A stretch of DNA of 64,000 bases from a virus. The DNA is taken from the IMG/VR virus record IMGVR_UViG_3300044679_000029, positions 1-64,000 of that record. The stretch is one strand, 5' to 3'. How positions within the stretch are numbered: the stretch's first letter is position 1; the number at the start of each line of letters is the position of its first letter. The notes below the pieces were generated by a model. The model saw only the letters and a list, made by a program, of their open reading frames with translations, was not told where the DNA came from and did no database searches. Shown here in pieces: positions 1 through 64,000 of this stretch. The position numbers and the translations under genes were made by a program.

Positions 1-83
1 ATATTTAAGGCTGCAGTTCCCAGTTCGGCAAAACCAGCAACTTTTAAAGCCAAATTTACACCAATAAGATATGCGGAGTTCAT
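1..83 (-). CDS. Partial hypothetical protein, N-terminus only
   Basis: Reading leftward from an ATG at 83, the frame stays open to the window edge (27 codons, beginning MNSAYLIGVNLALKVAGFAE). An AGAGGTG ribosome-binding site lies just upstream and a CTATAATTT promoter element lies at 101-106. The visible part contains one K-V-A triplet of the kind that recurs in the virion-cluster proteins of this phage. The product is not recognised; the rest of the gene lies outside the window. Confidence 0.55.
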   Translation of the reverse strand, partial: MNSAYLIGVNLALKVAGFAELGTAALN

Positions 84-100
84 AGAGGCACCTCTGGTAA

Positions 101-106
101 ATTATA
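101..106 (-). promoter_or_regulatory. Minus-strand CTATAATT-type promoter element
   Basis: On the minus strand the sequence reads GACTATAATTTACC, followed by a ribosome-binding site and the gene starting at 83. It shares the CTATAATT core with elements at 1210, 18563, 24130 and 32131. No -35 hexamer is visible 17 bases upstream. Confidence 0.45.
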
Positions 107-142
107 GTCATAACGGTAGGTACGCTAAATCAAAGTATTACG

Positions 143-151
143 TGGTATAAG
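143..151 (+). promoter_or_regulatory. Phage-type promoter element TGGTATAAG
   Basis: An exact TGGTATAAG 9-mer, with TATAAG at 146-151, lies 33 bases before the ATG at 185. It is one of eight identical copies, all on the plus strand and all upstream of a gene or RNA. It resembles an extended -10 box (TG-N-TATAAg), and no -35 match is visible. Confidence 0.65.
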
Positions 152-184
152 GATAAGTAATAAAACCACTATCTAAGGAGTAAC

Positions 185-361
185 ATGAATAATATTTTGA
201 AGTATGTTGCTGTCGCAGGCACCATCGGCGCTGCTTATGTCATAGGCGTTTTTTACAAGAGAACCGCGTTTAAGGTAGTCATCAAGCCTGAGGAAGCAAA
301 AGCCCTAAATGATACTATGAATCAGATTAACGAAGTCATTGCTGGTCTTAAGACTAAGTAA
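185..361 (+). CDS. Small single-pass membrane protein, 58 aa
   Basis: The ATG follows a strong AAGGAG site with 5-base spacing, downstream of the TGGTATAAG element at 143. Residues 6-23 form a glycine- and alanine-containing hydrophobic segment ending before a K-R pair, so a single membrane span or signal anchor with a short hydrophilic C-terminal helix is likely. No family is recognised. It is probably the first gene of a short plus-strand early unit shared with the gene at 441, which has its own TGGTATAAG copy. Confidence 0.6.
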   Translation: MNNILKYVAVAGTIGAAYVIGVFYKRTAFKVVIKPEEAKALNDTMNQINEVIAGLKTK

Positions 362-376
362 AACAACGTCAAAATG

Positions 377-385
377 TGGTATAAG
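377..385 (+). promoter_or_regulatory. Phage-type promoter element TGGTATAAG
   Basis: Exact copy of the 9-mer, in the context AAATG-TGGTATAAG-AAATAG, 56 bases before the ATG at 441. The leader between them holds a GGAGG ribosome-binding site. Confidence 0.65.
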
Positions 386-440
386 AAATAGAATAGGAAA
401 CAAACGCTTCCATTCAGGGAGCCAATAACTGGAGGTTATT

Positions 441-659
441 ATGGCGATGTTCAACAAGAAGGTCGACATGAAGAAGGTCTGCACCACGACTGCGCAGGTT
501 TCGTCAATCGTGTTAAACACCTCCGCTGCAGCGTTTATGGTTGTCGTCTTGACGAACAGCGTCATCGACTTCGTCAAGGACTTCAAGAGCGTGGTCAAGA
601 CGAAGAAGCCGGGCCACACGACGTACGCCGGCAAGACGCCGCTCTCAGCCGCAACGTAG
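441..659 (+). CDS. Small membrane protein, 72 aa
   Basis: The start is fixed by GGAGG eight bases upstream. A hydrophobic stretch (about residues 20-42, alanine- and valine-rich) is followed by a lysine-rich tail, as expected for a one-span inner-membrane protein with a basic cytoplasmic end. No homologue is recognised. It is transcribed from the element at 377 and ends just before a bidirectional terminator at 687-722. Codons here are richer in G and C than in the flanking structural genes. Confidence 0.6.
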   Translation: MAMFNKKVDMKKVCTTTAQVSSIVLNTSAAAFMVVVLTNSVIDFVKDFKSVVKTKKPGHTTYAGKTPLSAAT

Positions 660-686
660 TCCTGAACTAGCCCTATCACGGCTGGG

Positions 687-722
687 GCTAAAAGAGAACG
701 CTAGTATAGGTTCTCTTTTAGC
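687..722. terminator. Bidirectional terminator, 13-bp perfect stem
   Basis: GCTAAAAGAGAAC (687-699) pairs perfectly with 710-722 around a 10-base loop. The stem has A-rich and T-rich flanks, so it can end both the plus-strand unit (gene 441-659) and the minus-strand gene whose stop codon at 718-720 lies inside the stem. Confidence 0.75.
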
Positions 723-1203
723 TGTTATGAAACCTAGAAACGTTCTGGTATCCCGACGACAATTGACCGTAGCACGCTTCCATGTTCAACTGGGTCTTAT
801 ACATTTTAGCGGTAGACTTCCAGTCCGCCTTGATAGATTGTGCGAGCTGAAAGTAAATCTGGTTTTTATCGTCAATACCGATAGGCGCAATATCCCCGTC
901 CTGAACAGTCGCCTGGTTGCGAATCTGTAGAAAACTTTCAGATAACATTAGCCATGAGGCTACGCCAAGTATAAGTATGGACACGGGGATATTGCCATTC
1001 GTCGCGCCTGAGATCGGAGTCATTACGGCAAACTCATTCAAGGCCATCTGTGTAGCCATATCTAGCTCGGCGTCACTGAATTGAACTGTATCGAGTAGAA
1101 TATTAGACTGCGCACCGTAATCCCGGAGTAACATACGTATTTGATTACGACTTACGTAGAGAGGATTACCGGCTGTACTATTTGGCGTGGCTACAATGGG
1201 CAT
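718..1203 (-). CDS. Hypothetical virion-cluster protein, 161 aa
   Basis: This is the last gene of the minus-strand structural block, ending inside the terminator at 687-722. The protein is soluble with a hydrophobic patch near residues 72-88 and an aromatic C-terminus; no family is recognised. The start at 1203 has no Shine-Dalgarno sequence. Instead a CTATAATTAG element ends about 6 bases before the ATG, so the transcript would be leaderless or nearly so. Position beside tail-fibre genes suggests a tail or neck accessory role, which is inference only. Confidence 0.6.
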   Translation of the reverse strand: MPIVATPNSTAGNPLYVSRNQIRMLLRDYGAQSNILLDTVQFSDAELDMATQMALNEFAVMTPISGATNGNIPVSILILGVASWLMLSESFLQIRNQATVQDGDIAPIGIDDKNQIYFQLAQSIKADWKSTAKMYKTQLNMEACYGQLSSGYQNVSRFHNS

Positions 1204-1209
1204 AATCTA

Positions 1210-1215
1210 ATTATA
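1210..1215 (-). promoter_or_regulatory. Minus-strand CTATAATTAG element, leaderless start
   Basis: The minus strand reads CAAGGCTATAATTAG and then, after three bases, ATG. Fifteen bases are identical to the element in front of the RNA polymerase gene at 32131. TATAAT lies only six bases from the start codon. Confidence 0.6.
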
Positions 1216-1223
1216 GCCTTGTT

Positions 1224-2000
1224 TTAGTATAGTCCTGCGCAGCTCCAGTTTAGCTGAAGAACGTTAGTCGTGTTAGTAACGAAGAACGTCGCGCTGGTTT
1301 GAGTCAATGAATCATACTTAACAAAGCACTGCGATACGGTAGGCATGCTATTAGCTTCTATAGTACATGTACAAATCGGTAGCGGTGGACTGCCCGCGTC
1401 TAAACTATTAAAGTTTAGCGGAACAACAGAGCCGATAATAGACGGTACTGTTTCACCAACTTCGATAGCCCATGTAGTGTTAGATACACCGTTAACATAA
1501 GTTATAGCCGTACTGCTACCAGCGGGGCCCGGCGTGCCCTGAACGCTAACAACACCAGCGTCTACTACGACAGTTCCACCATCCGGAAGAACCAGTAATA
1601 CAGTTGCGCTGCCGTTAGGACCAGCGACACCCTGAATCCCCTGGGGACCCTGTAAACCTGTTAAACCAGTTGCGCCCGTCACACCTCGCGGGCCCTGTGG
1701 GCCCATATTTCCCTGAGGCCCAGCATCACCCTGAATCCCAGGAACACCCTGAGGCCCCTGTAGCCCTGTTAAACCCGTCGGTCCCTGAATCCCCTGTGGA
1801 CCAGTTGGCCCTGTGGCCCCAATCAAATCAAGATACGGTATAGAGATTAAATTATCGCTTGAGTCTGTAGCAACCAGTTGCCCTGGTGTTAGCGAGTTAT
1901 CTGTGATAGCCCCAGCATCAACATACGGCGCTAGAATATTTTGTGATAACGCGGTTGAAGCCAAAAATAAAATCGGAATAATAAATATTTTTAGGTTCAT
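1224..2000 (-). CDS. Secreted-looking collagen-like protein, 258 aa
   Basis: Residues 61-130 are about 23 uninterrupted Gly-X-Y triplets, the collagen signature, which should form a homotrimeric triple helix. The C-terminal 120 residues look like a globular trimerisation or binding head and carry two closely spaced cysteines in a C-T-C motif. The first 20 residues (MNLKIFIIPILFLASTALSQ) have the charge, hydrophobic core and A-L-S ending of a bacterial signal peptide. That is unusual for a virion protein and suggests export or a lipid-associated form. The start at 2000 overlaps the stop of the upstream gene (GTATGA) and is preceded by GAGG. Likely a tail-fibre or capsid-fibre component. Confidence 0.7.
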   Translation of the reverse strand: MNLKIFIIPILFLASTALSQNILAPYVDAGAITDNSLTPGQLVATDSSDNLISIPYLDLIGATGPTGPQGIQGPTGLTGLQGPQGVPGIQGDAGPQGNMGPQGPRGVTGATGLTGLQGPQGIQGVAGPNGSATVLLVLPDGGTVVVDAGVVSVQGTPGPAGSSTAITYVNGVSNTTWAIEVGETVPSIIGSVVPLNFNSLDAGSPPLPICTCTIEANSMPTVSQCFVKYDSLTQTSATFFVTNTTNVLQLNWSCAGLY

Positions 2001-2617
2001 ACGGTAACCTCGATCACATCTGGGCCCCATTGTCCACTCAAAAAGAACTGTATAGCATAAGTATTACCGGACGGGACCATAATACTATCAGTCCAAGTAC
2101 CATCAGGGTTAGTGGTAGTTGTACCAAGGCAACCAGTTAATACAGCAGCATTATAATCCGCCAGGGTATACACGTTTATAGTAGCGCCACCAACCCCACA
2201 TCCATTTGGTTGAACATACTGCATGTTATTAGTTCCACCAGTATTTTGGTTTAATGCAGTAAACGTTGCGGCGTAATCCGCCGGTGTCATACCATCAAAA
2301 ATATAAATACTGTATGGAGTAGCGGCCGGAGTTACTACACTAGATAAAAGTTGAAAACTGGAGATCATGTAGTAGCCGTTAAACCACGCCGGTAGAGTTA
2401 TACCCAACGTCCATGACCATGTGTCAGTCGGTGTTGGTGTAGGAGTCTCAGTAAAATTGATAGCCGGAGCTACAGCAGCGCTAAGAGGTACGAAGGTTGA
2501 TGTAGACGTATCGTAATAATTACCTGTGGACACTTGGACGATATAGCTATAGAACCCGATACCAGGTTGAGCATAACTACTAGTTTGAACGAGAGATGCG
2601 GTTAAAGTCGATGGCAT
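1997..2617 (-). CDS. Tail/adsorption-type virion protein, 206 aa
   Basis: A Ser/Thr/Tyr/Pro-rich beta-sheet-type composition with few charges, including a short P-T-P-T linker near residue 60, is typical of phage fibre or decoration proteins. It overlaps the collagen-like gene by four bases and follows the 483-aa gene closely, so it is translated from the same message. No specific family is recognised. Confidence 0.6.
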   Translation of the reverse strand: MPSTLTASLVQTSSYAQPGIGFYSYIVQVSTGNYYDTSTSTFVPLSAAVAPAINFTETPTPTPTDTWSWTLGITLPAWFNGYYMISSFQLLSSVVTPAATPYSIYIFDGMTPADYAATFTALNQNTGGTNNMQYVQPNGCGVGGATINVYTLADYNAAVLTGCLGTTTTNPDGTWTDSIMVPSGNTYAIQFFLSGQWGPDVIEVTV

Positions 2618-2626
2618 TTGAATGTT

Positions 2627-4078
2627 TTATTCGAAGTACCCGTTGATAAAGCAGACACCACGAATAACCTGTGAGGCAGTTGCGGTGCCAAGGAATTGTT
2701 TCATAATAACATGAAAATATTCACCGGCATTCACAACCAACGGGGATGAAAACTGTGTATCGATAGGGCCTGGTAGCGGCGCGGCACCAATCGCGGCACC
2801 AATCGCCCAAGATTGTATACCTAAAGCTACTCGCCGAACGATCTTAGCTCCGGCGCTATCTACAGTGCCTGCAAGTGTTACAGCAGTTGAGCCAGCGCTG
2901 CAACCCCACTGAAGTACAGTAGCTGTAGTAGCGACAGCAGCACCAGTATTTAACGAGTCGATGCGAATACCAGTTACGAATAGAGTTCTTCCAGGAACAG
3001 CCGCAGTGCCAGCCGGATTTAGGAACGCAAATAACGCGTAATCTGTTTCTGCCCCGGCAACGGTTGCAAACTGCCACTGACCACCCAGTGTGGCGTAACC
3101 AGCAGTGGTGTTACTTAGTGTAGCTGACGCAGGTGCCGTGGAATTTACATAACTGCTTGTCTGACCAGTAGTACCACCACCCACTGTATTCTGTATGGCG
3201 TTACCACCAGCGCCGACCATTGAATGTTCCCATCTACGGCTAGCACCACCGTCTAGTAGTGTTACCGCGCACGCACCAATCTTAAAGATGTTAGCAGTGC
3301 TCGGTACAGAACTGGTGTTGTAGATACGAAAACTTACAGGCTGCTCATAAGCAGCTGTAGTACTAGCACCGGCTGCGCCTACAGCAATCGTTGCTGCGAG
3401 GTTGTTGTTAATATAGAAATACGCGTTGTTTGCATTAACGACGATGACAGTATCGTATCGTGTCCCGGCTGCGGCTACAAACCCTAGATCTACGTAATTT
3501 TCAGTTCCGTTAAAGTTTGTTACAGCTAGGAAATCACCAGCACCGTTGATACGAAAGAACGCGCCGTCGGTAGGCGTAGCGTTTGTCGCCATAAAGCCGA
3601 AGCCCCACTCCATAACGGTGTTAGACTGCGGTACTTGGCTGAATTGCACTGCAGCTTCAAAGCGTAGCCCTAAGTCCTGGAATATAGGAAATGTTCTATA
3701 AGTCTTAGCGATAGCATAGGTGCTTGCAGTTGTGGTCGCGTTAGCATCAAGATTTAAGAAACCACCGGCAACCGTAATAGTCATCGTGGATGTACTCTGA
3801 TTCCACAAACTAAGATCTATGGCAGTACCAGAAAATGTACCGAGGAATTCTGGGACACAGGTAGCTGCTAGTAAACGATTAGCATCAGTCGATTCAATAC
3901 GTCTTACGGCGCGCGGAGCATTACTTGGATATACGATACCGTCACTAACAACTGTGCCGAGTGCCTCGTAGCCTGCTTGCGCAGCGACAGTAGGACCATT
4001 GGTATAAAGATTACCGTTAGCATCAACGTTAGCTAAGTTGCCAGTACTGCCACTTTGAATAGGAATTCCTGAGGCCAT
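2627..4078 (-). CDS. Tail fibre or adsorption protein with lectin-like domain, 483 aa
   Basis: Residues about 80-270 have the pattern of a concanavalin/LamG-like beta-sandwich (phrases such as WGFGF and YFYINNN spaced as in that fold), which in phages often binds host glycans. The remainder is Gly/Ala/Ser/Thr-rich beta structure. The start is supported by AGGAG eight bases upstream. Two-gene spacing to the collagen-like protein at 4097-4462 suggests that they form one adsorption apparatus. The fold assignment is by eye. Confidence 0.55.
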   Translation of the reverse strand: MASGIPIQSGSTGNLANVDANGNLYTNGPTVAAQAGYEALGTVVSDGIVYPSNAPRAVRRIESTDANRLLAATCVPEFLGTFSGTAIDLSLWNQSTSTMTITVAGGFLNLDANATTTASTYAIAKTYRTFPIFQDLGLRFEAAVQFSQVPQSNTVMEWGFGFMATNATPTDGAFFRINGAGDFLAVTNFNGTENYVDLGFVAAAGTRYDTVIVVNANNAYFYINNNLAATIAVGAAGASTTAAYEQPVSFRIYNTSSVPSTANIFKIGACAVTLLDGGASRRWEHSMVGAGGNAIQNTVGGGTTGQTSSYVNSTAPASATLSNTTAGYATLGGQWQFATVAGAETDYALFAFLNPAGTAAVPGRTLFVTGIRIDSLNTGAAVATTATVLQWGCSAGSTAVTLAGTVDSAGAKIVRRVALGIQSWAIGAAIGAAPLPGPIDTQFSSPLVVNAGEYFHVIMKQFLGTATASQVIRGVCFINGYFE

Positions 4079-4096
4079 GATTCTCTCCTTTTAAAT

Positions 4097-4462
4097 TTAT
4101 GTCCAAGACCATCGGACTTGAAATGTATTGCTAATACTCCAACCGCTACTAGCATAGATAGTAAAACCAGTACCAGGAACTATAGCACCAGCTACGAGTT
4201 GCATAGGCGCAAGTTGGTGGATCATCTCGTTGTTATCTACCGTACTATCAGCCATGACGCAAGCTATAATCGTCGATGTAGATAAAATCTGCGTTTGTCC
4301 CGTGACCACAACCGACGCGAATGTGTTGCCAGGAGCAACACCAAAGTTTAGCGTTGCAATGCCACAAGTAGTATCGGCGCCAGCAGGCCCGGTAGGACCA
4401 GTGGCTCCGGTAGGACCAGCGGGCCCGACAAGATTTGGATTAACTAGTTGCTGTAAGGACAT
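4097..4462 (-). CDS. Short collagen-like fibre protein, 121 aa
   Basis: After a short leader, residues 13-29 form collagen triplets (GPAGPTGATGPTGPAG). They are followed by a 90-residue beta-rich domain with two cysteines. It is a small counterpart of the collagen-like protein at 1224-2000, without a signal peptide. The start lies one base after the stop of the next gene upstream, so translation is coupled. Confidence 0.65.
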   Translation of the reverse strand: MSLQQLVNPNLVGPAGPTGATGPTGPAGADTTCGIATLNFGVAPGNTFASVVVTGQTQILSTSTIIACVMADSTVDNNEMIHQLAPMQLVAGAIVPGTGFTIYASSGWSISNTFQVRWSWT

Positions 4463-4463
4463 A

Positions 4464-4802
4464 TTAGGTTACCTGAACACCAAATACAGAAAAGCTTACG
4501 TTAGCGACATCGGAATAGCAGCGGAGAACATCGCCCGAGGCCATAGATATACCAGTAGTTATTTCCATCATATTTTCAGCCGTCAGAGACGCATAACAAA
4601 AGTATTGTGCTCCAGGAAATCCTGTATCAGACGCCCCTCCCACACCTATAGACATACGCACGTTTGCTGCCGAACTACTGTTCTGGTTGCAAATTATAAT
4701 AGACGATAGCGCAGCGCTCGTCGATCCAGGAACAGTATAGATAGCAGTAAGCGTAGCCGCAGTTGGCATGGCTTGCGCGAGGTTTTGTAGTGTCTCCGCC
4801 AT
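4464..4802 (-). CDS. Small virion accessory protein, 112 aa
   Basis: A compact beta-rich protein with the layout of small phage head or tail decoration proteins: a hydrophobic strand pattern (TAIYTVPGSTSAALSSIIIC) near the N-terminus and a V-F-G-V-Q-V terminal strand. No name can be given. It lies in the fibre gene run, with no clear ribosome-binding site and probable translational coupling. Confidence 0.55.
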   Translation of the reverse strand: MAETLQNLAQAMPTAATLTAIYTVPGSTSAALSSIIICNQNSSSAANVRMSIGVGGASDTGFPGAQYFCYASLTAENMMEITTGISMASGDVLRCYSDVANVSFSVFGVQVT

Positions 4803-4810
4803 TTACTTTT

Positions 4811-5074
4811 TTACATGCCTCCGAAAAGAAATGAATTAGTAAACGTTGGTGTACTTCCACCCCCACCGGTATAGTTTGCATTACCGTATGACAATGTTAC
4901 GAAGTCTGCGCCGACGAGTGGACTAGCACCTCGAACATTAGCATAGTTAGTACCACCAGCTGATGTAGTCGCTGAAATGACCGAGCTTGAGACATTATTT
5001 AAACCAGGACCTGAGGGGCCGCCGATTTGAAAAAATGAATTTATAACTCCGGCTATTTTAGAAAATATACTCAT
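4811..5074 (-). CDS. Truncated paralogue of the tail adaptor at 5078, 87 aa
   Basis: The first about 58 residues match the N-terminus of the next gene (5078-5908) nearly residue for residue (SFFQ-I/L-GGP-S/A-GPGLNNVS, then ISATTSAGGTNYANVRGA), while the C-terminus is a short Gly/Phe tail ending FLFGGM. The pair arose by duplication of a conserved N-terminal module, which in tail fibres usually anchors the protein to the virion, with different C-terminal ends. Confidence 0.6.
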   Translation of the reverse strand: MSIFSKIAGVINSFFQIGGPSGPGLNNVSSSVISATTSAGGTNYANVRGASPLVGADFVTLSYGNANYTGGGGSTPTFTNSFLFGGM

Positions 5075-5077
5075 AGT

Positions 5078-5908
5078 TTAGCTCAGTGCAGAAACGTATT
5101 GAACAGTGACAACCCCAGCGCCTGCGCCGGGTGAACCAGCCACAGACACTAGTACTTGGTACTGTGTACTTCCCCAACTAACGCGTGCCGCAGACTGATA
5201 ATCATCAACAGTCTGTGCGACGTTATCACCTGTTCCCATAAGTAGGGTCGTTGATCCTGTTTGCCCAACAGAAATAGTTGCACCACCAGAATAAGGAGTA
5301 GTGATCGTGACATCCGTTCGTAATACAACAGCATTAGCTGGAATATACGTTGTACTCGATTGACTCGCTGAAGTTCCAATCACGAAGTCTATCACATATA
5401 TAGCCCCGCTTACACTCGGACTAATGTTAGACCAAGCTGATCCTGTCCATACGTATTCCTGGTTGGCAGTAAATGTAAACGTTCCACCCGTTAGGGAAGT
5501 CGTTACGATAATCGACCCACCAGCGACAGGTGATATAATAGAGACGTTACCAGTGTTACTACCGTCGTCCCATAGGACAGCACCGGCTATATACGCCGCA
5601 GCCGCTCCAGATCCAGCGGTAGAAACTACGATATAGTGTTCGGTACTTGTGTTAGCTATTAGTGCTGATGCTGCGTTTGATTGCGCAGTAACGATCAGAG
5701 GCTTAAACGCCTCGTCAACGTAAGCTTTAGTCGTAAAGTCGGCGTCTACTAATGGTGTCGCGCCTCTAACGTTAGCGTAGTTAGTACCACCAGCGGAAGT
5801 AGTCGCAGAGATTACTGTCGTCGAAACGTTATTTAATCCAGGACCAGCAGGACCGCCAAGCTGGAAGAACGAATTAATTACGCCCGATAGTTTTGAAAAT
5901 AAGCTCAT
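5078..5908 (-). CDS. Tail fibre-like protein with conserved N-terminal adaptor, 276 aa
   Basis: Residues 1-70 form the module shared with 4811-5074 and end in D-F-T-T-K-A-Y-V-D, a junction common in phage fibres before the distal domain. Residues 80-276 are beta-rich (IYVIDFVIGTSASQSSTTYI and similar), compatible with a trimeric fibre shaft or tip. The start at 5908 is supported by AGGGAG. Receptor binding is inferred from position and architecture only. Confidence 0.6.
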   Translation of the reverse strand: MSLFSKLSGVINSFFQLGGPAGPGLNNVSTTVISATTSAGGTNYANVRGATPLVDADFTTKAYVDEAFKPLIVTAQSNAASALIANTSTEHYIVVSTAGSGAAAAYIAGAVLWDDGSNTGNVSIISPVAGGSIIVTTSLTGGTFTFTANQEYVWTGSAWSNISPSVSGAIYVIDFVIGTSASQSSTTYIPANAVVLRTDVTITTPYSGGATISVGQTGSTTLLMGTGDNVAQTVDDYQSAARVSWGSTQYQVLVSVAGSPGAGAGVVTVQYVSALS

Positions 5909-5920
5909 AGTTCACTCCCT

Positions 5921-6511
5921 CTATTTTATACGATAAAATAATAGTCCAGCACCCTGTGTTGAGGCACCAGCGGTTATTGTTAAAATAAGATAGTCGTTTC
6001 GGCTCATCACGAATATCTCATTATTTATATTCTGCGTATCCTCAGTTACTACGGCGTCATCAGACCCAAATATTAGTTGAGGTGACGTAGCAGTGCCGAC
6101 ATATACGCTGGCACCCGAATCATTAAATGGCGTACTAACCATAACCACAACTGTATCAATAATTTGCCCGGTAGTTACAGCCTGAAGTACCATTGGTGAT
6201 GCTGATTGATAGGTAAATGAAACCGTTAAAATATCATCGCTGCTCGAAGGCGCAGGCGACCATTCAGCCCCATCGTACGTTAATAGTTCGCCAGTAGTCG
6301 GTACATCTGGTGACACCGGAACGCCTTGTAGACCGATTACAGTCGGATTGGGATAGAACCCAGTAAGATCTCCGCCTGCCGGTATATTTAGCAACCGGCG
6401 CGGATTTAATAATATAGTTTTCTCACTAGGTACTGAATAACCAGTAGTAGTAAGTGTATTAGGTCCGGTTTTTACCGGTGTAATAGGGTCTAATACAATT
6501 TGAGTAGCCAT
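5921..6511 (-). CDS. Tail fibre-like protein, 196 aa
   Basis: Contains the segment GGDLTGFYPNPTVIGLQG followed by G-E-L-L-T-Y-D-G-A-E-W, the G-D-L-x-G-x-Y-P-N-P-T-V plus dG-x-x-W pattern widespread in phage tail-fibre and tail-spike proteins. The C-terminal half is a beta domain. The start has no Shine-Dalgarno sequence; the minus strand has CCTATTATTATT directly before the ATG, a possible internal promoter resembling the CTATAATT class. Confidence 0.6.
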   Translation of the reverse strand: MATQIVLDPITPVKTGPNTLTTTGYSVPSEKTILLNPRRLLNIPAGGDLTGFYPNPTVIGLQGVPVSPDVPTTGELLTYDGAEWSPAPSSSDDILTVSFTYQSASPMVLQAVTTGQIIDTVVVMVSTPFNDSGASVYVGTATSPQLIFGSDDAVVTEDTQNINNEIFVMSRNDYLILTITAGASTQGAGLLFYRIK

Positions 6512-6527
6512 GCAATAATAATAGGCC

Positions 6528-6815
6528 CTACTTCATAGTTCTCTTACGTGGGATAGCGCTACGCGGAGTAGTAGCTCCACGCTTAGGTGGGGCGGATTCT
6601 GCGGCGGGCTTAAAGGAGTCTGGCTGGACTTTTAAAAATCCCCTGGCTAAAAAAGATTGAATTTCAGGTAGTTCAATCTGTTCATCGGTTAGAACGACGG
6701 TATCAGATTCTATACCGCCTTCTCGCGGCCGGTCCTTGGGGCTCCACTTAGCCCTAAGGGCCGGTACATTAATTGATAGGCAACGATCTTCGCAAATATT
6801 TTGCACCTTAGGCAT
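6528..6815 (-). CDS. Small basic hypothetical protein, 95 aa
   Basis: I chose the ATG at 6815 (MPKVQNICEDRC) because AAAGGA precedes it and the consensus promoter at 6895-6923 would start transcription near 6887; an upstream in-frame ATG lies too close to the promoter. The protein has a hydrophilic, proline- and arginine-rich C-terminus (PRSAIPRKRTMK) and the segment V-V-L-T-D-E-Q-I-x-L-P-E-I, as in short proteins that sit between capsid and tail genes. Function unknown. Confidence 0.55.
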   Translation of the reverse strand: MPKVQNICEDRCLSINVPALRAKWSPKDRPREGGIESDTVVLTDEQIELPEIQSFLARGFLKVQPDSFKPAAESAPPKRGATTPRSAIPRKRTMK

Positions 6816-6894
6816 TTTTCTTTCCTTTATTGAGTAATGCTTGTTTTTGTTCGGTCGTCCAAAGATTATCACTCTTCTTCAGATTTTCTTGTAC

Positions 6895-6923
6895 AGTATA
6901 ACACGTAAAGAGTTAGTTGTCAA
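6895..6923 (-). promoter_or_regulatory. Consensus sigma70 promoter
   Basis: On the minus strand TTGACA (6918-6923) and TATACT (6895-6900) are separated by 17 bases. It lies directly downstream of the capsid terminator and drives the gene at 6528-6815 and the fibre genes beyond. Confidence 0.85.
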
Positions 6924-6930
6924 GTCTATA

Positions 6931-6961
6931 CAAATAAAAAAGCCACCCTTTCGAGTGGCTT
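6931..6961 (-). terminator. Terminator after the major capsid gene
   Basis: AAGCCAC (6940-6946) pairs with GTGGCTT (6955-6961) around an 8-base loop. On the minus strand it ends in a T-rich tract, 27 bases after the capsid stop codon. It separates capsid from fibre transcription. Confidence 0.8.
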
Positions 6962-6987
6962 CTTAAAACTGCTATAGTTAGGCTGGT

Positions 6988-7890
6988 TTAGAGAACAACC
7001 CGAGTCATTGAAGCTGTATTTCCAATTCCAATCCCCGGAGCTGAATATGACCAGAAATTAATGATATCCGCTTCCTGCTTGATGAACAAGGTCGCGTCCT
7101 GTAAAAGGAAGAAATTTCCGAGGTAATTTTCTGGGCCAAATACCCATAGCTCGTTCGAGGGAAGAATATCGGTCTTGATGGTAGTCACGACTGGGATACC
7201 AAAGAGCTTCTCTTCGCTCTCGATACCGTTGTCGTAATGGCGAGATGCCACGTCATTACCAACCGCAGTAGCGGGGAGATTGAGCGCCTCGTAGTAAAGT
7301 TCCTTGGTCATAAGGATCTTACCAATCGGAATCTTACGGCTGATTAGGTTCTGGAACGCGGCCGAAAGATTTGCAGCATTAAGACCGCCGGACGGAGTTA
7401 GAACCTGCGATGCGTTAGCATTCGCAATGGCTAGGACGGTATCGTAAAACGCGATATCTTCCTGGTCGCTCATATCCTTAACAGAGTTGTCCGATAGAAT
7501 CTTACGGATATCGTTCTGGTAGGTCATGAGTTCGAACTTTGACTTGTTGAACCGCTGGCTCTCAACCTTACCGAAAAATACTTGGTAACGAGGTCCATGG
7601 AACCAAGTCCGCGGACCGGTTCCCTTAAAGGGAACGTAGGTCGCGACAGAGTCCGGCTCAATTTCGACAATTTTCTTGGGCAGGTCGGTGTTCACGTCGC
7701 GGTCGATCTCATCGTCGGCAAGCATAACCGGGGTGAGAATCTCACGAGCAAACGACTCCTGACGCATCTTGGCGCGGATGAAAGCCGAACCCTCAGCGGC
7801 AGCTTCCTTAGTCCGCCCGTCTTCGAGCTTGCGCACGAAGTTGCTGTTGAGCAACTGGGCTGAGACTTGCGTAGTTTCTGTTCTATACAT
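6988..7890 (-). CDS. Probable major capsid protein, 300 aa
   Basis: Length, position (flanked by a terminator downstream and a decoration-type gene upstream, with a protease gene in the same run) and sequence style fit an HK97-fold major capsid protein. The N-terminal 60 residues are helical and charged (VRKLEDGRTKEAAAEG), followed by mixed alpha/beta with Y-E-A-L-N-L-P and a typical P-domain/spine region (E-S-E-E-K-L-F-G-I-P-V-V-T-T). The C-terminus (GIGIGNTASMTRVVL) resembles capsid ends. GGAGG precedes the start. The N-terminal region is a plausible target of the prohead protease. Family identity is inferred, not proven. Confidence 0.7.
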   Translation of the reverse strand: MYRTETTQVSAQLLNSNFVRKLEDGRTKEAAAEGSAFIRAKMRQESFAREILTPVMLADDEIDRDVNTDLPKKIVEIEPDSVATYVPFKGTGPRTWFHGPRYQVFFGKVESQRFNKSKFELMTYQNDIRKILSDNSVKDMSDQEDIAFYDTVLAIANANASQVLTPSGGLNAANLSAAFQNLISRKIPIGKILMTKELYYEALNLPATAVGNDVASRHYDNGIESEEKLFGIPVVTTIKTDILPSNELWVFGPENYLGNFFLLQDATLFIKQEADIINFWSYSAPGIGIGNTASMTRVVL

Positions 7891-7936
7891 ATTATGCCTC
7901 CGGAAAAGTCCTTAAAGGGTTCGCGTCTAATTACTA

Positions 7937-8461
7937 TTAGCGGCTGATGAGATCCACTGTTAGAGTACCAGCGCCGTATACAGTCGAAGCAGCAGAGACG
8001 TTGTTGAATACAACCACACCAACAGTCTGGAAGTCTGCGGAAGCGCCAGTCTTAAGAGTTAGGTAACCCTTAGTACCAGTAGGATCGCTAGCATCAGAGT
8101 TCGCGCCGTCAGAAACGGTTAGAAGTGCGCCAGGAACCAGGCTACCGTTATTCACGAATAGAGTAGTCTGAATCTGAACACGGTTGGCCTTGATGAGAGT
8201 CACGTTGCCGGTGGCAAGCGCGTCGAACTCATTAGAGGTATTACCCTCAACCACCAGCCAGAACGGGGTAGGACCAGTGTCCACGCCTTCGTTAGGAACG
8301 GTGCCGGCTAGCGCAGCAACAGGAGAGCCGCTTGAGTTAGTGACATAAACAAGCATGCCTTCCTGAAGAGTAGTGCTAGAAGCAGGCGGGATGTCGAGTT
8401 CGTCAACTGACTCTGACGGCCAACCACGAACAACATCGAATGAAGAAGCAAGTAATGACAT
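7937..8461 (-). CDS. Probable capsid decoration protein, 174 aa
   Basis: A Ser/Thr/Gly/Val-rich beta protein with few charges that lies directly upstream of the capsid gene and follows a strong GAGGAG site. Size, composition and position match head decoration or stabilisation proteins, which bind the outer capsid surface. No cysteine or catalytic motif is present. It could alternatively be a head-fibre base. Confidence 0.55.
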   Translation of the reverse strand: MSLLASSFDVVRGWPSESVDELDIPPASSTTLQEGMLVYVTNSSGSPVAALAGTVPNEGVDTGPTPFWLVVEGNTSNEFDALATGNVTLIKANRVQIQTTLFVNNGSLVPGALLTVSDGANSDASDPTGTKGYLTLKTGASADFQTVGVVVFNNVSAASTVYGAGTLTVDLISR

Positions 8462-8476
8462 AGTTGTATCTCCTCT

Positions 8477-8833
8477 TTAACTAATAAGCCAGTTTTCAAA
8501 ATTCTTATCCGCAGCCGCAGAGGCTTCTTTTACTGAGCGCGGGGTTAAAGTTGAACCATCTTGACGATCACCAGCATCGCCTAGTTTATCGGCCGGAGCG
8601 TTAGCGCCAGCAATTTTTGTCAGAAGCGCGAGAACATCTTTGCTCTCAGCGAGCTTCTCTGCCATCTCTGCGGAGACTTCTTCACCAGCTAGAGCTGACA
8701 GGCTGGTTTGAATCTCGGTAGCTAACTTAATCTTAGCGTTCTTCTCGACCGAAGACTTCTCAGTCTCAACGGCCTCGATATAAGCAGCTGCCTTCTCAAG
8801 TACTTCGGCAGTCAATGTTAGAAGATCATTCAT
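8477..8833 (-). CDS. Helical virion-cluster protein, 118 aa
   Basis: Strongly helical, rich in Glu, Lys and Ala, and with a coiled-coil-like N-terminal half. It contains lysine-hydrophobic-alanine triplets (EKAAAYI, EKLAES, TKIAGA) like other proteins in this run. Position between protease and capsid suggests a scaffold-like or internal head protein, which is inference. Confidence 0.5.
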   Translation of the reverse strand: MNDLLTLTAEVLEKAAAYIEAVETEKSSVEKNAKIKLATEIQTSLSALAGEEVSAEMAEKLAESKDVLALLTKIAGANAPADKLGDAGDRQDGSTLTPRSVKEASAAADKNFENWLIS

Positions 8834-8974
8834 TTAGGCAATCCACCGACGAAGAGTTTCGATACCGAGTGCAGCTGATGCAATCTTTTCTGCGGCCGTC
8901 TTACGTGAGGCAACAGCAATCTCAGCTTCCTTACGGAGGGTGGCTGCTAAGGTCTTTAGAGTCTCTGAGATCAT
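8834..8974 (-). CDS. Short helical protein, 46 aa
   Basis: ATG at 8974 directly abuts the stop codon of the upstream gene (TAAATG), and its own stop abuts the next ATG (TAAATG at 8831-8836), so it fits the coupled gene chain perfectly. The sequence is a single amphipathic helix with L-K-T-L-A, R-K-T-A and E-K-I-A motifs shared with its neighbours. It may be a cleavable scaffold-type peptide; function unknown. Confidence 0.55.
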   Translation of the reverse strand: MISETLKTLAATLRKEAEIAVASRKTAAEKIASAALGIETLRRWIA

Positions 8975-9181
8975 TTACTTAATGCTTTCTTTGACTTCAT
9001 CAACTGTTACGTCAGACTGTGCTGCTTTCAGTGCTTCTGCTACTTTGATTAACGACTGAGCTAATACTGATGTAATTGTAGGTTCGCTTCTTTTCTCTAT
9101 CAATTCGATATCTTTGCTAACTGCATCTCCCGCAGTCTTTATAAGGTCTTCAATAACACTATCTAGCTTTGACTTAATCAT
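8975..9181 (-). CDS. Short helical protein, 68 aa
   Basis: A charged, helical protein with the same lysine-hydrophobic-alanine triplets (IKTAGD, IKVAEA) as neighbouring genes. It is coupled to the 46-aa gene downstream. No family recognised; probable internal head or scaffold component by position. Confidence 0.5.
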   Translation of the reverse strand: MIKSKLDSVIEDLIKTAGDAVSKDIELIEKRSEPTITSVLAQSLIKVAEALKAAQSDVTVDEVKESIK

Positions 9182-9192
9182 TAGTTAATTCT

Positions 9193-9765
9193 TTATGCCT
9201 GCGCCCAAATGGCCTCAACAACAGCCCTTGCGTCGTTGTAGCCGCGATCAAAACAATCCGAAGCGGTCTTCTCGATCTCCTTCATCGTATCGTTGTAACC
9301 AGCGGCAGCAGACTTGAGGAATTCTGGGTCCTGTGCGAGATTCTCAACGGCGTTATTATGGCCAAATTCAATGGCCTGCTTAACGAGTTCGGGGTATGCA
9401 GCAGCCAGCTTCTCAATCGAATCGACTTCGACAGCAGCGGTCTTGGTGCTTTCCTGGAACTGTGATAGGCGAGCAACGAAACCATCTGCTACGCAACTTC
9501 CATATAATTCAGCTTCCTTTCGGAGAGCCGCATCTTTAGCATCAGCTAGATCAGAAGCAATCTTATTTAGTTCTGAAACGGCCGGCTTCGCCCCAGCGGT
9601 CTTCGCAGATGCGGACTTAGTAGCTTCTTTTGCGCGTTCGAGAGCACCCATTAAGTCGGCTCTGGCGGCCTCTGACTTAGTGGCCTCAGAAGCGGTCTTA
9701 GTTACGCCAGCATCCTCAACGGATTGTAAATCTGAAAGAATTGATTCAAGAGTTAAACCGGCCAT
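9193..9765 (-). CDS. Alanine/lysine-rich helical virion protein, 190 aa
   Basis: The ATG at 9765 (MAGLTLESIL) is preferred over an upstream TTG because GAAGGAG lies in front of it. Almost all helix, the protein contains at least seven K-(T/S/I/L)-A triplets (TKTASE, NKIASD, TKTAAV, EKLAAA, LKSAAA, EKTASD). This composition suits a scaffold or core protein processed by the protease encoded just upstream. A possible promoter element (CTATATTTA) lies at about 9796-9804 on the minus strand. Confidence 0.5.
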   Translation of the reverse strand: MAGLTLESILSDLQSVEDAGVTKTASEATKSEAARADLMGALERAKEATKSASAKTAGAKPAVSELNKIASDLADAKDAALRKEAELYGSCVADGFVARLSQFQESTKTAAVEVDSIEKLAAAYPELVKQAIEFGHNNAVENLAQDPEFLKSAAAGYNDTMKEIEKTASDCFDRGYNDARAVVEAIWAQA

Positions 9766-9810
9766 ATAGTATTGCTCCTTCAAAATGAGCTACTGTAAAT
9801 ATAGTAGATA

Positions 9811-11760
9811 CTAACTGCGCTTCACAACCTCAGATAGGGCTAAAATGCCATCACCAATGAATTCAGCGAACTTCATAATATCTAGTTCTGGTACTTCGAC
9901 ACTATCGTACGAACCAGCCTTAATTAAAGTCTCTGGAACAGCGGCCGAACCGGTCATAGCAGCATGTCCAGCAGCGAGTAGAAGTAGCCCGGAAATAAAG
10001 GCTAAAGCTGGGTGCGCAAACGCAAGCTCGGCTATAGATCGTTTTCTCTCTGGAGTATCTAGATCGCCAAAATTTGTAGCGTGTGCGTGCGCTTGCCCTA
10101 GTAAAGTAAGCATCGCTGCTGTAGCAATTCCTGCTATCGGTGCTGAAGATACTTTACGCATTTCAGAGTTAATCGGAACAGTTAATTCTTCACCACTCCC
10201 ACCAGTCGGTTGGTACTCAGGAACGTGTTGTAAGTTCCAAGCGGCTGTTCCGCCTAAGGCGCCTAGCGCCGGAAATGCGAGCGCTGCGGTCGGATGCCCC
10301 ATAGCACGAGTAATGCCGTAACCCAGAGCGCTTAGCCCACCAATGCCTGCGGCCGTTATGAGTTGGCGTTTAACATTGGAATTATTCGCCATATCAGTAG
10401 CACCGCGTGTAGTTTGATATGGCTGCCCAGTCTGTGGATCTGTAGTTTCTACTTGATCCCACCGACCAGGTTCATTAGGTCTAAAAAGCTCTGGCATAGC
10501 ATTCATATAAAGATAACGCTTTAGATTAGAACGCTTTTCCATCCACGGTTCTAGCTGGTCTGCTAACTTTTGGTTAAAGTGTTCTTCAGATAGTTTCGTC
10601 CAAGGAAGTTGATCAAGCGCAGCCGTAAGAACGGGGTCTTCGGCAGCAAGTTTAATCAAAGCGAACGAAACTATATCAGCAGCAACTTTTACTTCTTCCG
10701 GAATTTTCATGCCGGGATTTAATTTCTTACCAACGATAGAAGTCATCTCTCCAGCAGTCGGGTCGAGACCCATTCGCGACATAGTAGACAGGATTTCTTC
10801 GGTGGAGAATTCATCGGTAGCTTTGTCTAAAGTCTTCTCGTCAAACTCAGGACGGTTCTTTAGGATATCTGGAAGTGAGTGTTGAATAAACCCGCGATTA
10901 ACCATTTCTTCCGCTTTTGGCATATTACTGGTTTCAATCGGCTCGCCTTTTACTTGCTTGACCATGTCCGAGATTTTGCGGATAGCGGCCATCTTATTAT
11001 CTAGGGCAGCAACTTTTTCACCGAGTTCTGCGGAAGTAATCTCGGCTTTTATAGCTGTAGATTCGTGAGCTACTTTTTTCATCATGAAGGCAATCTTATC
11101 CGCAGGGCGCATAACGAAACTTATATCAAATAGCCGCGGCGACGGGTTCCAACAAAAACATCTTCGCCCGTCAGGAAGAATCTCATTCATCGAGTACTTT
11201 AAGTGGTCACAATAATCTGCTCTAGTCTTAGCGGCGTTTCCACAAACGTCACAGAAATCCCTGTCAATTTTACATCCCATCGACACGGCGGGGAATTTTC
11301 CAGCATCAATGTCAGCAATAATGTTAGCTGCTTTTACGTTATCTACTCGTAACAAAAGTTCTACTCGGTGCATGTCCCAGTTATAAATGGCCTTCATCAC
11401 ATCGCCACACGATTTGGTGGGGTCTTTATTAGCATGGTGCTGGTATACCTTAGCTAACTTCTCAAATGAACCGACGTGTTCCGGTAGTGTCTCCCCGGCC
11501 TTGACACGCCCAAGTACAGGCTTCTCCGCGAAGGCATCGCCATTGCGGTTAGGGCCATAATATTCCCCCGCGGACATCGCTAATACGAGAATTATGGCGG
11601 AACCCTCAATAGGCTTTACATTCTTAATAAAGTCGGTTGCTTCAGACGCAAGTTTAACGCCTTCGGCCCTAGCACCAGGACGAATAATTTGTACGCATGG
11701 TTCGTTGGTCTTTGGGAATAAACCTTCGAACTGAAAAATCTTTGAAAAGTCCTTGGACAA
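9811..11760 (-). CDS. Probable prohead maturation protease with zinc insert and membrane tail, 649 aa
   Basis: Residues 1-230 resemble phage S78/T4 gp21-type head maturation proteases: a histidine in Y-Q-H-H-A-N-K-D-P (H108/H109), a serine in F-P-A-V-S-M-G (S160) and the distal F-D-I-S-F-V-x-R-P-A-D block (residues 211-221). Between Ser and that block sits a cysteine cluster (C170, C173, C184, C201, C203) that could bind zinc. The other 400 residues are not protease; they are helical and end with two hydrophobic segments (about residues 550-610). The best start is the TTG at 11760, since the next Met would remove the protease N-terminus; translation is coupled to the gene upstream. Catalytic assignment is by motif only. 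Confidence 0.6.
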   Translation of the reverse strand: MSKDFSKIFQFEGLFPKTNEPCVQIIRPGARAEGVKLASEATDFIKNVKPIEGSAIILVLAMSAGEYYGPNRNGDAFAEKPVLGRVKAGETLPEHVGSFEKLAKVYQHHANKDPTKSCGDVMKAIYNWDMHRVELLLRVDNVKAANIIADIDAGKFPAVSMGCKIDRDFCDVCGNAAKTRADYCDHLKYSMNEILPDGRRCFCWNPSPRLFDISFVMRPADKIAFMMKKVAHESTAIKAEITSAELGEKVAALDNKMAAIRKISDMVKQVKGEPIETSNMPKAEEMVNRGFIQHSLPDILKNRPEFDEKTLDKATDEFSTEEILSTMSRMGLDPTAGEMTSIVGKKLNPGMKIPEEVKVAADIVSFALIKLAAEDPVLTAALDQLPWTKLSEEHFNQKLADQLEPWMEKRSNLKRYLYMNAMPELFRPNEPGRWDQVETTDPQTGQPYQTTRGATDMANNSNVKRQLITAAGIGGLSALGYGITRAMGHPTAALAFPALGALGGTAAWNLQHVPEYQPTGGSGEELTVPINSEMRKVSSAPIAGIATAAMLTLLGQAHAHATNFGDLDTPERKRSIAELAFAHPALAFISGLLLLAAGHAAMTGSAAVPETLIKAGSYDSVEVPELDIMKFAEFIGDGILALSEVVKRS

Positions 11761-11762
11761 GA

Positions 11763-12938
11763 TTAAATGCTTTCTAGCGCGACCAACCCCTTAGCAATCC
11801 TAGCCTTTTCCGATCGCACAATATAGGCATCAGAGGCGATCTTTGCTACAGCATTGGCGATAGTAACTTCATCTTTGCCGACCAGTGAAGCAGCAATTTT
11901 GTGAAGCTGACCAGAACGGAAATATACTGCTGACTTGGGGTCTAATATAGAAGCCATTTTGTGCTCCTTAGAAGGAATTTCTTTATCTGTCGCCTTACCA
12001 TTTACGAGACGATGGAGTAGCCGTCCAGCACCGTATCCTAAAGCACCGCCTGCCACTCCTGCTATAGCTCCGCGCCCTAGAACTCCACCCGCACCTATTT
12101 GTCCTGTAAAAGCGGGTTTTAGACTAGATAGCCCCGAGGCCATAAGCCCCAACCCAATCCCAGCTAATTCTCCGCGGCGCCCCGCGTGCTGTGCGCGTTC
12201 ATTTTCGGTCTCCGCTGCTTTTAAAAATGACGCCATTTTATTCTCCTCAGCGATCTTGCCAATGTTACCTAATCTACTTCTAATACTAGAAAAACCTCTA
12301 CCTAGTCCACGAGCAATTTGTCCAGGCGCATTCGCGATACCCTGACTGATGTCTTTACCAACCTGTCCAACTGGCGTACTCCTATAGTCTAATACTTTAC
12401 GTCCGATATTGTTTGCTTCTGTCGGTATACTCGCTGCGAAATTTTTGTATTTCGCAGAAGTAGGCGCAATATGTTCCGCGATAGTCTTAAGTGGTCCTAG
12501 ATGATTTACAGCCGGCGCGATCCAATCTTTTCCGATTTCTTTATCGGCGGCTAAGTTATGCATACTCTTAAGTCCTCCGGGTCCTAACTGTGCACCAAGA
12601 GCATGCATTTTCTTCATATTCTCGGCTACTTCATAATCTCCCGCTAAACTTGCTACATTATGAAACATCGGAGATGCACCAGGCAACCCTTTAGCACCAG
12701 TACGAAGTGCGGAGCCGGTGAACTCACGAGTAACAGCCTGACCGAATCTAGTAGGACTAATATACTTTTTTATTCCATTAACAATACTTCCCTTTCCTAA
12801 TGCACCAATACCCAGTAATGCTTCAGGACTGTAGTTACTAAGATGACTCGCTTGATGAGCTATATGCCCCGCCCATTGTGCCAGCATGGCAGGGTCTAAA
12901 GCTTCTTTATCAAGAGCAGCTATTTTTTTATTCGCCAT
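11763..12938 (-). CDS. Glycine-zipper virion protein, 391 aa
   Basis: Begins M-A-N-K-K-I-A-A-L-D, overlapping the stop of the upstream gene. A glycine-zipper hydrophobic region (about residues 290-320, GAGGVLGRGAIAGVAGG and on) suggests membrane insertion or tight helix packing, as seen in phage proteins ejected with the DNA. Many K-(I/M)-A-S triplets are present (NKMASF, HKMASI, HKIAAS, AKIASD). It is probably an internal virion or ejection protein; no family is recognised. Confidence 0.45.
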   Translation of the reverse strand: MANKKIAALDKEALDPAMLAQWAGHIAHQASHLSNYSPEALLGIGALGKGSIVNGIKKYISPTRFGQAVTREFTGSALRTGAKGLPGASPMFHNVASLAGDYEVAENMKKMHALGAQLGPGGLKSMHNLAADKEIGKDWIAPAVNHLGPLKTIAEHIAPTSAKYKNFAASIPTEANNIGRKVLDYRSTPVGQVGKDISQGIANAPGQIARGLGRGFSSIRSRLGNIGKIAEENKMASFLKAAETENERAQHAGRRGELAGIGLGLMASGLSSLKPAFTGQIGAGGVLGRGAIAGVAGGALGYGAGRLLHRLVNGKATDKEIPSKEHKMASILDPKSAVYFRSGQLHKIAASLVGKDEVTIANAVAKIASDAYIVRSEKARIAKGLVALESI

Positions 12939-14175
12939 CGGGATTCTCTTTTAGATGACTAAAGATATTTTTGATATCCTTCACCCTTTGAAGATTTTTA
13001 TCTATAGTTTCGGACGACGGTATAAACGGTGCCACAACATTGCCGACATCCTTAGCCGCACCGGCGACATCCCTTACAGCCTGGACGCCTTTACTGACAG
13101 CCTCGCCACCGCGCCCAACGCTTTCAACGCCGTTCTGTACTGCTGTAGCTACTCCCTTTGCGCCCCTAACACCTTTGCTTAAAAGACCCTCTGGTTCAAT
13201 GAACTGGTGACCTAACGCAGCACCACCAACACCACCCACGACCGCTCCGCCTAGAGCGCCCTTTACAGCGTTATGTAATCTGGCATGGGGGACTGTCATA
13301 TCCTCATTCGGGTTAGTGCTCAAAGAACCTGCAACACCACCTAGAGTCCCACCAGCTGCTGCACCAAGTAAACCACCGCGTACAGCGGGAATCCTACCAA
13401 GTTGTGTAATCTTAGAAAGTGCCTCATCAGCGAAACCTGCTTGCTTTTTACTTCCACCACCATGCCCAGCAACGCTCTGCTCAGCTTTGGCTAAGTTAGC
13501 AAGTGTGCTAAAGTCCGGACCGGCGCCCATCGTAAGAGCCTCACGAAGATAACTACGAGTTGCATTTAGATCGGTTGATAGTGTCGGTGCGAACCGCTTG
13601 AAACTAATGTAGGCCTCCATAACGCGGGTTGGATTAGCACGTGAAATAATCGGGTCATCGGCCATCAGATGCTTCAAAATCGTGGTTGCACTGGGCTGTG
13701 TAAGATGCTCGATTAAAGACTTAATCCCAAGACCAAGCCCAGCAATGCTAGCACCAGCGACAGCTCCACCTACAGCCTTCCCGGCGCCGGACATAAAGTT
13801 TTGTCCAAATGAACCAGCCCCGCCAAAACCACCAGCAATCTTGGTAGTTGCACTCTGGACTGCTAATTTTCGCAGTTCACTATTCTTAGAAAAATCACCC
13901 ATCTCTGAACTCCTTCCAAGTGCTTCCTGGTTATTCCATTTAGCTGCGTTTTGATCTCGCATTGCTGATCTATCAAACTCTAAGGCGGCTATAGGAATTG
14001 TAGTTCCCACAGCCAGATATGGTAGGGCAGGACTTTTGAGTAGCGCCTTTATACCCTTTTTCAGGATGAACCTCGGCGTTGTTACTTGACTAGCCAAACT
14101 ACTCCCGACATTACCGATAGCATTAGCCGCCGGCGCCAGATTTTGACGTAGTAAATGTAATAACGCCGCATTCAT
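12928..14175 (-). CDS. Glycine-zipper virion protein, 415 aa
   Basis: Similar in design to the next gene, with three Gly/Ala-rich zipper segments (near residues 118-155, 270-290 and 310-330) that could insert in or cross a membrane, separated by charged helices. K-L-A and K-I-A-G motifs occur in the first third. Start and stop overlap the neighbouring genes by one and eleven bases. A role in genome ejection or as an inner core protein is inferred. Confidence 0.45.
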   Translation of the reverse strand: MNAALLHLLRQNLAPAANAIGNVGSSLASQVTTPRFILKKGIKALLKSPALPYLAVGTTIPIAALEFDRSAMRDQNAAKWNNQEALGRSSEMGDFSKNSELRKLAVQSATTKIAGGFGGAGSFGQNFMSGAGKAVGGAVAGASIAGLGLGIKSLIEHLTQPSATTILKHLMADDPIISRANPTRVMEAYISFKRFAPTLSTDLNATRSYLREALTMGAGPDFSTLANLAKAEQSVAGHGGGSKKQAGFADEALSKITQLGRIPAVRGGLLGAAAGGTLGGVAGSLSTNPNEDMTVPHARLHNAVKGALGGAVVGGVGGAALGHQFIEPEGLLSKGVRGAKGVATAVQNGVESVGRGGEAVSKGVQAVRDVAGAAKDVGNVVAPFIPSSETIDKNLQRVKDIKNIFSHLKENPDGE

Positions 14176-14951
14176 TAAATAAGTCCGTTCTCCCGCAACT
14201 TTTTATTTAGCTTACCATTAGCCACTGCTAACTTGATACAGGTGTTGTAAGCCTCAAGTGCCTGATTTGCAAGTTTAAATATTGGATTACTTGTATCTAC
14301 AACTTCTGCCTGCTTTACCAACCCAACCGGCTTAGCAAGTCGCGCTCGCGTAGACACGTCAACTAGTAAACACTCAGCAGTCTTACCAAGCACAGAATGA
14401 ATATCAGCTATAAGTGCTGGCGCTTCAGCAGCGTCAAATTTACGAACCTCTGTCGCCATCTTTTCGACAAAAAGCTTATAGACTTCTTTCGCCTCTAGAA
14501 GTTTGCCTTCCATCTCTGAAGCAATCTTACGTACAGCAAGACGGTTCTTAGAGTCAGCAAATGTTAGAGTAGCGTACTCGTCGTACTTTGGAACTTCGGT
14601 CCAAGATGCGGTCTTGTCAAAGCTAGCATTCTTTTCTGGTAGCGGAGTGCCGAAGTCAAGAGTCGAGTCGTCCGGATTACTTACTGCTGGCGGCTCACCG
14701 TAAAACTCTTGAAGAATCGCATCCGGGTCGGCAACGGGAAACTCAACTATCTTGTCGGCCGACTGCTTCTCGAATAACTCTAGGTGCGTACGAACGTTAG
14801 TGATTCGTGTTAGCTGACGAATTTGGTCTGGGTTAAGATGAAGTTCATGCGCCACCTTAATAACACCTTTGGCTAATTCGGTGCCGTTCTTCAGGAAGTC
14901 TCCTGAAATAGAATCAGCCAATTTTTCAAACTGTGACTCGGATAGGATCAT
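14175..14951 (-). CDS. Helical hypothetical virion protein, 258 aa
   Basis: All-helical and acidic, with many K-x-A triplets (EKLADS, IKVAHE, DKTASW, RKIASE, EKMATE, GKTAEC, FKLANQ). It shares a one-base stop/start overlap with the 415-aa gene. AAGGAG-like sequence precedes the start. Function unknown; grouped with the internal virion or scaffold candidates by composition and position. Confidence 0.5.
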   Translation of the reverse strand: MILSESQFEKLADSISGDFLKNGTELAKGVIKVAHELHLNPDQIRQLTRITNVRTHLELFEKQSADKIVEFPVADPDAILQEFYGEPPAVSNPDDSTLDFGTPLPEKNASFDKTASWTEVPKYDEYATLTFADSKNRLAVRKIASEMEGKLLEAKEVYKLFVEKMATEVRKFDAAEAPALIADIHSVLGKTAECLLVDVSTRARLAKPVGLVKQAEVVDTSNPIFKLANQALEAYNTCIKLAVANGKLNKKLRENGLI

Positions 14952-14960
14952 ACATTCTCC

Positions 14961-15641
14961 TTAATGAACAAGTTCATCTAAATTAACGGCGACCTGCTCC
15001 GTCGTGGTCTGGTCGATAGCCTTTAGAACCAACTCGAACTCGTCTTTAACAGCTTCGGTGGCTGGCTTAACGCTGACATACGCGACCATGGCTTTGATAG
15101 CAGCATCCATCCAATGACGCGCTTCTTTGGTGGATTCTGAATCCAGTGGATTAAGTCTTGCGGCTCGCGACAAAAAACTAGCATTGGCAATCATCTCGTT
15201 TAGTGAAGTCGTAATATCGATAGTAATAGGACCACGGCTAAAACGGTACTTCATGTAATTTAAACCCAATGTTAATGCACAACATTTTAAGTCGTGCCCC
15301 CAAGAAGTAGGGGTCTTCGGGTAAGTTTGGGCGTATGCCTCTACGTCTAACTCATCTTTGAATACCGACGTGTCGAAGAATAGATTGTGGTAAACCTTAG
15401 TAACTTCTTTTGGAATTTTTAGAGTATTCCAGATATCGTCTTCTGTAGCTTTAGCAAGCACAAACGCTTCTAAAACTTCACGCTTAAAGTTATCACTGAA
15501 AATGTTATAGGCATAAGTCACCGTCTCATCCGCAGTGACTCCGTTAGTCAATAACTCAACTAGACTCTTTTCGGAATCATTAGCAGGAAGTTCGCCTGAC
15601 TTAAGTTCGTGGAACCTGTGATTAAGTGATATTGTGGGCAT
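14961..15641 (-). CDS. Hypothetical protein, 226 aa
   Basis: A soluble helical protein without the lysine-x-alanine repeats of its neighbours and with a central W-G-H-D-L-K-C-C motif. It may be an assembly chaperone or neck component rather than part of the internal core. It overlaps the 72-aa HNH-derived reading frame upstream by 20 bases, so the start at 15641 is probably translationally coupled. No family recognised. Confidence 0.5.
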   Translation of the reverse strand: MPTISLNHRFHELKSGELPANDSEKSLVELLTNGVTADETVTYAYNIFSDNFKREVLEAFVLAKATEDDIWNTLKIPKEVTKVYHNLFFDTSVFKDELDVEAYAQTYPKTPTSWGHDLKCCALTLGLNYMKYRFSRGPITIDITTSLNEMIANASFLSRAARLNPLDSESTKEARHWMDAAIKAMVAYVSVKPATEAVKDEFELVLKAIDQTTTEQVAVNLDELVH

Positions 15642-15840
15642 GAATACGCTCTATGTGTGCTAAAAATTCTTCACCAGACATCTCACGTTTAGCGTAATTA
15701 CAGGTGTGGCAGCACGTTTGGCTCTCGCCCCCACAAATACGACACCCTGCTATCCAAGTAGTTCTTCCTAATTTAGTTTTATTCCCAACTCTTATTACTA
15801 CTCGGTTGCCGAATATTTGACCTGTATAATTTTTATACAT
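15622..15840 (-). CDS. Internally deleted homing-endonuclease-like protein, 72 aa
   Basis: The first 40 residues match the N-terminal pattern of phage HNH/AP2-type homing enzymes (tG-x-x-F-G-x-R-x-V, then W-x-x-x-C-x-x-C-G). The last 30 match the C-terminal end of HNH nucleases (C-x-x-C-N-x-A-K-R-E-M-S-x-E-E-F-L). The central HNH core with the catalytic histidine is missing. I read this as an in-frame deletion remnant that still fits the gene chain, with TAATG overlap with the 898-aa gene. It may be inactive or a small zinc-binding protein. Confidence 0.5.
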   Translation of the reverse strand: MYKNYTGQIFGNRVVIRVGNKTKLGRTTWIAGCRICGGESQTCCHTCNYAKREMSGEEFLAHIERIHAHNIT

Positions 15841-18536
15841 TAATTAGTACTCGCTAATTCTGGTGATTGCTGCGTCGTGTCAAAGGCTCCACGCTCTATT
15901 CGTAGTAAGAGTTCACCGAAGCCCTTGAACGTAGCCCTGATACGATCCTCAAAATCACTATAGGCCTGGTCGCCTAGAGCAGGCTTCAAGTCAGCAGACT
16001 CCACCCAGAACGAAAGTAGGATTCGGCCGAGATGGTCTAGACCTTGTTCAAGTGTCGGCATGTAATTAGACACTAGATCGTGTAGTTTACTATGGTCAAC
16101 GACAGAAGCAATGGCCGCTGTATCGAATGCCTGCGCGTCGTTAGTTCCTGCGGCTGATTGCATGGCTGCTGGATCCACCCCGCTATGCGAGTCCTGTGTG
16201 TCTTCTAGAGATTGAATTGCCTGTGACTGTTCCTTGGGGATACCTTGCGATAATTCCTGCATTCTTTGGGTAATCGATTGCATCGCCGCCATCTGTGTTT
16301 CAAGCGCCTTCTGTTTATTGGATAGCTCAGCAATGTTCATCTCCATCGACTTCTGAACAGTGTCTTGAACTTCCTGAATGGCCTGTTGCATCAGCTGTCC
16401 AGGATCTGGCTGAGCTGGTTGTTGAGAAGGATCTTGTGATGGGTCCATCGCACCATTAGCCTGCATCTGTGCCATAGCTTGCGCATGCGGGTCTTGCTGC
16501 TCTTGTCCGGCGTCTGCCTCAGCCTTTGGCTTACTATCTCCCGCTAATTTTGGCTGAATGTTCTCAGCGCCAATACCGAGTAGATTGCCCATTTTAACCT
16601 GATCGAGCATACGCCCCAATAGCGGCTTTCCCGGATTATTCCCAGGAAGATAACCAAGAATTCCACGAGTGACTGGTTTCGCCGTATTAATATCACCGCC
16701 AGCGGCTGTTAAACTAGCAATCTTCTTCATCTCTTGCCCGAGTGCTTCAAAGGCGTCGGCAGGAATAAGCATGAACTCAACTGAACCGTTATCTTCTGCG
16801 GCCTTAACTAGCTCAACACAGGTCGGAACGCGCAAATCGAGTTCTTTAGCCATACCGACAATAGTCTCAACGCGATCACCGACAAAAGAACCGTTAACGT
16901 AGAACGAGCCGTCTGATGCTTCTTTGATAGTAACAGGATGTGCACCAATACCCCTAAAGTGATCCAAGAACATAGAAGTTATGTCTTTTGGGTTACGTAA
17001 GAACCTACTGGGCTCTGTTTCTCGCTTAACTCGATAGGCAGAGAAATCAGCCGGGACATAGGCAATATTAGAACCTTCTGGAACCGTAATCTTCATCACC
17101 GGTGACTTAGGATCTGTTACGACAGTAAGACCTTGGCCCCACTCGTCGCAGCTAATCCTACGAGTACCCATAGAGTCGGTAGCAGTGCTAGTAACCTTAA
17201 CTGGTAAGGTGGCCTCAAACCGCTGTCCACGCTTACGGAGGAATAGAACTTCGTTGCCCCCTTGTGGACTGTCGCCCTTCTCACCAAACATTTTAGCTAG
17301 ATCGGTCCCCATCACTTCTTGTGAAGTTGCGGGACTGCCGACCAACGGATGCTCCGTTGTGAAGAATTTACGGTCGCCAGTAATACAGAGATACTGTTGT
17401 TCTGGAAGATTATCGCTAGGATGAAAACTACGGTCACCTTGCCAGGTAGGATTTTCGTTCTTAGGTTCTAGTCCGTCGTCGCCAAAACGATTACGACCAC
17501 CTGCCCGAGCATTACCAGGACGAGTATCATAACGGAAACCATTAGTACCACCCATCCCATGACCGTCTGATTTAAGATTAATTGGATTTACTACAACGAG
17601 AACAGTCTCAGACTTTCCATCAGATGTAAAGACCTTATAGAATCCGTTTAACTTAGCTTCAGTTAGACGAAGTTGCTCTTCAGTATTAACGGCTTGATTA
17701 GTCTTTTTACGTCCGTCTTTGGAGTAGAAACCTTCCATCGCAAGGCCGCGCATTACCGCCGGGGTCTCGTCACCGAAGATCTCTTTGAAGTTGGCCTTGT
17801 CCGACTTACCGTCGACGATATACAAGGCGCCAGTAGATGTCATATGACCACCGTAGTCGGCGGTCTTTTCAGTTCTCGGAGTAAGACCGTGCTTGATAGT
17901 CTCATAGCCGTAAATATTCGAAGCGGTCTTTAGAAGATCTGGATGGGCTAGGAATGTGTTACGTAGAAGCGCGCGTTCATGATTACCACACTCTTCTAGA
18001 AATTTAGGAAGACGAAGATTATCAGCAGATGCAAAGCTATATCTGCCTGTAGTGGGCGGAACCACAAGATTTCTGATATCTTGGTCGGTGGTCAAACTCT
18101 GGGGAGTTTTGACACCAACTCCTAGTTGAGGAACTTTATTGTTAGAAACCTCATCTATCCACCCGTCACTAAGGGGTAAAAACATATCCAAGGCCTTAAC
18201 GTACATCAGTTCCATCGGCTTAAGCGAATTCTCGGCCAAAACTGCCGGAACGTAAATAATCTGGTTATTAACCTTTAGTACGAAAGAACCAACGGCAATC
18301 CCCTTATCGATATCTGCGTTTAAAACTTTGAATGTAATGACATCTTGTGCGAGTTGTGGATGCTTATTAAGTAACATCTGTTGGGCTGACTGTGAGAAGG
18401 TCTGCTCGAATGCAGCGTCCTCATCACCACCGCCCTGACCTTGCTGGGGTTGAGCCTGTGGTTGTCCTTGCTGTCCTTGACCCGGTTGGGGAAAGGAACC
18501 GGCACTCTGGTCTGTTTGTGGCGCACCGAATGGCAT
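15840..18536 (-). CDS. Large virion-cluster protein, 898 aa
   Basis: The ATG at 18536 (MPFGAPQTDQ) is chosen because AGAGGT lies eight bases upstream; an in-frame TTG 27 bases earlier overlaps the promoter region. The N-terminal about 50 residues are Gln/Gly/Pro-rich and disordered. The middle (about 50-620) is a folded, mostly beta/alpha region; 640-760 is again Gln-rich, then helical coiled-coil. Residues near 650 contain KMGNLLGIGAENIQPKLAG, which recurs in the 453-aa protein at 19365. Large size and position suggest a structural core, portal-proximal or ejection protein. No enzyme motif is seen. Confidence 0.5.
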   Translation of the reverse strand: MPFGAPQTDQSAGSFPQPGQGQQGQPQAQPQQGQGGGDEDAAFEQTFSQSAQQMLLNKHPQLAQDVITFKVLNADIDKGIAVGSFVLKVNNQIIYVPAVLAENSLKPMELMYVKALDMFLPLSDGWIDEVSNNKVPQLGVGVKTPQSLTTDQDIRNLVVPPTTGRYSFASADNLRLPKFLEECGNHERALLRNTFLAHPDLLKTASNIYGYETIKHGLTPRTEKTADYGGHMTSTGALYIVDGKSDKANFKEIFGDETPAVMRGLAMEGFYSKDGRKKTNQAVNTEEQLRLTEAKLNGFYKVFTSDGKSETVLVVVNPINLKSDGHGMGGTNGFRYDTRPGNARAGGRNRFGDDGLEPKNENPTWQGDRSFHPSDNLPEQQYLCITGDRKFFTTEHPLVGSPATSQEVMGTDLAKMFGEKGDSPQGGNEVLFLRKRGQRFEATLPVKVTSTATDSMGTRRISCDEWGQGLTVVTDPKSPVMKITVPEGSNIAYVPADFSAYRVKRETEPSRFLRNPKDITSMFLDHFRGIGAHPVTIKEASDGSFYVNGSFVGDRVETIVGMAKELDLRVPTCVELVKAAEDNGSVEFMLIPADAFEALGQEMKKIASLTAAGGDINTAKPVTRGILGYLPGNNPGKPLLGRMLDQVKMGNLLGIGAENIQPKLAGDSKPKAEADAGQEQQDPHAQAMAQMQANGAMDPSQDPSQQPAQPDPGQLMQQAIQEVQDTVQKSMEMNIAELSNKQKALETQMAAMQSITQRMQELSQGIPKEQSQAIQSLEDTQDSHSGVDPAAMQSAAGTNDAQAFDTAAIASVVDHSKLHDLVSNYMPTLEQGLDHLGRILLSFWVESADLKPALGDQAYSDFEDRIRATFKGFGELLLRIERGAFDTTQQSPELASTN
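16543..16583 (+). repeat. Direct repeat copy A (with 19450-19490)
   Basis: About 41 bases starting CCCGCTAATTTTGGCTGAAT are identical at 16543 and near 19450. The adjacent AGATTGCCCATTTTAACCT is also shared (16581-16600 and 19583-19602) but with different spacing. Both copies encode the GIGAENIQPKLAG segment. Confidence 0.8.
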
Positions 18537-18562
18537 AATTAGACCTCTAATGTTGATATTCA

Positions 18563-18568
18563 ATTATA
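18563..18568 (-). promoter_or_regulatory. Minus-strand CTATAATT-type promoter element
   Basis: The minus strand reads ATACTATAATTGAAT about 27 bases before the ATG at 18536, with a ribosome-binding site between. No -35 hexamer fits. It belongs to the CTATAATT group. Confidence 0.5.
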
Positions 18569-18584
18569 GTATCTGAGACTAATA

Positions 18585-19271
18585 CTACTGCTCTTTGTAA
18601 TGTGGGTTGTCAGAGAACGCAATCTTACATCCTCTGGACATATTTTCGGACCCCCACTCTGGGCGGTGATTTGTATAATGACAGACTTCTCGCTGCTGTG
18701 CGGGGTCATCCAGGTTATCAAACGCGGCAAATGGTTTAATATGATCGTCATGCCACGCTGTTCCTTGGTTTTCCCAGGTCATTCCCGGTTTAAATAACGA
18801 TTCTATATAGGTATGGAAAAACTCAGCAGTGCAGCCTAGAAGTTCAAGAGTTTTAGCTGATTTTGTGTGGCCTTTTAGGGCTTCCAGTGTACGCGTGCGT
18901 AAATTGCGTATTAATTTAAACAGTGGGTCAGTATCTAGTTTAAATCTAATTCTTGCGCAGGATTTACGTATCAATTCTTCGCGGTTTGTATTATAATATT
19001 CGGCCTTATTAGAGGATACCTTATCTGAGTTTGCTGCTTGCCACGCCTTACTGCTAGCTATTGCTTTTTCTGGATTCGCTGCGTACGACGCCTTATGTCT
19101 ATCGCGGTCACATGTAAGACATATAGTGTTCAAACCATCTTTAGACGCACGCTGCTTGCTAAAATTTATATATGGAACTAGGTGTTTCGGTTGATTCCCG
19201 AAACCCCTACATTCTTTCTCCCACGAATTTGAAACAAAATTAAAAACTCTTAACGCTGGTTTACCTGTCAT
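18585..19271 (-). CDS. Stand-alone HNH homing endonuclease, 228 aa
   Basis: The C-terminal third has the HNH core in the form W-H-D-D-H-I-K-P-F-A-A-F-D, then C-H-Y-T-N-H-R-P-E-W and E-N-M-S-R-G. The N-terminus has a C-x-x-C pair (ICLTCD), and a basic helical middle probably binds DNA. This family nicks specific DNA sites and spreads by homing. The gene is a self-contained cassette: a terminator (19317-19335) and its own consensus promoter (19281-19309) separate it from the virion genes. The ATG lies nine bases after TATACT without a Shine-Dalgarno sequence. Confidence 0.8.
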   Translation of the reverse strand: MTGKPALRVFNFVSNSWEKECRGFGNQPKHLVPYINFSKQRASKDGLNTICLTCDRDRHKASYAANPEKAIASSKAWQAANSDKVSSNKAEYYNTNREELIRKSCARIRFKLDTDPLFKLIRNLRTRTLEALKGHTKSAKTLELLGCTAEFFHTYIESLFKPGMTWENQGTAWHDDHIKPFAAFDNLDDPAQQREVCHYTNHRPEWGSENMSRGCKIAFSDNPHYKEQ

Positions 19272-19280
19272 ATCAGTTAT

Positions 19281-19309
19281 AGTATAACAATCTCGCGGCT
19301 ATTTGTCAA
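19281..19309 (-). promoter_or_regulatory. Consensus sigma70 promoter for the HNH gene
   Basis: On the minus strand TTGACA (19304-19309) and TATACT (19281-19286) have 17-base spacing. The ATG at 19271 is so close that the message would be leaderless or have only one or two leading bases. Confidence 0.85.
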
Positions 19310-19335
19310 CAAAAAAGCCATCTCAAAGAGATGGC
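19310..19335 (-). terminator. Terminator after the 453-aa gene
   Basis: GCCATCTC (19317-19324) pairs with GAGATGGC (19328-19335) around a 3-base loop, and on the minus strand six T residues follow. It sits 30 bases after the stop at 19365. Confidence 0.85.
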
Positions 19336-19364
19336 CCATTTGCTAGTGCACCTGCTTGGGAATT

Positions 19365-20726
19365 TTATCGGCGTGATAATGCGGCGAGGCCCCTAAGAAT
19401 GTCTGAGGCGGAACGGCGGTCATCAACTGAGGCTTTCTTATCGAGCATCCTGCCCGCTAATTTTGGCTGAATGTTCTCAGCGCCAATACCGAGTTGCTGA
19501 CCAAGTACATTTTTCCAGTTTTCACCATGCTGCGCTTGTAATGCTTTTATATTAGCGTTATTGGGATCAAACGTCATCCCGATTAGATTGCCCATTTTAA
19601 CCTTATCGGCTTTGTTGTCTTTATTTTCGGACCTAGACTCTTCTTTCTTACACTCACAAGGCTCTTTGGAACATTCCTTACAGGCATCAGCGGCTTCTTT
19701 CTTAGCCTCAGACTTGCCCTTGGCCTCATCGTCTCTCTTTTCTTTATGTTCTTCCTTTACAGAAGGGAGATGTCCATGATGTGCCTCTTCATCCTTGGCG
19801 AGTTCCTTTAGCTTATCGGACTCTTCGGCTAGCTTTTGAACAAATACTTCTTGCTCTTCCGGCTCAAATCCCATAAGAGTCTTAATCGCAGCAACTTTTT
19901 CATAATCATCTAGGCCAGACGGTAGTTTAGAAAGAAACTCGGTAGCAGTAATTTCGAACAGATTCACGTACGCAGCACTCTTAACAGCATTTGACTTCGG
20001 AGCCTCTGCGCCGTCATGCTTCCTTTCCTGACCTACAGCGCCCGGATGAGTATGAAGCTCGGTCTTACCCACACCAGTTAGATGCTCTTTCACGGAACGA
20101 TTCTGAAGATCTAATTTTGCCTCAGCATTAGGAGACTGGCCGGGCTTATTTTCGTGTCTGGAATCATCCTTGCTAATAGTCGAACCAGGAACCGAAGAAG
20201 CCATCTTCTTAACGATATCAGTTAGAGAGGCCATCTTGTCCGGCTCTTTACCGGCATGAAGATCTTCCTCACCGACACGACCCTTCTCCTTCGGCATATC
20301 AGACTTGCCGACGCCGGCAACGCCCTTAGCAGCGTACGGTTCAGGACGGGTCTTTAGATCCATCTTGGCCTCAGCATTAGCTGATTGTGACTCATGATTT
20401 TCTTGTTCGGGCTTATCGCCTGTAATAGTAGAACCAGTCTCAGCCGCAGTCTTTGCCGGAGGAGGACCACCTGCGCCTGCGCCTGCGCCACCTGCGCCAC
20501 CTGCGCCGCCAGGAATAAGACCCTTCTCAGCAGCAAGGGCTAGCAAAGCCTCAAGCAACTCCTGAGTTGCAGCAGGATCCATAGCTCCAGCCTGCGGTTC
20601 CGGATTTAGGCGTGGGCCTACCTCATCGGCGAGGCCGGCAGCCTCACCCTCAGCGCACTTGATAAGACCAGCGTCTAGAAGTAACTGGGTGCAACCGCGT
20701 GCGTAAGCTTGCTTGAATAAACTCAT
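19365..20726 (-). CDS. Charged, low-complexity virion-cluster protein, 453 aa
   Basis: Highly hydrophilic, with Gly/Ala-rich (about residues 60-95) and Lys/Glu-rich (about 300-375) regions, so largely disordered or coiled coil. Two internal near-repeats (E-N-H-E-S-Q-S-A-N-A-E-A-K-M-D-L and E-N-K-P-G-Q-S-P-N-A-E-A-K-L-D-L) show internal duplication. The C-terminus carries LGIGAENIQPKLAG, shared with the 898-aa protein. K-(M/T/L)-A-S triplets abound. AAGGAG precedes the start, and a consensus promoter lies at 20779-20807. A scaffold-like role is plausible. Confidence 0.5.
   Translation of the reverse strand: MSLFKQAYARGCTQLLLDAGLIKCAEGEAAGLADEVGPRLNPEPQAGAMDPAATQELLEALLALAAEKGLIPGGAGGAGGAGAGAGGPPPAKTAAETGSTITGDKPEQENHESQSANAEAKMDLKTRPEPYAAKGVAGVGKSDMPKEKGRVGEEDLHAGKEPDKMASLTDIVKKMASSVPGSTISKDDSRHENKPGQSPNAEAKLDLQNRSVKEHLTGVGKTELHTHPGAVGQERKHDGAEAPKSNAVKSAAYVNLFEITATEFLSKLPSGLDDYEKVAAIKTLMGFEPEEQEVFVQKLAEESDKLKELAKDEEAHHGHLPSVKEEHKEKRDDEAKGKSEAKKEAADACKECSKEPCECKKEESRSENKDNKADKVKMGNLIGMTFDPNNANIKALQAQHGENWKNVLGQQLGIGAENIQPKLAGRMLDKKASVDDRRSASDILRGLAALSRR
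19450..19490 (+). repeat. Direct repeat copy B (with 16543-16583)
   Basis: Second copy of the identical stretch, inside the 453-aa gene, ending at the word CCAATACCGAG. Identity at the DNA level beyond protein conservation implies recent duplication or gene conversion. Confidence 0.8.
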
Positions 20727-20778
20727 TTGGTGCTCTCCTTAAAAATAGGACAATACTACGAAATCTTGAGCTGAAGTA

Positions 20779-20807
20779 ATTATATGTTCCTCTGTAGCAG
20801 TAGTCAA
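20779..20807 (-). promoter_or_regulatory. Consensus sigma70 promoter
   Basis: On the minus strand TTGACT (20802-20807) and TATAAT (20779-20784) have 17-base spacing, directly after the stop codon of the 224-aa gene and 53 bases before the 453-aa gene. Confidence 0.85.
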
Positions 20808-20809
20808 CC

Positions 20810-21484
20810 TTACTTTCCTAACATTCTCTGGACTACAGTTCCATGCTGCGCAGCAGGTTTTCCGGGCAAAGGCGGCGGTATCATACCAGGCACAGTTGGA
20901 CCCGAATTAAACGACGGCTTCAGATTCGCCTTAGGAATCGGTGGTACACCTTTAGACCCCAAAAGATTACGTGCCTCGACGTTACCCATAGTAGCTAGTC
21001 TGTTGGCTCCGACCGAGAACGGTGCTATAGGCTTACCGGTACTCATAATTTCTTTTCCGGTAACAGCTAGCGGTTTAAGTTGATTTCTGATACCGCTGAC
21101 GATCTCGCTACCAGGACGGCCTTTTAGAGCTTTCATAGCCGATAAGAATTCTTGTGCATTCAAAGCTAACTTGTCAAAAGCAATTTTCTTTAATCCTGGG
21201 ACCTTTGTCATCTCTCGCATCTCTGGTGCTTTAGCTATAGACGTAACAGGACCAGAATGAGGGATAGGCATAAGAACTGGTGCTGCGTTCGCAGGCGTCT
21301 TCATGCCGGCGATCTTTGGCATCGTAGCCGCTGAAGGCCCCATGTTCGCTGCGGGGATTGTTGGTTTAGCTGCCATTTGTCCCATACCAGGGATGGGCGG
21401 TAACTTGGGCATCAGAGTCGACGCTGGTTTAGGCTGAGAGGCCTTAAGCGGGTTGAATCCAATATTTGCGTACTTAGGCATCAT
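20810..21484 (-). CDS. Pro/Ala/Met-rich disordered virion-cluster protein, 224 aa
   Basis: Low-complexity protein with many P-K, M-P and P-A steps, and a short helical centre (about residues 95-125) containing K-K-I-A and D-K-L-A-L. The extremes (IPPPLPGKPAAQ) look like a linker or scaffold tail. The start codon has no ribosome-binding site; CTATATTTATT lies just before the ATG pair, similar to other minus-strand elements. Function unknown. Confidence 0.5.
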   Translation of the reverse strand: MMPKYANIGFNPLKASQPKPASTLMPKLPPIPGMGQMAAKPTIPAANMGPSAATMPKIAGMKTPANAAPVLMPIPHSGPVTSIAKAPEMREMTKVPGLKKIAFDKLALNAQEFLSAMKALKGRPGSEIVSGIRNQLKPLAVTGKEIMSTGKPIAPFSVGANRLATMGNVEARNLLGSKGVPPIPKANLKPSFNSGPTVPGMIPPPLPGKPAAQHGTVVQRMLGK

Positions 21485-21499
21485 CAGAATAAATATAGT

Positions 21500-23287
21500 T
21501 TAATACTGCCCGTCTTCGCCTTCGCCAAATTCTGTACCAATCGCAAGCGGCCCCATAGGATTAAGCGAGTGACCGTTTCCTATTGTTCCTTCCTCGGCGC
21601 CATGAATGATAGACTCGCGAAGGAATCTATGCCCTAATTTGCCAAGCCAATCTGGAAATAGTAACGGCCCTTGAGCTGCGGGCTTCATAATATAGCTAAC
21701 TTGTGGCGGGTTAACAGCAACCTTAACGTGGTCAAAACCATTGCGTGACAATAATTTTATAACACTAGGAGTAATGGTTGTCCCGGCAGTAAAATGTAAA
21801 TAGTCTTCGCCTAGAACCTTACCGTCTGCATCCTTGATAGCAGTAGAACGGGCGCCCTCACGTAGTCTATCGCGAAGATGGTTGATATCAATAATGTCGC
21901 CCGGCGTGTTCGCTCCAGACGGGTCGTGTTCAATCACACCGAACCGAATAGCCGACCGAGCAGCAAGTTCAAGATGCCGTGGGTCAATAGAAATACCGTT
22001 CGCCTTATACGCATGTATGAGATTATCGGCGAGGTTCTTACGGCCTGCACCAATACCCTTATACTTCACGATTTCGTTAGGCTTTAAAATACCTTCAGAT
22101 AGCGCATCACCAGGTTCCATAACGTCATGTTTCTTAACAGTGACTTCTCGGTCTGGTGGTACGTAGTGTCCTTCAGCCTCCACGAATACGTATTTACCAC
22201 CCTGCGGCGCCGATTCGATATTTGTAATCTTGCCATGAAGTTTAGATAAGATAGCCCCGAAGGCGAACGACTCTGGTACCTCAAACAACTGTCGAATGCT
22301 CTTAACCCCCGACGGCGTAGACTTACTGGATAATAGTTTAACAGAGTGCTTTGAGGATAGCTGCGTCTGTACGATCGGTTCAGTAATAGCCTGAGCGGAC
22401 TGTACTCCTAGATTCGTACCCACTTGAGGCGGTTGAGAGCGTTCGTCTAGTCCCCAACACTTCTGGCATATGCCTGGTGCAGTACAAGTTATGGGTGAAC
22501 GCACGACAATAGGTTTATCTAGCTTCTTAAGGTGCATCGCTATATCGTGTGTAATTAGCGACCCTGCCTTATACTTGCCGGCGTCATGCGCTAGGTAGCG
22601 ATCTACAATCCATGAGTCGTGTGGGTCTTGTACAATACCGTTATTAGTTCCGCAATCGATATGGGAAACTACTTGGTTGTTCATACTGGCAGTTATTAGC
22701 TTATTGAGCTCACCGGGTAGTGACACAGCCAATTTCCCTTGTATAGCGTTTTGGCGAGATTCGTTCATAGCGGCAAACGAGTCAGCTGGGCTAATACCCT
22801 CAGAGTACGACTTACTGATTAGCCATGGAATTGGGTTGCCAGAAGCGTCTGTAGCTAAAACAGGCGTAGAATTTATCTTCATTAATTGCGCAAACGACCC
22901 GCGGCCACCAGACCTCGCCATAAGCTGCATATCATTTTTATGGTTTTGTGTAACTTCTAACATTTTTTCTTGGGCTTCTCCCAAGATTTTTCTTTTTTCA
23001 GACGCGGTTTCGGCCTTATCAAATCTGTGAATAAACGGAGCAAGCGCTCGCTCTTTCCCTGACGCCGGAGATATATCGTCCAAACCAACGGATATACCAG
23101 AGTCTGTAGCTACAGCATCGCCAAACCGCTTGAGTTTAGTTACGCATTCCACATACGCTGAAGGGTCATTCTTAGCAATATCTAATAGAACGCGCCTAAG
23201 CTCTTTCGCATCCACCGGGCCATCATGGAATTTGTAGCCCCTAGGTAAGCACGACTGGACAAGAGCTTGTCCGAGTGTATTAGCCAT
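21500..23287 (-). CDS. RNA polymerase beta-prime subunit, C-terminal half, 595 aa
   Basis: Aligns by eye with bacterial beta-prime from just after the catalytic domain. It starts with a match to the TTVGRALL region (MANTLGQALVQSCLPRG), then G-I-S-V-G-L-D-D-I, the bridge-helix/trigger-loop block (M-A-R-S-G-G-R-G-S-F-A-Q), D-C-G-T-N-N-G, the zinc-site cysteines (ITCTAPGICQKCWG) and G-V-Q-S-A-Q-A-I-T-E-P. The trigger-loop histidine of E. coli appears replaced by asparagine (A-M-N-E-S-R). The first half of beta-prime is fused to beta in the gene at 27758-32125. ATG at 23287 is preferred; it starts two bases after the upstream stop. Confidence 0.9.
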   Translation of the reverse strand: MANTLGQALVQSCLPRGYKFHDGPVDAKELRRVLLDIAKNDPSAYVECVTKLKRFGDAVATDSGISVGLDDISPASGKERALAPFIHRFDKAETASEKRKILGEAQEKMLEVTQNHKNDMQLMARSGGRGSFAQLMKINSTPVLATDASGNPIPWLISKSYSEGISPADSFAAMNESRQNAIQGKLAVSLPGELNKLITASMNNQVVSHIDCGTNNGIVQDPHDSWIVDRYLAHDAGKYKAGSLITHDIAMHLKKLDKPIVVRSPITCTAPGICQKCWGLDERSQPPQVGTNLGVQSAQAITEPIVQTQLSSKHSVKLLSSKSTPSGVKSIRQLFEVPESFAFGAILSKLHGKITNIESAPQGGKYVFVEAEGHYVPPDREVTVKKHDVMEPGDALSEGILKPNEIVKYKGIGAGRKNLADNLIHAYKANGISIDPRHLELAARSAIRFGVIEHDPSGANTPGDIIDINHLRDRLREGARSTAIKDADGKVLGEDYLHFTAGTTITPSVIKLLSRNGFDHVKVAVNPPQVSYIMKPAAQGPLLFPDWLGKLGHRFLRESIIHGAEEGTIGNGHSLNPMGPLAIGTEFGEGEDGQY

Positions 23288-23289
23288 GA

Positions 23290-23592
23290 TTAAACGTTTC
23301 CGAGATGTCCCAACATCATGGGGTCGTAATTTAGATCGCTTTGGCGAGAAAGTGCGTCCATGCCCGAGGGGTCTGTTGGCTTTCCCCACATGCTCTGCTC
23401 ACGATCCTTAGAATCTTCTTTCGTCTTATTATCAGGACCAGCATGAATATCCATTTTATGCTGCTTAAACAAACTCGCTAGCGCCGAAGCTGAATCCTTA
23501 CTCTGCGCGGGCCTGTTGCTAAAGGCGCGGATATCCACGCCTGCAGCGGTCTTAGCAGCCATCGATCCAATGACGTAAGCGAGCTTATTCAT
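23290..23592 (-). CDS. Small hypothetical protein, 100 aa
   Basis: Begins MNKLAYVIGSMAAKTAAGVD and continues as a hydrophilic, probably disordered chain. It contains the K-L-A and K-T-A motifs of the virion cluster. Coupled between the RNA polymerase half-gene and the 81-aa membrane protein. Function unknown; it could accompany the polymerase or be a virion protein. Confidence 0.5.
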   Translation of the reverse strand: MNKLAYVIGSMAAKTAAGVDIRAFSNRPAQSKDSASALASLFKQHKMDIHAGPDNKTKEDSKDREQSMWGKPTDPSGMDALSRQSDLNYDPMMLGHLGNV

Positions 23593-23595
23593 TTA

Positions 23596-23841
23596 TTATG
23601 GTTCTCGGATAGGAGCAGCAGCAGGATGAAGCGGAAACTTAATCGCCGCTGTAGACTGCGGGCTATCAATATGCTGCACGACTGAAAGTACGCCGAGTAC
23701 CTTCTGAAGAGCGGCAATAAAACCACTCGCCTTAGGGTAGTTAGACAGGCCAGTTACAATACTAGAAACACAAACAACCGCGATCGGTAGCCAAATAGCT
23801 AGATTCGTGGTCAGGTCATTAATCAACACAGTTGGATTCAT
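23596..23841 (-). CDS. Small membrane protein, holin-like candidate, 81 aa
   Basis: One clear membrane segment (residues 14-34, AIWLPIAVVCVSSIVTGL), then an amphipathic helix (ALQKVLGVLSVVQHIDS) and a proline-rich tail. The layout resembles a widespread class of small phage membrane proteins sometimes annotated as holins, but nothing here proves lysis activity. AAGGAAG precedes the start, and a consensus promoter lies at 23860-23888. Confidence 0.5.
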   Translation of the reverse strand: MNPTVLINDLTTNLAIWLPIAVVCVSSIVTGLSNYPKASGFIAALQKVLGVLSVVQHIDSPQSTAAIKFPLHPAAAPIREP

Positions 23842-23859
23842 ATACTTCCTTTCTGCTGT

Positions 23860-23888
23860 AGTATAACGTACTACGCAGCAGATGTCAA
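23860..23888 (-). promoter_or_regulatory. Consensus sigma70 promoter
   Basis: On the minus strand TTGACA (23883-23888) and TATACT (23860-23865) have 17-base spacing. It drives the 81-aa membrane protein, the 100-aa protein and probably the beta-prime half. Confidence 0.85.
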
Positions 23889-23889
23889 G

Positions 23890-24105
23890 TTATTTTAGTC
23901 CGGCAGCCCTTAAGGCTAATTCTTTACCAAAGACGAAAGCGGCTTCTTTCTTAGTTTCTTCGGGAAGATAATTATAAGATTTTGAACCTTTATTGTGGCT
24001 TACATACTCTTTAGCCTGGGCCTTGGTAGGACCATCTTTTTGAGACAGTCCGCCATGTGCCGCAGCCTGCATAAACCTAAATTGGGCTTTTGATTTGGCT
24101 GGCAT
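23890..24105 (-). CDS. DUF3008-like small basic protein, 71 aa
   Basis: The N-terminus M-P-A-K-S-K-A-Q-F-R-F-M-Q-A-A-A-H-G matches the motif of a small phage protein family (DUF3008-like, P-A-K-S-x-A-Q-x-R-x-M), often next to structural genes. It is basic and may bind DNA or virion proteins; function is unknown in the family. AGAGGTG precedes the start, and a CTATAATTA element lies at 24130-24135. Confidence 0.65.
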   Translation of the reverse strand: MPAKSKAQFRFMQAAAHGGLSQKDGPTKAQAKEYVSHNKGSKSYNYLPEETKKEAAFVFGKELALRAAGLK

Positions 24106-24129
24106 TGGGGTGGCACCTCTAATAGAGTA

Positions 24130-24135
24130 ATTATA
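24130..24135 (-). promoter_or_regulatory. Minus-strand CTATAATTA promoter element
   Basis: The minus strand reads GTCTATAATTACTC, followed by AGAGGTG and the gene at 24105. It is back to back with the plus-strand TGGTATAAG at 24146, forming a divergent promoter pair. Confidence 0.55.
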
Positions 24136-24145
24136 GACCAGTTTG

Positions 24146-24154
24146 TGGTATAAG
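24146..24154 (+). promoter_or_regulatory. Phage-type promoter element TGGTATAAG
   Basis: Exact 9-mer in the context TTTG-TGGTATAAG-ATAATG, 36 bases before the ATG at 24190, with an ACGGAGG-type ribosome-binding site between. Confidence 0.65.
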
Positions 24155-24189
24155 ATAATGATACTAAAACCACCCTAACGGAGGCTAGT

Positions 24190-24408
24190 ATGAAATACTT
24201 GGTCATCGTCCTGCTGCTTGTTGCTTGCGGTTTCTGCACGTTGCACGGGGGCGCCGGGTATCTCGCTGTTCCGGTAATCCTCTTCATCTACTACACAATA
24301 ATGGCCACTGTCGCCTTTGTCGCCGGGTATCTCGCTGTTCCGGTAAGCCTCTTCATCTACCACACGTTGGCGAGGATTATATGCTCGACAAGAAAAGTTA
24401 AACCCTAA
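24190..24408 (+). CDS. Duplicated two-span membrane protein, 72 aa
   Basis: Almost entirely hydrophobic after a short start. The segment A-G-Y-L-A-V-P-V-x-L-F-I-Y-x-T occurs twice, encoded by a 46-48-base near-identical direct repeat (24249-24296 and 24320-24367). The first 18 residues resemble a lipoprotein or signal-anchor segment (VIVLLLVACGFC). It is a single-gene transcription unit between the element at 24146 and the terminator at 24439. No family recognised. Confidence 0.55.
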   Translation: MKYLVIVLLLVACGFCTLHGGAGYLAVPVILFIYYTIMATVAFVAGYLAVPVSLFIYHTLARIICSTRKVKP

Positions 24409-24438
24409 AACCCTGAGCTGTGACACAGGGTTTATGAG

Positions 24439-24465
24439 AGCCCGGTGTATACCGGGCTTTCTTTT
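24439..24465 (+). terminator. Rho-independent terminator
   Basis: AGCCCGG (24439-24445) pairs with CCGGGCT (24452-24458) around a 6-base loop and is followed by TTCTTTT. A second hairpin with AAACCCT/AGGGTTT arms lies just upstream. Confidence 0.85.
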
Positions 24466-24479
24466 AATTCTAATAAAGC

Positions 24480-24488
24480 TGGTATAAG
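24480..24488 (+). promoter_or_regulatory. Phage-type promoter element TGGTATAAG, leaderless start
   Basis: Exact 9-mer. TATAAG ends at 24488 and the ATG of the next gene is at 24497, only eight bases later and without a Shine-Dalgarno sequence, so the message would start at or next to the AUG. Confidence 0.65.
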
Positions 24489-24496
24489 AGTTTACT

Positions 24497-24709
24497 ATGC
24501 TAACAGTCAGATGTTCAAATAATAGATACGCGCCAGACGCCTGGTACAGTATATATGACAGATCTACTTCTATGTTTGTTTTACAAAAATTCGTTGAGTT
24601 TAATGATGGGAAGGAGTCTGAAGAGTATTGCAAAGCTATAACTGAGATGTGGCAGATGTTATACCCTACTTACAATAACCTACGGAAGGACATCTTTATT
24701 TTAATATGA
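24497..24709 (+). CDS. Small hypothetical protein, 70 aa
   Basis: First gene of a plus-strand operon that runs to 27641. Aromatic-rich, mixed alpha/beta; pattern W-Y-S-I-Y-D-R, then Y-C-K-A-I and M-L-Y-P. It looks like a diverged relative of the next two genes, which have the same length, an aromatic motif near residue 15 and a C-terminal helix plus strand. Its start appears leaderless. Function unknown. Confidence 0.55.
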   Translation: MLTVRCSNNRYAPDAWYSIYDRSTSMFVLQKFVEFNDGKESEEYCKAITEMWQMLYPTYNNLRKDIFILI

Positions 24710-24933
24710 AAACAATTTATATAGTGGATACGTCCGATTTCGGCGTATATTACAACCTATGGGAACGAGACCACCAGGGCGTCCACAACTTTGCATCACA
24801 CCAAGATATCAACAGTGTCACAGTTAAATTTTTGAATACAAATTCTGCGCACAAATACCGCACATTAATTATGGAAGTACTTACTCGAATTTACGCAAAT
24901 TTTGACGTCGCTGGAGTTATACTTTTAAAATGA
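24706..24933 (+). CDS. Small hypothetical protein, 75 aa
   Basis: Starts inside the previous stop (ATGA overlap). The N-terminus MKTIYIVDTSDFGVYYNLWE and the C-terminal helix (YRTLIMEVLTRIYANFD) parallel those of the next gene, which suggests tandem duplication. Small soluble early-type protein; function unknown. Confidence 0.55.
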   Translation: MKTIYIVDTSDFGVYYNLWERDHQGVHNFASHQDINSVTVKFLNTNSAHKYRTLIMEVLTRIYANFDVAGVILLK

Positions 24934-25154
24934 AAACATTGTTTTGTACTAATACTAGCCTCTATGTGTTTTGGAATTTATACACCAGACCAGATATACC
25001 ACCATACGCTAACGGTCATTCGGATAACTATGAAGGCTGGATTAGGTTTGAAAGTGACATAGACGCGGAAAGATATTCAACCATATCAAATATCATGTTT
25101 CGTGAGATTTATACTGAGTTATGTACAGACAAACGGCTACTGGTATTTAAATGA
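24930..25154 (+). CDS. Small hypothetical protein, 74 aa
   Basis: Overlaps the previous gene by four bases (ATGA). The N-terminus (MKTLFCTNTSLYVFWNLYTR) and the helix at R-Y-S-T-I-S-N-I-M-F-R-E-I-Y echo those of the 75-aa gene. Probably the third member of a small tandem family. Function unknown. Confidence 0.55.
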   Translation: MKTLFCTNTSLYVFWNLYTRPDIPPYANGHSDNYEGWIRFESDIDAERYSTISNIMFREIYTELCTDKRLLVFK

Positions 25155-25173
25155 AAATTACGATGGAGTTAAT

Positions 25174-25584
25174 GTGAACGTCAAACAAGTCATAGTAATA
25201 CGAAAAGATCTAAAAATGAGACGCGGTAAGGAAATCGCACAGGGCGCGCACGCAGCTACAGCGTGGATGGTCGGGCCAATGCGTTCAAACCACGAAGAGG
25301 CTGTGTGTTCATCACCCGGCGATCCACCAAGCGGTGTATACCGCACAGATGAAGAGATTCACTGGTTGGTAGCGAGCCAAGCCAAAATCTGTTGCCAAGT
25401 AAGTTCAGAAGCTGAGTTGCTTGCCTTAGACGTCGCAGCGAAGGCGAAGGGCCTGAAATCATTTTTGATTCTAGATGAAGGCCGTACAGAATTCGGCGGT
25501 GTACCGACGTATACGTGCTTGGCTATTGGCCCAGACGAGTCTGAGAAGATTGACGAAGTTACTGGAAAATTGGAGTTGTACTAA
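25174..25584 (+). CDS. Peptidyl-tRNA hydrolase, Pth2 type, 136 aa
   Basis: Matches the archaeal/eukaryotic Pth2 family along its length: N-terminal K-Q-V-I-V-I-R-K-D-L-K-M-R-R-G-K-E-I-A-Q-G-A-H-A-A (catalytic-site Lys, Gln and His region), a middle S-E-A-E-L-L-A-L helix, and the C-terminal D-E-G-R-T-E-F-G, T-C-L-A-I-G-P and T-G-K-L-E-L-Y blocks. Pth2 releases tRNA from prematurely dropped peptidyl-tRNA. Compared with typical members it has an acidic/proline insertion after residue 38 (MRSNHEEAVCSSPGDPPSG). I start it at the GTG at 25174 behind GGAG. It is not related to the usual bacterial Pth. Confidence 0.85.
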   Translation: MNVKQVIVIRKDLKMRRGKEIAQGAHAATAWMVGPMRSNHEEAVCSSPGDPPSGVYRTDEEIHWLVASQAKICCQVSSEAELLALDVAAKAKGLKSFLILDEGRTEFGGVPTYTCLAIGPDESEKIDEVTGKLELY

Positions 25585-25585
25585 A

Positions 25586-25837
25586 ATGAAATACGCTGTC
25601 GCCGCGCCAATGGATCAAACCATCGTGTATATACAGATTTCTTTCCCAGACTGTAATTCATATGCAGATACTACGTCACATAAATTCGCAAAGTTATTTG
25701 ATACGTATGAAGACGCGTATATCGCAACAGTTGTATACGACCACACACTACACCATAAATTCCGCGATCTCTGGTCGTCATATATTGAAGAGGTCCCAGA
25801 CGAAGTTGAATTTCGTAGTAGAGAGGACACGTGGTAA
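25586..25837 (+). CDS. Small hypothetical protein, 83 aa
   Basis: ATG at 25586 starts one base after the Pth2 stop. Acidic C-terminus, Y/H/D-rich middle (EDAYIATVVYDHTLHHKFRD). Could be a further diverged member of the small family at 24497-25154. Function unknown. Confidence 0.5.
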   Translation: MKYAVAAPMDQTIVYIQISFPDCNSYADTTSHKFAKLFDTYEDAYIATVVYDHTLHHKFRDLWSSYIEEVPDEVEFRSREDTW

Positions 25838-25999
25838 ATGGAGCTTCTAATCTCAGCCATCCAAACCAGACTGCAGTCTGGTCATAATCAGACGTGCGTA
25901 ATTCTGACGTCTGAGGGCAAGACACCATGTAATTGTGGACACAAAGCCCTCGCCGACGCGTTGTTTAAGTTTAGAGAAGGAAAGGATAATACGAAATGA
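25838..25999 (+). CDS. Small cysteine-containing protein, 53 aa
   Basis: Starts with an overlap TAAATG at the previous stop and ends in ATGA overlap with the next gene, so it completes the operon. Contains C-x-C-G-H (residues 31-35) and another cysteine near residue 20. No family recognised. Confidence 0.55.
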   Translation: MELLISAIQTRLQSGHNQTCVILTSEGKTPCNCGHKALADALFKFREGKDNTK

Positions 26000-26379
26000 G
26001 TACCTTACCGACAGACTTCTTTACACCTCCAGCAAACTTGATTCATGACTGGAGTATGCAAGTAGGCGTGCCAACAACACCCGAGCAAGAACAAGAGTTT
26101 AGCAATCTATTACGACTAACGATTTGGCGCAAAATTGGAATGACGTGTAGTAGAGCCGGCGCCGGATGTGATAAGTTATTTCCAGTCAGTCAAATTCGTG
26201 AAGAAATGATTGGCCGGTTTGATAATATAGCGGATCAACATATTAAGATAGTTGATGCATTTATTGACTGGCTGAAGACCGTCGGGGAATACAAGGCCGC
26301 CTGGGGCACAATTAAGTATAACTCGTGCGCGAATGATATTGAGTTTATTCCACGAGAGAAGGGTAACACCAATGGTTAA
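25996..26379 (+). CDS. Hypothetical protein, 127 aa
   Basis: Soluble, mostly helical, with two cysteines in C-S-R-A-G-A-G-C that could pair or bind metal. Preceded by GAAGGAAAGG and coupled to both neighbours. No family recognised. Confidence 0.5.
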   Translation: MSTLPTDFFTPPANLIHDWSMQVGVPTTPEQEQEFSNLLRLTIWRKIGMTCSRAGAGCDKLFPVSQIREEMIGRFDNIADQHIKIVDAFIDWLKTVGEYKAAWGTIKYNSCANDIEFIPREKGNTNG

Positions 26380-26623
26380 ACATCGAAAAGTAGGTGACTG
26401 GGTGTGGCTTAAGTCATATGCTGGTTTCATAGCATCAAACGCACCAATGTACGCACAGATCCAAAATGACGGCGGCAACGGTTGGTGCTTCAAGGAAAAC
26501 TGTGATCCTACTTGCTACGAGTGGGCCACATTACATACTGATAAAGGCGAAATGCTTTGTCATGTGAACGAGCGTGACATGTTTGATACTGAGGCCGAGG
26601 CTATAGCCGCGGAAGGAAAGTGA
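26372..26623 (+). CDS. Hypothetical protein, 83 aa
   Basis: ATG at 26372 lies behind GAAGGG and overlaps the previous stop by eight bases. Begins V-K-H-R-K-V-G-D-W-V-W-L-K, like small beta-barrel (SH3/Tudor-like) proteins, and contains C-x5-C (CFKENCDPTC). Function unknown. Confidence 0.5.
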   Translation: MVKHRKVGDWVWLKSYAGFIASNAPMYAQIQNDGGNGWCFKENCDPTCYEWATLHTDKGEMLCHVNERDMFDTEAEAIAAEGK

Positions 26624-26624
26624 T

Positions 26625-26843
26625 ATGCCATTCAAAAAGATAGCAGATCTACCGAAAATTTGTCATGATCCAGGACACAATCCGCCAGGGATGATTGTAT
26701 TACCAGACGGCGTTTATGAGTATAGCTGCCCGAGTTGCGGTCGAGTCACAACGTTTACAGTCGCATCGCCAACTCTAAACGGTGGATGTTATGTTAGATC
26801 ATGGAAGTGTGATGTTTCTGATGTTCAACGGTGGACGGAGTAA
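26625..26843 (+). CDS. Small zinc-ribbon protein, 72 aa
   Basis: Pattern C-H-D-P-x-H-N-P-P-G-M-I-x-L-P-x-G-V-Y-E-Y-x-C-P-S-C-G-R is typical of a small phage protein with a single zinc ribbon (C-P-x-C-G plus upstream Cys/His). Probably binds zinc; the partner is unknown. Confidence 0.6.
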   Translation: MPFKKIADLPKICHDPGHNPPGMIVLPDGVYEYSCPSCGRVTTFTVASPTLNGGCYVRSWKCDVSDVQRWTE

Positions 26844-26844
26844 T

Positions 26845-27114
26845 ATGAACAGCGATAATTTCTTCTCTATGGTTATTGGTCTTCTATGCGCATCGGTGCT
26901 ATGGCTTCTGGTTTTAATGGACCACGGACGGAATAAGACAGTAGTATTTCGTTGCGGTGACGCACAGTCTCCTATCGATGTATCGTCAAACGAATCACCA
27001 GACGGTATGGCTATACAATGTCCCAGTCATTCACACGTTACGGGTATTATATTAGACGCGCATGAAAGTATGATTGGTGACCGGTCCCGAGTTGTTTGTG
27101 AGTGTGATAAGTGA
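26845..27114 (+). CDS. Single-span membrane protein, 89 aa
   Basis: ATG at 26845 directly follows the previous stop (TAATATG). Residues 8-26 form a membrane segment (MVIGLLCASVLWLLVLM). The rest is a hydrophilic domain with three cysteines. Likely inner-membrane, with the soluble domain exported. Function unknown. Confidence 0.5.
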   Translation: MNSDNFFSMVIGLLCASVLWLLVLMDHGRNKTVVFRCGDAQSPIDVSSNESPDGMAIQCPSHSHVTGIILDAHESMIGDRSRVVCECDK

Positions 27115-27362
27115 AGAAAATTGATGTCGGCTTTTGGGTCGTTATTACAGGATTCCTAATCTTATTTCTATCGCTACCGTTTATCGGGTATGAAATAGGA
27201 CTAACATACAATAAACCAGAGGAAGAAGCCCCAAATTATGAGAAGTGGTACGGTGAATGTAATACTCTTTTGACTTATTGTGTCTATACATTAGGTACAG
27301 AGAGACAGATGAAAGAGCATTTGCAAGAAACTTGTACGTGTGACGAAGATGGCGGTGAATAG
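27111..27362 (+). CDS. Single-span membrane protein, 83 aa
   Basis: GTG start overlapping the previous stop (GTGA). Residues 6-28 form a membrane segment (FWVVITGFLILFLSLPFIG), and the remainder is acidic with four cysteines. The similar design to the gene before suggests a pair of membrane proteins. Confidence 0.5.
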   Translation: MKKIDVGFWVVITGFLILFLSLPFIGYEIGLTYNKPEEEAPNYEKWYGECNTLLTYCVYTLGTERQMKEHLQETCTCDEDGGE

Positions 27363-27641
27363 ATGTCTATACCACATTCAGAAGACGAAGCAATTATGCT
27401 CGAAGAAATCGAGTCTGCGAACTCCAAGAAAGAAATGTTAGCGGAGCTAAAGGCCGCTTACGACGAAGCTACCAGGTGGGTTGGCTGCGGTGACAATTCC
27501 TGTATGTTCGTTAAGCCTACAGGCATGGCGACTAATGGCGGTTGTAGGTGTCTAGGTCGTGACGGCTGCGCCCCAGGTATCCCTCGGTCGCTGGCCAAGT
27601 TGTATAAAGCAGCTAAGAAGTTGATCGAGGATAATAAGTGA
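27363..27641 (+). CDS. Cysteine-containing hypothetical protein, 92 aa
   Basis: Helical N-terminal half, then four cysteines (C-G-D-N-S-C, C-R-C) and C-A-P-G, possibly binding zinc. GGCGG precedes the start. Last well-supported gene of the operon before the terminator at 27733. Confidence 0.5.
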   Translation: MSIPHSEDEAIMLEEIESANSKKEMLAELKAAYDEATRWVGCGDNSCMFVKPTGMATNGGCRCLGRDGCAPGIPRSLAKLYKAAKKLIEDNK

Positions 27642-27826
27642 AAAAGCAAACCAGTAAAACTAAGCAACTCAAAAACAAATTAGTTAAACTTCAACAGCAA
27701 CTTAAGGTAGCAGCCACCAAGTCTAAAAGATGGGCCCAGAAACTTGGGCCTTCTTTTTTAGCCTACTTCGACAGGATCTCCAAGCTGTGTTGTACCTCTG
27801 GCATACGAAGCTTTAGCGTCCTCTAA
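27638..27826 (+). CDS. Doubtful small basic ORF across the terminator
   Basis: A GTG overlapping the previous stop opens a lysine/glutamine-rich helical frame (62 aa). It reads through the hairpin at 27733-27750 and into the antisense of the RNA polymerase gene. The first 40 residues look like a real small basic protein, but the end may be spurious. Confidence 0.25.
   Translation: MKKQTSKTKQLKNKLVKLQQQLKVAATKSKRWAQKLGPSFLAYFDRISKLCCTSGIRSFSVL
27733..27760. terminator. Convergent terminator
   Basis: GGCCCA (27733-27738) pairs with TGGGCC (27745-27750) and is followed by TTCTTTTTT on the plus strand. It lies between the small-gene operon and the stop codon (27758-27760) of the convergent RNA polymerase gene. 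Confidence 0.75.
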
Positions 27827-30800
27827 GTTCTTAAACTTTGTGGTTCGTTTACCCGATTCGTGTTCGCACGTCGCTTTATAAACGCCAATTACAGCCTCAT
27901 GCGAGGGCTGGACCATTAGTCCTTTTGTGCGGTTATGGAGAATAAGATTACTCGTCGTCATACGTTTGGCCTCTTCGACGGCTGCGGGTGTTACGGGAAC
28001 ATGTAGAGAAACTGCGTCACCATCATAATCCATCGACATACCAGCATCGGCCCAACCGCTAGGGACCCTAACCGTCTTACCAGAAATGGGTATAGCCCAG
28101 TTTCCGATTATATTATATTTATGCAAAGATGGTGCGCGGTTGAATAGTACTGGCCGCTCCTTTGTTTCCGCTATCAGCGCGTTTCTAGCCGCGGGGTGTT
28201 GGTCTTCAATCATTTTTTTAGCTTCAAGAGCCGTACGCCCACCTCGAATAAGTCGGCGGCTTATAAAGGGTTCCATCATGCCCCACAACATTTGTTCCGG
28301 AACCCCGAGTTCGTCCATACCCAGTTGATTGTCAGGGGCTACTGTAGCTCGCCCGCTTAGATCTAGATTCTTCTTAATTATTTTTGACTGAAAGAAGCCA
28401 TACTTTGGCGAGCCCTGTCCGGCGATTAAACTCAAAAAACCCTTAACACCGCGAGACGCGTTCTGCGGACTTACGGGTTCTCGTAAACCAAATAGAGCCG
28501 CTACACTATGGTCTAAATGTTCACGGGCATTTTCTTTATCTTTATCGGTTAAATCTTTCGACGCAACTAAAGCGTCATTGGCCAAGAACACATCTCTATA
28601 AAGACTATTAGCGTCTGAAATCTGCATACGTCCGCCATGTCCGGGTAGTATCGGCCTCATGATAGGCGGAATAACTGGAATTTTACGCATGATATACGCC
28701 TTGTCAGGAGTAAGATTATTTTCCTTCAAGGCATTAATGTATTTCAGTTGCTTTACAGCATCATCGAATTTTGTACCCTTAAGACCGGGAAGTTGAAGTT
28801 TTAGTGATCTGGACCGGGAACTTAAATCGATATCACTTAATAGCTTTTCGACATGCTTAGCGCCGTGTTCTTTCAGCATTGCGTCCATGCCGCCGGAAGT
28901 AAGTCCAAGAAATCGGCGGGCTGAATCATGAAATACAGGATTTAGTATGGGCTCTGATAATTGTATGTGTGACCACTTGGTGCCGCTTAGACCACCAGTT
29001 GTGTTAGGGTCAAAGAAACCACCTTCTTCTGGTTTTAAATCTTTTGCACGAACGAAATCTTGCGTAGTAATTTTACCTGAGGATAATTCATTAACGTCAT
29101 TATCCGTCATAGGTGATAGTAATAGATTATCATCTGTTTTATTTACCTTAATTCCAGCGCCCTGTAACATCGCGATAAACTTATTATACGCAAACGAAGA
29201 CTTCAGTTGTGGTAGTGGGAGTCCAAGACGATAGCGCTGCCAAAAGTCGTCATTCTTTTGGCTCCTGAGGACGGCGTTTTCCTTTAATATATTTCTGGCG
29301 TTATGGGCCAATAAACAACTTACCTCCATACGCCCCAACCCCTTAGAACCCTCTTCACCACCACGAAGCGGTTGCTCATTAACATCATATCCTGGTCCAA
29401 TACCGTGCGCGCTATAGTTACTCTTTGTTGTTTTAAAAAGTTTGAACATATACATGGGACCTACATTGATGCCAGGAATCTTCTTATCTGTAACAGGATC
29501 GTATATAGTTTCTTTATCTGATAATCCCTGTTCACGCAAAAGTCTCTTGGCGTACTCGACGTTATCTTTGCCGGAGAAACTCTCGACAGCGATAGGCTTA
29601 CCTTTAGCTTGAGCAGCTTTGGCTACGGCCATCTCTATAACCTGTGCTGGATTAATACGCGAGATGACGCCTGCTGATGTCAAAAGAACATCTATAGGAT
29701 TACCTTTAGCATCACGTGGCATACGATCGTCTGGTATAATAGCAGAGATAACACCTTTGTTCCCGAATCTCCCGGAAAGCTTATCACCGAGCAACATCGG
29801 CTCTTCAGTCGAGACTGTAATCATTGTTCGCTTTGGGTCTTTTTTAACATCGATGATTTTGGCTGGAAATTCTCCGTCCCACGTTAAAGACGCATCTCGA
29901 TACGGCTTTAGCAAGGACTTACTAAGCTTACCCAACATGGCTTCTTGCGGCGATGGTTCTTTCTTACTCAAACTAACAAGCAGGGGGTCACCTGGTTGAA
30001 TAATTTTACCCTTTTTAATCACACCATCGTCGTCTAACGAATCGTAATTATCGGCCGTATACTTATTACCAAAGTAAGCCTTATGGCTATTCTTGCCAGC
30101 GCGCGTATTCGCGTCTGCTTCAAAGACGTGTTTGTACATACCCAACGAGGTTAGTTTTTTAGCCGCACCCTCTGATATAACGATACCGTCATTTGAGTTC
30201 AGTCCGTTGTAGGCCATGAACGCAACGTTCATATTTTTACCTAATGCTAACTTACCGTCTTTAGTAAAGTTAGATTCACCAAGTTGTTGGTTCTCCTCAA
30301 CGTGGTCGCCCTCTTTAACTATAAGATCGTGGTGTAAATAGGTCTTAGACGCGAGCGGGAAATCTGTATAATACGGGACTTTAACCAATTCTTCTTTTTT
30401 ACCCTCAGCGCCATGTTTGACGTGTGACGGAGCTATATAGATAAAGTCTTTATCGATCTTAGTGATCTTACCTTTGACCGGAGAGTTTGGTGTAGCTTGT
30501 TCGCCAAGCTCACCTTCCATCGTCCGACCTTTACGCCATGAAGCAACTTGCACCAAAGGCTGCTCGCGCTCTTTCAGCGGCAATGCCTGAGACACCATTT
30601 TGCTACCCATGATAAGACGGTTACCTTGCGACGATTCCGGAAAAGGTACAAGATTAGTCGCTGTGCTGTAAAGGAAATTAGAATGTGGAATTATAAATTC
30701 TACTTCTGAGACGGGCTTTGAATAAATAACGCCTTTATGTAGCACATCCACTTTACCACTCTTGGGAAAGTCTTTCTTTGGGAACGCAACCGCGTGCTTA

Positions 30801-32125
30801 TATAACTCAGCAGCCGAGATGTGTTCGAGCTTGCCGGTTTTCCGATTGAGGACCACAGTATACAAATTACCAGCATCATCTCTGAAAGCACTAATGGTAG
30901 CACGAATATCTACACCAACTTTTCCGGATTCTGGGGTACGTATAGGGTCAAGAATACCAAACTGCGTAGGATGTAACTCACGGACTTCGTCTGGCACAGC
31001 AGATTCAGATGCGATGCCACCTTCACCCATTAGAGTTACGCGATTAGCCGTGTCGGATATCTCCATGGGGTTGATCTGAGTTGGGATACTTGACACATCA
31101 GACGTAGTAATGAAACTACGAATGTGATCTGTGAACATAGACGGAGGTACTACTTTAGAGATAACCGGGTCATGACCGGCGTGGTCTAATTTAAACGCGA
31201 TCTTTCTTTTTAGTTCTTTAGCAGCGAATCCAAGATTTTCGCGTAAAAAATCTGTCCCACTATGGTAAGTCTTAAACGCGATAGAATTTCTATCGTCGAT
31301 TTCTTCTGCGTTTTTAAAGATATTTAGAAGTTTGTGCGATGCCTTAAGCATGACTTCGGGCGTTACTTTATCAGCAGGAATACCCAAAGTAGTCTGATTA
31401 ACCTCTGGATCCATCACGGTTCTACTGTAATACTCTTTTATAGCTGCTATCTTACCGGCGTGGTCTAGCGGCTCTTGCGCGAAATCTGGAATTAGTTTTT
31501 CGTAAAGTTTGGTAATTACGCCTTCAGTCTTCTTGCCGTGTTTTTCGTTATTCTTATCTGCCAGAGCAGCGCCCCATGCTTTAGCGATGTCTGCGTGCGG
31601 TACGCCTAAGGACGTTAATATGGGGTACAGCGGAATCTTAGATGTTTGAAACTCAACATTAAATACGCCTGATTCAGGTTCCATGCCAATACGGAAGTTA
31701 CGACCTTTTGCAAGATTGAAACTCGACTCTAATTCTTCATTCCCGCGTCTACGTGAATAAACACCGGACTTAAGACGCAGCTGATTAGCGACTGAATATT
31801 CGTTACCCCCTACTACGTAAGTTTGTCTTTCAGTCATCCACGGAGCGTTTAATACTGTAACCTGTTTTGAGCGCTCTAAGACTTTACCGTCCTTATCCTT
31901 TAGAATTAGATTAGCTTTAATGGGCTCATAAAGTGAACCGCCAGACAAAAGAGCATCCTTCTGTTCGGATGTACTAAAGTCCTTTTCATGTACAGTAGGA
32001 TTTTCTAGGTGAATGCTAAACTTGGAACCAGCAATAGGAAAAGCTGCCTGGATACCCTCCAGGAGTTTTGTTCTTAATTGCTTGCGGTGTTCTTCGGCCG
32101 GAAGAGATAGGGCTTCGAGAATCAT
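27758..32125 (-). CDS. RNA polymerase beta / beta-prime N-half fusion, 1455 aa
   Basis: One uninterrupted chain. The first about 950 residues are a bacterial-type beta subunit: N-R-L-I-M-G-S-K-M-V-S-Q-A-L-P, G-K-N-M-N-V-A-F-M-A-Y-N-G-L-N-S-N-D-G-I, G-D-K-L-S-G-R-F-G-N-K-G with its active-site lysines, and G-G-E-E-G-S-K-G-L-G-R-M-E-V near the C-terminus. It then continues without a linker into beta-prime: L-S-G-R-A-T-V-A-P, R-P-V-L-F-N-R-A-P-S-L-H-K-Y and the catalytic M-D-Y-D-G-D-A with all three Mg-binding aspartates. It ends soon after S-N-L-I-L, where the 595-aa protein at 21500-23287 takes up. In beta, the Glu of the N-x-E-D-S-I motif is Asn. The start at 32125 is leaderless-looking. Confidence 0.92.
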   Translation of the reverse strand: MILEALSLPAEEHRKQLRTKLLEGIQAAFPIAGSKFSIHLENPTVHEKDFSTSEQKDALLSGGSLYEPIKANLILKDKDGKVLERSKQVTVLNAPWMTERQTYVVGGNEYSVANQLRLKSGVYSRRRGNEELESSFNLAKGRNFRIGMEPESGVFNVEFQTSKIPLYPILTSLGVPHADIAKAWGAALADKNNEKHGKKTEGVITKLYEKLIPDFAQEPLDHAGKIAAIKEYYSRTVMDPEVNQTTLGIPADKVTPEVMLKASHKLLNIFKNAEEIDDRNSIAFKTYHSGTDFLRENLGFAAKELKRKIAFKLDHAGHDPVISKVVPPSMFTDHIRSFITTSDVSSIPTQINPMEISDTANRVTLMGEGGIASESAVPDEVRELHPTQFGILDPIRTPESGKVGVDIRATISAFRDDAGNLYTVVLNRKTGKLEHISAAELYKHAVAFPKKDFPKSGKVDVLHKGVIYSKPVSEVEFIIPHSNFLYSTATNLVPFPESSQGNRLIMGSKMVSQALPLKEREQPLVQVASWRKGRTMEGELGEQATPNSPVKGKITKIDKDFIYIAPSHVKHGAEGKKEELVKVPYYTDFPLASKTYLHHDLIVKEGDHVEENQQLGESNFTKDGKLALGKNMNVAFMAYNGLNSNDGIVISEGAAKKLTSLGMYKHVFEADANTRAGKNSHKAYFGNKYTADNYDSLDDDGVIKKGKIIQPGDPLLVSLSKKEPSPQEAMLGKLSKSLLKPYRDASLTWDGEFPAKIIDVKKDPKRTMITVSTEEPMLLGDKLSGRFGNKGVISAIIPDDRMPRDAKGNPIDVLLTSAGVISRINPAQVIEMAVAKAAQAKGKPIAVESFSGKDNVEYAKRLLREQGLSDKETIYDPVTDKKIPGINVGPMYMFKLFKTTKSNYSAHGIGPGYDVNEQPLRGGEEGSKGLGRMEVSCLLAHNARNILKENAVLRSQKNDDFWQRYRLGLPLPQLKSSFAYNKFIAMLQGAGIKVNKTDDNLLLSPMTDNDVNELSSGKITTQDFVRAKDLKPEEGGFFDPNTTGGLSGTKWSHIQLSEPILNPVFHDSARRFLGLTSGGMDAMLKEHGAKHVEKLLSDIDLSSRSRSLKLQLPGLKGTKFDDAVKQLKYINALKENNLTPDKAYIMRKIPVIPPIMRPILPGHGGRMQISDANSLYRDVFLANDALVASKDLTDKDKENAREHLDHSVAALFGLREPVSPQNASRGVKGFLSLIAGQGSPKYGFFQSKIIKKNLDLSGRATVAPDNQLGMDELGVPEQMLWGMMEPFISRRLIRGGRTALEAKKMIEDQHPAARNALIAETKERPVLFNRAPSLHKYNIIGNWAIPISGKTVRVPSGWADAGMSMDYDGDAVSLHVPVTPAAVEEAKRMTTSNLILHNRTKGLMVQPSHEAVIGVYKATCEHESGKRTTKFKNLEDAKASYARGTTQLGDPVEVG

Positions 32126-32130
32126 GACTA

Positions 32131-32136
32131 ATTATA
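32131..32136 (-). promoter_or_regulatory. CTATAATTAG element before the RNA polymerase gene
   Basis: The minus strand reads CAAGGCTATAATTAGTC then ATG. TATAAT is five bases from the start codon, no Shine-Dalgarno sequence is present, and 15 bases are identical to the element at 1210. No -35 hexamer fits. Confidence 0.6.
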
Positions 32137-32161
32137 GCCTTGGTCGGATAAGGGTGGAATG

Positions 32162-32170
32162 TGGTATAAG
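32162..32170 (+). promoter_or_regulatory. Phage-type promoter element TGGTATAAG
   Basis: Exact 9-mer, divergent from the RNA polymerase promoter. A second, similar TGGTATACT follows at 32176-32184. The gene at 32215 comes next, with CAAGGAG in front. Confidence 0.65.
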
Positions 32171-32214
32171 AGATATGGTATACTGCAATATAACCATTCA
32201 CCAAGGAGAATGCA

Positions 32215-32331
32215 ATGTATTTTACTCTCGTAGCCTGTGTTGCTGTTGGCTGTCTTCCTGTAATCTGTGAGGGCATCAAGTGGTATTGGAAAACCGGTTT
32301 TGCCTATATCTTCGACGGATTCGGCGATTAA
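32215..32331 (+). CDS. Tiny membrane protein, 38 aa
   Basis: ATG behind CAAGGAG with good spacing. A hydrophobic N-terminus (LVACVAVGCLPVIC) is followed by an aromatic stretch (WYWKTGFAYIF). Likely a single-span or membrane-surface peptide expressed early from the element at 32162. No family recognised. Confidence 0.55.
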   Translation: MYFTLVACVAVGCLPVICEGIKWYWKTGFAYIFDGFGD

Positions 32332-32350
32332 GCAATTAATCACCGTTTTA

Positions 32351-32359
32351 TGGTATAAG
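32351..32359 (+). promoter_or_regulatory. Phage-type promoter element TGGTATAAG
   Basis: Exact 9-mer (TTTA-TGGTATAAG-ATATAG) 44 bases before the ATG at 32403, with CGGAGA between. It starts the unit containing ribosomal protein uS12. Confidence 0.65.
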
Positions 32360-32402
32360 ATATAGACATCTAAACCCCCATTTTCAGCCGGAGACCCCAA
32401 AC

Positions 32403-32558
32403 ATGGAAAAGCTCAAGAAGGCAGTCAACCGAACGGTTCGCGCGGCCCTGTTCACAATAGCGTTTTACACAATCTCATTCGGAGTAGCGTACGCTGTAAC
32501 TGCGGCGTATGACAAACTATTCACCCCCAAATCCAAGGATAAGGAGAGCCGAAAATGA
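32403..32558 (+). CDS. Small membrane protein, 51 aa
   Basis: Basic N-terminus (MEKLKKAVNRTVR), one membrane segment (AALFTIAFYTISFGVAYAV) and a lysine-rich tail. The stop overlaps the next start (ATGATGA). First gene downstream of the element at 32351. Function unknown. Confidence 0.55.
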   Translation: MEKLKKAVNRTVRAALFTIAFYTISFGVAYAVTAAYDKLFTPKSKDKESRK

Positions 32559-32695
32559 TGAAGCTCGCAGATGCAATAGTCAAGACAGCCGTTGACACGT
32601 TGTGTCTGATCGTCGCTGGCGCTTTCGTAATTGCACTCCTTGATTCTGAGGAAACAGAAGAAGATTCTTCTCCAGCCAAGCCGGAGGTTCATTAA
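32555..32695 (+). CDS. Small membrane protein, 46 aa
   Basis: One hydrophobic segment (CLIVAGAFVIALL) and an acidic C-terminal tail (EETEEDSS). AAGGAGAG precedes the tandem ATGs. The acidic tail contrasts with the basic tail of the gene before it; the two may pair. Function unknown. Confidence 0.55.
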   Translation: MMKLADAIVKTAVDTLCLIVAGAFVIALLDSEETEEDSSPAKPEVH

Positions 32696-32696
32696 C

Positions 32697-33011
32697 ATGC
32701 AATACCAGGGTTGGAATGACTACTGGGTCATTCAGAGAAATCGCAAGTTCACGCAGTGGCTAAGCATTCTTCTTGCGGTCATTGCGCTGGTCATGTGCGC
32801 GTTTGTAGCAAAGCGCGCACGCGCAGCAGAACCAGATGCCGCCGTAATGTTGCGACCTTGGCAATTCTGCCGTCGTCGCGTCGACAAGTATTCTCACAGG
32901 CGAAAGTGGTGCTGGAACACCGACATCTGCTATAAATCACGCCAGATCTGCAACCGCTCTTTGACCGAGCAACTGCAATTTGAGCGTAGTACGGGTGCCA
33001 AAACCAGGTGA
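32697..33011 (+). CDS. Membrane-anchored cysteine-containing protein, 104 aa
   Basis: ATG at 32697 lies behind CCGGAGG. Residues 18-40 form a membrane anchor or signal peptide (WLSILLAVIALVMCAFVA) ending in a basic stretch and A-R-A-A. The remaining Arg-rich domain has four cysteines (positions suggest two disulfides), fitting an exported small protein. Function unknown. Confidence 0.55.
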   Translation: MQYQGWNDYWVIQRNRKFTQWLSILLAVIALVMCAFVAKRARAAEPDAAVMLRPWQFCRRRVDKYSHRRKWCWNTDICYKSRQICNRSLTEQLQFERSTGAKTR

Positions 33012-33031
33012 ACCCTCAACCAGGAGTACAC

Positions 33032-33298
33032 TTGAAAAGATCAATACATAGCAGAGCAGAAGTGGATGAAATCATCGTTAGAACGTGTCGCATGGAATCA
33101 CAGGTAGAACTGTTGGTGATCCAAATTGAGGAAGCCAAAATAGAACTACCATTCTTGCCGCCGATGCTACAGGCGAGAACCCTCCAAAATATCATTCAAT
33201 GGCAGAGTGCTATTTCGGATGTAGAGCGAACCATTGCTCGGGCAAAAAAGGCGCTAGTAATGATAATAGCGTCGAACAAGGACGTAGCGCGCGCATGA
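33032..33298 (+). CDS. Hypothetical helical protein, 88 aa
   Basis: I start it at the TTG at 33032 behind CCAGGAG; an earlier GTG at 33008 is possible. Helical and mixed-charge (VELLVIQIEEAKIELPFLPP), it ends in ATGA overlap with the next gene. No family recognised. Confidence 0.45.
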   Translation: MKRSIHSRAEVDEIIVRTCRMESQVELLVIQIEEAKIELPFLPPMLQARTLQNIIQWQSAISDVERTIARAKKALVMIIASNKDVARA

Positions 33299-33483
33299 GT
33301 AGAAGCAGTCGAAAGAAAGAAGATGCGAAGGTTCTTTGTTGGTACGTTCGGAGGCACCTCGGACGGAAGCACGATACCGACCTGTATATAAGAGCGGTAT
33401 TTGCCATCCACGAGTTCAGGGCTAAGTACCCTGAAGTTCGTGTTGAGGAGATAGCTAAGTATGGCGACAAAGCTGGCAGTTAA
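33295..33483 (+). CDS. Small basic protein, 62 aa
   Basis: ATGA overlap with the gene before. A basic N-terminus (MSRSSRKKED) is followed by a helical domain (TDLYIRAVFAIHEFRAKYPE). May bind nucleic acid. Its end overlaps the next gene by 23 bases in another frame. Confidence 0.45.
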   Translation: MSRSSRKKEDAKVLCWYVRRHLGRKHDTDLYIRAVFAIHEFRAKYPEVRVEEIAKYGDKAGS

Positions 33484-33676
33484 CGTACACGACGACAGCT
33501 GTATTTCCTGCAAGAAGCCCGTCGATCCCTCGAAGCAACGACAGGCTTTCATCCACGATCACTGCGAGCCAATTCAATTTTGGCCAAAGTGGCGGCGAGA
33601 GCAGGTTTTCGTAGACCGCGAGAAGGTTCTCGCCAATCGGGCGAAGAAGCTCGCTTCAGCAGAGGCATCTCGGTAG
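33461..33676 (+). CDS. Small Cys/His protein, 71 aa
   Basis: GAGGAG precedes the ATG. C-I-S-C-K-K-P-V plus H-D-H-C (residues 14-35) is compatible with one zinc site, followed by a basic helical tail (REKVLANRAKKLASAEASR). Similar small proteins accompany phage metabolism genes; function unknown. Confidence 0.5.
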   Translation: MATKLAVNVHDDSCISCKKPVDPSKQRQAFIHDHCEPIQFWPKWRREQVFVDREKVLANRAKKLASAEASR

Positions 33677-33775
33677 ATGTGGGTGAGGACGCTGTGGGTC
33701 TTTGCGTCCCATCCTGTTTCAAAGAAGTTACTTCTCGTGCTCGGAACTGCGACGAAAAAGGCGCTCGGGTTCTGA
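33677..33775 (+). CDS. Tiny hydrophobic peptide, 32 aa
   Basis: ATG directly after the previous stop (TAGATG); reads MWVRTLWVFASHPVSKKLLL and ends K-K-A-L-G-F. It fills the gap between the 71- and 74-aa genes. Amphipathic or membrane-active character is likely. The ribosome-binding site is weak. Confidence 0.35.
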   Translation: MWVRTLWVFASHPVSKKLLLVLGTATKKALGF

Positions 33776-33811
33776 ACACACTGGTAGCAAACCCCAATCG
33801 GGAAGGCATTT

Positions 33812-34036
33812 ATGGGCAGAAAGCTTTTGAGGTTTCTCGACGAGTTGAACGCAAAATCAGCGGACCGTCTCCCCGAACACACGATAGCAAGATTCATCCG
33901 GGAAGCAGTTGGGACTGATTCACCCGTCGATAATGCAGAGCTTGATGCACAGCTGGATCAGCTGATTGGGCTTGCAAAGCAGGCCCGAAATCAGCTGAAA
34001 TCTAAGCACAAGGAAAACGCAGAATATGAGAATTAG
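33812..34036 (+). CDS. Small helical protein, 74 aa
   Basis: GGAAGG precedes the ATG. The protein is helical, with a leucine-rich centre ([17 protein letters not shown]) and a charged C-terminus, suggesting a short coiled coil. It overlaps the uS12 start by 11 bases, so uS12 translation is coupled to it. Confidence 0.5.
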
Positions 34037-34439
34037 TCAGTTGGTCCGTTTGGGCCGAAAGAAAGTCCACAAGAAGAGCAAGTCGCCTGCATTGATGGGC
34101 AGCCCACAACTCAGCGGGACTGTTCTCCAAAGCAAGGTCATGAAGCCAAAGAAGCCGAATAGCGCAAATCGTCACATCGCGCGCATCCGACTGAGTAATG
34201 GCCGTGAAGTCACCGCTTACTGCGGTGGAGAGAACTCCAACGTGCAAGAGCACGCTCACGTTCTCGTTCGCGGTGGCCGAGTCCCGGATTTGCCGGGTGT
34301 GAAGTATCACATCGTACGCGGCGCTTTGGATTATTCCGGCGCCAATTGCATGAGCAAGTGCACCGCTGAACCCGGCAACGCTGGTGACAAGAAGATGCGT
34401 AACCAGGGCCGGTCGAAGTACGGTGTGAAGGCTCATTAA
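34026..34439 (+). CDS. rpsL: Ribosomal protein uS12, phage-encoded, 137 aa
   Basis: Residues 1-103 align without gaps, by eye, with E. coli S12: shared P-K-K-P-N-S-A at 41-47, [15 protein letters not shown]-x-N-V-Q-E-H, [20 protein letters not shown] and terminal R-S-K-Y-G-V-K. uS12 lines the decoding centre of the 30S subunit. K42 (streptomycin-sensitivity position) and D88 (the RimO methylthiolation site) are kept, but K87 is Pro. About 16 extra residues with C-x3-C (residues 104-126) are inserted before the C-terminal tail. ATG at 34026 overlaps the preceding gene. A large hairpin follows the stop. Confidence 0.92.
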
Positions 34440-34444
34440 CAGAT

Positions 34445-34499
34445 TGACAAACAAGCGGACCGTAGGCTTAGAAGTAGCCATCGGTCCGCTTGTTTGTCA
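34445..34499. repeat. 18-bp perfect hairpin after uS12
   Basis: 34445-34462 (TGACAAACAAGCGGACCG) is the exact reverse complement of 34482-34499; the 19-base loop has its own GGCT/AGCC pairing. No T-tract follows. Possible terminator, RNA-processing or mRNA-stability element for the uS12 message. Confidence 0.75.
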
Positions 34500-34536
34500 T
34501 GTTGTCTTGTGGACACACTAACCAAGGAATAGCAAT

Positions 34537-34703
34537 ATGTCAACCAAAGTAATCGAAGCCGAGATAGTACAACCGTCGTAAAGCCGGAGTTGATCGACAA
34601 CCGCGTGACGCGAGGCAAGCTCGGAGCGTTCAAGAACAGCCTCAAGGGTGGCGCCGCGCAGTTGGCACTTCCTCCCGCGAAGAAGAACAAGAAGACTAAG
34701 TAA
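34537..34703 (+). pseudogene. Frameshifted small basic protein, about 55 aa
   Basis: ATG behind CAAGGAAT opens 14 codons and stops. One frame over, an open reading continues (VVKPELIDNRVTRGKLGAF, then FKNSLKGGAAQ and a lysine-rich end KKNKKTK) to TAA at 34701. Total length is one base short of a whole number of codons, so a single missing base near 34567 would restore one protein. Either a real mutation, a recoding site or a sequence error. Confidence 0.5.
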
Positions 34704-34849
34704 CACCTTGTGGGCACACCAGAAACAAACTAGACCACTTGGGGATGAGTCGGCTAATCCATAGCGTCTATCTCGCATCTGGTCATTTAAAGTGCTGGTC
34801 ACTGCCCCACGTTTTATGCCCCGTCGTAACACCAACCAAGGAGAACACA

Positions 34850-35062
34850 ATGTCGCTAGACACAGAGCCACTCGTATTCGATGTGCTTGGCCCGGATGGC
34901 GAGCCAGTTCAATTCGAAAGAGCACATAGCATTCCGCTGCGCGTCACTGAGAATGAATTGACGTGGCTGTTTGCTGTCGTGAAGAAGCACGATCCAAAAG
35001 GGCAAATGGAGAGCATCCATGAGCAGCTCTTGGCTCAACTCACAAGGTGGTCGAGCCTGTAA
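34850..35062 (+). CDS. Hypothetical protein, 70 aa
   Basis: The ATG at 34850 is chosen because AAGGAG lies eight bases upstream. Small alpha/beta protein (LVFDVLGPDGEPVQF) with a C-terminal helix. It ends nine bases before the tRNA gene. No family recognised. Confidence 0.55.
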   Translation: MSLDTEPLVFDVLGPDGEPVQFERAHSIPLRVTENELTWLFAVVKKHDPKGQMESIHEQLLAQLTRWSSL

Positions 35063-35070
35063 TTAAGGTC

Positions 35071-35157
35071 GGGCCTGTGGCGAAACTGGTAGACGCACTG
35101 GACTCAAAATCCGGCGCCCTTCGATAAGGCATCTCGGTTCGAGTCCGAGCGGGCCCA
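35071..35157 (+). tRNA. tRNA-Leu (anticodon CAA)
   Basis: Class II cloverleaf: acceptor GGGCCTG/CGGGCCC (one G-U pair), D-arm with GGTAGAC, anticodon stem CTGGA/TCCGG with loop CTCAAAA giving anticodon CAA (codon UUG), long variable arm (GCGCCCTTCGATAAGGC) typical of leucine tRNAs, T-arm CTCGG-TTCGAGT-CCGAG, discriminator A. The 3' CCA is not encoded (CCCATAA follows). Confidence 0.93.
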
Positions 35158-35169
35158 TAAGGAGATAAC

Positions 35170-35466
35170 ATGCAACAAGTTTTCATCGTAATTGGTTCTA
35201 CCGGCGAGTATGACGACCATACTGAATGGACGGTAGCGGCGTACGCGACGGAGATCGAAGCAACTTGGCATGCGCGCAAAGCTGAGATGTGGGCGGATGC
35301 TAATGCGGAACAGTTTAGGGAACATAGTTGCTCTTGTAGTCCACTAGTAAATCCGTACGACGAGGATATGCAAATGGATTACAGCGGCACTAGCTATTCT
35401 GTTCAGGGGCCGCTCGCTATTCTAACGCGGAAACAAACTGAGGACCGCGTTAAGGGAATAACATGA
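35170..35466 (+). CDS. Hypothetical protein, 98 aa
   Basis: Starts 12 bases after the tRNA behind AAGGAG. Begins MQQVFIVIGSTGEYDDHTEW, with a helix containing W-H-A-R-K-A-E-M-W, and resembles a class of small phage proteins of unknown role that start with a V-F-x-V-x-x-x-G-x-Y-D-D strand. The stop overlaps the next start (ATGA-type). Confidence 0.55.
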   Translation: MQQVFIVIGSTGEYDDHTEWTVAAYATEIEATWHARKAEMWADANAEQFREHSCSCSPLVNPYDEDMQMDYSGTSYSVQGPLAILTRKQTEDRVKGIT

Positions 35467-35598
35467 AAATCATCTGCGACAGGAACACGAAATGACAACG
35501 GTAGAAATAACAAAAACGACATCGAAGTCGCTCTGAGCAGGGCCACCGAAGGAAACGTTACAATTTATGTCGACGATCTTGTTCGACTAGGAGACTAA
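35463..35598 (+). pseudogene. Frameshifted small protein, about 44 aa
   Basis: ATG at 35463 opens 10 codons. Shifting frame after MKIICD gives a continuous chain GTRNDNGRNNKNDIEVALSR and on to V-T-I-Y-V-D-D-L-V-R-L-G-D ending at TAA 35596-35598. Total length is one base over a whole number of codons, so a one-base insertion near 35481 would explain it. Its upstream overlap with the 98-aa gene supports a real gene. Confidence 0.45.
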
Positions 35599-35599
35599 A

Positions 35600-36232
35600 A
35601 TGAAATGGTTCTCAGAAGTAAAACCACTCGGGGACATTCGTCTCCCGGCTTTCATGGGTATCAGAATTCAGATGATGCCCGTGATTCTGGGCTACATGGA
35701 TAGCATTCCGTACGAGCTTCGGCACTTTCGAGAGACCATTCTCAGAATATTCTGCTTGATGGATCAGAAGCACATCGGACAGACTGGCTACTTGACCATC
35801 GATGAGAAGTTCGTCAGATTCGGTCAATTCCACCGGCGGTCGGGTTTGCACGTCGATGCTGGTGGGTGGGGTGGCAGTGGACCAAGGCATCCCGCCGCGA
35901 GCGCAGACAATGGCATGATCGTGACGCAGAGCCACGAGCACACTGTTGCCTACCACCAAGCATTCGAAGGTGAGATTGGTGAAGAGGGTGATTGCAAGTG
36001 TTTGCGTCGACAGGCAATAGCACCGAATCCTCTCAAGGCTTTCAAAGCCTACTGGCTCAGTGGGCTGACAGTCCACGGACACATCTCGCCAATGCTTCAA
36101 GACACAGCACGGCAATTCGTGCGACTGAGTTTGCCGTCTGACGCGCCGTGGTTTGACGGCTACACCGAAAACCCTTTGGGCGTCAAACCTACAGGTCCGG
36201 TGCTACCAAGACGCAAGTTCATGGATTTGTGA
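35600..36232 (+). CDS. Hypothetical protein, possible Fe(II) oxygenase-like fold, 210 aa
   Basis: Begins MKWFSEVKPL behind AGGAGAC. Contains H-V-D (H84, D86), a distal histidine pair (H159, H161) and R-Q-F-V-R-L-S-L-P (R171, R175), an order reminiscent of Fe(II)/2-oxoglutarate dioxygenases (H-x-D, H, R), but similarity is too weak to assert an enzyme. Ends just before the structured RNA. No other family is recognised. Confidence 0.5.
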   Translation: MKWFSEVKPLGDIRLPAFMGIRIQMMPVILGYMDSIPYELRHFRETILRIFCLMDQKHIGQTGYLTIDEKFVRFGQFHRRSGLHVDAGGWGGSGPRHPAASADNGMIVTQSHEHTVAYHQAFEGEIGEEGDCKCLRRQAIAPNPLKAFKAYWLSGLTVHGHISPMLQDTARQFVRLSLPSDAPWFDGYTENPLGVKPTGPVLPRRKFMDL

Positions 36233-36247
36233 TTTCGGGTCAAAATC

Positions 36248-36256
36248 TGGTATAAG
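36248..36256 (+). promoter_or_regulatory. Phage-type promoter element TGGTATAAG before the ncRNA
   Basis: Exact 9-mer (AATC-TGGTATAAG-ATATTG). If transcription starts about six bases after TATAAG, the RNA begins at about 36262, exactly where the closing helix of the structured region starts. Confidence 0.7.
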
Positions 36257-36261
36257 ATATT

Positions 36262-36765
36262 GATCCGCGAATCATCGCTTCGCGATGCATGAGGCGGTAG
36301 ATCAATCCTGGTCTGGATAGTTCCAGGACCTTGGGTCTATCGCCTCACGTTAACTCTGGGCCTGTAAGCGTGTGTGCCAGCACAGTATGAGAACATCCGG
36401 TCGTTACAGCCGGTTAGGGACCAGTGACCCCCGGACATTGGTCCGGGGATAGGCCTGATGTAACCTCCGTCGCTGGCTTGGCGACGAACCTGAAATGCGT
36501 GCTCATTTGTGGGCCGCTGATTGTAAGGGACAAGTCAAACCACTTGGCTGCGGGTCGCCACCGCGGTGTTTCGAGAATTATAAGTGGGCCAGGGTTTCTC
36601 GTTACCTGGCACTTTTCAAACTGCCCGGCCGAAACGAGACCGGTTTAAAGTGTTCGCGAACTTCAGATCAGTTGGGACTGAACTAGTTCCCAGGTCAAGT
36701 CGCGATCTAAAAATCTCCTACAAAAAGCCCGATCCTGCAAGACCGGGTAATAAAAAGGAGTAGCC
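36262..36765 (+). ncRNA. Large structured non-coding RNA, about 450-500 nt
   Basis: No credible ORF, but dense helices: long-range closing pair 36262-36270 with 36700-36707 (one bulge); 12-bp stem 36290-36301/36336-36347 capped by 36306-36311/36323-36328; multibranch domain closed by 36393-36397/36457-36461 and holding the perfect 8-bp stem 36429-36436/36441-36448 with ATTG loop; 36468-36473/36481-36486; AAGTG plus CCAGG arms 36582-36593 with 36605-36614. The run ends in a weak CCCG/CGGG hairpin (about 36728-36747) inside CTCCT/AGGAG arms. Size and phage/tRNA neighbourhood recall ornate phage RNAs such as ROOL or GOLLD, but I cannot match it to them. Confidence 0.75.
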
Positions 36766-36848
36766 TTGCAGGGCGTTTAACGGGATGACGTAAATCGGGC
36801 GCGCGAGGCTGATACCTTGCGATGCTGACAGAATACGAAAACTCTCGT

Positions 36849-36895
36849 CAGGTTTGTGCTCTGGACCCATGGGTGGACGCCGGGGCACAAACCTG
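36849..36895 (+). repeat. 11-bp hairpin in the leader of the repeat-gene family
   Basis: CAGGTTTGTGC (36849-36859) pairs with GCACAAACCTG (36885-36895) across a 25-base loop. The GCACAAACC motif recurs in front of every gene of the family that follows. Confidence 0.7.
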
Positions 36896-36941
36896 CTGTG
36901 TTCTTCGCAGCACAAACCCGTAGCAAGAAAGAGGCAATCAC

Positions 36942-37127
36942 ATGAGAACCGTTGAGTACTACTCCAAACTGAACGCGATCTGTGCTGAGTACTGCCCCAA
37001 GCTGGACGCGTGCGACGCTGAGTCCTGCTCCAAACTGAACGCGCTCAAAGCCGAGTTCAAGTCCAAGCTGGACGCGCTCGACGCTGAGTCCCACCTCAAC
37101 CAGCCCGCCGTCAGCACAAACCCGTAG
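36942..37127 (+). CDS. Hendecad-repeat protein, copy 1, 61 aa
   Basis: Built of 11-residue units of the form x-x-(S/P)-K-L-(N/D)-A-(I/L)-x-A-E. The hydrophobic spacing of 11 favours a right-handed or straight amphipathic helix. Units vary at the first two positions and at the residue before A-E; cysteines occur in three. The tail H-L-N-Q-P-A-V-S-T-N-P is constant in the family. Leader CAAGAAAGAGGCAATCAC, with AGAGG as the ribosome-binding site, is identical in all copies. First of five tandem paralogues downstream of the structured RNA. Confidence 0.7.
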   Translation: MRTVEYYSKLNAICAEYCPKLDACDAESCSKLNALKAEFKSKLDALDAESHLNQPAVSTNP

Positions 37128-37145
37128 CAAGAAAGAGGCAATCAC

Positions 37146-37382
37146 ATGAGAACCGTTGACAAATTCAATTCCAATGAGTACTGCTCCAAGCTGGACGCGA
37201 TCAATGCTGAGCGCGACTCCAAGCTGGACGCGATCAATGCTGAGTACTTCTCCAAGCTGGACGCGATCAATGCTGAGCGCGACTCCAAGCTGGACGCGAT
37301 CAGTGCTGAGCGCGACTCCAAGCTGGACGCGCTCGACGCTGAGTACCACCTCAACGAGCCCGCCGTCAGCACAAACCCGTAG
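37146..37382 (+). CDS. Hendecad-repeat protein, copy 2, 78 aa
   Basis: Begins MRTVDKFNS like copies 4 and 5, then five nearly perfect 11-residue units (SKLDAINAERD and variants) and the H-L-N-E-P-A-V-S-T-N-P tail. The 33-base DNA units are almost identical, so copy number could change by slippage or recombination. Leader identical to the other copies. Confidence 0.7.
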   Translation: MRTVDKFNSNEYCSKLDAINAERDSKLDAINAEYFSKLDAINAERDSKLDAISAERDSKLDALDAEYHLNEPAVSTNP

Positions 37383-37400
37383 CAAGAAAGAGGCAATCAC

Positions 37401-37817
37401 ATGAAAACCTTTGTTGACGAAATCAAGTCCAAGATGAACGCGTTCAGTGCTGAGTACTTCTCCAAGCTGGACGCGCGCGACGCTGAGTACAAGTCCAGGC
37501 TGGACGCGATCAGTGCTGAGTACAAGTCCAAGGCTGAGTTCAAGTCCAAGCGGAACGCGATCAATGCTGCGTACGACTCCAAGCGGAACGCGATCAACGC
37601 TGGGTACTTCTCCAAGCTGAACGCGTTCAGAGCCGAGTGCAGGTCCAAGCTGAACGCGCTCAGTGCTGAGTACGACTCCAAGCTGAACGCGATCAACGCT
37701 GGGTACTTCTCCAAGCTGAACGCGTTCAGAGCCGAGTGCAGGTCCAAGCTGAACGCGCTCAGTGCTGAGTACTTCCCCAAGCTGGAAGCGCTCATTGCTG
37801 AGTACCACCTCAACTAG
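37401..37817 (+). CDS. Hendecad-repeat protein, copy 3, 138 aa
   Basis: The longest copy, about 11 units, with a different N-terminus (MKTFVDEIKSKMNAF). A 99-base (three-unit) segment is duplicated exactly (units at about 37590-37673 recur at 37689-37772), showing recent internal expansion. It ends at an amber TAG after H-L-N, where copies 1, 2 and 5 have CAG or GAG and continue eight codons more. Confidence 0.7.
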   Translation: MKTFVDEIKSKMNAFSAEYFSKLDARDAEYKSRLDAISAEYKSKAEFKSKRNAINAAYDSKRNAINAGYFSKLNAFRAECRSKLNALSAEYDSKLNAINAGYFSKLNAFRAECRSKLNALSAEYFPKLEALIAEYHLN

Positions 37818-37859
37818 CCCGCCGTCAGCACAAACCCGTAGCAAGAAAGAGGCAATCAC

Positions 37860-38024
37860 ATGAGAACCGTTGACAAATTCAATTCCAAGCTGTACGCGCT
37901 CGGTGCTGAGTACGACTCCAAGCTGTACGCGATCAACGCTGAGTACAGATCCAAGCTGAACGCGATCAATGCTGAGTACTTATCCAAGCTGAAAGCGCTC
38001 GACGCTGAGTCCCACCTCAACTAG
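37860..38024 (+). CDS. Hendecad-repeat protein, copy 4, 54 aa
   Basis: Begins MRTVDKFNSKLYALGAEYDS, four units, then H-L-N and an amber TAG at the same point as copy 3. Has the same leader and start context as the other copies, so it should be translated at the same level. Two units use tyrosine (SKLYA) where others have N or D. Confidence 0.65.
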   Translation: MRTVDKFNSKLYALGAEYDSKLYAINAEYRSKLNAINAEYLSKLKALDAESHLN

Positions 38025-38066
38025 CCCGCCGTCAGCACAAACCCGTAGCAAGAAAGAGGCAATCAC

Positions 38067-38348
38067 ATGAGAACCGTTGACAAATTCAATTCCAAACTGA
38101 ACGCGATCAGTGCTGAGTCCAGGATAAACGCGATCAGTGCTGAGTACGACTCCGAGCTGAACGCGATCAATGCTGAGTACTGCTCCAAGATGAACGCGCT
38201 CAGTGCTGAGTACTGCTCCGAGCTGGACGCGTGCGACGCTGGTCACTGCTCCAAACTGAACGCGCTCAAAGCCGAGCTCAAGTCCGAGCTGGACGCGCTC
38301 GACGCTGAGTCCCACCTCAACCAGCCCGCCGTCAGCACAAACCCGTAG
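38067..38348 (+). CDS. Hendecad-repeat protein, copy 5, 93 aa
   Basis: Begins MRTVDKFNSKLNAISAES; about seven units, one shortened by several residues (S-R-I-N-A-I-S-A-E), then the full H-L-N-Q-P-A-V-S-T-N-P tail. K-to-E changes in several units (SELNA, SELDA) make this copy more acidic than the rest. Confidence 0.7.
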   Translation: MRTVDKFNSKLNAISAESRINAISAEYDSELNAINAEYCSKMNALSAEYCSELDACDAGHCSKLNALKAELKSELDALDAESHLNQPAVSTNP

Positions 38349-38368
38349 CTCAAACCGGAGGTGTGCAA

Positions 38369-38572
38369 GTGATAATCAAGCCGAATCAGTTGACTCCCAT
38401 CCCAGAGGGCATCAAGATCAAGAAGATTTCGGCAGGCGAAACCAGCGGAGTCTTCTTTGTGATCAGCCACATCACAAGGTTCATGTCGCGGGAAAACAAG
38501 AATTCGCGGCGTAAGCCAGACCAGTATCAGCCCAGAAATCTCTCGGGCTTCGATCCGGTCGAGAGCGAATAA
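38369..38572 (+). CDS. Small hypothetical protein, 67 aa
   Basis: I start it at the GTG at 38369 behind CCGGAGG. Beta-rich N-terminus (IKIKKISAGETSGVFFVIS) and basic, disordered tail. Not related to the repeat family. Last gene before the non-coding region 38573-38936. Confidence 0.5.
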   Translation: MIIKPNQLTPIPEGIKIKKISAGETSGVFFVISHITRFMSRENKNSRRKPDQYQPRNLSGFDPVESE

Positions 38573-38861
38573 TCTTCTAGACTTTCTCCCGGGCTAAGGT
38601 CATGCCTGGTAATGGCCCTAATTAGTCAATGCGGGCTAGAAAGCGGGAATCCCATGAAGTGGACCTAGCGATCCGACAATCTAATGCATAGATTAGCACT
38701 AGAATAACTCTGAGAAAACTGTGAGCCCACAAGAAGATATCTTCTTGTATATACGTTTATAACCCCCCAATCTGACAGAAATTGTCGGAACGGCAATGGG
38801 AATAAACGTGTATACGTGAGGATATCTTCTTGTGGGCAATTAAGATTTGTCGGTTTTTAGG
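38573..38861 (+). other. Non-coding region with hairpins and nested inverted repeats
   Basis: No ORF is supported. CTTTCTCCCG (38582-38591) pairs with CGGG-ct-AGAAAG (38632-38643), enclosing an AGG/CCT hairpin. Then comes CTAAT/ATTAG (about 38681-38696) and the large inverted repeat at 38725-38837. It may carry a second small RNA, a terminator or a replication or operator site. Confidence 0.5.
38725..38837. repeat. 17-bp inverted repeat with nested palindromes
   Basis: GCCCACAAGAAGATATC (38725-38741) is the exact reverse complement of 38821-38837. The left arm also forms an 18-bp perfect palindrome (38730-38747). Between them, 38748-38760 and 38800-38815 (GTATATACGTTTAT versus AATAAACGTGTATAC) form a second, nearly perfect inverted repeat. 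The whole can fold into a 113-base cruciform or RNA stem directly upstream of the portal promoter. Confidence 0.8.
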
Positions 38862-38890
38862 TTGACTTCCTATAACATCTGAATTATACT
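38862..38890 (+). promoter_or_regulatory. Consensus sigma70 promoter for the portal operon
   Basis: TTGACT (38862-38867), 17-base spacer, TATACT (38885-38890); 46 bases before the portal ATG. Confidence 0.85.
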
Positions 38891-38936
38891 AGACATGATT
38901 AGCGGAACTATAATTTAGTACTAGGAAGACAAACTA

Positions 38937-40688
38937 ATGCCTTTATATACCGACGCAGTTCAAGGGAGCTTATTTCCCTCTAGTAACAGTCAACCCAATC
39001 CTTTATTTACTTATCTCCAGGGGTTTATTCCCAGAAAACTCAAGGACCTATTTAGGTGGTTGGAATATCTATCCTATAACTCAACGCATATCTATGCCGG
39101 ACTATATAAGCTCGCGGATTATTCGGTTACAGACGTTCAATACTTAACCGATTCCACCCAGGAAAAAACTCGGCATAAAGATTTACTTGAGAAGACGTTA
39201 CACATTAAATCGTTACTTAAAGCAGCGTCACGCGACCGCCTTATATACGGAAATAGTTTCATATCTCTATACATGCCGTTTATCCGCAATATGGTGTGCA
39301 CTGGTTGTAAGATTAAGCGCAATATAGATACTGTCGACTATAAGTTTAAGTGGAAGAATCTTACGTTTAACTGGCTTTGCAAGGAATGCGGCCAATCAAA
39401 CATGACTGGCGTCGACGATTTTGAGGATATCAAAGTCCCCAACCATAAGCGTATTAACGTTATCCGGTGGGACCCCAAGCTGATAGACATCGATTATAAT
39501 CCCCTAACCGGTGAAAGCACAATCTACTACACGATTCCAAAAGAAGTTAAGGAGAAGATTCGTGCTGGTAATAAGCATCTTCTAAATTCGATGCCTGTTG
39601 GATTTTTAAAGGCCGTCAAAGAAGATCGTCTATTTAAGTTCGACAGAGGTCAAGTCTTCCATATGAAGATCGATGCACCAGCCGGTATCGATTCTCAGTG
39701 GGGCTTCTCACCGTTACTAGCAACTATTCCTAGCTTCCTGTATGTGGCCGTATTACGTAAGGCCAACGAAGCCATCGCATTAGATTTCGCTGTACCTCTT
39801 CGTATTCTTCACCCGGCACAATCGTCTTCTAACGCTGATCCGGTGTCGACTATTAACTTAGGTAACTGGACTGAGAAGACACGCGAAAATATTCGTAAGT
39901 GGCGTCGAGACCCCTTGCACATCATGTTTGCGCCTGTGCCATTAGGAATAACTCAGATGGGTGGGACTGCAAAATTGCTCTTAACTGCAACTGAGATTCG
40001 TGACGTAGAGGATAACATTATTACTGCTCTAGGTATTCCTCGTGAATTTATTTACGGCGGGATGACTATGACCGGGTCTAGCGTAACACTACGCATGTTA
40101 GAGAACCAACTTCTAACTCAGACCAAAGATCTAGAAGACTTAATGGGTTGGATTGACGACAAGTGTGCGACATTCTTAGGGTGGGGTAAGATACATACTG
40201 AGCTACTGCCGTTTAAACTTGTGGACGATGTTGCGCAAAAAAATGTTCTAGTTCAAATTAATCAAGTTAAACCGATTATTTCTGATACTACAATCGCAGA
40301 AGTCTTCGGCTACGATCTTAAGAAAGAGCGAAAGCTTAGAATGCAAGAAGCATTGGACGAGGCGCGCTTCCAGATGGAAATGCAGAAGAGCGTTTCTGAT
40401 ATACAAAATAACCTTGGCCAGCAAGCACGGACACAAGCGGGATCCGCACCGCCATATAATCCTCAGCAGATTGTACAACAGGCTGATCAACTCGTACAAC
40501 AGTTATCGGGACTCGATCACGGTTCCCGCAAATCTGAACTAGATAAACTAAAAAAAGAAGACTTCGTTCTATACGCGGTAACAGCGAAACGTCTTGAGGA
40601 CTATAACAATACTCAAACTCAGGCAGCCAAAAGTCAACAAACAGGTGGCGGACAACCGGCACCGCAACCGTCGGGCGGAGCAAAGTAG
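38937..40688 (+). CDS. Portal protein with zinc ribbon, 583 aa
   Basis: The DNA-channel ring protein of the head. Supporting features: the C-terminal wing/stem-like region with G-I-P-R-E-F-I-Y-G-G-M-T-M-T-G-S-S-V-T-L-R and a long helix (LENQLLTQTKDLEDLM), as in portals of large phages, followed by a Gln-rich disordered tail. An unusual C-T-G-C (C121, C124) and C-K-E-C (C148, C151) pair forms a zinc ribbon in the N-terminal third. AGGAAG precedes the start. Encoded far from, and opposite to, the terminase and capsid genes. Confidence 0.75.
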   Translation: MPLYTDAVQGSLFPSSNSQPNPLFTYLQGFIPRKLKDLFRWLEYLSYNSTHIYAGLYKLADYSVTDVQYLTDSTQEKTRHKDLLEKTLHIKSLLKAASRDRLIYGNSFISLYMPFIRNMVCTGCKIKRNIDTVDYKFKWKNLTFNWLCKECGQSNMTGVDDFEDIKVPNHKRINVIRWDPKLIDIDYNPLTGESTIYYTIPKEVKEKIRAGNKHLLNSMPVGFLKAVKEDRLFKFDRGQVFHMKIDAPAGIDSQWGFSPLLATIPSFLYVAVLRKANEAIALDFAVPLRILHPAQSSSNADPVSTINLGNWTEKTRENIRKWRRDPLHIMFAPVPLGITQMGGTAKLLLTATEIRDVEDNIITALGIPREFIYGGMTMTGSSVTLRMLENQLLTQTKDLEDLMGWIDDKCATFLGWGKIHTELLPFKLVDDVAQKNVLVQINQVKPIISDTTIAEVFGYDLKKERKLRMQEALDEARFQMEMQKSVSDIQNNLGQQARTQAGSAPPYNPQQIVQQADQLVQQLSGLDHGSRKSELDKLKKEDFVLYAVTAKRLEDYNNTQTQAAKSQQTGGGQPAPQPSGGAK

Positions 40689-40728
40689 CATTTGAAAGTA
40701 TTACGTACCACCAACAAGAGAGTAAATC

Positions 40729-41076
40729 ATGCCTCGAAGACCAAAAACAGATCCTAATACAGACTTCGCTAATTTAGTTAACGAGATTAGTAATGCTAAT
40801 ACTGAAATAGATTTGGCACCAGCGCACCCTACACAGAATCAATCGGCGTCATCTGACTTGCTAGACGACCATTTTACATACACGTGTAAGGTCGAGCGAT
40901 TTGAAATTGGTACCGATAATAGTAAATACGAACAATTAATGACGGATGGCGTAAACGGTAAGATTAATATTATTCGTGAGCGGTTTGTTGATACTAAGGA
41001 AGGCAAAACGTTTTGTGTCCTCGTGTATCTTGTTCCGAAGCCGAAGCTCCTGAAGCCTGCTCCTCCGCCGCTATAA
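40729..41076 (+). CDS. Hypothetical protein, 115 aa
   Basis: Disordered N-terminus (RPKTDPNTDF), then an alpha/beta domain with T-Y-T-C-K-V-E-R-F-E-I and a proline-rich end (KPKLLKPAPPPL). AAGAGAG precedes the ATG. Between portal and helicase genes; function unknown. Confidence 0.5.
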   Translation: MPRRPKTDPNTDFANLVNEISNANTEIDLAPAHPTQNQSASSDLLDDHFTYTCKVERFEIGTDNSKYEQLMTDGVNGKINIIRERFVDTKEGKTFCVLVYLVPKPKLLKPAPPPL

Positions 41077-41091
41077 GATAAATATCAAATC

Positions 41092-42873
41092 ATGACAGCA
41101 ACCCTGGAATTAAAATTCGCAGGTGCACTACCTCTATTGTCTCTGCCAGCAAGCACGCCTGGTGCCGACAGAATCTTTGGGGCACAATTATCTAAAGATA
41201 AAACGAAATTTCTGTACCCAGGTTTTTTCCCACAGCATGAAATAGTTATTAGCGATATAAAAACCAGCGAATTGAACGTAATCATTCCTGAAAACGTGGC
41301 TAATCATATTACACAGGAGAGTAGTCATAAGGATCTAATTTTAGACCCAAACTTCCAATTTATCACTAAACCATTTGACCATCAAATTGAATCGCTAAAG
41401 TACTGCATTAGCCGGTTGCGTAGCGCACTTTTATTAGACTGTGGTTTGGGAAAATCTAAAGTCGCAATAGACATGTTGCGCTACCAAAAGTTTATCGGTA
41501 AGCCATGCAAGACTATTGTTGTGTGCCCGAAAACTGTGTTGTTTAGTTGGGAAAACGAGATAGCTAAACATAGCGGAAATGAACTAACAACTACTGTTAT
41601 AGATGGTACGCCTAAGAAAAAATTAGAGTTACTTAACAAGGATACCGACGTCTATCTTATTACATATAGCGCTCTAGCCAAAAAAGAATTTCTTAAAACT
41701 GTAATCGATATTATTCCCTATGATACAGTTATATTGGACGAGAGTCACAACCTACAAAGTCCGTCTTCGCAGAAGACTAAAGCGTGTTTAGCCCTATGCC
41801 AAAAAGCAGCCAGACGCGTTATTATGAGCGGGACCGTAACTTTTGGGTCGCCCATTCATCTATATGGTCAATTAAAATTCCTTGGTAATTTTCTAATACC
41901 GGAAGGCGATTCGTGGAAGTTTTGTAATCGATTCGTTAACTACGGACAAAAGTTTAATCATAAGGTTATTGTCGGATATAAGAATACTGACGTACTGGAG
42001 AAGCGCCTTTCCAGTGTTAGTGTGAAATACACGAAGGAGGTTTGCTTAGATTTACCTGAACGGTACATAATCGATGAGCCGTATCAGGTATCAGAAGAAC
42101 AAAAACAAGAATATAATGCATTCATAGAAGCGCCCATGCAAGAAGTTGCCTCGCGTTTAAACGTAAGTAATGACGCGGCGGCGGCAGTACGACTAATAAA
42201 GTTAACACAAATTCTATCTGGCTTTCGAATAGAAAGCAATAAAGACCATAAAATTTGTGATAATTGCGAGTTCGTAAATGGGTGTGTTGAGAATAAAATT
42301 CTACCGTATACCAACGATTGTCAAAAAATAAAAATATCTCCCCCAGACACAATTCATAAATATCCAAATCCCAAACTAGATCGAGCCGAGAACTTATTAA
42401 CTAGTATTCTCTCTGAGCCGACTTCAAAAGTGGTGGTATGGTACCATTACAAACTGGAGCTGGAGTCTATAGAAATGATGTTGCACGCCTTGGGCGTGCA
42501 GGAGATTATAATAAATGGCAGTAAAGATTCAAGAAGTATTAGAACTGATATTGAGCGGTTTGAAACGGATCCAGGAGTTAGGGCCTGCGTTTGCCAAGTT
42601 GGTTGCTCTAGCGGTTTCACTATTTGTAGAGCTAACTACGTTATCTACTACGGTGTAGATTTCTCGCTGGCTAACTACCTCCAGAGTATCGACAGGAATT
42701 ACCGCATCGGTCAAGACCGTAAAGTAATTTGCTATAGATTGTACGCACCAGGATCGGTAGAAGAATTGATCTTCAAAGCTCTAGATAGCAAAGAAGAAAT
42801 CAAGAACGCCCTTATGGGCAAAACCGAAGTCTCTGAGATGCTACGATATATAGTTAGACCGAAGCCGCTATAA
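41092..42873 (+). CDS. SNF2-type superfamily 2 helicase/translocase, 593 aa
   Basis: Contains all core motifs: Walker A D-C-G-L-G-K-S (residues 116-122), T-I-V-V-C-P-K (motif Ia), D-E-S-H (216-219), M-S-G-T (motif III) and, in the second RecA domain, Q-S-I-D-R-N-Y-R-I-G-Q (motif VI). A cysteine cluster (C-D-N-C, C-V-E-N, then N-D-C) sits in the inter-domain insertion near residue 405 and may bind metal. SNF2-like ATPases move along duplex DNA; in phages they assist recombination and replication restart. First enzyme of the replication block. Confidence 0.88.
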   Translation: MTATLELKFAGALPLLSLPASTPGADRIFGAQLSKDKTKFLYPGFFPQHEIVISDIKTSELNVIIPENVANHITQESSHKDLILDPNFQFITKPFDHQIESLKYCISRLRSALLLDCGLGKSKVAIDMLRYQKFIGKPCKTIVVCPKTVLFSWENEIAKHSGNELTTTVIDGTPKKKLELLNKDTDVYLITYSALAKKEFLKTVIDIIPYDTVILDESHNLQSPSSQKTKACLALCQKAARRVIMSGTVTFGSPIHLYGQLKFLGNFLIPEGDSWKFCNRFVNYGQKFNHKVIVGYKNTDVLEKRLSSVSVKYTKEVCLDLPERYIIDEPYQVSEEQKQEYNAFIEAPMQEVASRLNVSNDAAAAVRLIKLTQILSGFRIESNKDHKICDNCEFVNGCVENKILPYTNDCQKIKISPPDTIHKYPNPKLDRAENLLTSILSEPTSKVVVWYHYKLELESIEMMLHALGVQEIIINGSKDSRSIRTDIERFETDPGVRACVCQVGCSSGFTICRANYVIYYGVDFSLANYLQSIDRNYRIGQDRKVICYRLYAPGSVEELIFKALDSKEEIKNALMGKTEVSEMLRYIVRPKPL

Positions 42874-42904
42874 TGAGACGGAGGGTTGTATCAACCCTGT
42901 CTCA
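42874..42904 (+). terminator. Hairpin after the helicase gene
   Basis: TGAGAC-gg-AGGGTTG pairs with CAACCCT-GTCTCA, beginning at the first base after the helicase stop codon. There is no T-tract; it may attenuate or protect mRNA. A new promoter follows at once. Confidence 0.55.
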
Positions 42905-42907
42905 CAC

Positions 42908-42936
42908 TTGACTTTAAGCAGTACAACGGTTATACT
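42908..42936 (+). promoter_or_regulatory. Consensus sigma70 promoter
   Basis: TTGACT (42908-42913), 17-base spacer, TATACT (42931-42936); 22 bases later comes the ATG at 42958 behind CGAAAGGA. Confidence 0.85.
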
Positions 42937-42957
42937 AAAACACGAAAGGACGTTAAC

Positions 42958-43176
42958 ATGGCAAAAACAGAATTCAAGGCAGGGGACAAAGTCCACCACA
43001 AGACTGGTTCGCCACAGATGGTAATCGCCTCTATAAATAACGCGGGCGCAATTAGGTGCACGTGGTTCATCGGGTGGTATAGACAGGATGAAACATTTAC
43101 AGCAGCCGAATTGGAACTATCTGACCCTCGGGCTATAAATGTTGATACGTTGCTTGTTATGGAACAATTGGACTAA
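42958..43176 (+). CDS. YodC-like (DUF2158) small protein, 72 aa
   Basis: F-K-A-G-D-K-V-H-H-K-T-G-S-P-Q-M-V-I followed by R-C-T-W-F and F-T-A-A-E-L-E matches the DUF2158 pattern (K-x-G-D-x-V-x-L-x-S-G-x-P-x-M-T-V, C-x-W-F). These are small beta-barrel proteins of unknown function, common in phages. The ATG at 42958 is fixed by AAAGGA and the promoter position. Confidence 0.65.
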   Translation: MAKTEFKAGDKVHHKTGSPQMVIASINNAGAIRCTWFIGWYRQDETFTAAELELSDPRAINVDTLLVMEQLD

Positions 43177-43179
43177 TTC

Positions 43180-43677
43180 ATGCGTATTATATTATCTCCA
43201 GAAGACGTTAATCTCTACTTGTCTGAGATGCTTAACCAGGCGGGCATGACGATTGATGGTACGATCGAATGGACTTGGGATGAAGATGTTGGTCCAAGCG
43301 CGGTTGTAACTCTCGGAGCACCAAAGCCAGTGCCTGCTGCGGTGCCGCAACCATTTGTAGAACCACCGAAACCGCGCGTTGATAAGGTTACAGTTAAGTT
43401 ACCAAGTCGGCCTGTAGAAGAACTAGAAGAACTAACACTCGCCAATGTTGGCAACTTACCAGAAAGTAATACAGAAATGCCGAAGACAAAGAAGAAAACT
43501 CGTGGTCCAGGAAAGAAAACGCTTACTAAGCCGAGTTCACAACTTAATGTAACGCCTCGTGTTAGAGCGTACCAAGAAGAGGTAGCGAAGAATGCTAAAT
43601 TGCTGATTCACCCGCTTACGGGGGATGTGGTTAACGGGTCGGCTGCGTCGAGTACGGAATATCCTGCTAAGGAATAA
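43180..43677 (+). CDS. Hypothetical protein, 165 aa
   Basis: A short folded N-terminus (MRIILSPEDVNLYLSEMLNQ, resembling a small alpha/beta domain) is joined to a long proline/lysine-rich disordered linker (T-K-K-K-T-R-G-P-G-K-K) and a C-terminal helix. May bind DNA or bridge replication proteins. Stop and start of the nuclease overlap at 43677/43678. Confidence 0.5.
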   Translation: MRIILSPEDVNLYLSEMLNQAGMTIDGTIEWTWDEDVGPSAVVTLGAPKPVPAAVPQPFVEPPKPRVDKVTVKLPSRPVEELEELTLANVGNLPESNTEMPKTKKKTRGPGKKTLTKPSSQLNVTPRVRAYQEEVAKNAKLLIHPLTGDVVNGSAASSTEYPAKE

Positions 43678-44646
43678 ATGAGCGATAAACTGAAGGTATT
43701 TGGTAATGCTATAGAGCTTGCCGATACGCCAAAACCGACAACCAGAATCGCTTGGTTGGACGACATCGGCGGCGGTAATCCTTATCAAGATGGTGTAGAA
43801 AAATTAATTAGCGAAGGCAAGATTAAACGTAGCGAGTTTACTTTGCCGTTGCCGTATCTATCTGTGAGCCAAGTAGAACAATATTTGAAGTGCCCAAAAC
43901 AGTATGAATTTAGATATGTGAATGGAATCAAGTCTCCTCCCGGTATCGCGATGGTCCAGGGCAGTACAGTTCATAAAGGACTTGAGGCCGGCTATAAGTA
44001 CATGAAGAAAAATAAGATCGTTCCGCCGCTGGAAATGATTCTAGATGAATACTCTGGCGAGTTTACGAAGAATCTAACCGGCGATATTGTGTTAGGAGAG
44101 GGCGAGACCGAAGCTGCAACTAGGGCCCAGGGTGAAGCCTTAATCAAGAAGTGGCACGAAACTAAGGCACCCCTAATAAAGCCCGTTGCTATAGAATCTA
44201 AATTCATTGCCGAATTTGGTGGCGTGCCTGTAGTAGGTGCCTTAGACCTAATCGACCGTGTTGACATTCCATTGTCCGAATCGCAGCGTTGGGAAAACAA
44301 GACGGATGACAGCACGAATCCGATGCTTGATATGATCGTCGATAATAAGGTCGTGGCTAAGACGTATTCGCAGGCCGACGTAAACAATTCATTGCAAATG
44401 AGTTTGTATGCTTATGCTACTGGTATACCACGCCAACGATATGATTTATATGTTAAATCTAAAGTACCCAAACTCGAAGAAATGCTTACCGGCCGTGATG
44501 AAAAAGCTATTAAGTGGGCAGCTAAGATCTTTAATAATGTAGCACGACAAATTTCCCAGGGTAACTTTCCAGAATGTAGTCCATCGTCGTGGTGTTGTAA
44601 CGCCAAGTACTGCGGTTATTTTTATTCCTGTAGAGGTAAGGAATAA
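43678..44646 (+). CDS. RecB/Cas4-like PD-(D/E)XK nuclease, 322 aa
   Basis: Motif order of the RecB/Cas4 family: Y-L-K-C-P-K-Q-Y (N-terminal cysteine), G-S-T-V-H-K-G-L (metal-binding His), G-A-L-D-L-I (Asp), V-D-N-K (D-x-K), L-Q-M-S-L-Y-A-Y-A (motif Q-x3-Y) and C-terminal cysteines C-C-x4-C-x5-C. The four cysteines could hold an iron-sulfur cluster as in Cas4 and AddB. Probably processes DNA ends during replication or recombination. Paralogous in design to the protein at 48595. Confidence 0.8.
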   Translation: MSDKLKVFGNAIELADTPKPTTRIAWLDDIGGGNPYQDGVEKLISEGKIKRSEFTLPLPYLSVSQVEQYLKCPKQYEFRYVNGIKSPPGIAMVQGSTVHKGLEAGYKYMKKNKIVPPLEMILDEYSGEFTKNLTGDIVLGEGETEAATRAQGEALIKKWHETKAPLIKPVAIESKFIAEFGGVPVVGALDLIDRVDIPLSESQRWENKTDDSTNPMLDMIVDNKVVAKTYSQADVNNSLQMSLYAYATGIPRQRYDLYVKSKVPKLEEMLTGRDEKAIKWAAKIFNNVARQISQGNFPECSPSSWCCNAKYCGYFYSCRGKE

Positions 44647-44647
44647 A

Positions 44648-44763
44648 AGATATGGAAAGCCCCGCGGCTGGTTATGCAACGACCACAATAATGCCCTAGG
44701 TAAACTCGGTGATAACGTTACTGGTGTAGAAGCAGTACTAAATTATTTAGAAAGATACAAATA
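44648..44763 (+). pseudogene. Endonuclease VII C-terminal remnant
   Basis: An open frame without a good start reads KRYGKPRGWLCNDHNNALG, then K-L-G-D-N-V and A-V-L-N-Y-L-E-R-Y-K before TAA. This is the R-G-x-L-C-x-x-C-N-x-A-L-G ... Y-L-E-x-Y end of T4 gp49-like recombination endonuclease VII, with the second cysteine of the pair replaced by His. The first half with the catalytic His/Asp is missing. It sits between the nuclease gene and lysozyme; the TAA overlaps the lysozyme ATG. Confidence 0.55.
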
Positions 44764-45330
44764 ATGGGTCCATTACAATATTTAATAAATGCGTTGATTA
44801 GTATGTTTAGTAAGAAGCAGGTAGTTGATGAGAACCCACTAATTACTACTGCCCCACCATCTGACTCCCCAAACGGAGTACAGTTAGACGCGCTCATAAC
44901 AAAACACGAGGGTATTCGTCTAAACGTGTATAAAGACCAATACGGCAATCCGACTATTGGGATAGGACACAATCTCAATGCTTCACCACTTCCGGTGGGA
45001 TGGACAACGCCATTAACGGTTCAACAGGCGCAATCACTATTACAGAATGACGTCTGTGTTGTTGGTGACAAACTATCGGCCTCGTTATCGTGGTTCGAGG
45101 AGCTTGAAGACTCAGATCAAGTTCGTGCAGCTGTGTTAGTGGACATGGGCTTTAATATGGGTGTCGCAGACTTACTGACATTCAAAACGTTCTTGTCTCT
45201 GGTATCAGCAGGCGAATACGACAAAGCAGCAGATGATTTAACGAATACGTTGTGGGCGAAGCAGGTGCCTGTAAGAGCAGCCGAAGATATACAGATGATT
45301 AGAACTGGGCAGTGGCCCGAAGGAATTTAA
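44764..45330 (+). CDS. T4-type lysozyme (endolysin), 188 aa
   Basis: Glycoside hydrolase family 24: catalytic triad spaced exactly as in T4 lysozyme, E49 (H-E-G-I-R-L), D58 (Y-K-D-Q-Y-G) and T64 (P-T-I-G-I-G-H-N); the rest fits too (V-L-V-D-M-G-F-N-M-G, G-E-Y-D-K-A-A, M-I-R-T-G-Q-W-P). Cleaves peptidoglycan MurNAc-GlcNAc bonds at lysis. A 35-residue N-terminal extension with a short hydrophobic stretch (LQYLINALISMF) precedes the domain and might be a signal anchor. No holin is adjacent. Confidence 0.92.
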   Translation: MGPLQYLINALISMFSKKQVVDENPLITTAPPSDSPNGVQLDALITKHEGIRLNVYKDQYGNPTIGIGHNLNASPLPVGWTTPLTVQQAQSLLQNDVCVVGDKLSASLSWFEELEDSDQVRAAVLVDMGFNMGVADLLTFKTFLSLVSAGEYDKAADDLTNTLWAKQVPVRAAEDIQMIRTGQWPEGI

Positions 45331-45677
45331 TGTCTAAAAAGATAAAGACCAAAAAAGAAAGAATTAATTGTGCTGTGTCATTAGCCGATTGTGGTGACCC
45401 AGATCAGTGGAGTGGTGATTTTTCGAGATTGCCGCCAAATAAGGTATATAACCTAAGAATCGATTACCCGTGCACACCAACGATCTTCGCTATCAAGACA
45501 GGTAAGAAGGGCCTTAGTCTGATAAATTTGATGCACAAGATAATCCTTTCATACGGTAAGATTTACGATAATGTCGATAAATACAACGTATGGGGACACG
45601 ATATGGACGACTTGGTTATTGCTGAAATAGAGGTAAACCATAAAACTAAGACTATTAGTCTTGGAGTTGATTCATAA
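45330..45677 (+). CDS. Hypothetical protein, 115 aa
   Basis: The ATG at 45330 overlaps the lysozyme stop (TAATG). Lysine-rich start (MSKKIKTKKERI), then an alpha/beta domain with S-Y-G-K-I-Y-D-N and H-D-M-D-D-L-V-I-A-E-I-E. No family recognised. Overlaps the next small gene by one base. Confidence 0.5.
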   Translation: MSKKIKTKKERINCAVSLADCGDPDQWSGDFSRLPPNKVYNLRIDYPCTPTIFAIKTGKKGLSLINLMHKIILSYGKIYDNVDKYNVWGHDMDDLVIAEIEVNHKTKTISLGVDS

Positions 45678-45847
45678 TGATCGAAAAACTAGGCGTCGTA
45701 GTAAATCCAGAACCCGATAAGACGGCATCGTCTGAATCGGAAAAGACTTGTCCGAATTGTTTGATTCTATTAAGCACTGATACGAATGTTAAGTGTTGCC
45801 CAAATTGCGGGACTAACCCCTTCGAAAGCAGAGATGAATCTAATTAA
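45677..45847 (+). CDS. Small zinc-ribbon protein, 56 aa
   Basis: Two C-P-N-C knuckles (T-C-P-N-C-L and C-C-P-N-C-G) make one zinc ribbon after a disordered N-terminus. Ends by overlapping the stop of the convergent sigma factor gene by four bases. Confidence 0.6.
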   Translation: MIEKLGVVVNPEPDKTASSESEKTCPNCLILLSTDTNVKCCPNCGTNPFESRDESN

Positions 45848-46671
45848 TCTAAATCGAGTAAGTCATCTGATGAATTAATCCCATTATATTCGAGATATTT
45901 CTTAATCTGTGCTAGTGCCCGAAGCTTTATTTGACGAACCCTCTCGCTCGATATGCCCAGCACCGCAGCTATTGATTTTAAACTTAAGGGAGGGTCAGAC
46001 ACCATTCCCATATATCCCATTATGACAAAACGCTCCCTTACAGGGAGCATACTAATAACGTACTCCATATAAGCCGCGCCCGACCGGTTTGTCACTGAAC
46101 GCTCTATGTTTTCCTCGTTGGCTGGCGCGTGAACAAGAGCATCTATTGAGCAAACTTCCACGTGTTCGGCCAAGAGCCTCTCAACCTGTTTCACTGACAT
46201 GCCGGTCGATTTCGACAGTTCAAGTGACGTAGGTTCGCGACCAAGCTCTTTGCGTGACTTCTGTAAAGTATTATTGAGCTTACGTAAAGCCTTCTTGCGA
46301 CCAAGCTGTATGGTCACGACGGAGTTTTTATGTAACTCTTCGCGTATGCTTAACAGAACCCACCAAGCAGCATATGATAACAACCGTGTACCGTGGGTAG
46401 TCTCGTACCGGTCGAGGGCGATCAATAGCCCTTCGTTACCTGCTGATATCAAAAGTTGTTGTAAGTCGAAGTTCTGTCCAGCATAAGACCGCGCGACCTT
46501 AACTACGAAACGAAGTCCAGATTCTATGAGTCTCCGCTTAGCATCCAAATCGCCAGTTTTCTTATATAGCCTGAAAAGCTTCTTCTCTGTCTTAGCGTCT
46601 AAGATGATTACTTTTGACAGGTCATTAGCGTATATAGCAGCACTGTCGATTGAATTAAGCGGTTTCGGCAT
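45844..46671 (-). CDS. Sigma70-family RNA polymerase sigma factor, 275 aa
   Basis: Region 2 is clear at about residues 45-110: R-R-L-I-E-S-G-L-R-F-V-V-K-V-A, Q-Q-L-L-I-S-A-G-N-E-G-L-L-I-A-L-D-R-Y, and promoter-melting/-10 recognition R-L-L-S-Y-A-A-W-W-V-L-L-S-I. Region 3 (about 125-170) and region 4 with helix-turn-helix L-K-S-I-A-A-V-L-G-I-S-S-E-R-V-R-Q-I-K-L-R-A-L follow. Region 1.1 is absent. It likely directs the phage or host core polymerase to phage promoters. Its own promoter is a perfect host-type site (46717-46745). Confidence 0.93.
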   Translation of the reverse strand: MPKPLNSIDSAAIYANDLSKVIILDAKTEKKLFRLYKKTGDLDAKRRLIESGLRFVVKVARSYAGQNFDLQQLLISAGNEGLLIALDRYETTHGTRLLSYAAWWVLLSIREELHKNSVVTIQLGRKKALRKLNNTLQKSRKELGREPTSLELSKSTGMSVKQVERLLAEHVEVCSIDALVHAPANEENIERSVTNRSGAAYMEYVISMLPVRERFVIMGYMGMVSDPPLSLKSIAAVLGISSERVRQIKLRALAQIKKYLEYNGINSSDDLLDLD

Positions 46672-46716
46672 ATGGTAGGACCTCAGGATTTCAGTTAGTT
46701 ACGGCTGTTCATTGAA

Positions 46717-46745
46717 GTTATAATGGGTATGTAATAGTTTGTCAA
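46717..46745 (-). promoter_or_regulatory. Consensus sigma70 promoter for the sigma gene
   Basis: On the minus strand TTGACA (46740-46745) and TATAAC (46717-46722) have 17-base spacing, 46 bases before the sigma gene. The -35 overlaps the start of the divergent zinc-ribbon gene. Confidence 0.85.
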
Positions 46746-46900
46746 GTAAATATAAATGTAAGAAGTGCGGCATTAAAAAGAAACACAACAGATTTCCTAT
46801 AAAGTACGATGGAACTGGCAGAATGTCGACTTGTTATAACTGTCAAGACCAGAAAGTAATAGGTAAATTAATTGAAACTCACCTGTCCAAAGTGTCCTAA
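46739..46900 (+). CDS. Small zinc-ribbon protein, 53 aa
   Basis: A TTG opens a frame with C-K-K-C-G (residues 7-11) and C-Y-N-C-Q (residues 32-36), a classic zinc ribbon with a basic loop (IKKKHNR). The start is uncertain, since no good ribosome-binding site is visible, and it lies on top of the divergent sigma promoter. Overlaps the next gene by 29 bases. Confidence 0.5.
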   Translation: MSSKYKCKKCGIKKKHNRFPIKYDGTGRMSTCYNCQDQKVIGKLIETHLSKVS

Positions 46901-47057
46901 ACACCACCAGAAAACATTCACCGGCGAAGCTCTAAGTTCAGAATACTGGACAATGGATAAAGATGGTGAATGTGTTAATATGGATGGCGGTGAAGTATAC
47001 AAACCACCAGAAGTCTACTTCTGCGATGTATGTGGTACACAAGCTGAGAAGTCTTAA
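46872..47057 (+). CDS. Small zinc-ribbon protein, 61 aa
   Basis: C-P-K-C-P near the start and C-D-V-C-G near the end form a zinc ribbon around an acidic middle. The TTG start at 46872 is the most likely. A second ribbon protein directly after the 53-aa one suggests a small tandem set. Confidence 0.5.
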   Translation: MKLTCPKCPKHHQKTFTGEALSSEYWTMDKDGECVNMDGGEVYKPPEVYFCDVCGTQAEKS

Positions 47058-47287
47058 TGTATATCCTAACAGTAACATACACACCCGAAGAACTACCCGA
47101 CTATGAATTTGATGTTAGCCTGGATGATTTGGTCGGTATCGAACATAAATCATGTAACTTTAAAAATGGTATTCGCCAGATTTGTTGGCGGTTTGAATCT
47201 GAGAAGCAAGCGAAGTCGGCAAGCCGAAAGCTTAAAAAGTTCGATTCGCCGTTGAAGTTAAAAGTAGAAGTTTGTGAAGAAGAATAG
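47057..47287 (+). CDS. Small hypothetical protein, 76 aa
   Basis: The ATG overlaps the previous stop by one base. Alternating beta strands and one basic helix (KQAKSASRKLKKF); ends immediately before the promoter at 47288. Function unknown. Confidence 0.5.
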   Translation: MYILTVTYTPEELPDYEFDVSLDDLVGIEHKSCNFKNGIRQICWRFESEKQAKSASRKLKKFDSPLKLKVEVCEEE

Positions 47288-47316
47288 TTGACAAGCAACA
47301 CTAACGCAGTTATACT
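47288..47316 (+). promoter_or_regulatory. Consensus sigma70 promoter
   Basis: TTGACA (47288-47293), 17-base spacer, TATACT (47311-47316); next gene starts at 47334 behind AAGGAG. Confidence 0.85.
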
Positions 47317-47333
47317 GTAACACAAGGAGCAAC

Positions 47334-47591
47334 GTGGATAATACAAAGCAATTAACATACGAAGATATTAAGAAGGTTGAATACAAGTTATACGTACTAG
47401 GTTCGTTATTAGCCGATAAGCTTGAAGAGGCAGACGGCGAAGGTATAAGTTTAACTTGGGCGGAGACACAAGTAATAACAGATAGCATCTGGGAAAGCCA
47501 TGAGCATCTAGCTTCATTCGATCCTGTCAAGGTTATCGTAGACCACGACCACATTGAACCGGTTAAGCTTAAGCCTGTAAATAACAACTAA
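47334..47591 (+). CDS. Small acidic protein, 85 aa
   Basis: GTG start behind CAAGGAGC. Helical and acidic (LLADKLEEADGEGISLTWAE). Separate promoters before and after make it a one-gene unit, consistent with early expression. Function unknown. Confidence 0.5.
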   Translation: MDNTKQLTYEDIKKVEYKLYVLGSLLADKLEEADGEGISLTWAETQVITDSIWESHEHLASFDPVKVIVDHDHIEPVKLKPVNNN

Positions 47592-47596
47592 AGTAG

Positions 47597-47624
47597 TTGC
47601 ATTTTTCCACCGAAGCATTATACT
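47597..47624 (+). promoter_or_regulatory. Sigma70-type promoter, 16-base spacer
   Basis: TTGCAT (47597-47602) and TATACT (47619-47624), 57 bases before the ATG at 47681. Weaker -35 than the other sites. Confidence 0.6.
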
Positions 47625-47680
47625 GTAAGTGCGACCGATGTTGTCTCGCATTACTAAATAACTAAGGAATAAATTAAAAT

Positions 47681-48511
47681 ATGAGTTCAGAAATCGTAAA
47701 ATTATTCAAGTCAGCAGATATCACTGTTCCATCCGATGCGATGGATAAGTACACTACACTGTTCAAGCAGATGACTGGTGAGAGTACCTCTATTGCTCTA
47801 TCAGAAGTCGGTAGTACCTGGCGCCCGGCGCAGTTAAAGCTAGTGCATCCAGTCACCGATGATCAGATGAAGCCAGACTCCGCTAAGACTGGAGATTTCT
47901 ATTGGACCGGTGGTCTAGTAAAGCGTCCACTACACGTTCTCGTTGCTTATGCGTATCCTACGCGCGCACGATTCCTCAAGGGTGTAGACAAGTCACCGTC
48001 TTGCCGTTCGGAGAACGTAGACATGAAGGGACGTGGTAAGTTTGATAAGTCAAAGTCCGTGTATGGTGATTCATGTGCGGCCTGTCCTTATAACGACCAG
48101 CCGTTTACTAACGGTAAGCAGACTAATTGCGTAGACCAAATGAATGTTGTTTTAGTTCCCGAGGATCTTAGTACGGTCTTCATCATGACGTTTAAGTCGT
48201 CTTCCGCGCAGATTGGACGTCGACTTATCGATATGATTCGTAGCACACCGAGTCCGTGGAGCCGGTTCTACGCTATTGATAGCGAGACCAAGAAGCGCGA
48301 CACTGGTGGTGTGTACGCTGTTCCTACTGTCACACCTGTAGCCGATAAGGCAGTTCCTGCACACCTAGCTAAGTTCGCTAGTGATATTGTTTGTGCTCAG
48401 GTTCATTCGGCTCGTCTGGAAGCTAAGGATATTCAGCTCCAACGCCAAGAAGCGGTCGCATCTGTTCTTGGTAAGGTTACTGACGAAGGTTCCGTCCGAG
48501 ATAGTATGTAA
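47681..48511 (+). CDS. Hypothetical DNA-metabolism protein with cysteine cluster, 276 aa
   Basis: Helical start, then a central beta-rich part with C-R-S, C-A-A-C-P-Y and N-C-V-D-Q cysteines (about residues 108-150) that probably bind zinc, followed by V-V-L-V-P-E-D and an F-K-S-S-S-A-Q-I-G-R-R segment. The position, immediately before nuclease and DNA polymerase genes under its own promoter, would suit a single-strand DNA-binding or replication accessory protein, but no family is firmly recognised. Confidence 0.5.
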   Translation: MSSEIVKLFKSADITVPSDAMDKYTTLFKQMTGESTSIALSEVGSTWRPAQLKLVHPVTDDQMKPDSAKTGDFYWTGGLVKRPLHVLVAYAYPTRARFLKGVDKSPSCRSENVDMKGRGKFDKSKSVYGDSCAACPYNDQPFTNGKQTNCVDQMNVVLVPEDLSTVFIMTFKSSSAQIGRRLIDMIRSTPSPWSRFYAIDSETKKRDTGGVYAVPTVTPVADKAVPAHLAKFASDIVCAQVHSARLEAKDIQLQRQEAVASVLGKVTDEGSVRDSM

Positions 48512-48526
48512 TAATCAATAGTATAA

Positions 48527-48543
48527 ACGAGAGCATCTCTCGT
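48527..48543. repeat. 7-bp hairpin/operator-like palindrome
   Basis: ACGAGAG-CAT-CTCTCGT lies in the gap between the 276-aa genes and is followed at once by CTATACT (TATACT at 48545-48550). It could be an operator over a weak promoter; no -35 is visible. Confidence 0.45.
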
Positions 48544-48594
48544 CTATACTGCACAGCTATATTATGAGCGAAGCATACTACAGCGGACTAAAAA

Positions 48595-49425
48595 ATGTCT
48601 GATATATTAAAGAAATATGCCCCCTGGAGCTTATCAAAAGCACAGATGGCTAGTCAATGCACTCTTAATTTTAAGTTCACATATATAGATAAACTACCAA
48701 GGCATACCACCACCGGTTCAGCAGCACGGGTCGGTTCGGCGGCGCATAAGTGTCTCGAACTTTTACTTAAGGGTGAAAATATAAATCGTGCAATAAACGT
48801 TGGAGCGGTCGATAACAAATTAGTCTATAACGAAATTGAAGAATTAGCATGCATGAAAGACGGCATGCTCGATTTTATTAATCGACTAGCCAGGTGGAAG
48901 TCTACTCACCCCGTCGAGAAACAGTTCGTCGAAATGAAGTTTGGTATCAATGAAGATTTTAAGCCAACTGGGTTCTGGGATAAGGACGCCGTATTCCGTG
49001 GCGCTTTCGACCTTGGAATGAAAACACAGAAGAACGGGTTGGTTATTATCGACCATAAGTCCGGAACAGAAAAGGCCATATCGGCCTATAAAGACCAGTT
49101 AAATTGCTACGCTCTATCCGGGCAAATTCTATTTCCAGAAATTACTGGTGTTGACACAGCGGTTCATTATATTCAGTCTAAAAATATTGTCTGGGGTGAC
49201 TACATCCCCTCCGAAAAAATTAAGTCTGAGCTATTTCCGTGGCTTGTTGCATTTCTTGAGCAAGCGACTTATAACGTAGATAGTGAAATAGCGAAACCAA
49301 CAAAGGGTTGGTTCTGTAATTTTTGTAGTTATAAACCGATTTGTCCCGCCTGGAATGATACCAAGGTTGCAACCCCAATTGAAGCCGACGTCCCACTAGC
49401 AAAAAACGATCCCTCAAATATATGA
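48595..49425 (+). CDS. RecB/Cas4-like PD-(D/E)XK nuclease, 276 aa
   Basis: Motifs: S-Q-C-T (N-terminal cysteine), G-S-A-A-H-K-C-L, R-G-A-F-D-L, V-I-I-D-H-K-S-G (D-x-K), Q-L-N-C-Y-A-L, and C-terminal F-C-N-F-C-S-Y-K-P-I-C-P, again four cysteines suited to an iron-sulfur cluster. The second such nuclease within 5 kb; divided roles (end resection versus replication) are possible. The stop overlaps the DNA polymerase start (ATGA). Confidence 0.8.
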   Translation: MSDILKKYAPWSLSKAQMASQCTLNFKFTYIDKLPRHTTTGSAARVGSAAHKCLELLLKGENINRAINVGAVDNKLVYNEIEELACMKDGMLDFINRLARWKSTHPVEKQFVEMKFGINEDFKPTGFWDKDAVFRGAFDLGMKTQKNGLVIIDHKSGTEKAISAYKDQLNCYALSGQILFPEITGVDTAVHYIQSKNIVWGDYIPSEKIKSELFPWLVAFLEQATYNVDSEIAKPTKGWFCNFCSYKPICPAWNDTKVATPIEADVPLAKNDPSNI

Positions 49426-52109
49426 ACACGTGGTTGTCTGGTACCAAATTAACATTTTTAGCTGAGAGTCCGTCGTACGCTTCCACCAGGGGTAAGGACC
49501 CGTTGACGCCGACTGGTGATGGTATGAAGCGCCTGATTTCAAACATCGCAGCTCGTCTAGCTGTTCAATACGAGAAGCCAGGATTCGTGCTAGAGTACAA
49601 TACTGCGTACGCCGTCGATAGGGTTGGCAAGCCATCTGCCAAACTAATTGAAGAGCATCGTAATGTTTGGCAACAAGAGTGGTCTGATAATACTGCTGGC
49701 GACCAAGTTATTATCGCCTTCGGTATGGCTGCGGTTAAGAGTCTTGGTATTAAGGCGCGCAAGATAAAAGATATCCGCGGAACAGTAATGAAGGCTGTTA
49801 TAAATGGGCGAGAAGTTACTGTAGTACCAACTTTATCTTTTTCGCACGTATACTTGCAGCCTGGTCTTATTAATATATTCCTCCGCGACATAACTCTAGC
49901 AGCTAAAGTTGCTTATTTTGGTGAGACTGTAAAGCCAAAGACTATCGGGGAACTTAGTAAGGACTATATCTACCCCAAGTCTGTTCAAGAGGTTTCAGAC
50001 CTGGTTGATATGATTCTTGCGTATAAAGACCCCGCGAAGATGGACGACGCGGATAAGTGGCCTATCTCTATCGATACGGAAACCAATACACTTAAGACGT
50101 ATAAGCCAGGTGCGAAAGTAATCGTTGTTTCGACCGCGTGGGATAGTGGTAAGGCTGCTGCGATTATTCTTGACCACGACCAAGCGCCGTATGATCCCCG
50201 GGAAGCGTGGGTTCATGTTAAGCGCCTGTTAGAATCGCCTAAGCCGAAGATATTCCACAATGCCAAGTACGACCTGACTATGCTAGAATTAGTATCTGGT
50301 TGTAAAGTTAATAATGTATATTGGGATAGCCTTTGCGCTGAACATTTTTTAGACGAAGATAAAAAAGGTTTTTACGGCTTAAAGAATCTAGCACCATTTT
50401 ATACCCCCGAACTTTCTGGCTACGAGGACGATCTCCATGAGCAACTGCACAAGCAAGAGATTGAGGATGATGAGGCAGAAGACGATGCGGGCGAGGATGC
50501 TGAATTCGAGGAGTATAAGGAAGAAGACGACGGTAAAGCTAAGCCTCAAGAAGACGGAGCCTTTGAGCGCGTCGATCTTAACATCCTGCTACCCTACGCT
50601 GCGGCCGACGCTGACGTTACCAGAGAACTCTGTCGAAATCAATTCCGTACAGTTCTTAGACGAAAAGAAGATACAGACGCCCACAAGGTAATGGACGATC
50701 TGTATATTCCTGGCTCGCGTACACTCGGACGCATGGAACATCGCGGCTGTAAGATTGATTTAGCATTACTATCTGAGTATGAAACTGCATTGACTAAACT
50801 TATTTCCGAAACTAAAACTGAAATCTTTAGACTCGCGGGTAAGGAATTCAATATTAACGCAGCTAAGCAAATCTCAGATACACTGCTGAATCTTAACTTC
50901 GAACTATTTAAGCAAACTAAGAAGGGCAAGATCTCAACAGACAAATCTGTATTTGTTTCGTTACAGGCGAAGTATGTTAGTAATAAAAACCAACCAGATT
51001 TTATTGCCGGCGCTATTACTGACGGCGGAAGACTTCGATTAGTCGAGGCGTTGCTACTATATAAATCAGTCACTAAGATGAAGACGTCGTTCATCAAGAA
51101 TATCAGAAACTATACGGCGATCGACGGCAGACTTCATACATCGTTTAATCTCAATGGAACAGCTACGGGAAGACTATCATCTTCTAGACTAAATCTACAG
51201 AATCTACCGCTCTATATGTGTCGTATTCTGCGGCCGGATGGTTCAGTTGTGTATGCCGGTTTCAATGTTAAATCACTTATCGTACCGGATACGGACAACG
51301 AGGTATGGTTTAATCTCGATATCAAGTCGGCTGAGCTGCGAGTACTAGCGTATTACACACAGGACGCGGAACTTATCAAGAACCTTCGTCCAGATGAAAA
51401 CGGTAAGTTATTAGACGTTCATACGTACTTCATGGCAAAGATTTTGAATCCTGGTGTTGCCGGTGATGAAATTCTTGAGAAATACCGAGAACTAAAGACT
51501 AGGTTAGATGGTGGGGATGATGATTTAAAATTATTTAGAGTAGCCATTAAAAAGACCGTCTTTGGGACACTCTACGGGGCTGGAGGAGCGAAGATAGCTC
51601 AGCAGTTAGGTGATGTTACACCAGAATCAATAAACCAAGCCAAGAAAACGATTGCTGATTTGTTCGCGGCGTTTCCAACGTTGAAGAACTACATCGATAG
51701 CACGCATACCGACGTTAATCGTTATGGAGAAGTTAAGACTGTGTTTGGTCGTCGGCGTAGATTCGGACTAATGGAAACTGGAAGTCAGATGCGGTCGGCA
51801 GCACAACGTGAAGCAGTTAACTTCAAGATTCAATCGACTAGCAGTGACCTTGTAGCTTCTCAGTTGGTTGAAATAGAAGCTCATGCACACGAGATTGGTG
51901 CGAAGGCATTACTTACAGTTCACGATAGTATCAGTGGAACTATACAGAAAAGCCGAGTCAAGGAACTAAAGCCATTCCTGGACAAATATATGATTGACCG
52001 AATCAAAGAAAAATTTCCTTGGTTGCCGGTTGATTTTAGTTACGATTTAGAAATAGGTAAAAATTATGGTCAGCATATTCAGTATTCTGAATATATAAAA
52101 GGATTATAG
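49422..52109 (+). CDS. polA: DNA polymerase I (family A) with UDG-like N-domain, 895 aa
   Basis: Residues 1-165 look like a uracil-DNA-glycosylase superfamily domain (F-L-A-E-S-P, A-F-G-M-A-A-V-K-S-L-G, R-G-T-V, P-T-L-S-F-S-H). A proofreading exonuclease follows with D-T-E (218-220), H-N-A-K-Y-D (279-284) and Y-A-A-A-D-A-D (392-398), interrupted by an acidic insertion (about 347-378). Polymerase motifs: A, D-I-K-S-A-E-L-R (633-640); B, R706/K710/F714/Y718 in K-K-T-V-F-G-T-L-Y-G; C, V-H-D-S (833-836). There is no 5'-nuclease domain. Main replicative polymerase of the phage. Confidence 0.92.
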   Translation: MNTWLSGTKLTFLAESPSYASTRGKDPLTPTGDGMKRLISNIAARLAVQYEKPGFVLEYNTAYAVDRVGKPSAKLIEEHRNVWQQEWSDNTAGDQVIIAFGMAAVKSLGIKARKIKDIRGTVMKAVINGREVTVVPTLSFSHVYLQPGLINIFLRDITLAAKVAYFGETVKPKTIGELSKDYIYPKSVQEVSDLVDMILAYKDPAKMDDADKWPISIDTETNTLKTYKPGAKVIVVSTAWDSGKAAAIILDHDQAPYDPREAWVHVKRLLESPKPKIFHNAKYDLTMLELVSGCKVNNVYWDSLCAEHFLDEDKKGFYGLKNLAPFYTPELSGYEDDLHEQLHKQEIEDDEAEDDAGEDAEFEEYKEEDDGKAKPQEDGAFERVDLNILLPYAAADADVTRELCRNQFRTVLRRKEDTDAHKVMDDLYIPGSRTLGRMEHRGCKIDLALLSEYETALTKLISETKTEIFRLAGKEFNINAAKQISDTLLNLNFELFKQTKKGKISTDKSVFVSLQAKYVSNKNQPDFIAGAITDGGRLRLVEALLLYKSVTKMKTSFIKNIRNYTAIDGRLHTSFNLNGTATGRLSSSRLNLQNLPLYMCRILRPDGSVVYAGFNVKSLIVPDTDNEVWFNLDIKSAELRVLAYYTQDAELIKNLRPDENGKLLDVHTYFMAKILNPGVAGDEILEKYRELKTRLDGGDDDLKLFRVAIKKTVFGTLYGAGGAKIAQQLGDVTPESINQAKKTIADLFAAFPTLKNYIDSTHTDVNRYGEVKTVFGRRRRFGLMETGSQMRSAAQREAVNFKIQSTSSDLVASQLVEIEAHAHEIGAKALLTVHDSISGTIQKSRVKELKPFLDKYMIDRIKEKFPWLPVDFSYDLEIGKNYGQHIQYSEYIKGL

Positions 52110-52110
52110 C

Positions 52111-52212
52111 GTGAAACTCACACAGTCTGATAAAATACGATTCGAGGAAAAATACACACCTGAGCCAAACTCTGGTTGCTGGTTATGGGTTCACCTATTC
52201 AAGAAAAAATAA
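52111..52212 (+). pseudogene. HNH endonuclease N-terminal remnant, 33 aa
   Basis: A GTG frame reads F-E-E-K-Y-T-P-E-P-N-S-G-C-W-L-W, the typical opening of phage HNH endonucleases (F-x-x-k-y ... G-C-W-x-W), then breaks off in V-H-L-F-K-K-K and a stop. It directly follows the DNA polymerase gene, a common homing target. The next gene starts in the overlapping TAAATG. Confidence 0.6.
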
Positions 52213-52524
52213 ATGACTGAACTCTGGGCCATAGTAACTAGTGTACCCGGTACCTATATCATAGGCGACATCGCTTATGGTTTCGGGTATCAGTACGGGA
52301 ATCAAACTATAACACTAAATGAGCCGCTAGTCATTAAAGTTAAAGGCACAAAATTAGTTATAGAAGAATACGACGCGCTAGAAGGCAACGTAACCTTTCC
52401 GTTATCTAACTCCCCGGTAGGTAAACTTAAGAAAAGCTTATACGCCCCAGTAATTCAATACCGGGAGCTTAAAGCGTCTGGTAAGAGCTTTGAGGAAATG
52501 GCGAAGGATATAAGTGAAGATTAA
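52213..52524 (+). CDS. Hypothetical protein, 103 aa
   Basis: Beta-rich N-terminal two thirds (TYIIGDIAYGFGYQYGNQTI) and a C-terminal helix. Starts directly after the HNH remnant. Converges on the terminase gene. Function unknown. Confidence 0.5.
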   Translation: MTELWAIVTSVPGTYIIGDIAYGFGYQYGNQTITLNEPLVIKVKGTKLVIEEYDALEGNVTFPLSNSPVGKLKKSLYAPVIQYRELKASGKSFEEMAKDISED

Positions 52525-52538
52525 TCTGGTGTAATTTT

Positions 52539-54095
52539 TTAGTATACATCGAATTTACCGAGTTGCGTCATCGCAGCCAGTTGGGCAAACGTTAAACTAT
52601 ATAAACTATCATCCGGCAATAGTGGAGATCGTTTCCATAATTTACGATTTGAATTCTCGCTAATCTCTTCAAAATCAGCGAGCACATCATCAAACATAAC
52701 TTTACACTGTTGTTCTTTCGGGAATATCCAATCGCCGCGTTTTACAGATAGCATAAACGTGTCGACCACAGTAGTTTTGTCTGCTATATAACGGTCTTGC
52801 TGATTCCACCTCAGAGGTTTTGCTTGACTCCCCAACTGTACCTGAAAAATAGTATTAGCTGGTAAATTTTCTTTAAGGAGGCTATTCGGGACAGCGCCAC
52901 CGCCGGCATCGCAAAAACATATAGACGGGCCATAACGTCGAAGTATATCAGTCACCTGACGCACTTCCTCACTCGGTGAGATACCTGACGCGAAGATCTT
53001 ATGATGAATAACTCGGTATCGACCGTCATGCGTAATTCCTACTACAGTACAGGCGGTACGAGACATGGCGTTTGGACCAGTAGAGCCGCCAGACCAGTCG
53101 ATGCCTGCGACAATACCTTGGTACTTCTTTTTTTCGATCATCTGAAAGCCGGCATTAATATCTAGCGTTGGGTCACAAAGTGCCTTAAGATCTTCCAAAC
53201 CAACTAGACGTGTGCCTAATGAATCTGATACACCGAGCACTTCGTTCAAGAAAGAACTGGGAGAATACAGTTCCATTTTCTCCAAGATACGTGCCCAGCG
53301 CGACGGACTTTCGCTATTAAGCGGAAGAATTAATTGGCTAATGTGATAACCTTTTATTCGAGCGGTCGGTTTAAGATCGACCCACTTACCACTTCGTGCG
53401 TGAAGCGTATGACCGCAACTAGCGCAGATAATCCCCTTAAGACCAATCGAACGCACTGAATCAATAAAATTTGATTTATTACAACCGTCGCACTTCATCA
53501 CCCACTCGGATGAAGTTGACTGATCAAACAACCATTGTATACCGTTATCGTTAGTTTTAGGTGTACCAGTATATAATATATAACCGTAAGGGCTGTTAGC
53601 TGAACACTCCTTAATAATCGGGAGTAGAGAGATAACATCTAGATCCTGGACCTCGTCCAAGAAGATTCGATCAGCTGAAATACCTCGGATACGATCTGCG
53701 TCTTCCTGCGCGTATGACAAAGCAATTTCCGACCCGTTGGACATAATCTTTAAGAACACGTTTGCAGTAGATCCATAACCACAAAAATTACGACGCACCA
53801 GCGGGGAGTAATTCAATGTCTTAGACAGACGCGTAGTACTAAATTTTGAAGTCTGGTTCTCCGACGGCGACACGTATAACGTCTTCCAGTGTGCTCTAGC
53901 TATACTCTCTGAGATAATGAAGTTTGAGGCCATCGTAGACTTGGAGCACTGACGACCAGATTTAACAATAATTTCTGGCGCGTTACGATCATATATGTCG
54001 TAGGCCCACGGGTAGTCGCGTAAAGATACTGGTTTCCCGTCTAAGTATAATAGACTTTCAACCAGCCTAGATTTGGTTACATTGTACCGGCTCAT
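52539..54095 (-). CDS. terL: Terminase large subunit, 518 aa
   Basis: ATPase: Walker A K-S-G-R-Q-C-S-K-S-T (45-54), Walker B I-F-L-D-E (144-148), coupling-type G-T-P. Nuclease of RNase H fold: D333 (G-I-D-W-S), D396 (F-C-D-A-G-G) and D495/D496 (L-P-D-D-S). Between them lies a zinc ribbon, C-D-G-C (202-205) and C-A-S-C (224-227), which is unusual for the protein but known from lambda-type terminases. It packages DNA through the portal. It stands alone on the minus strand; its start has CTATTATTATACT just upstream and no Shine-Dalgarno sequence. Confidence 0.88.
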   Translation of the reverse strand: MSRYNVTKSRLVESLLYLDGKPVSLRDYPWAYDIYDRNAPEIIVKSGRQCSKSTMASNFIISESIARAHWKTLYVSPSENQTSKFSTTRLSKTLNYSPLVRRNFCGYGSTANVFLKIMSNGSEIALSYAQEDADRIRGISADRIFLDEVQDLDVISLLPIIKECSANSPYGYILYTGTPKTNDNGIQWLFDQSTSSEWVMKCDGCNKSNFIDSVRSIGLKGIICASCGHTLHARSGKWVDLKPTARIKGYHISQLILPLNSESPSRWARILEKMELYSPSSFLNEVLGVSDSLGTRLVGLEDLKALCDPTLDINAGFQMIEKKKYQGIVAGIDWSGGSTGPNAMSRTACTVVGITHDGRYRVIHHKIFASGISPSEEVRQVTDILRRYGPSICFCDAGGGAVPNSLLKENLPANTIFQVQLGSQAKPLRWNQQDRYIADKTTVVDTFMLSVKRGDWIFPKEQQCKVMFDDVLADFEEISENSNRKLWKRSPLLPDDSLYSLTFAQLAAMTQLGKFDVY

Positions 54096-54134
54096 AGTAT
54101 AATAATAGACTGATTTATATTTTAGCTAAAAATC

Positions 54135-54143
54135 TGGTATAAG
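54135..54143 (+). promoter_or_regulatory. Phage-type promoter element TGGTATAAG
   Basis: Exact 9-mer (AATC-TGGTATAAG-AACTTG), divergent from terminase and 42 bases before the ATG at 54185. Confidence 0.65.
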
Positions 54144-54184
54144 AACTTGCTTCTAAAGCATTCATGCTTAGATGGGAGAACAAA

Positions 54185-54442
54185 ATGGCAAAGCTAATAA
54201 ACGAGAATATGTTTGAGTTGGATGACGGTCGTGTCGCTTGTTTTGTCTTTGGGCAGAAGTACGCCCTCAAAGACGGCCGAGTTGGTGAGTACACTGGGTG
54301 TTGTGGCTCCGATATCGAACTGTCTATTGGCGCTGGATCCGCTGGCGGGGTCTACATCATCACGGTTACCGCTGAGGACGTTGAGGACACAGATATCGTT
54401 ACCTTTAAATCCGAGCACCGGAAGTTCAGTTATGAGAACTAA
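54185..54442 (+). CDS. Small beta-rich protein, 85 aa
   Basis: ATG at 54185 behind GGGAG; an upstream in-frame ATG at 54164 lacks a site. Compact beta protein (RVACFVFGQKYALKDGRVGE). Its leader contains AAGCATTCATGCTTAGA, which recurs with one change in the leader of the next gene, suggesting shared post-transcriptional control. Function unknown. Confidence 0.5.
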   Translation: MAKLINENMFELDDGRVACFVFGQKYALKDGRVGEYTGCCGSDIELSIGAGSAGGVYIITVTAEDVEDTDIVTFKSEHRKFSYEN

Positions 54443-54473
54443 AGCACTCATGCTTAGAATGAGGAGATAAATA

Positions 54474-54860
54474 ATGAACTTCAACGCCGGCCGTATTTTG
54501 CTAGGAACATTTAAGCAACATATTACGCGGCTTAATAGTACTACCAAAAAGTACAATGTCACTGGAAGTCGAGATGCTAACTCAATATGTATTACACCAG
54601 TTGACAACCAAGAGTATGAAGTAAAGATATCTATTTATGGTCACGTAGACACTGGTGTAATGTTTCTACGTTTGGGCTTTATACGTACGCCTAAAATTGC
54701 CTGCGCAGATACATTTTCGTTCAAAACTGATTTTAAGCAAGACGAGCTAGCTGAACTTTTAGACACCGTCGACAGAATATTCGCCGGTGAGCTTACAGGA
54801 ACTAATTCACTCGACAAACTTTTAAATGAATGCTATAGTAAAAATATTACTGTAGCTTAG
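54474..54860 (+). CDS. Hypothetical protein, 128 aa
   Basis: GAGGAG before the ATG. Alpha/beta protein with L-D-T-V-D-R-I-F-A-G-E-L near the C-terminus. Shares the short hairpin leader with the 85-aa gene. Function unknown. Confidence 0.5.
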   Translation: MNFNAGRILLGTFKQHITRLNSTTKKYNVTGSRDANSICITPVDNQEYEVKISIYGHVDTGVMFLRLGFIRTPKIACADTFSFKTDFKQDELAELLDTVDRIFAGELTGTNSLDKLLNECYSKNITVA

Positions 54861-54868
54861 GATATAAC

Positions 54869-55275
54869 ATGACAAAACCAAATTCAGATTTTTATTTTGG
54901 TATCTACAAGAAGGTACTGGACCGTGTGTACTTAGTGTCATAGATAAGTCTTTCTGGGATACGAACCACACGCTTAAAAGCACCGGTATTGTCGACGATG
55001 ACACCAAGGATAAAATTGATAATGATTTTCTAAAGCAGAATTGTAGCAACTCGACCTGCAGTAGTAGTACGTGGTTTCCTGGAAAACGGGTTGATACTAC
55101 TTATGCTAAGTCATGTAGGGACTACCACAATAGTGAATTTAAGACTGAAGAAACCGCGTCTTCGCCGTCAGAAGTACGCAAGATTGTGGAACAGCACGGG
55201 TTTAAGTATAATCAAGATATATCAGATCTTGTGCGAGCCGCAACTGATAAAGCCATGGAGTTGCTAAATGGATAA
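54869..55275 (+). pseudogene. Frameshifted gene, about 135 aa if repaired
   Basis: ATG frame MTKPNSDFYF stops after 24 codons. One base over, W-Y-L-Q-E-G-T-G-P-C-V-L-S-V-I-D-K-S-F-W begins and runs to 55275 with four cysteines (N-C-S-N-S-T-C). The break falls in a run of T residues near 54890-54898; one extra T would join both parts into one protein. Either an inactivating mutation, recoding or a homopolymer sequence error. Confidence 0.5.
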
Positions 55276-55333
55276 AATTTTTGGCTTGTTCGATGGCTGG
55301 AAAGTAACAGTAACGCCTAGCAAGACCCCGTAG
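55268..55333 (+). CDS. Tiny ORF, 21 aa
   Basis: ATG overlapping the previous stop, with GGAG seven bases upstream; reads MDKIFGLFDGWKVTVTPSKT then P and stop. Could be a coupled leader peptide before the MoxR gene or chance. Confidence 0.3.
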   Translation: MDKIFGLFDGWKVTVTPSKTP

Positions 55334-55380
55334 CGAATAGCAGTACAGAGTGCATCATTCTATAACAAGGATTCAAATAT

Positions 55381-56625
55381 ATGTCAAAGACTACAGCAGA
55401 GAGCCCAGATACTAATAAGCAGGCGGATGTTGAGCAGTTCAAGTTGATGAAGATGCAGTGGGGCGATCCGGCGTTCGTGAAGGCACACATTAAGGCGTGC
55501 ATGGATACGAATGAGGTCGCCGGAGTCATTGGTAAGGCCGGTATCGGTAAGACCGATATCGTTCAGCAGCTCGTGAAGGAATTGTCCGAGAGTACGGGCA
55601 AGACGTGGGGATGTCGTGTTATCCAACTCCAGCATTTGGAGAAGGAGGACATCGCGGGATTTCCGTTCCCAGATCCTGATAACAGTCACAGCGTGGTGAT
55701 GCGTCTTCTGAAGCGGTTGCCTCGCGAAGGTGATTGTGAGGAGTGTGGCATTATCTTCTTCGATGAGTTCAATCGAGCAGATAAGTCAGTCACGAATGCT
55801 GTCTTCCCCGTCATGGAGGAGCGTCGTATCGGTGACTGGTACGTTCCAAAGGGTTGGCACGTTGTTCTCGCTGGTAACGTCTCTGATGACGCCTACGCGG
55901 TGAATGAGGCGGAGAAGGATCCCGCTATTCGTCGCCGTGTGTGCTGGGTCGGTGCTGTGTGCAATAGCCGTCAGTGGTTGGAGTATGCGCGGTCTGTCGG
56001 TATGCACCAGTCTGTGATCGAGTTCATCGCTGCAAATCCCCCGGCTCTGTACGATGACACCGCGCATCGCAATGGTGCGATTGGTGCTTCTCCTGCGTCT
56101 TGGGAGAAGGTTTCCAAGTCGATGCACGCTGCCGGAAAGAATGGAAAGGCTGTCCTCAGCAAGATCGCCGGAAACATTGGTCTTCCGCGGGCGCTCGATT
56201 TCGTTAAGTTCGCCGAAGAGATCAGCAATAAGCCACCTCCACCGCTTGAAATTCTCTTGAATTTCACTACGGATGAGAATCTACAGCGTCGAGTCAAGAT
56301 GCTGGAGCCGGGTGAGACTGCAAACCTCAGTTCGTCCGTCTTGCACGCTCTCAACGAGTTGAGTGCAGACGCCGATCAGAAGGTCGTTGAGACCAATCTG
56401 GCCGAGTATCTGAATACTCTCACGAGCGACGGGTTCGCCAACTTCATCGAGTTGGTGGTTCAGTCGGTGGCAACTAACATGTCACCGATTGCGGCGAGCG
56501 TGTTGGAGAGCATGTCGCAGGACAAGAAGTATAAGGCTCGCGCCAAGAAGGTCCAGAAGTCGATTGCCTCGTTGAACGGCAAGTCGGTGGTATTGACTGA
56601 TGGCGATAAGACGGTGACAGTCTAG
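55381..56625 (+). CDS. MoxR-type AAA+ ATPase, 414 aa
   Basis: Walker A G-K-A-G-I-G-K-T (51-58), Walker B I-I-F-F-D-E-F-N-R-A (124-133), sensor A-G-N-V (164-167) and an arginine-finger region D-P-A-I-R-R-R-V. MoxR ATPases act as chaperones that load or remodel partners through VWA-domain proteins; the VWA/metallopeptidase partner is at 58567. The C-terminal 170 residues are helical. Codons are markedly richer in G/C-ending forms than in the flanking small genes, suggesting a different origin. Confidence 0.85.
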   Translation: MSKTTAESPDTNKQADVEQFKLMKMQWGDPAFVKAHIKACMDTNEVAGVIGKAGIGKTDIVQQLVKELSESTGKTWGCRVIQLQHLEKEDIAGFPFPDPDNSHSVVMRLLKRLPREGDCEECGIIFFDEFNRADKSVTNAVFPVMEERRIGDWYVPKGWHVVLAGNVSDDAYAVNEAEKDPAIRRRVCWVGAVCNSRQWLEYARSVGMHQSVIEFIAANPPALYDDTAHRNGAIGASPASWEKVSKSMHAAGKNGKAVLSKIAGNIGLPRALDFVKFAEEISNKPPPPLEILLNFTTDENLQRRVKMLEPGETANLSSSVLHALNELSADADQKVVETNLAEYLNTLTSDGFANFIELVVQSVATNMSPIAASVLESMSQDKKYKARAKKVQKSIASLNGKSVVLTDGDKTVTV

Positions 56626-57476
56626 ATTAGACTGTTACAAGCAGTTGTGTAGGACGTAAGACAGTCCAGCAAGTGGTTCTCCACAGAGGCTAATTTGCCT
56701 AGTTGGATGTCTAACGGGGTCTCAGAGAAGGTGGTAGTAGTGAGGTCGTTCTTGTTCGTCTCCGACCAAGCTGCTACCACCTCTTCTGTTGACAGCCCTG
56801 TTCCATTGCGATTCAAATATTTAAGTTCTTCGGCAGCAAAAGTTAATACATCTGGACATACAAGCATACCATATTCATGTAGACATCCAGCCGTGTATAC
56901 GCGCGGTTCTCTGTCTAACGTGGTACCAAAAGCGCCGGTATTTTCTAAGACAAAATCGGCCTCGATACACGCCCAGGCTAAATATGCTGGAGTTACCGGG
57001 CGTAAGATTTCTGTGTCAGGAATTTCTCCGGCAAATGCGGCAACCGTTGTAGCGAAGACATTAGCGTCCATTAAGAATACTGGCATATCAATGAGAAGCA
57101 TCGCGGATAGGAGTTTATTCCTATTTTCATGGGATAAGTCTATATCATGCTCATCAGCTAGTGTATGCCAGATAGTATCTGGGTCAAAAGTAGTTATTAA
57201 TGGGCCTAAAACATTCGTGGCTGCAAGCAAGACTAAACTGGCATTAGTGTCGGGGTTAGCCAATAAAACCTTACTACGGGTCTGCCAGGCCCCCGTACCA
57301 GTCTTATAGTTAATAGTCCTATCCTCATAATGACCCGCGATCTCAGATTGATTACGTTTGCAGGCCGATGCTGCAGCATCAAATGCTGCCTTGGCTTTTA
57401 TAATTGCTTTATTTAGGGCTGGGCTATTCTTAGTGCGCCCAATAGGATCTAAGGCATACGGTTCTTCGATTGTCAT
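56622..57476 (-). CDS. Hypothetical protein, 284 aa
   Basis: Helical, acidic protein with several cysteines, no known motif. Converges with and overlaps the MoxR stop by four bases. Cotranscribed with the 328-aa gene from the promoter at 58518-58546. Probable virion or virion-assembly protein by its partner; weak evidence. Confidence 0.45.
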   Translation of the reverse strand: MTIEEPYALDPIGRTKNSPALNKAIIKAKAAFDAAASACKRNQSEIAGHYEDRTINYKTGTGAWQTRSKVLLANPDTNASLVLLAATNVLGPLITTFDPDTIWHTLADEHDIDLSHENRNKLLSAMLLIDMPVFLMDANVFATTVAAFAGEIPDTEILRPVTPAYLAWACIEADFVLENTGAFGTTLDREPRVYTAGCLHEYGMLVCPDVLTFAAEELKYLNRNGTGLSTEEVVAAWSETNKNDLTTTTFSETPLDIQLGKLASVENHLLDCLTSYTTACNSLI

Positions 57477-57480
57477 ATCT

Positions 57481-58467
57481 TTATCGTCTATACCCGAGAT
57501 TATCGACTAAGATATTTTGAAGATCACGAGGCATGCCAGGTAACTCTCGGCCTAACGCGTCCGGGTCCAAATCGCCGTCTGGTGCCACGGAATTCTGAAA
57601 ATCTTCTCCGAAAATATCGCCGTACAGTTCAGGTGGTGAACCAAGTAATCTAGACATACCCACGTCTCGACCACCCACATTAACTTGCTCTTCCGCCAAT
57701 TTTGAAGTATTAAAAATAGTTAATACCGCATCCGGAATTGAGTGGCCATAAAACCTTTCAACTTCTGACTTTTCGTCTAGTTCTGAGATACTCTGAGCCA
57801 GCTTAACAAGGGACTTGCGATCGTGACTTTCAGTAATTTTAACGCTAGCTAGTTTATCTGCCATATCGCGATAGGCTATTGAATTAGCCTCGTTGTTGGC
57901 AATCATAGACCTTACCTCAAGCCAGTCTCTCACGGCTGTGAGATCTGAACGGACGCATCCTGACAACTTCTCCACAGCAACATTTACTGGCACATTCAAC
58001 TGTGCAGCCTTCGTCATTAGTCGAACGGCCGCCTGAACTCGTTGCGCGACTGGCATCGTAGTGGCTTCCGCGATAGCCTCAGAAGCTAGCTTAACGGTTT
58101 CAGCGTCCTTAACAGCCCAACGCTTTTCATCTGGCAGCAAATAAAATTTATCATCTATAGCAGCAGCAGTTTTAATAGTTGGGATTGCAATACCGTAAAT
58201 ATCGCAGGCTTCCTTTACGGCAAGCTTAATAGAATCCGGAACAGACGGGTCAGTCGCATACAAATATGACAGGGCGGCGTGCGCTGATTCATGAATAGGA
58301 AACTTACGACCATTCTGGTCGGCGAATGCGGAATCAGGTAAATTATCATATTCATCTGGTCCGACAGAAGCTGTCTTAATAAGTTCGCTAGCATCGGGAT
58401 AAGACTTAAGTAAAGATGCTAACCGACGAAAACTGGGGTCTGAAAACTGATCTGTTAGATTAGGCAT
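57481..58467 (-). CDS. Virion-type helical protein, 328 aa
   Basis: The N-terminus has N-L-P-D-S-A-F-A-x-x-x-G-R-K-F-P-I-H-E-S-A-H, a pattern seen in phage head-associated proteins. The rest is alanine-rich helix with many K-(T/L)-A-S triplets (IKTASV, VKLASE, DKLASV, VKLAQS), the same signature as the internal virion genes at 8-24 kb. It is therefore likely a displaced member of that set. Promoter at 58518-58546. Confidence 0.5.
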   Translation of the reverse strand: MPNLTDQFSDPSFRRLASLLKSYPDASELIKTASVGPDEYDNLPDSAFADQNGRKFPIHESAHAALSYLYATDPSVPDSIKLAVKEACDIYGIAIPTIKTAAAIDDKFYLLPDEKRWAVKDAETVKLASEAIAEATTMPVAQRVQAAVRLMTKAAQLNVPVNVAVEKLSGCVRSDLTAVRDWLEVRSMIANNEANSIAYRDMADKLASVKITESHDRKSLVKLAQSISELDEKSEVERFYGHSIPDAVLTIFNTSKLAEEQVNVGGRDVGMSRLLGSPPELYGDIFGEDFQNSVAPDGDLDPDALGRELPGMPRDLQNILVDNLGYRR

Positions 58468-58517
58468 TTAAGGCTCCTTACAACGATATACAATAATAGG
58501 ATGTAGGTATCACAGGT

Positions 58518-58546
58518 ATTATGGCCCCGTTTCGAACAGAAGTCAA
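58518..58546 (-). promoter_or_regulatory. Sigma70-type promoter
   Basis: On the minus strand TTGACT (58541-58546), 17-base spacer, CATAAT (58518-58523), upstream of the 328-aa gene. Confidence 0.6.
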
Positions 58547-58566
58547 CTAATAACAAAGGTATTTTA

Positions 58567-60048
58567 ATGGCAGACGAAAAGACAGATATTGTTGTAGCAC
58601 CGCCACAAGAAGAGACTAAGATCGACCATGGGGATATGCCAACCATCCATGATATTCTTGGATATCTCATTATGACCCGCGGAAACGAGTCTTTCTACGC
58701 AAATATGCTCAGCCGATTGAAGATTCGCGAAGAGCGACAAATCCCTTCGATCATGGGTGTTTCGTGGGAGGGTAATGGATACTGCCTTCTGTATAATCCA
58801 GACTATCAGGCTACCGAAGTTATGACTATGCAGCCGGGTGAGCGCCTGACTTATCTGAAGAGTGTAGTCGCGCACGAAGCCATGCATATTCTGCTGAACC
58901 ACATTCCTCGTATGGCTCGGATGGCATCGATTTTGCCGACAGCCAAGTCACGTACATTGTTTGCGCCAACCGTTCCTGATCGTAGTGGAAAACCGACGTA
59001 TACGATTCAGAACATTGCAACGGACGCAGCGGTCAATGAAAATCTTGCTCCGTCTTTCCCGAACATTGGAAATAGTAAACAGGGCTGGGTTCTTCCTGGA
59101 ACTATTGGTGCGCCTGAGAAGTGCACCGCTGAACAATATGCCGAACTTCTTTTGTCTAAGACTCCGTCGATGACTACGCAGCAGCTTGCGCAGATGATTC
59201 AGGACGCTCTGGAACGAAAGAAAAATAAGGCCAACGGGCAGGGTAAGGGGCAGCAGGGTAAGGGTGATAAGCAAGGGCCGCCACAGAACGGTAAGGGCCA
59301 GCAGGGTGGAAATGGTCAGGGCGGCTTCGACGTATCTCACGAAGGAGCGCACGACGATTGGGCGTCAAAGCTCGATGAAATGACTCCTGAAGAGCTAGAG
59401 AATATGGCCCAGACTCTCGAACAAGAGTCGCAGCGTCTTGTTAACGAGGTTGCTCGTACGTGCGGCAATATTCCTGGGGAGATTCAGGAAATCTTGTCGC
59501 GGCTCGAAAAGGCCGGAGAAGTTCCGTGGCACCGGCTGCTCAAAAATCAGATCGTCAATAAGATCCAGTCCAAGAAGAAGCGCAGTCTACAACGTAGTAA
59601 CCGCCGCAGTGGCAGTGGCGGAGGTTGTCTATACCCCGGGCGAGTTCCTGAGTTTAACTTCAGGATCAAGTGGGGCGTAGATGAATCTGGCTCAATGTCC
59701 GATACTGCTTTGGCAGCCGGTCTTGTCGAAATGCAGAATTTGATTCGACAATTTCCTGGTGTTGAAGTCGAGGTCGTTGAGTTTGACTGTAAGATTGATC
59801 GTATTTATACGGTCAATAAGAAGTCTGAAATTAAGTATGACGCGATGGGTAGAGGTGGAACTAGCTTCGACCCGTTCTTTGAGTATGTTGCCGAAAAAGG
59901 CGGTGCCGATTTCGTTGTCATATTCACTGATGGTTTTGCACCTGCGCCACAAACTCGCCCAAAAGTCCCGCTGATTTGGTGTCTCACAGCCAATGGGGAA
60001 TGTCCCTGCCCAGAGTACGGGAAGCAAATTCGTATCAGCGAGGGTTAA
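58567..60048 (+). CDS. VWA-like metallopeptidase-domain protein (DUF2201 type), 493 aa
   Basis: Two parts. N-terminal metallopeptidase-like domain with H-E-A-M-H (H103-H107) followed by L-L-N-H. C-terminal von Willebrand factor A domain with MIDAS residues D-E-S-G-S (372-376), G-G-T-S-F (about 434) and F-T-D-G (about 450). They are joined by a long Gly/Gln/Lys-rich linker (about 222-252) and a charged helix. This is the usual partner of MoxR ATPases (encoded at 55381). The role in phage is unknown; proteolysis or chaperoning of host targets are options. The start follows AACAAAGG. Confidence 0.82.
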   Translation: MADEKTDIVVAPPQEETKIDHGDMPTIHDILGYLIMTRGNESFYANMLSRLKIREERQIPSIMGVSWEGNGYCLLYNPDYQATEVMTMQPGERLTYLKSVVAHEAMHILLNHIPRMARMASILPTAKSRTLFAPTVPDRSGKPTYTIQNIATDAAVNENLAPSFPNIGNSKQGWVLPGTIGAPEKCTAEQYAELLLSKTPSMTTQQLAQMIQDALERKKNKANGQGKGQQGKGDKQGPPQNGKGQQGGNGQGGFDVSHEGAHDDWASKLDEMTPEELENMAQTLEQESQRLVNEVARTCGNIPGEIQEILSRLEKAGEVPWHRLLKNQIVNKIQSKKKRSLQRSNRRSGSGGGCLYPGRVPEFNFRIKWGVDESGSMSDTALAAGLVEMQNLIRQFPGVEVEVVEFDCKIDRIYTVNKKSEIKYDAMGRGGTSFDPFFEYVAEKGGADFVVIFTDGFAPAPQTRPKVPLIWCLTANGECPCPEYGKQIRISEG

Positions 60049-60060
60049 TAAAACCAGATG

Positions 60061-60097
60061 AAAGCTGGCGGTGGTAATAATACTGCCGCCAGCTTTT
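60061..60097 (+). terminator. Rho-independent terminator after the VWA gene
   Basis: AAAGCTGGCGG (60061-60071) pairs with CCGCCAGCTTT (60086-60096) across a 14-base loop, with T residues at the end; 12 bases after the stop. Confidence 0.8.
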
Positions 60098-60126
60098 CGT
60101 CTACAACTAGCGAGGTACATTTCATC

Positions 60127-60396
60127 GTGAGTGGAGAAATCCACAATCATAGTAGCATTACTGTAACAACGAATATCCCTAAGCCGATGTATAATCGATT
60201 TCGCGTCTTAGTATTCAAGGCAAAAGTAGAAGGCTGGAAGTCTGTTTATGGGCTACCAGCAGAAGCAGTTTCTGATACTCAAAAGTATGAGTATGTTCAT
60301 AAGAAGCTCTGCTTTTATCAAAAGCTCAACCCAGAATCTAGAAAGATTGCCAGGATGCTGGCTAAGGTTGAAGCGACTAAGCCCAACGAGGGCTAA
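60127..60396 (+). CDS. Small basic protein, 89 aa
   Basis: I place the start at the GTG at 60127 behind GAGGT because the upstream ATG at 60058 lies in the terminator. Strand-rich N-terminus, then a lysine-rich helical C-terminus (KLCFYQKLNPESRKIARMLA). Function unknown. No promoter is seen, so it may depend on read-through. Confidence 0.4.
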   Translation: MSGEIHNHSSITVTTNIPKPMYNRFRVLVFKAKVEGWKSVYGLPAEAVSDTQKYEYVHKKLCFYQKLNPESRKIARMLAKVEATKPNEG

Positions 60397-60405
60397 AAAG
60401 CTAAA

Positions 60406-60437
60406 AAGCCCGGAGACCTTAAATGGTCTCTGGGCTT
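60406..60437. terminator. Bidirectional terminator
   Basis: AAGCCCGGAGACC (60406-60418) pairs with GGTCTCTGGGCTT (60425-60437), one G-U pair, 6-base loop, nested inside AAAGCT/AAGCTTT. It separates the plus gene ending at 60396 from the minus gene ending at 60466. Confidence 0.8.
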
Positions 60438-60465
60438 GGAAGCTTTCAGGATTAATTTTTTTAGA

Positions 60466-61425
60466 TTAACTTAGGGTAGTACCAACATTGGTTACTAGAC
60501 CCCAAACCAGTCCGCTGGACTTACTAATTGCCTCTAGAACAACAAACTGTCCGACAGCAGTGAAATCGATATGAGTATGTGCGTTATCGAACTCTGCGGC
60601 GACAGTAACAGTCCGAGTTCCAGAGCCAACTGTATTTGCGCTAATAATCATCTTCTGACCGATAAACGTGGGAATCGCCAGAGTATTAGTTTCTGGTCCT
60701 GCGGAACCGATTGTGAGAGCAACGTTAGCAGAACGAGTTACACCGATTGCTGCGCCAGTCCCTGGGTCTGCGAGTGTTAGCGGGATATAGTGCTTAAGAG
60801 CGTCAATGCCAGCCTGAACTGTGGACGGGCTGCCGACCGAGGCAACGAAGGTGGTGTCGTTATATGTGGTGCCTGCAGCAGAAGCAGAGGTAGCGGTCTG
60901 AGTAAAAGTTAGATTGGTAGTACCAACCACAATCGGATTCTTTGTGGTTAGAAGCCACTGAGTTCCAGCATACGTAGTGCCTTCCATAACAGTTACAGTC
61001 TCACCTGCAGATACTGAACTCTCACCGTTAGGACCGACAAGTCGTGTCCAGGTTCCGGTCGAGGCGACGTAAAGACCATTGGCTGGAGCGGAAGCCTGAT
61101 CTGTTAGAAGAACGATATCACCAGCCGCGATAGCACCAGTATCGACGGCGGAAAGCCCGTTGGTAGCAAGATTGATTGCGGCGGCGGCTACATACCTGGC
61201 TACGTAAGCGGTACCTGAGCTGGTAAAGTAGTCGATCGTGCCGGCAGCGGCTAGAGCATCTAGACCGCCCTGCATATTAGCGAAAGTCGCCTCTGTGAGT
61301 GGTGTAGAAACAGTAGTACTAGCGGGAACAGTAATTACTGTCGCTGTCTGGTCATACCCGGTCGGGTCCGATACGACAACTTCCGATGTCGCTAGGTTCT
61401 TAATAAATAAGGTAGTAGTGGACAT
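60466..61425 (-). CDS. Virion protein, tail-fibre type, 319 aa
   Basis: Beta-rich Thr/Ala/Gly composition with A-I-N-L-A-T-N-G-L-S-A-V-D-T-G and V-L-L-T-D-Q-A-S-A-x-x-N-G-L-Y, a repeat element found in phage tail-fibre and receptor-binding proteins. The C-terminal domain ends V-T-V-A-A-E-F-D-N-A-H-T-H-I. Strong GGAGGAG before the ATG at 61425 predicts high expression; an abundant virion component is likely. Confidence 0.6.
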   Translation of the reverse strand: MSTTTLFIKNLATSEVVVSDPTGYDQTATVITVPASTTVSTPLTEATFANMQGGLDALAAAGTIDYFTSSGTAYVARYVAAAAINLATNGLSAVDTGAIAAGDIVLLTDQASAPANGLYVASTGTWTRLVGPNGESSVSAGETVTVMEGTTYAGTQWLLTTKNPIVVGTTNLTFTQTATSASAAGTTYNDTTFVASVGSPSTVQAGIDALKHYIPLTLADPGTGAAIGVTRSANVALTIGSAGPETNTLAIPTFIGQKMIISANTVGSGTRTVTVAAEFDNAHTHIDFTAVGQFVVLEAISKSSGLVWGLVTNVGTTLS

Positions 61426-61494
61426 AAGGCGTGCTCCTCCAAAAGACTTTGTACATTAAATTTAGGATAGGCTGGTTTCTTAGCCAACTACCTT

Positions 61495-62619
61495 TTAACT
61501 AAGGCTAGCTGCTGGATTACCAGGATCAAAATCTGGGCAAACTGCTACTACAGCCGCTAACGCCGAGTTAGCCATATTTTGAGCTGCTATAAGATTCTGG
61601 GCTGTTATAGCGGCATTAGCAGCGGCCGAGTTAAAACTATTGGTCGTAGACTGTACAGCAGACTGGGCTGCCTGGATAGCCGTTGTTACGGCCGTGGTAG
61701 CTGGAATGAACGGCGTAGCCGGAAAAGCAGCGTCTAATACTTTATAGAGATTTACAATCGTTGTCGACCCGCCTGCGGGCTGAAAAATCTGCAATGCATT
61801 AGAAAGATCAGTCTGTGCCGGAGACGTAGGAAAATTCGGTAAATCCTGTATGACACTATACATAAACGTTGCTAATTGACTAAATAAATCAGTACCTACG
61901 CGCGTAGATACCGTAACAGGAAATCCGGCCGGTGGCGTGCCCAGGTCGGCTAACGCAGCTGTTATCTGTGTCTCTAGTTCTTCCTGGTTATCTAGGAGTG
62001 CGGTCGCTGCTGCGGACAATGGTGCAACGACATTCGTATTTATATTCGTTACTACACTAAGTAAATTCTGTGCATTAGTTAAATTAGATTGACTTTGTGC
62101 CAAGGTAGCCGCCGCAGTCGTAGCAGACGTCTGTGCTGTAACTACACTATTCTGAGCAGTTTGCCAAGTAGTAATAAGACCAGATAAGATCGACGGGTCA
62201 GATGTTGGATAGTAAACTGTAGAGGGTGTAAGAGTCTGAAACGAAGTAGAGAATGCCTCATAAGCGTTGACTAACGCATCAATATTATTGTTTAAGCTAG
62301 TCTGTCCAGCCGTAGCAGTATTTACGTCGTTAAACGTAATAGTCATCTGTGGCGTACGATAATACGTTTGTCCTGCCGCTATAGCGTTCCAGCGGCTTAG
62401 ACCGTATCCGCCACTAGTAATGGCACCGTAATCTGATAGCGTTGCGACTCGTGTAAACGTATCTGTTGTTGGGTCAGCATTAGCACCGATCTGATACAGA
62501 AAAAATCCGTTATCCGGAAGTGTTCCGGCGTTAGTAACGACCGCCACTATTTGAAGCAGTGTTCCATTTACGCCGGCTATAGCCGTTCTAGTTTGTGATA
62601 CTGTAGCAGAGCTTGACAT
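61495..62619 (-). CDS. Tail/adsorption protein with coiled coil, 374 aa
   Basis: N-terminal beta domain (about 1-95), then an Ala/Gln/Thr-rich helical part with repeats (TAQTSATTAAATLAQSQSNL, and AAANAAITAQNLIAAQN) that should form a trimeric coiled coil. The N-terminal domain has the same layout as the next gene (F-x-Y-x-I/F, W-x-A-I-A-A-G-Q-x-Y-Y-R), suggesting a shared attachment module. Likely a fibre. Confidence 0.55.
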   Translation of the reverse strand: MSSSATVSQTRTAIAGVNGTLLQIVAVVTNAGTLPDNGFFLYQIGANADPTTDTFTRVATLSDYGAITSGGYGLSRWNAIAAGQTYYRTPQMTITFNDVNTATAGQTSLNNNIDALVNAYEAFSTSFQTLTPSTVYYPTSDPSILSGLITTWQTAQNSVVTAQTSATTAAATLAQSQSNLTNAQNLLSVVTNINTNVVAPLSAAATALLDNQEELETQITAALADLGTPPAGFPVTVSTRVGTDLFSQLATFMYSVIQDLPNFPTSPAQTDLSNALQIFQPAGGSTTIVNLYKVLDAAFPATPFIPATTAVTTAIQAAQSAVQSTTNSFNSAAANAAITAQNLIAAQNMANSALAAVVAVCPDFDPGNPAASLS

Positions 62620-62621
62620 GA

Positions 62622-62975
62622 TTAACCTGAATACGTGTTTGTTAGGGTGCCGGGGAATGTACCGGCAGCTTCGGTATATAAGTCTACAAGGCTTGCTACC
62701 CGCTGCTGCATGGCTGTGATATTATTTTCTGCGTCTTGAAGATTAGAGAATACTTGGGTTACTGTGGATAGGCGATAATAACCTTGCCCTGGTGTTGGGG
62801 ATGTTGGAAAATTATTTACATCGAATAAAGTTGAAACATGCCAGAACTTATTCGTGGTGTAATCAAACGTAAAGATCTGGGGCGGCATAGAACTATCTGG
62901 TGACGTAGCTGTACTAACTGTTTGATAGCCGCCAGCAATTATCGTATTTACTTGGACTAAAGTAATTTCAGCCAT
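62622..62975 (-). CDS. Short fibre-module protein, 117 aa
   Basis: Similar to residues 1-120 of the 374-aa protein downstream (F-T-F-D-Y-T, G-Q-G-Y-Y-R-L-S, then L-x-x-x-x-N-N-I), so a stand-alone copy of the N-terminal module. Ends in N-T-Y-S-G. Coupled to both neighbours. Possibly a chaperone-like or adaptor subunit. Confidence 0.5.
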   Translation of the reverse strand: MAEITLVQVNTIIAGGYQTVSTATSPDSSMPPQIFTFDYTTNKFWHVSTLFDVNNFPTSPTPGQGYYRLSTVTQVFSNLQDAENNITAMQQRVASLVDLYTEAAGTFPGTLTNTYSG

Positions 62976-62977
62976 GA

Positions 62978-64000
62978 TTAACTTCCAGAGAGATTATAGC
63001 CAGTGACGCCTAGAAGACTGCCGCCGCCCACGAGCAAAGATTGTGATTCCTGATTGAGTAGCGAACTAACTAGAGACTGGACAGATATAGAGTGTGCTAA
63101 AGCCGAATTAGCGGAACTGTAGTAGCTACAGAAATTCGAGTCTAAGAATATAGTACTGTTGCCATAGTCGCTGCGGGTGATAACAGCGTCAGTAATCGTA
63201 TTAACGCCACCATTCCAGGTTAACTTTGAACCAGTAGCATCCGGGCTTGACCAAACACTAATATCGGTTGGAAATGGGGAAGACGAAGTTATGAACGGAA
63301 TTGAGCTAGATAGGGTTGTTGAGGCTGAAGCGGTGCCTTGAGCAGATAAGTTCATTCCTGATACTGAAGTTGGGGGTGGAATATTTAGAATACAAGATGG
63401 AAAAAAGCTCGCCCCAACACGGCCGCCAACAGGCCCAAATTGCGGTATGATTTGGGTAGCCGGGCTATAGGATAATACATTGAATGTATCCTGATACGAA
63501 ATTATACCGGTCGTCCGTGGCGCTAGTGTTCCCTGATACGCGTAGGGCAGATCTGATGGAGTCCCGATCGAATACGTTACTGTTTGTCCGGTTTCAGTTG
63601 GACCGAGAGGAAAGTAGTTTGGGGGTGCTAGATTAATAGCATTGGCAAGCGATAGCGAATTTGTCGCGATAGGAATTAGTAGTGGACTACCAGAATTGTA
63701 TGTTCCGTAGCCACCAGTAATTTTAATAAACGCGTTAGTGGGTATAACGAGACTATTTAATGCACCAGCCTGATCAGTAAATTTTGTGGCGTTTAATATT
63801 GAATTCCATGTCGCTGGGTATGTATTAAACTTTATGGATGCTGGTGTTAAACTTGCGGCATACAAATATTGCCACGCTGAAGACGCCATTGCGTTTAGAG
63901 GATTAGGATTTAGAACATTTAAGTCGTTAGGAGAAGCTATTCGGAGTAGAACTTCTATTGGTCCGTCTACACTTCCAGTCCTTAGAATAACGAAGCTATT
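62978..64000 (-). CDS. Partial large virion protein, at least 340 aa
   Basis: The frame is open from the window end: 37 codons (starting NSFVILRTGSVDGPIEV) precede the first internal ATG at 63889, which has no ribosome-binding site, so the true start lies beyond 64000. Ser/Thr/Asn/Pro-rich beta structure without charged clusters fits a tail-fibre, tail-spike or baseplate protein. Its C-terminus ends T-G-Y-N-L-S-G-S. Confidence 0.6.
   Translation of the reverse strand, partial: NSFVILRTGSVDGPIEVLLRIASPNDLNVLNPNPLNAMASSAWQYLYAASLTPASIKFNTYPATWNSILNATKFTDQAGALNSLVIPTNAFIKITGGYGTYNSGSPLLIPIATNSLSLANAINLAPPNYFPLGPTETGQTVTYSIGTPSDLPYAYQGTLAPRTTGIISYQDTFNVLSYSPATQIIPQFGPVGGRVGASFFPSCILNIPPPTSVSGMNLSAQGTASASTTLSSSIPFITSSSPFPTDISVWSSPDATGSKLTWNGGVNTITDAVITRSDYGNSTIFLDSNFCSYYSSANSALAHSISVQSLVSSLLNQESQSLLVGGGSLLGVTGYNLSGS

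Follow-up and report, generated by a model that had tools for sequence, protein, structure and literature searches.

A long non-coding, hairpin-rich stretch between a phage promoter and a repeat-gene array: a candidate 5' leader

Background

ROOL and GOLLD are large structural RNAs of phages and prophages that form RNA particles. To our knowledge, very few large structural RNAs have been described from phages. ROOL and GOLLD are often located near tRNA islands (PMC12286853).

The locus described here lies in a window of 64,000 nucleotides (the whole stretch of DNA that was analysed), which is part of a 117,101-bp IMG/VR virus record. A non-coding stretch, called the leader below, separates a phage promoter from five small repeat genes. 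Like ROOL and GOLLD, the leader is non-coding, phage-encoded and about 1 kb from a tRNA gene. Unlike them, it has no Rfam match, is accompanied by one tRNA rather than an island, and lacks a covariation-supported multi-helix structure; two of its central sections fold at chance level. We would not classify it as ROOL or GOLLD. Bacterial and phage operons with long structured 5' leaders show the same order of promoter, hairpin-rich non-coding stretch and genes with Shine-Dalgarno sequences, and likewise no terminator was found between promoter and genes here. The stretch differs in that it matches no known riboswitch or leader family, and no alternative terminator/antiterminator pair was seen in it.

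Results

The phage genes and the genes of the region are as follows.

21500-23389, minus strand: beta'-like RNA polymerase piece (PF04998, E 2e-11)
27758-32125, minus strand: fused beta-beta' RNA polymerase
34026-34439, plus strand: ribosomal protein uS12, 137 aa (PF00164, E 8e-29)
36942-37127, 37146-37382, 37401-37817, 37860-38024 and 38067-38348, plus strand: five small repeat genes made of 33-bp units
38937-40688: portal protein, a relative of the one annotated in phage Arash
45844-46671: sigma-70-type factor

The phage also carries terminase and family A DNA polymerase genes. Among named phages, Salmonella phage Arash and Vibrio phages D69, D148 and D181 come closest (about 34% identity for portal and polymerase), and the nearest polymerases and portals within IMG/VR reach about 50% identity. 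No relative of the polymerase was found in GTDB genomes. The beta'-like piece is a separate gene from the fused beta-beta' protein, and the RNA polymerase of this phage seems to be divided between two genes.

In the relatives where both genes were mapped, the portal gene directly precedes the polymerase gene; here the two are 6-7 kb apart. The island between them contains the leader, the uS12 gene, a tRNA-Leu gene (a single tRNA, about 1.1 kb upstream of the leader) and the repeat-gene array. Most of this stretch (33-38 kb) has a G+C content of 0.50-0.555, compared with about 0.43 in the surrounding DNA, and its small ORFs are all without a relative among the related loci that were fetched. 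The island holding the leader and the array is rapidly changing cargo.

The phage uS12 matches S12 chains of the PDB (E-value about 1e-35) and is about 50% identical to bacterial S12, with an insertion near its C-terminus. No copy of uS12 was found in 50 related phage records. A survey of virus-encoded ribosomal proteins does not use the term "S12" in its main text (PMC6375957), and the ribosomal proteins named by a second survey, S4, S1, S21 and L7/L12, do not include uS12 (PMC7162821). This gene may be a more remarkable find than the leader, and merits separate study. A long hairpin (GACAAACAAGCGGACCG...CGGTCCGCTTGTTTGTC, 34440-34500) lies directly 3' of it, and the segment 34401-34600 is among the most structured parts of the whole window on both strands. 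Further downstream, the non-coding gap before the portal gene contains an inverted repeat (38725-38837) with 36-nt arms, 89% complementary, and a 41-nt spacer, perhaps a terminator, an origin or a recombination site.

The promoter and the leader are located as follows.

36248-36256, plus strand: phage promoter TGGTATAAG, of the extended -10 type with no -35 element seen, identified by its enrichment, its consensus and the same motif in relatives
36262-36941, plus strand: long non-coding leader to the first repeat gene, supported by the lack of a coding signal, its length in comparison with 11 other sites and the failure to find a plus-strand terminator

The motif TGGTATAAG occurs in eight exact copies in the window, all on the plus strand, whereas 0.39 are expected from dinucleotide shuffles. 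Twelve sites of the genome yield the consensus AATsTGGTATAAGATA; ten of them have a G at motif position +14, and 11 have an A at +22. The predicted start, G36262, agrees with this consensus. The same motif is frequent in the intergenic DNA of Arash-like relatives; most of the nearer contigs examined, those of 50% identity, lack it. Arash-like relatives have T at +14 and G at +15 after the motif, in contrast to the G at +14 of this phage, and their leaders are mostly short (11-109 nt for most) compared with the 559-680 nt observed here. Being recurrent, found in one orientation, above chance and associated with a start-site consensus, TGGTATAAG is well supported as a genuine phage promoter, which would be read by the phage polymerase with its sigma factor. 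The initial annotation had placed a phage-specific promoter at the beginning of the region and a transcript start near 36262; both statements agree with the motif statistics, the start-site consensus, the occurrence of the motif in relatives and the presence of phage polymerase and sigma genes.

For another copy of the promoter (region 24480-24709), the start is predicted about 3 nt upstream of the start codon (ATG) of ORF 24497-24709, the mRNA of which is possibly leaderless. In a related phage (L059:6833-7792), an inverted repeat of about 577 nt with 80% identity adjoins a TGGTATAAG promoter, and the first ORFs found downstream of two promoters there share the N-terminus MSNETNTNTANNETDVGNTR.

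At nine of 12 intergenic promoter sites, a start codon with a Shine-Dalgarno sequence first appears 27-67 nt downstream. For the promoter at 36248 the distance is 559 nt (to a 33-aa ORF) or 680 nt (to the first repeat gene). The plus-strand ORFs within the leader (36424-36648 and 36495-36686) have negative coding scores, and six-frame fragments of 36233-36776 gave nothing of note against Pfam and PHROGs, nor any gene relic. These results confirm that about 500 bases here are without a credible gene. A 360-aa minus-strand ORF (36777-37859) was rejected as a real gene, since the plus-strand ORFs all carry one and the same Shine-Dalgarno leader, whereas none precedes the start on the minus strand. 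The high coding score of this ORF is circular, as it had been part of the training set. Other gaps were also rejected. A second gap headed by a promoter, at position 89734 of this genome, contains small ORFs, shows no excess stability (z +0.29) and is not a second copy of the leader; the gap in L059 is a large inverted duplication, and the conserved gap upstream of the portal gene in L086, L088, L091, L092 and L095 is a missed minus-strand protein gene.

Several hairpins are predicted within the leader RNA.

36272-36350, plus strand: strong 5' hairpin domain, predicted with a probability of 0.84-0.95 in most contexts
36429-36448, plus strand: 8-bp hairpin CCCCGGAC/GTCCGGGG (36429-36436/36441-36448), predicted probability 0.89-0.98
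36468-36517, plus strand: predicted hairpins 36468-36474/36480-36486 and 36497-36505/36510-36517
36715-36760, plus strand: hairpin 36715-36719/36756-36760 with an inner helix 36727-36734/36741-36748, not followed by a T run on this strand

The RNA 36258-36760 has a predicted folding energy of -192.4 kcal/mol (z -4.27, none of 100 shuffles as good), and over its whole the leader folds better than its shuffles (z about -3.4 to -6.5). The excess stability is concentrated mainly in 36262-36352 (z -5.2, none of 200 shuffles as good) and a few local hairpins. The segments 36421-36520 and 36650-36710 have z about -2.2, and 36711-36765 and 36766-36941 have z -3.4 and -2.8, respectively; 36353-36420 (z +1.7) and 36521-36650 (z 0.05) are at the level of shuffled sequences. 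The 5' domain is predicted to consist of the helices 36273-36278/36282-36287 and 36290-36303/36334-36347, the latter of 14 bp including two G-U pairs, with an inner hairpin at 36310-36330 (helix 36310-36317/36322-36330). The initial annotation had described at least six further stable helices, including a 12-bp stem and a perfect 8-bp stem. Six leader helices are predicted here, most with probabilities of 0.8-0.97; in a short transcript the hairpin 36468-36486 and the helix 36588-36593/36605-36610 decrease to 0.53 and 0.62, respectively.

At gathering thresholds, a search of the whole window with 4227 Rfam families returned no ROOL, GOLLD, OLE, raiA or other match. Even at E <= 5, neither these four classes, with which the initial annotation had proposed a comparison, nor any other family gave a meaningful match; what appeared were chance similarities to families of small sRNAs and microRNAs. 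No relative of the RNA was detected by blastn in phages and plasmids, by nhmmer on 97 related loci, by exact 18-21-mers in viral and genome collections (including a 21-mer in GTDB genomes) or by pattern searches. Covariance models of 36262-36352 and 36421-36520 found none in 50 related records (the sole extra match had an E-value of 0.117). Models built from a single sequence are weak, and near relatives may be missing from the collections, so that this absence of relatives is not proof. With no homologue found, the leader hairpins draw no support from covariation, and selection on them is at most presumed.

Such a lack of conservation anywhere is what would be expected if the leader were a largely idle spacer, that is, DNA with a raised G+C content that was recently acquired or has decayed, with hairpins due to chance or to DNA-level repeats and a promoter that serves the repeat genes. 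The G+C-richer island fits this explanation, and so does the fact that both strands fold equally well (36262-36710: z -3.4 on the plus and -3.9 on the minus strand). In a one-strand sweep the 460-nt stretch ranks about fifth among 64 evenly spaced stretches of the window, so that its excess stability is not unique. A long "leader" in the related phage L037, rejected as a comparable RNA because it lies within a helicase gene, served as a negative control: this coding stretch has z -7.8. Since coding stretches of this phage group match or exceed the leader, folding energy alone is no proof of a selected RNA. The spacer explanation nevertheless appears unlikely to us, given that 36262-36352 surpasses 200 of 200 shuffles, that the transcript start coincides with the most structured part, and that the stretch contains no gene relic.

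Two pairings compete for the 3' part of the region.

36262-36707, plus strand: proposed closing helix 36262-36270/36700-36707, doubtful, dependent on the 3' end chosen
36654-36705, plus strand: local hairpin competing with the closing helix, predicted with a probability of about 0.77 when the transcript extends to 36941

The initial annotation regarded the transcript start as the 5' strand of a long-range helix. The complementary sequences do exist (GATCCGCGA at 36262-36270 and TCGCGATC at 36700-36707, with one bulge), and the helix is predicted with a probability of 0.84-0.87 if the transcript stops at 36710 or 36765. However, the pairing is near chance and context-dependent, with three competitors. 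In the transcript to 36941 it is replaced by the hairpins 36266-36284 and 36654-36705, the best partner of the first 10 nt of the leader lies near 36548 and not at 36700-36707, and shuffled downstream sequence equals the pairing energy of these 10 nt in 4.9% of cases (p about 0.05). The closing helix is thus possible, but weak as evidence.

The plus strand from 36262 to 36941 yielded no intrinsic terminator; the one terminator-like site, 36747-36728, belongs to the minus strand. Hairpin-plus-T-run sites are present elsewhere in the phage, for example AGCCCGGTGTATACCGGGCTTTCTTTT directly before the 24480 promoter. As no plus-strand terminator was found before the array, read-through into the repeat genes is expected. 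The earlier proposal that the RNA is expressed together with these genes is therefore plausible, transcription itself being presumed.

These data bear on the possibility that the region encodes a free-standing, large structural RNA, some 450 nt long and reaching from 36262 to about 36710. Such an RNA would form a new class that works like ROOL and GOLLD, and would be freed by processing or by an unrecognised terminator. Its own promoter, a start that coincides with the 5' strand of a possible closing helix, the z-score of the whole (-4.27) and the tRNA-Leu gene upstream are in keeping with such an RNA. We consider it unlikely, as the closing helix is near chance and changes with context, the two central sections are not structured above chance, no terminator was found, and neither an Rfam match nor a homologue was obtained. 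The description of the region as a dedicated large structural RNA, perhaps of a new class, was thus not supported: its stability resides in few local hairpins and is matched by coding stretches, and the closing helix had been the main argument. Still less probable is the fuller proposal that a phage structural RNA of about 450 nt and of a new class, expressed from a phage promoter in a translation-related island with uS12 and tRNA-Leu, might have the ribosome as its target or be packaged together with it.

The repeat genes consist of 33-bp (11-residue) units of the type SKLNAINAEYD, and no relatives of the array were found. Each of the five genes is preceded by an identical ribosome-binding leader, CAAGAAAGAGGCAATCAC. 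The sequence GCACAAACC, located before the repeat genes, has seven copies on the plus strand and one inverted copy in the leader, whereas 0.39 are expected. A further predicted structure is related to it.

36850-36894, plus strand: predicted 15-bp hairpin, the 5' arm of which is complementary to GCACAAACC

These repeats raise the possibility of an antisense-type regulator, in which GGTTTGTGCT (36851-36860) and GCTGCGGGT (36547-36555) would pair in cis or in trans with GCACAAACCCGTAGC before the repeat genes and tune the array; the pairing 36547-36555/36916-36924 is indeed predicted with a probability of 0.66-0.79. But the element upstream of CAAGAAAGAGGCAATCAC (GCACAAACCCGTAG) is mostly the 3' end (STNP-stop) of the preceding unit, so that its repetition is accounted for by gene duplication. 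Being upstream of the ribosome-binding site, it would not mask this site, and no homologue was found that could show covariation. We regard antisense regulation as very improbable; the leader-array pairing allowed by the GCACAAACC copies may be a by-product of duplication.

Discussion

The locus has a promoter upstream, same-strand genes downstream (36942-38348) and no terminator found between them, as in an operon leader. Our preferred reading, which we hold to be evenly balanced between true and false, is that 36262-36941 is a long non-coding, hairpin-rich, cis-acting 5' leader of the repeat-gene operon. The promoter, the absence of coding, the length of the leader and the local hairpins above chance are observed; from these we infer transcription, read-through, processing and action in cis of what is an orphan in a fast-changing cargo island. 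The initial annotation was largely right in its observations and only in part in its interpretation.

As a cis-acting leader, the RNA would be transcribed from the phage promoter, probably by the RNA polymerase and sigma factor that the phage itself encodes, and transcription would continue into the repeat array. The 5' domain (36272-36350) and the later hairpins might then protect the 5' end, undergo cutting of the host RNase III type, or hold back translation of the repeat genes. The leader revealed neither a regulatory switch nor a masked ribosome-binding site.

If this is an ordinary long leader, the locus indicates that a good promoter and an excess of folding energy are insufficient to call an RNA ornate, since equal z-scores occur in protein-coding stretches of this phage group. 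If the leader proved to be a discrete RNA, it would join the very small number of large structural RNAs described from phages, and its place beside uS12 and a tRNA gene would make a link to translation testable.
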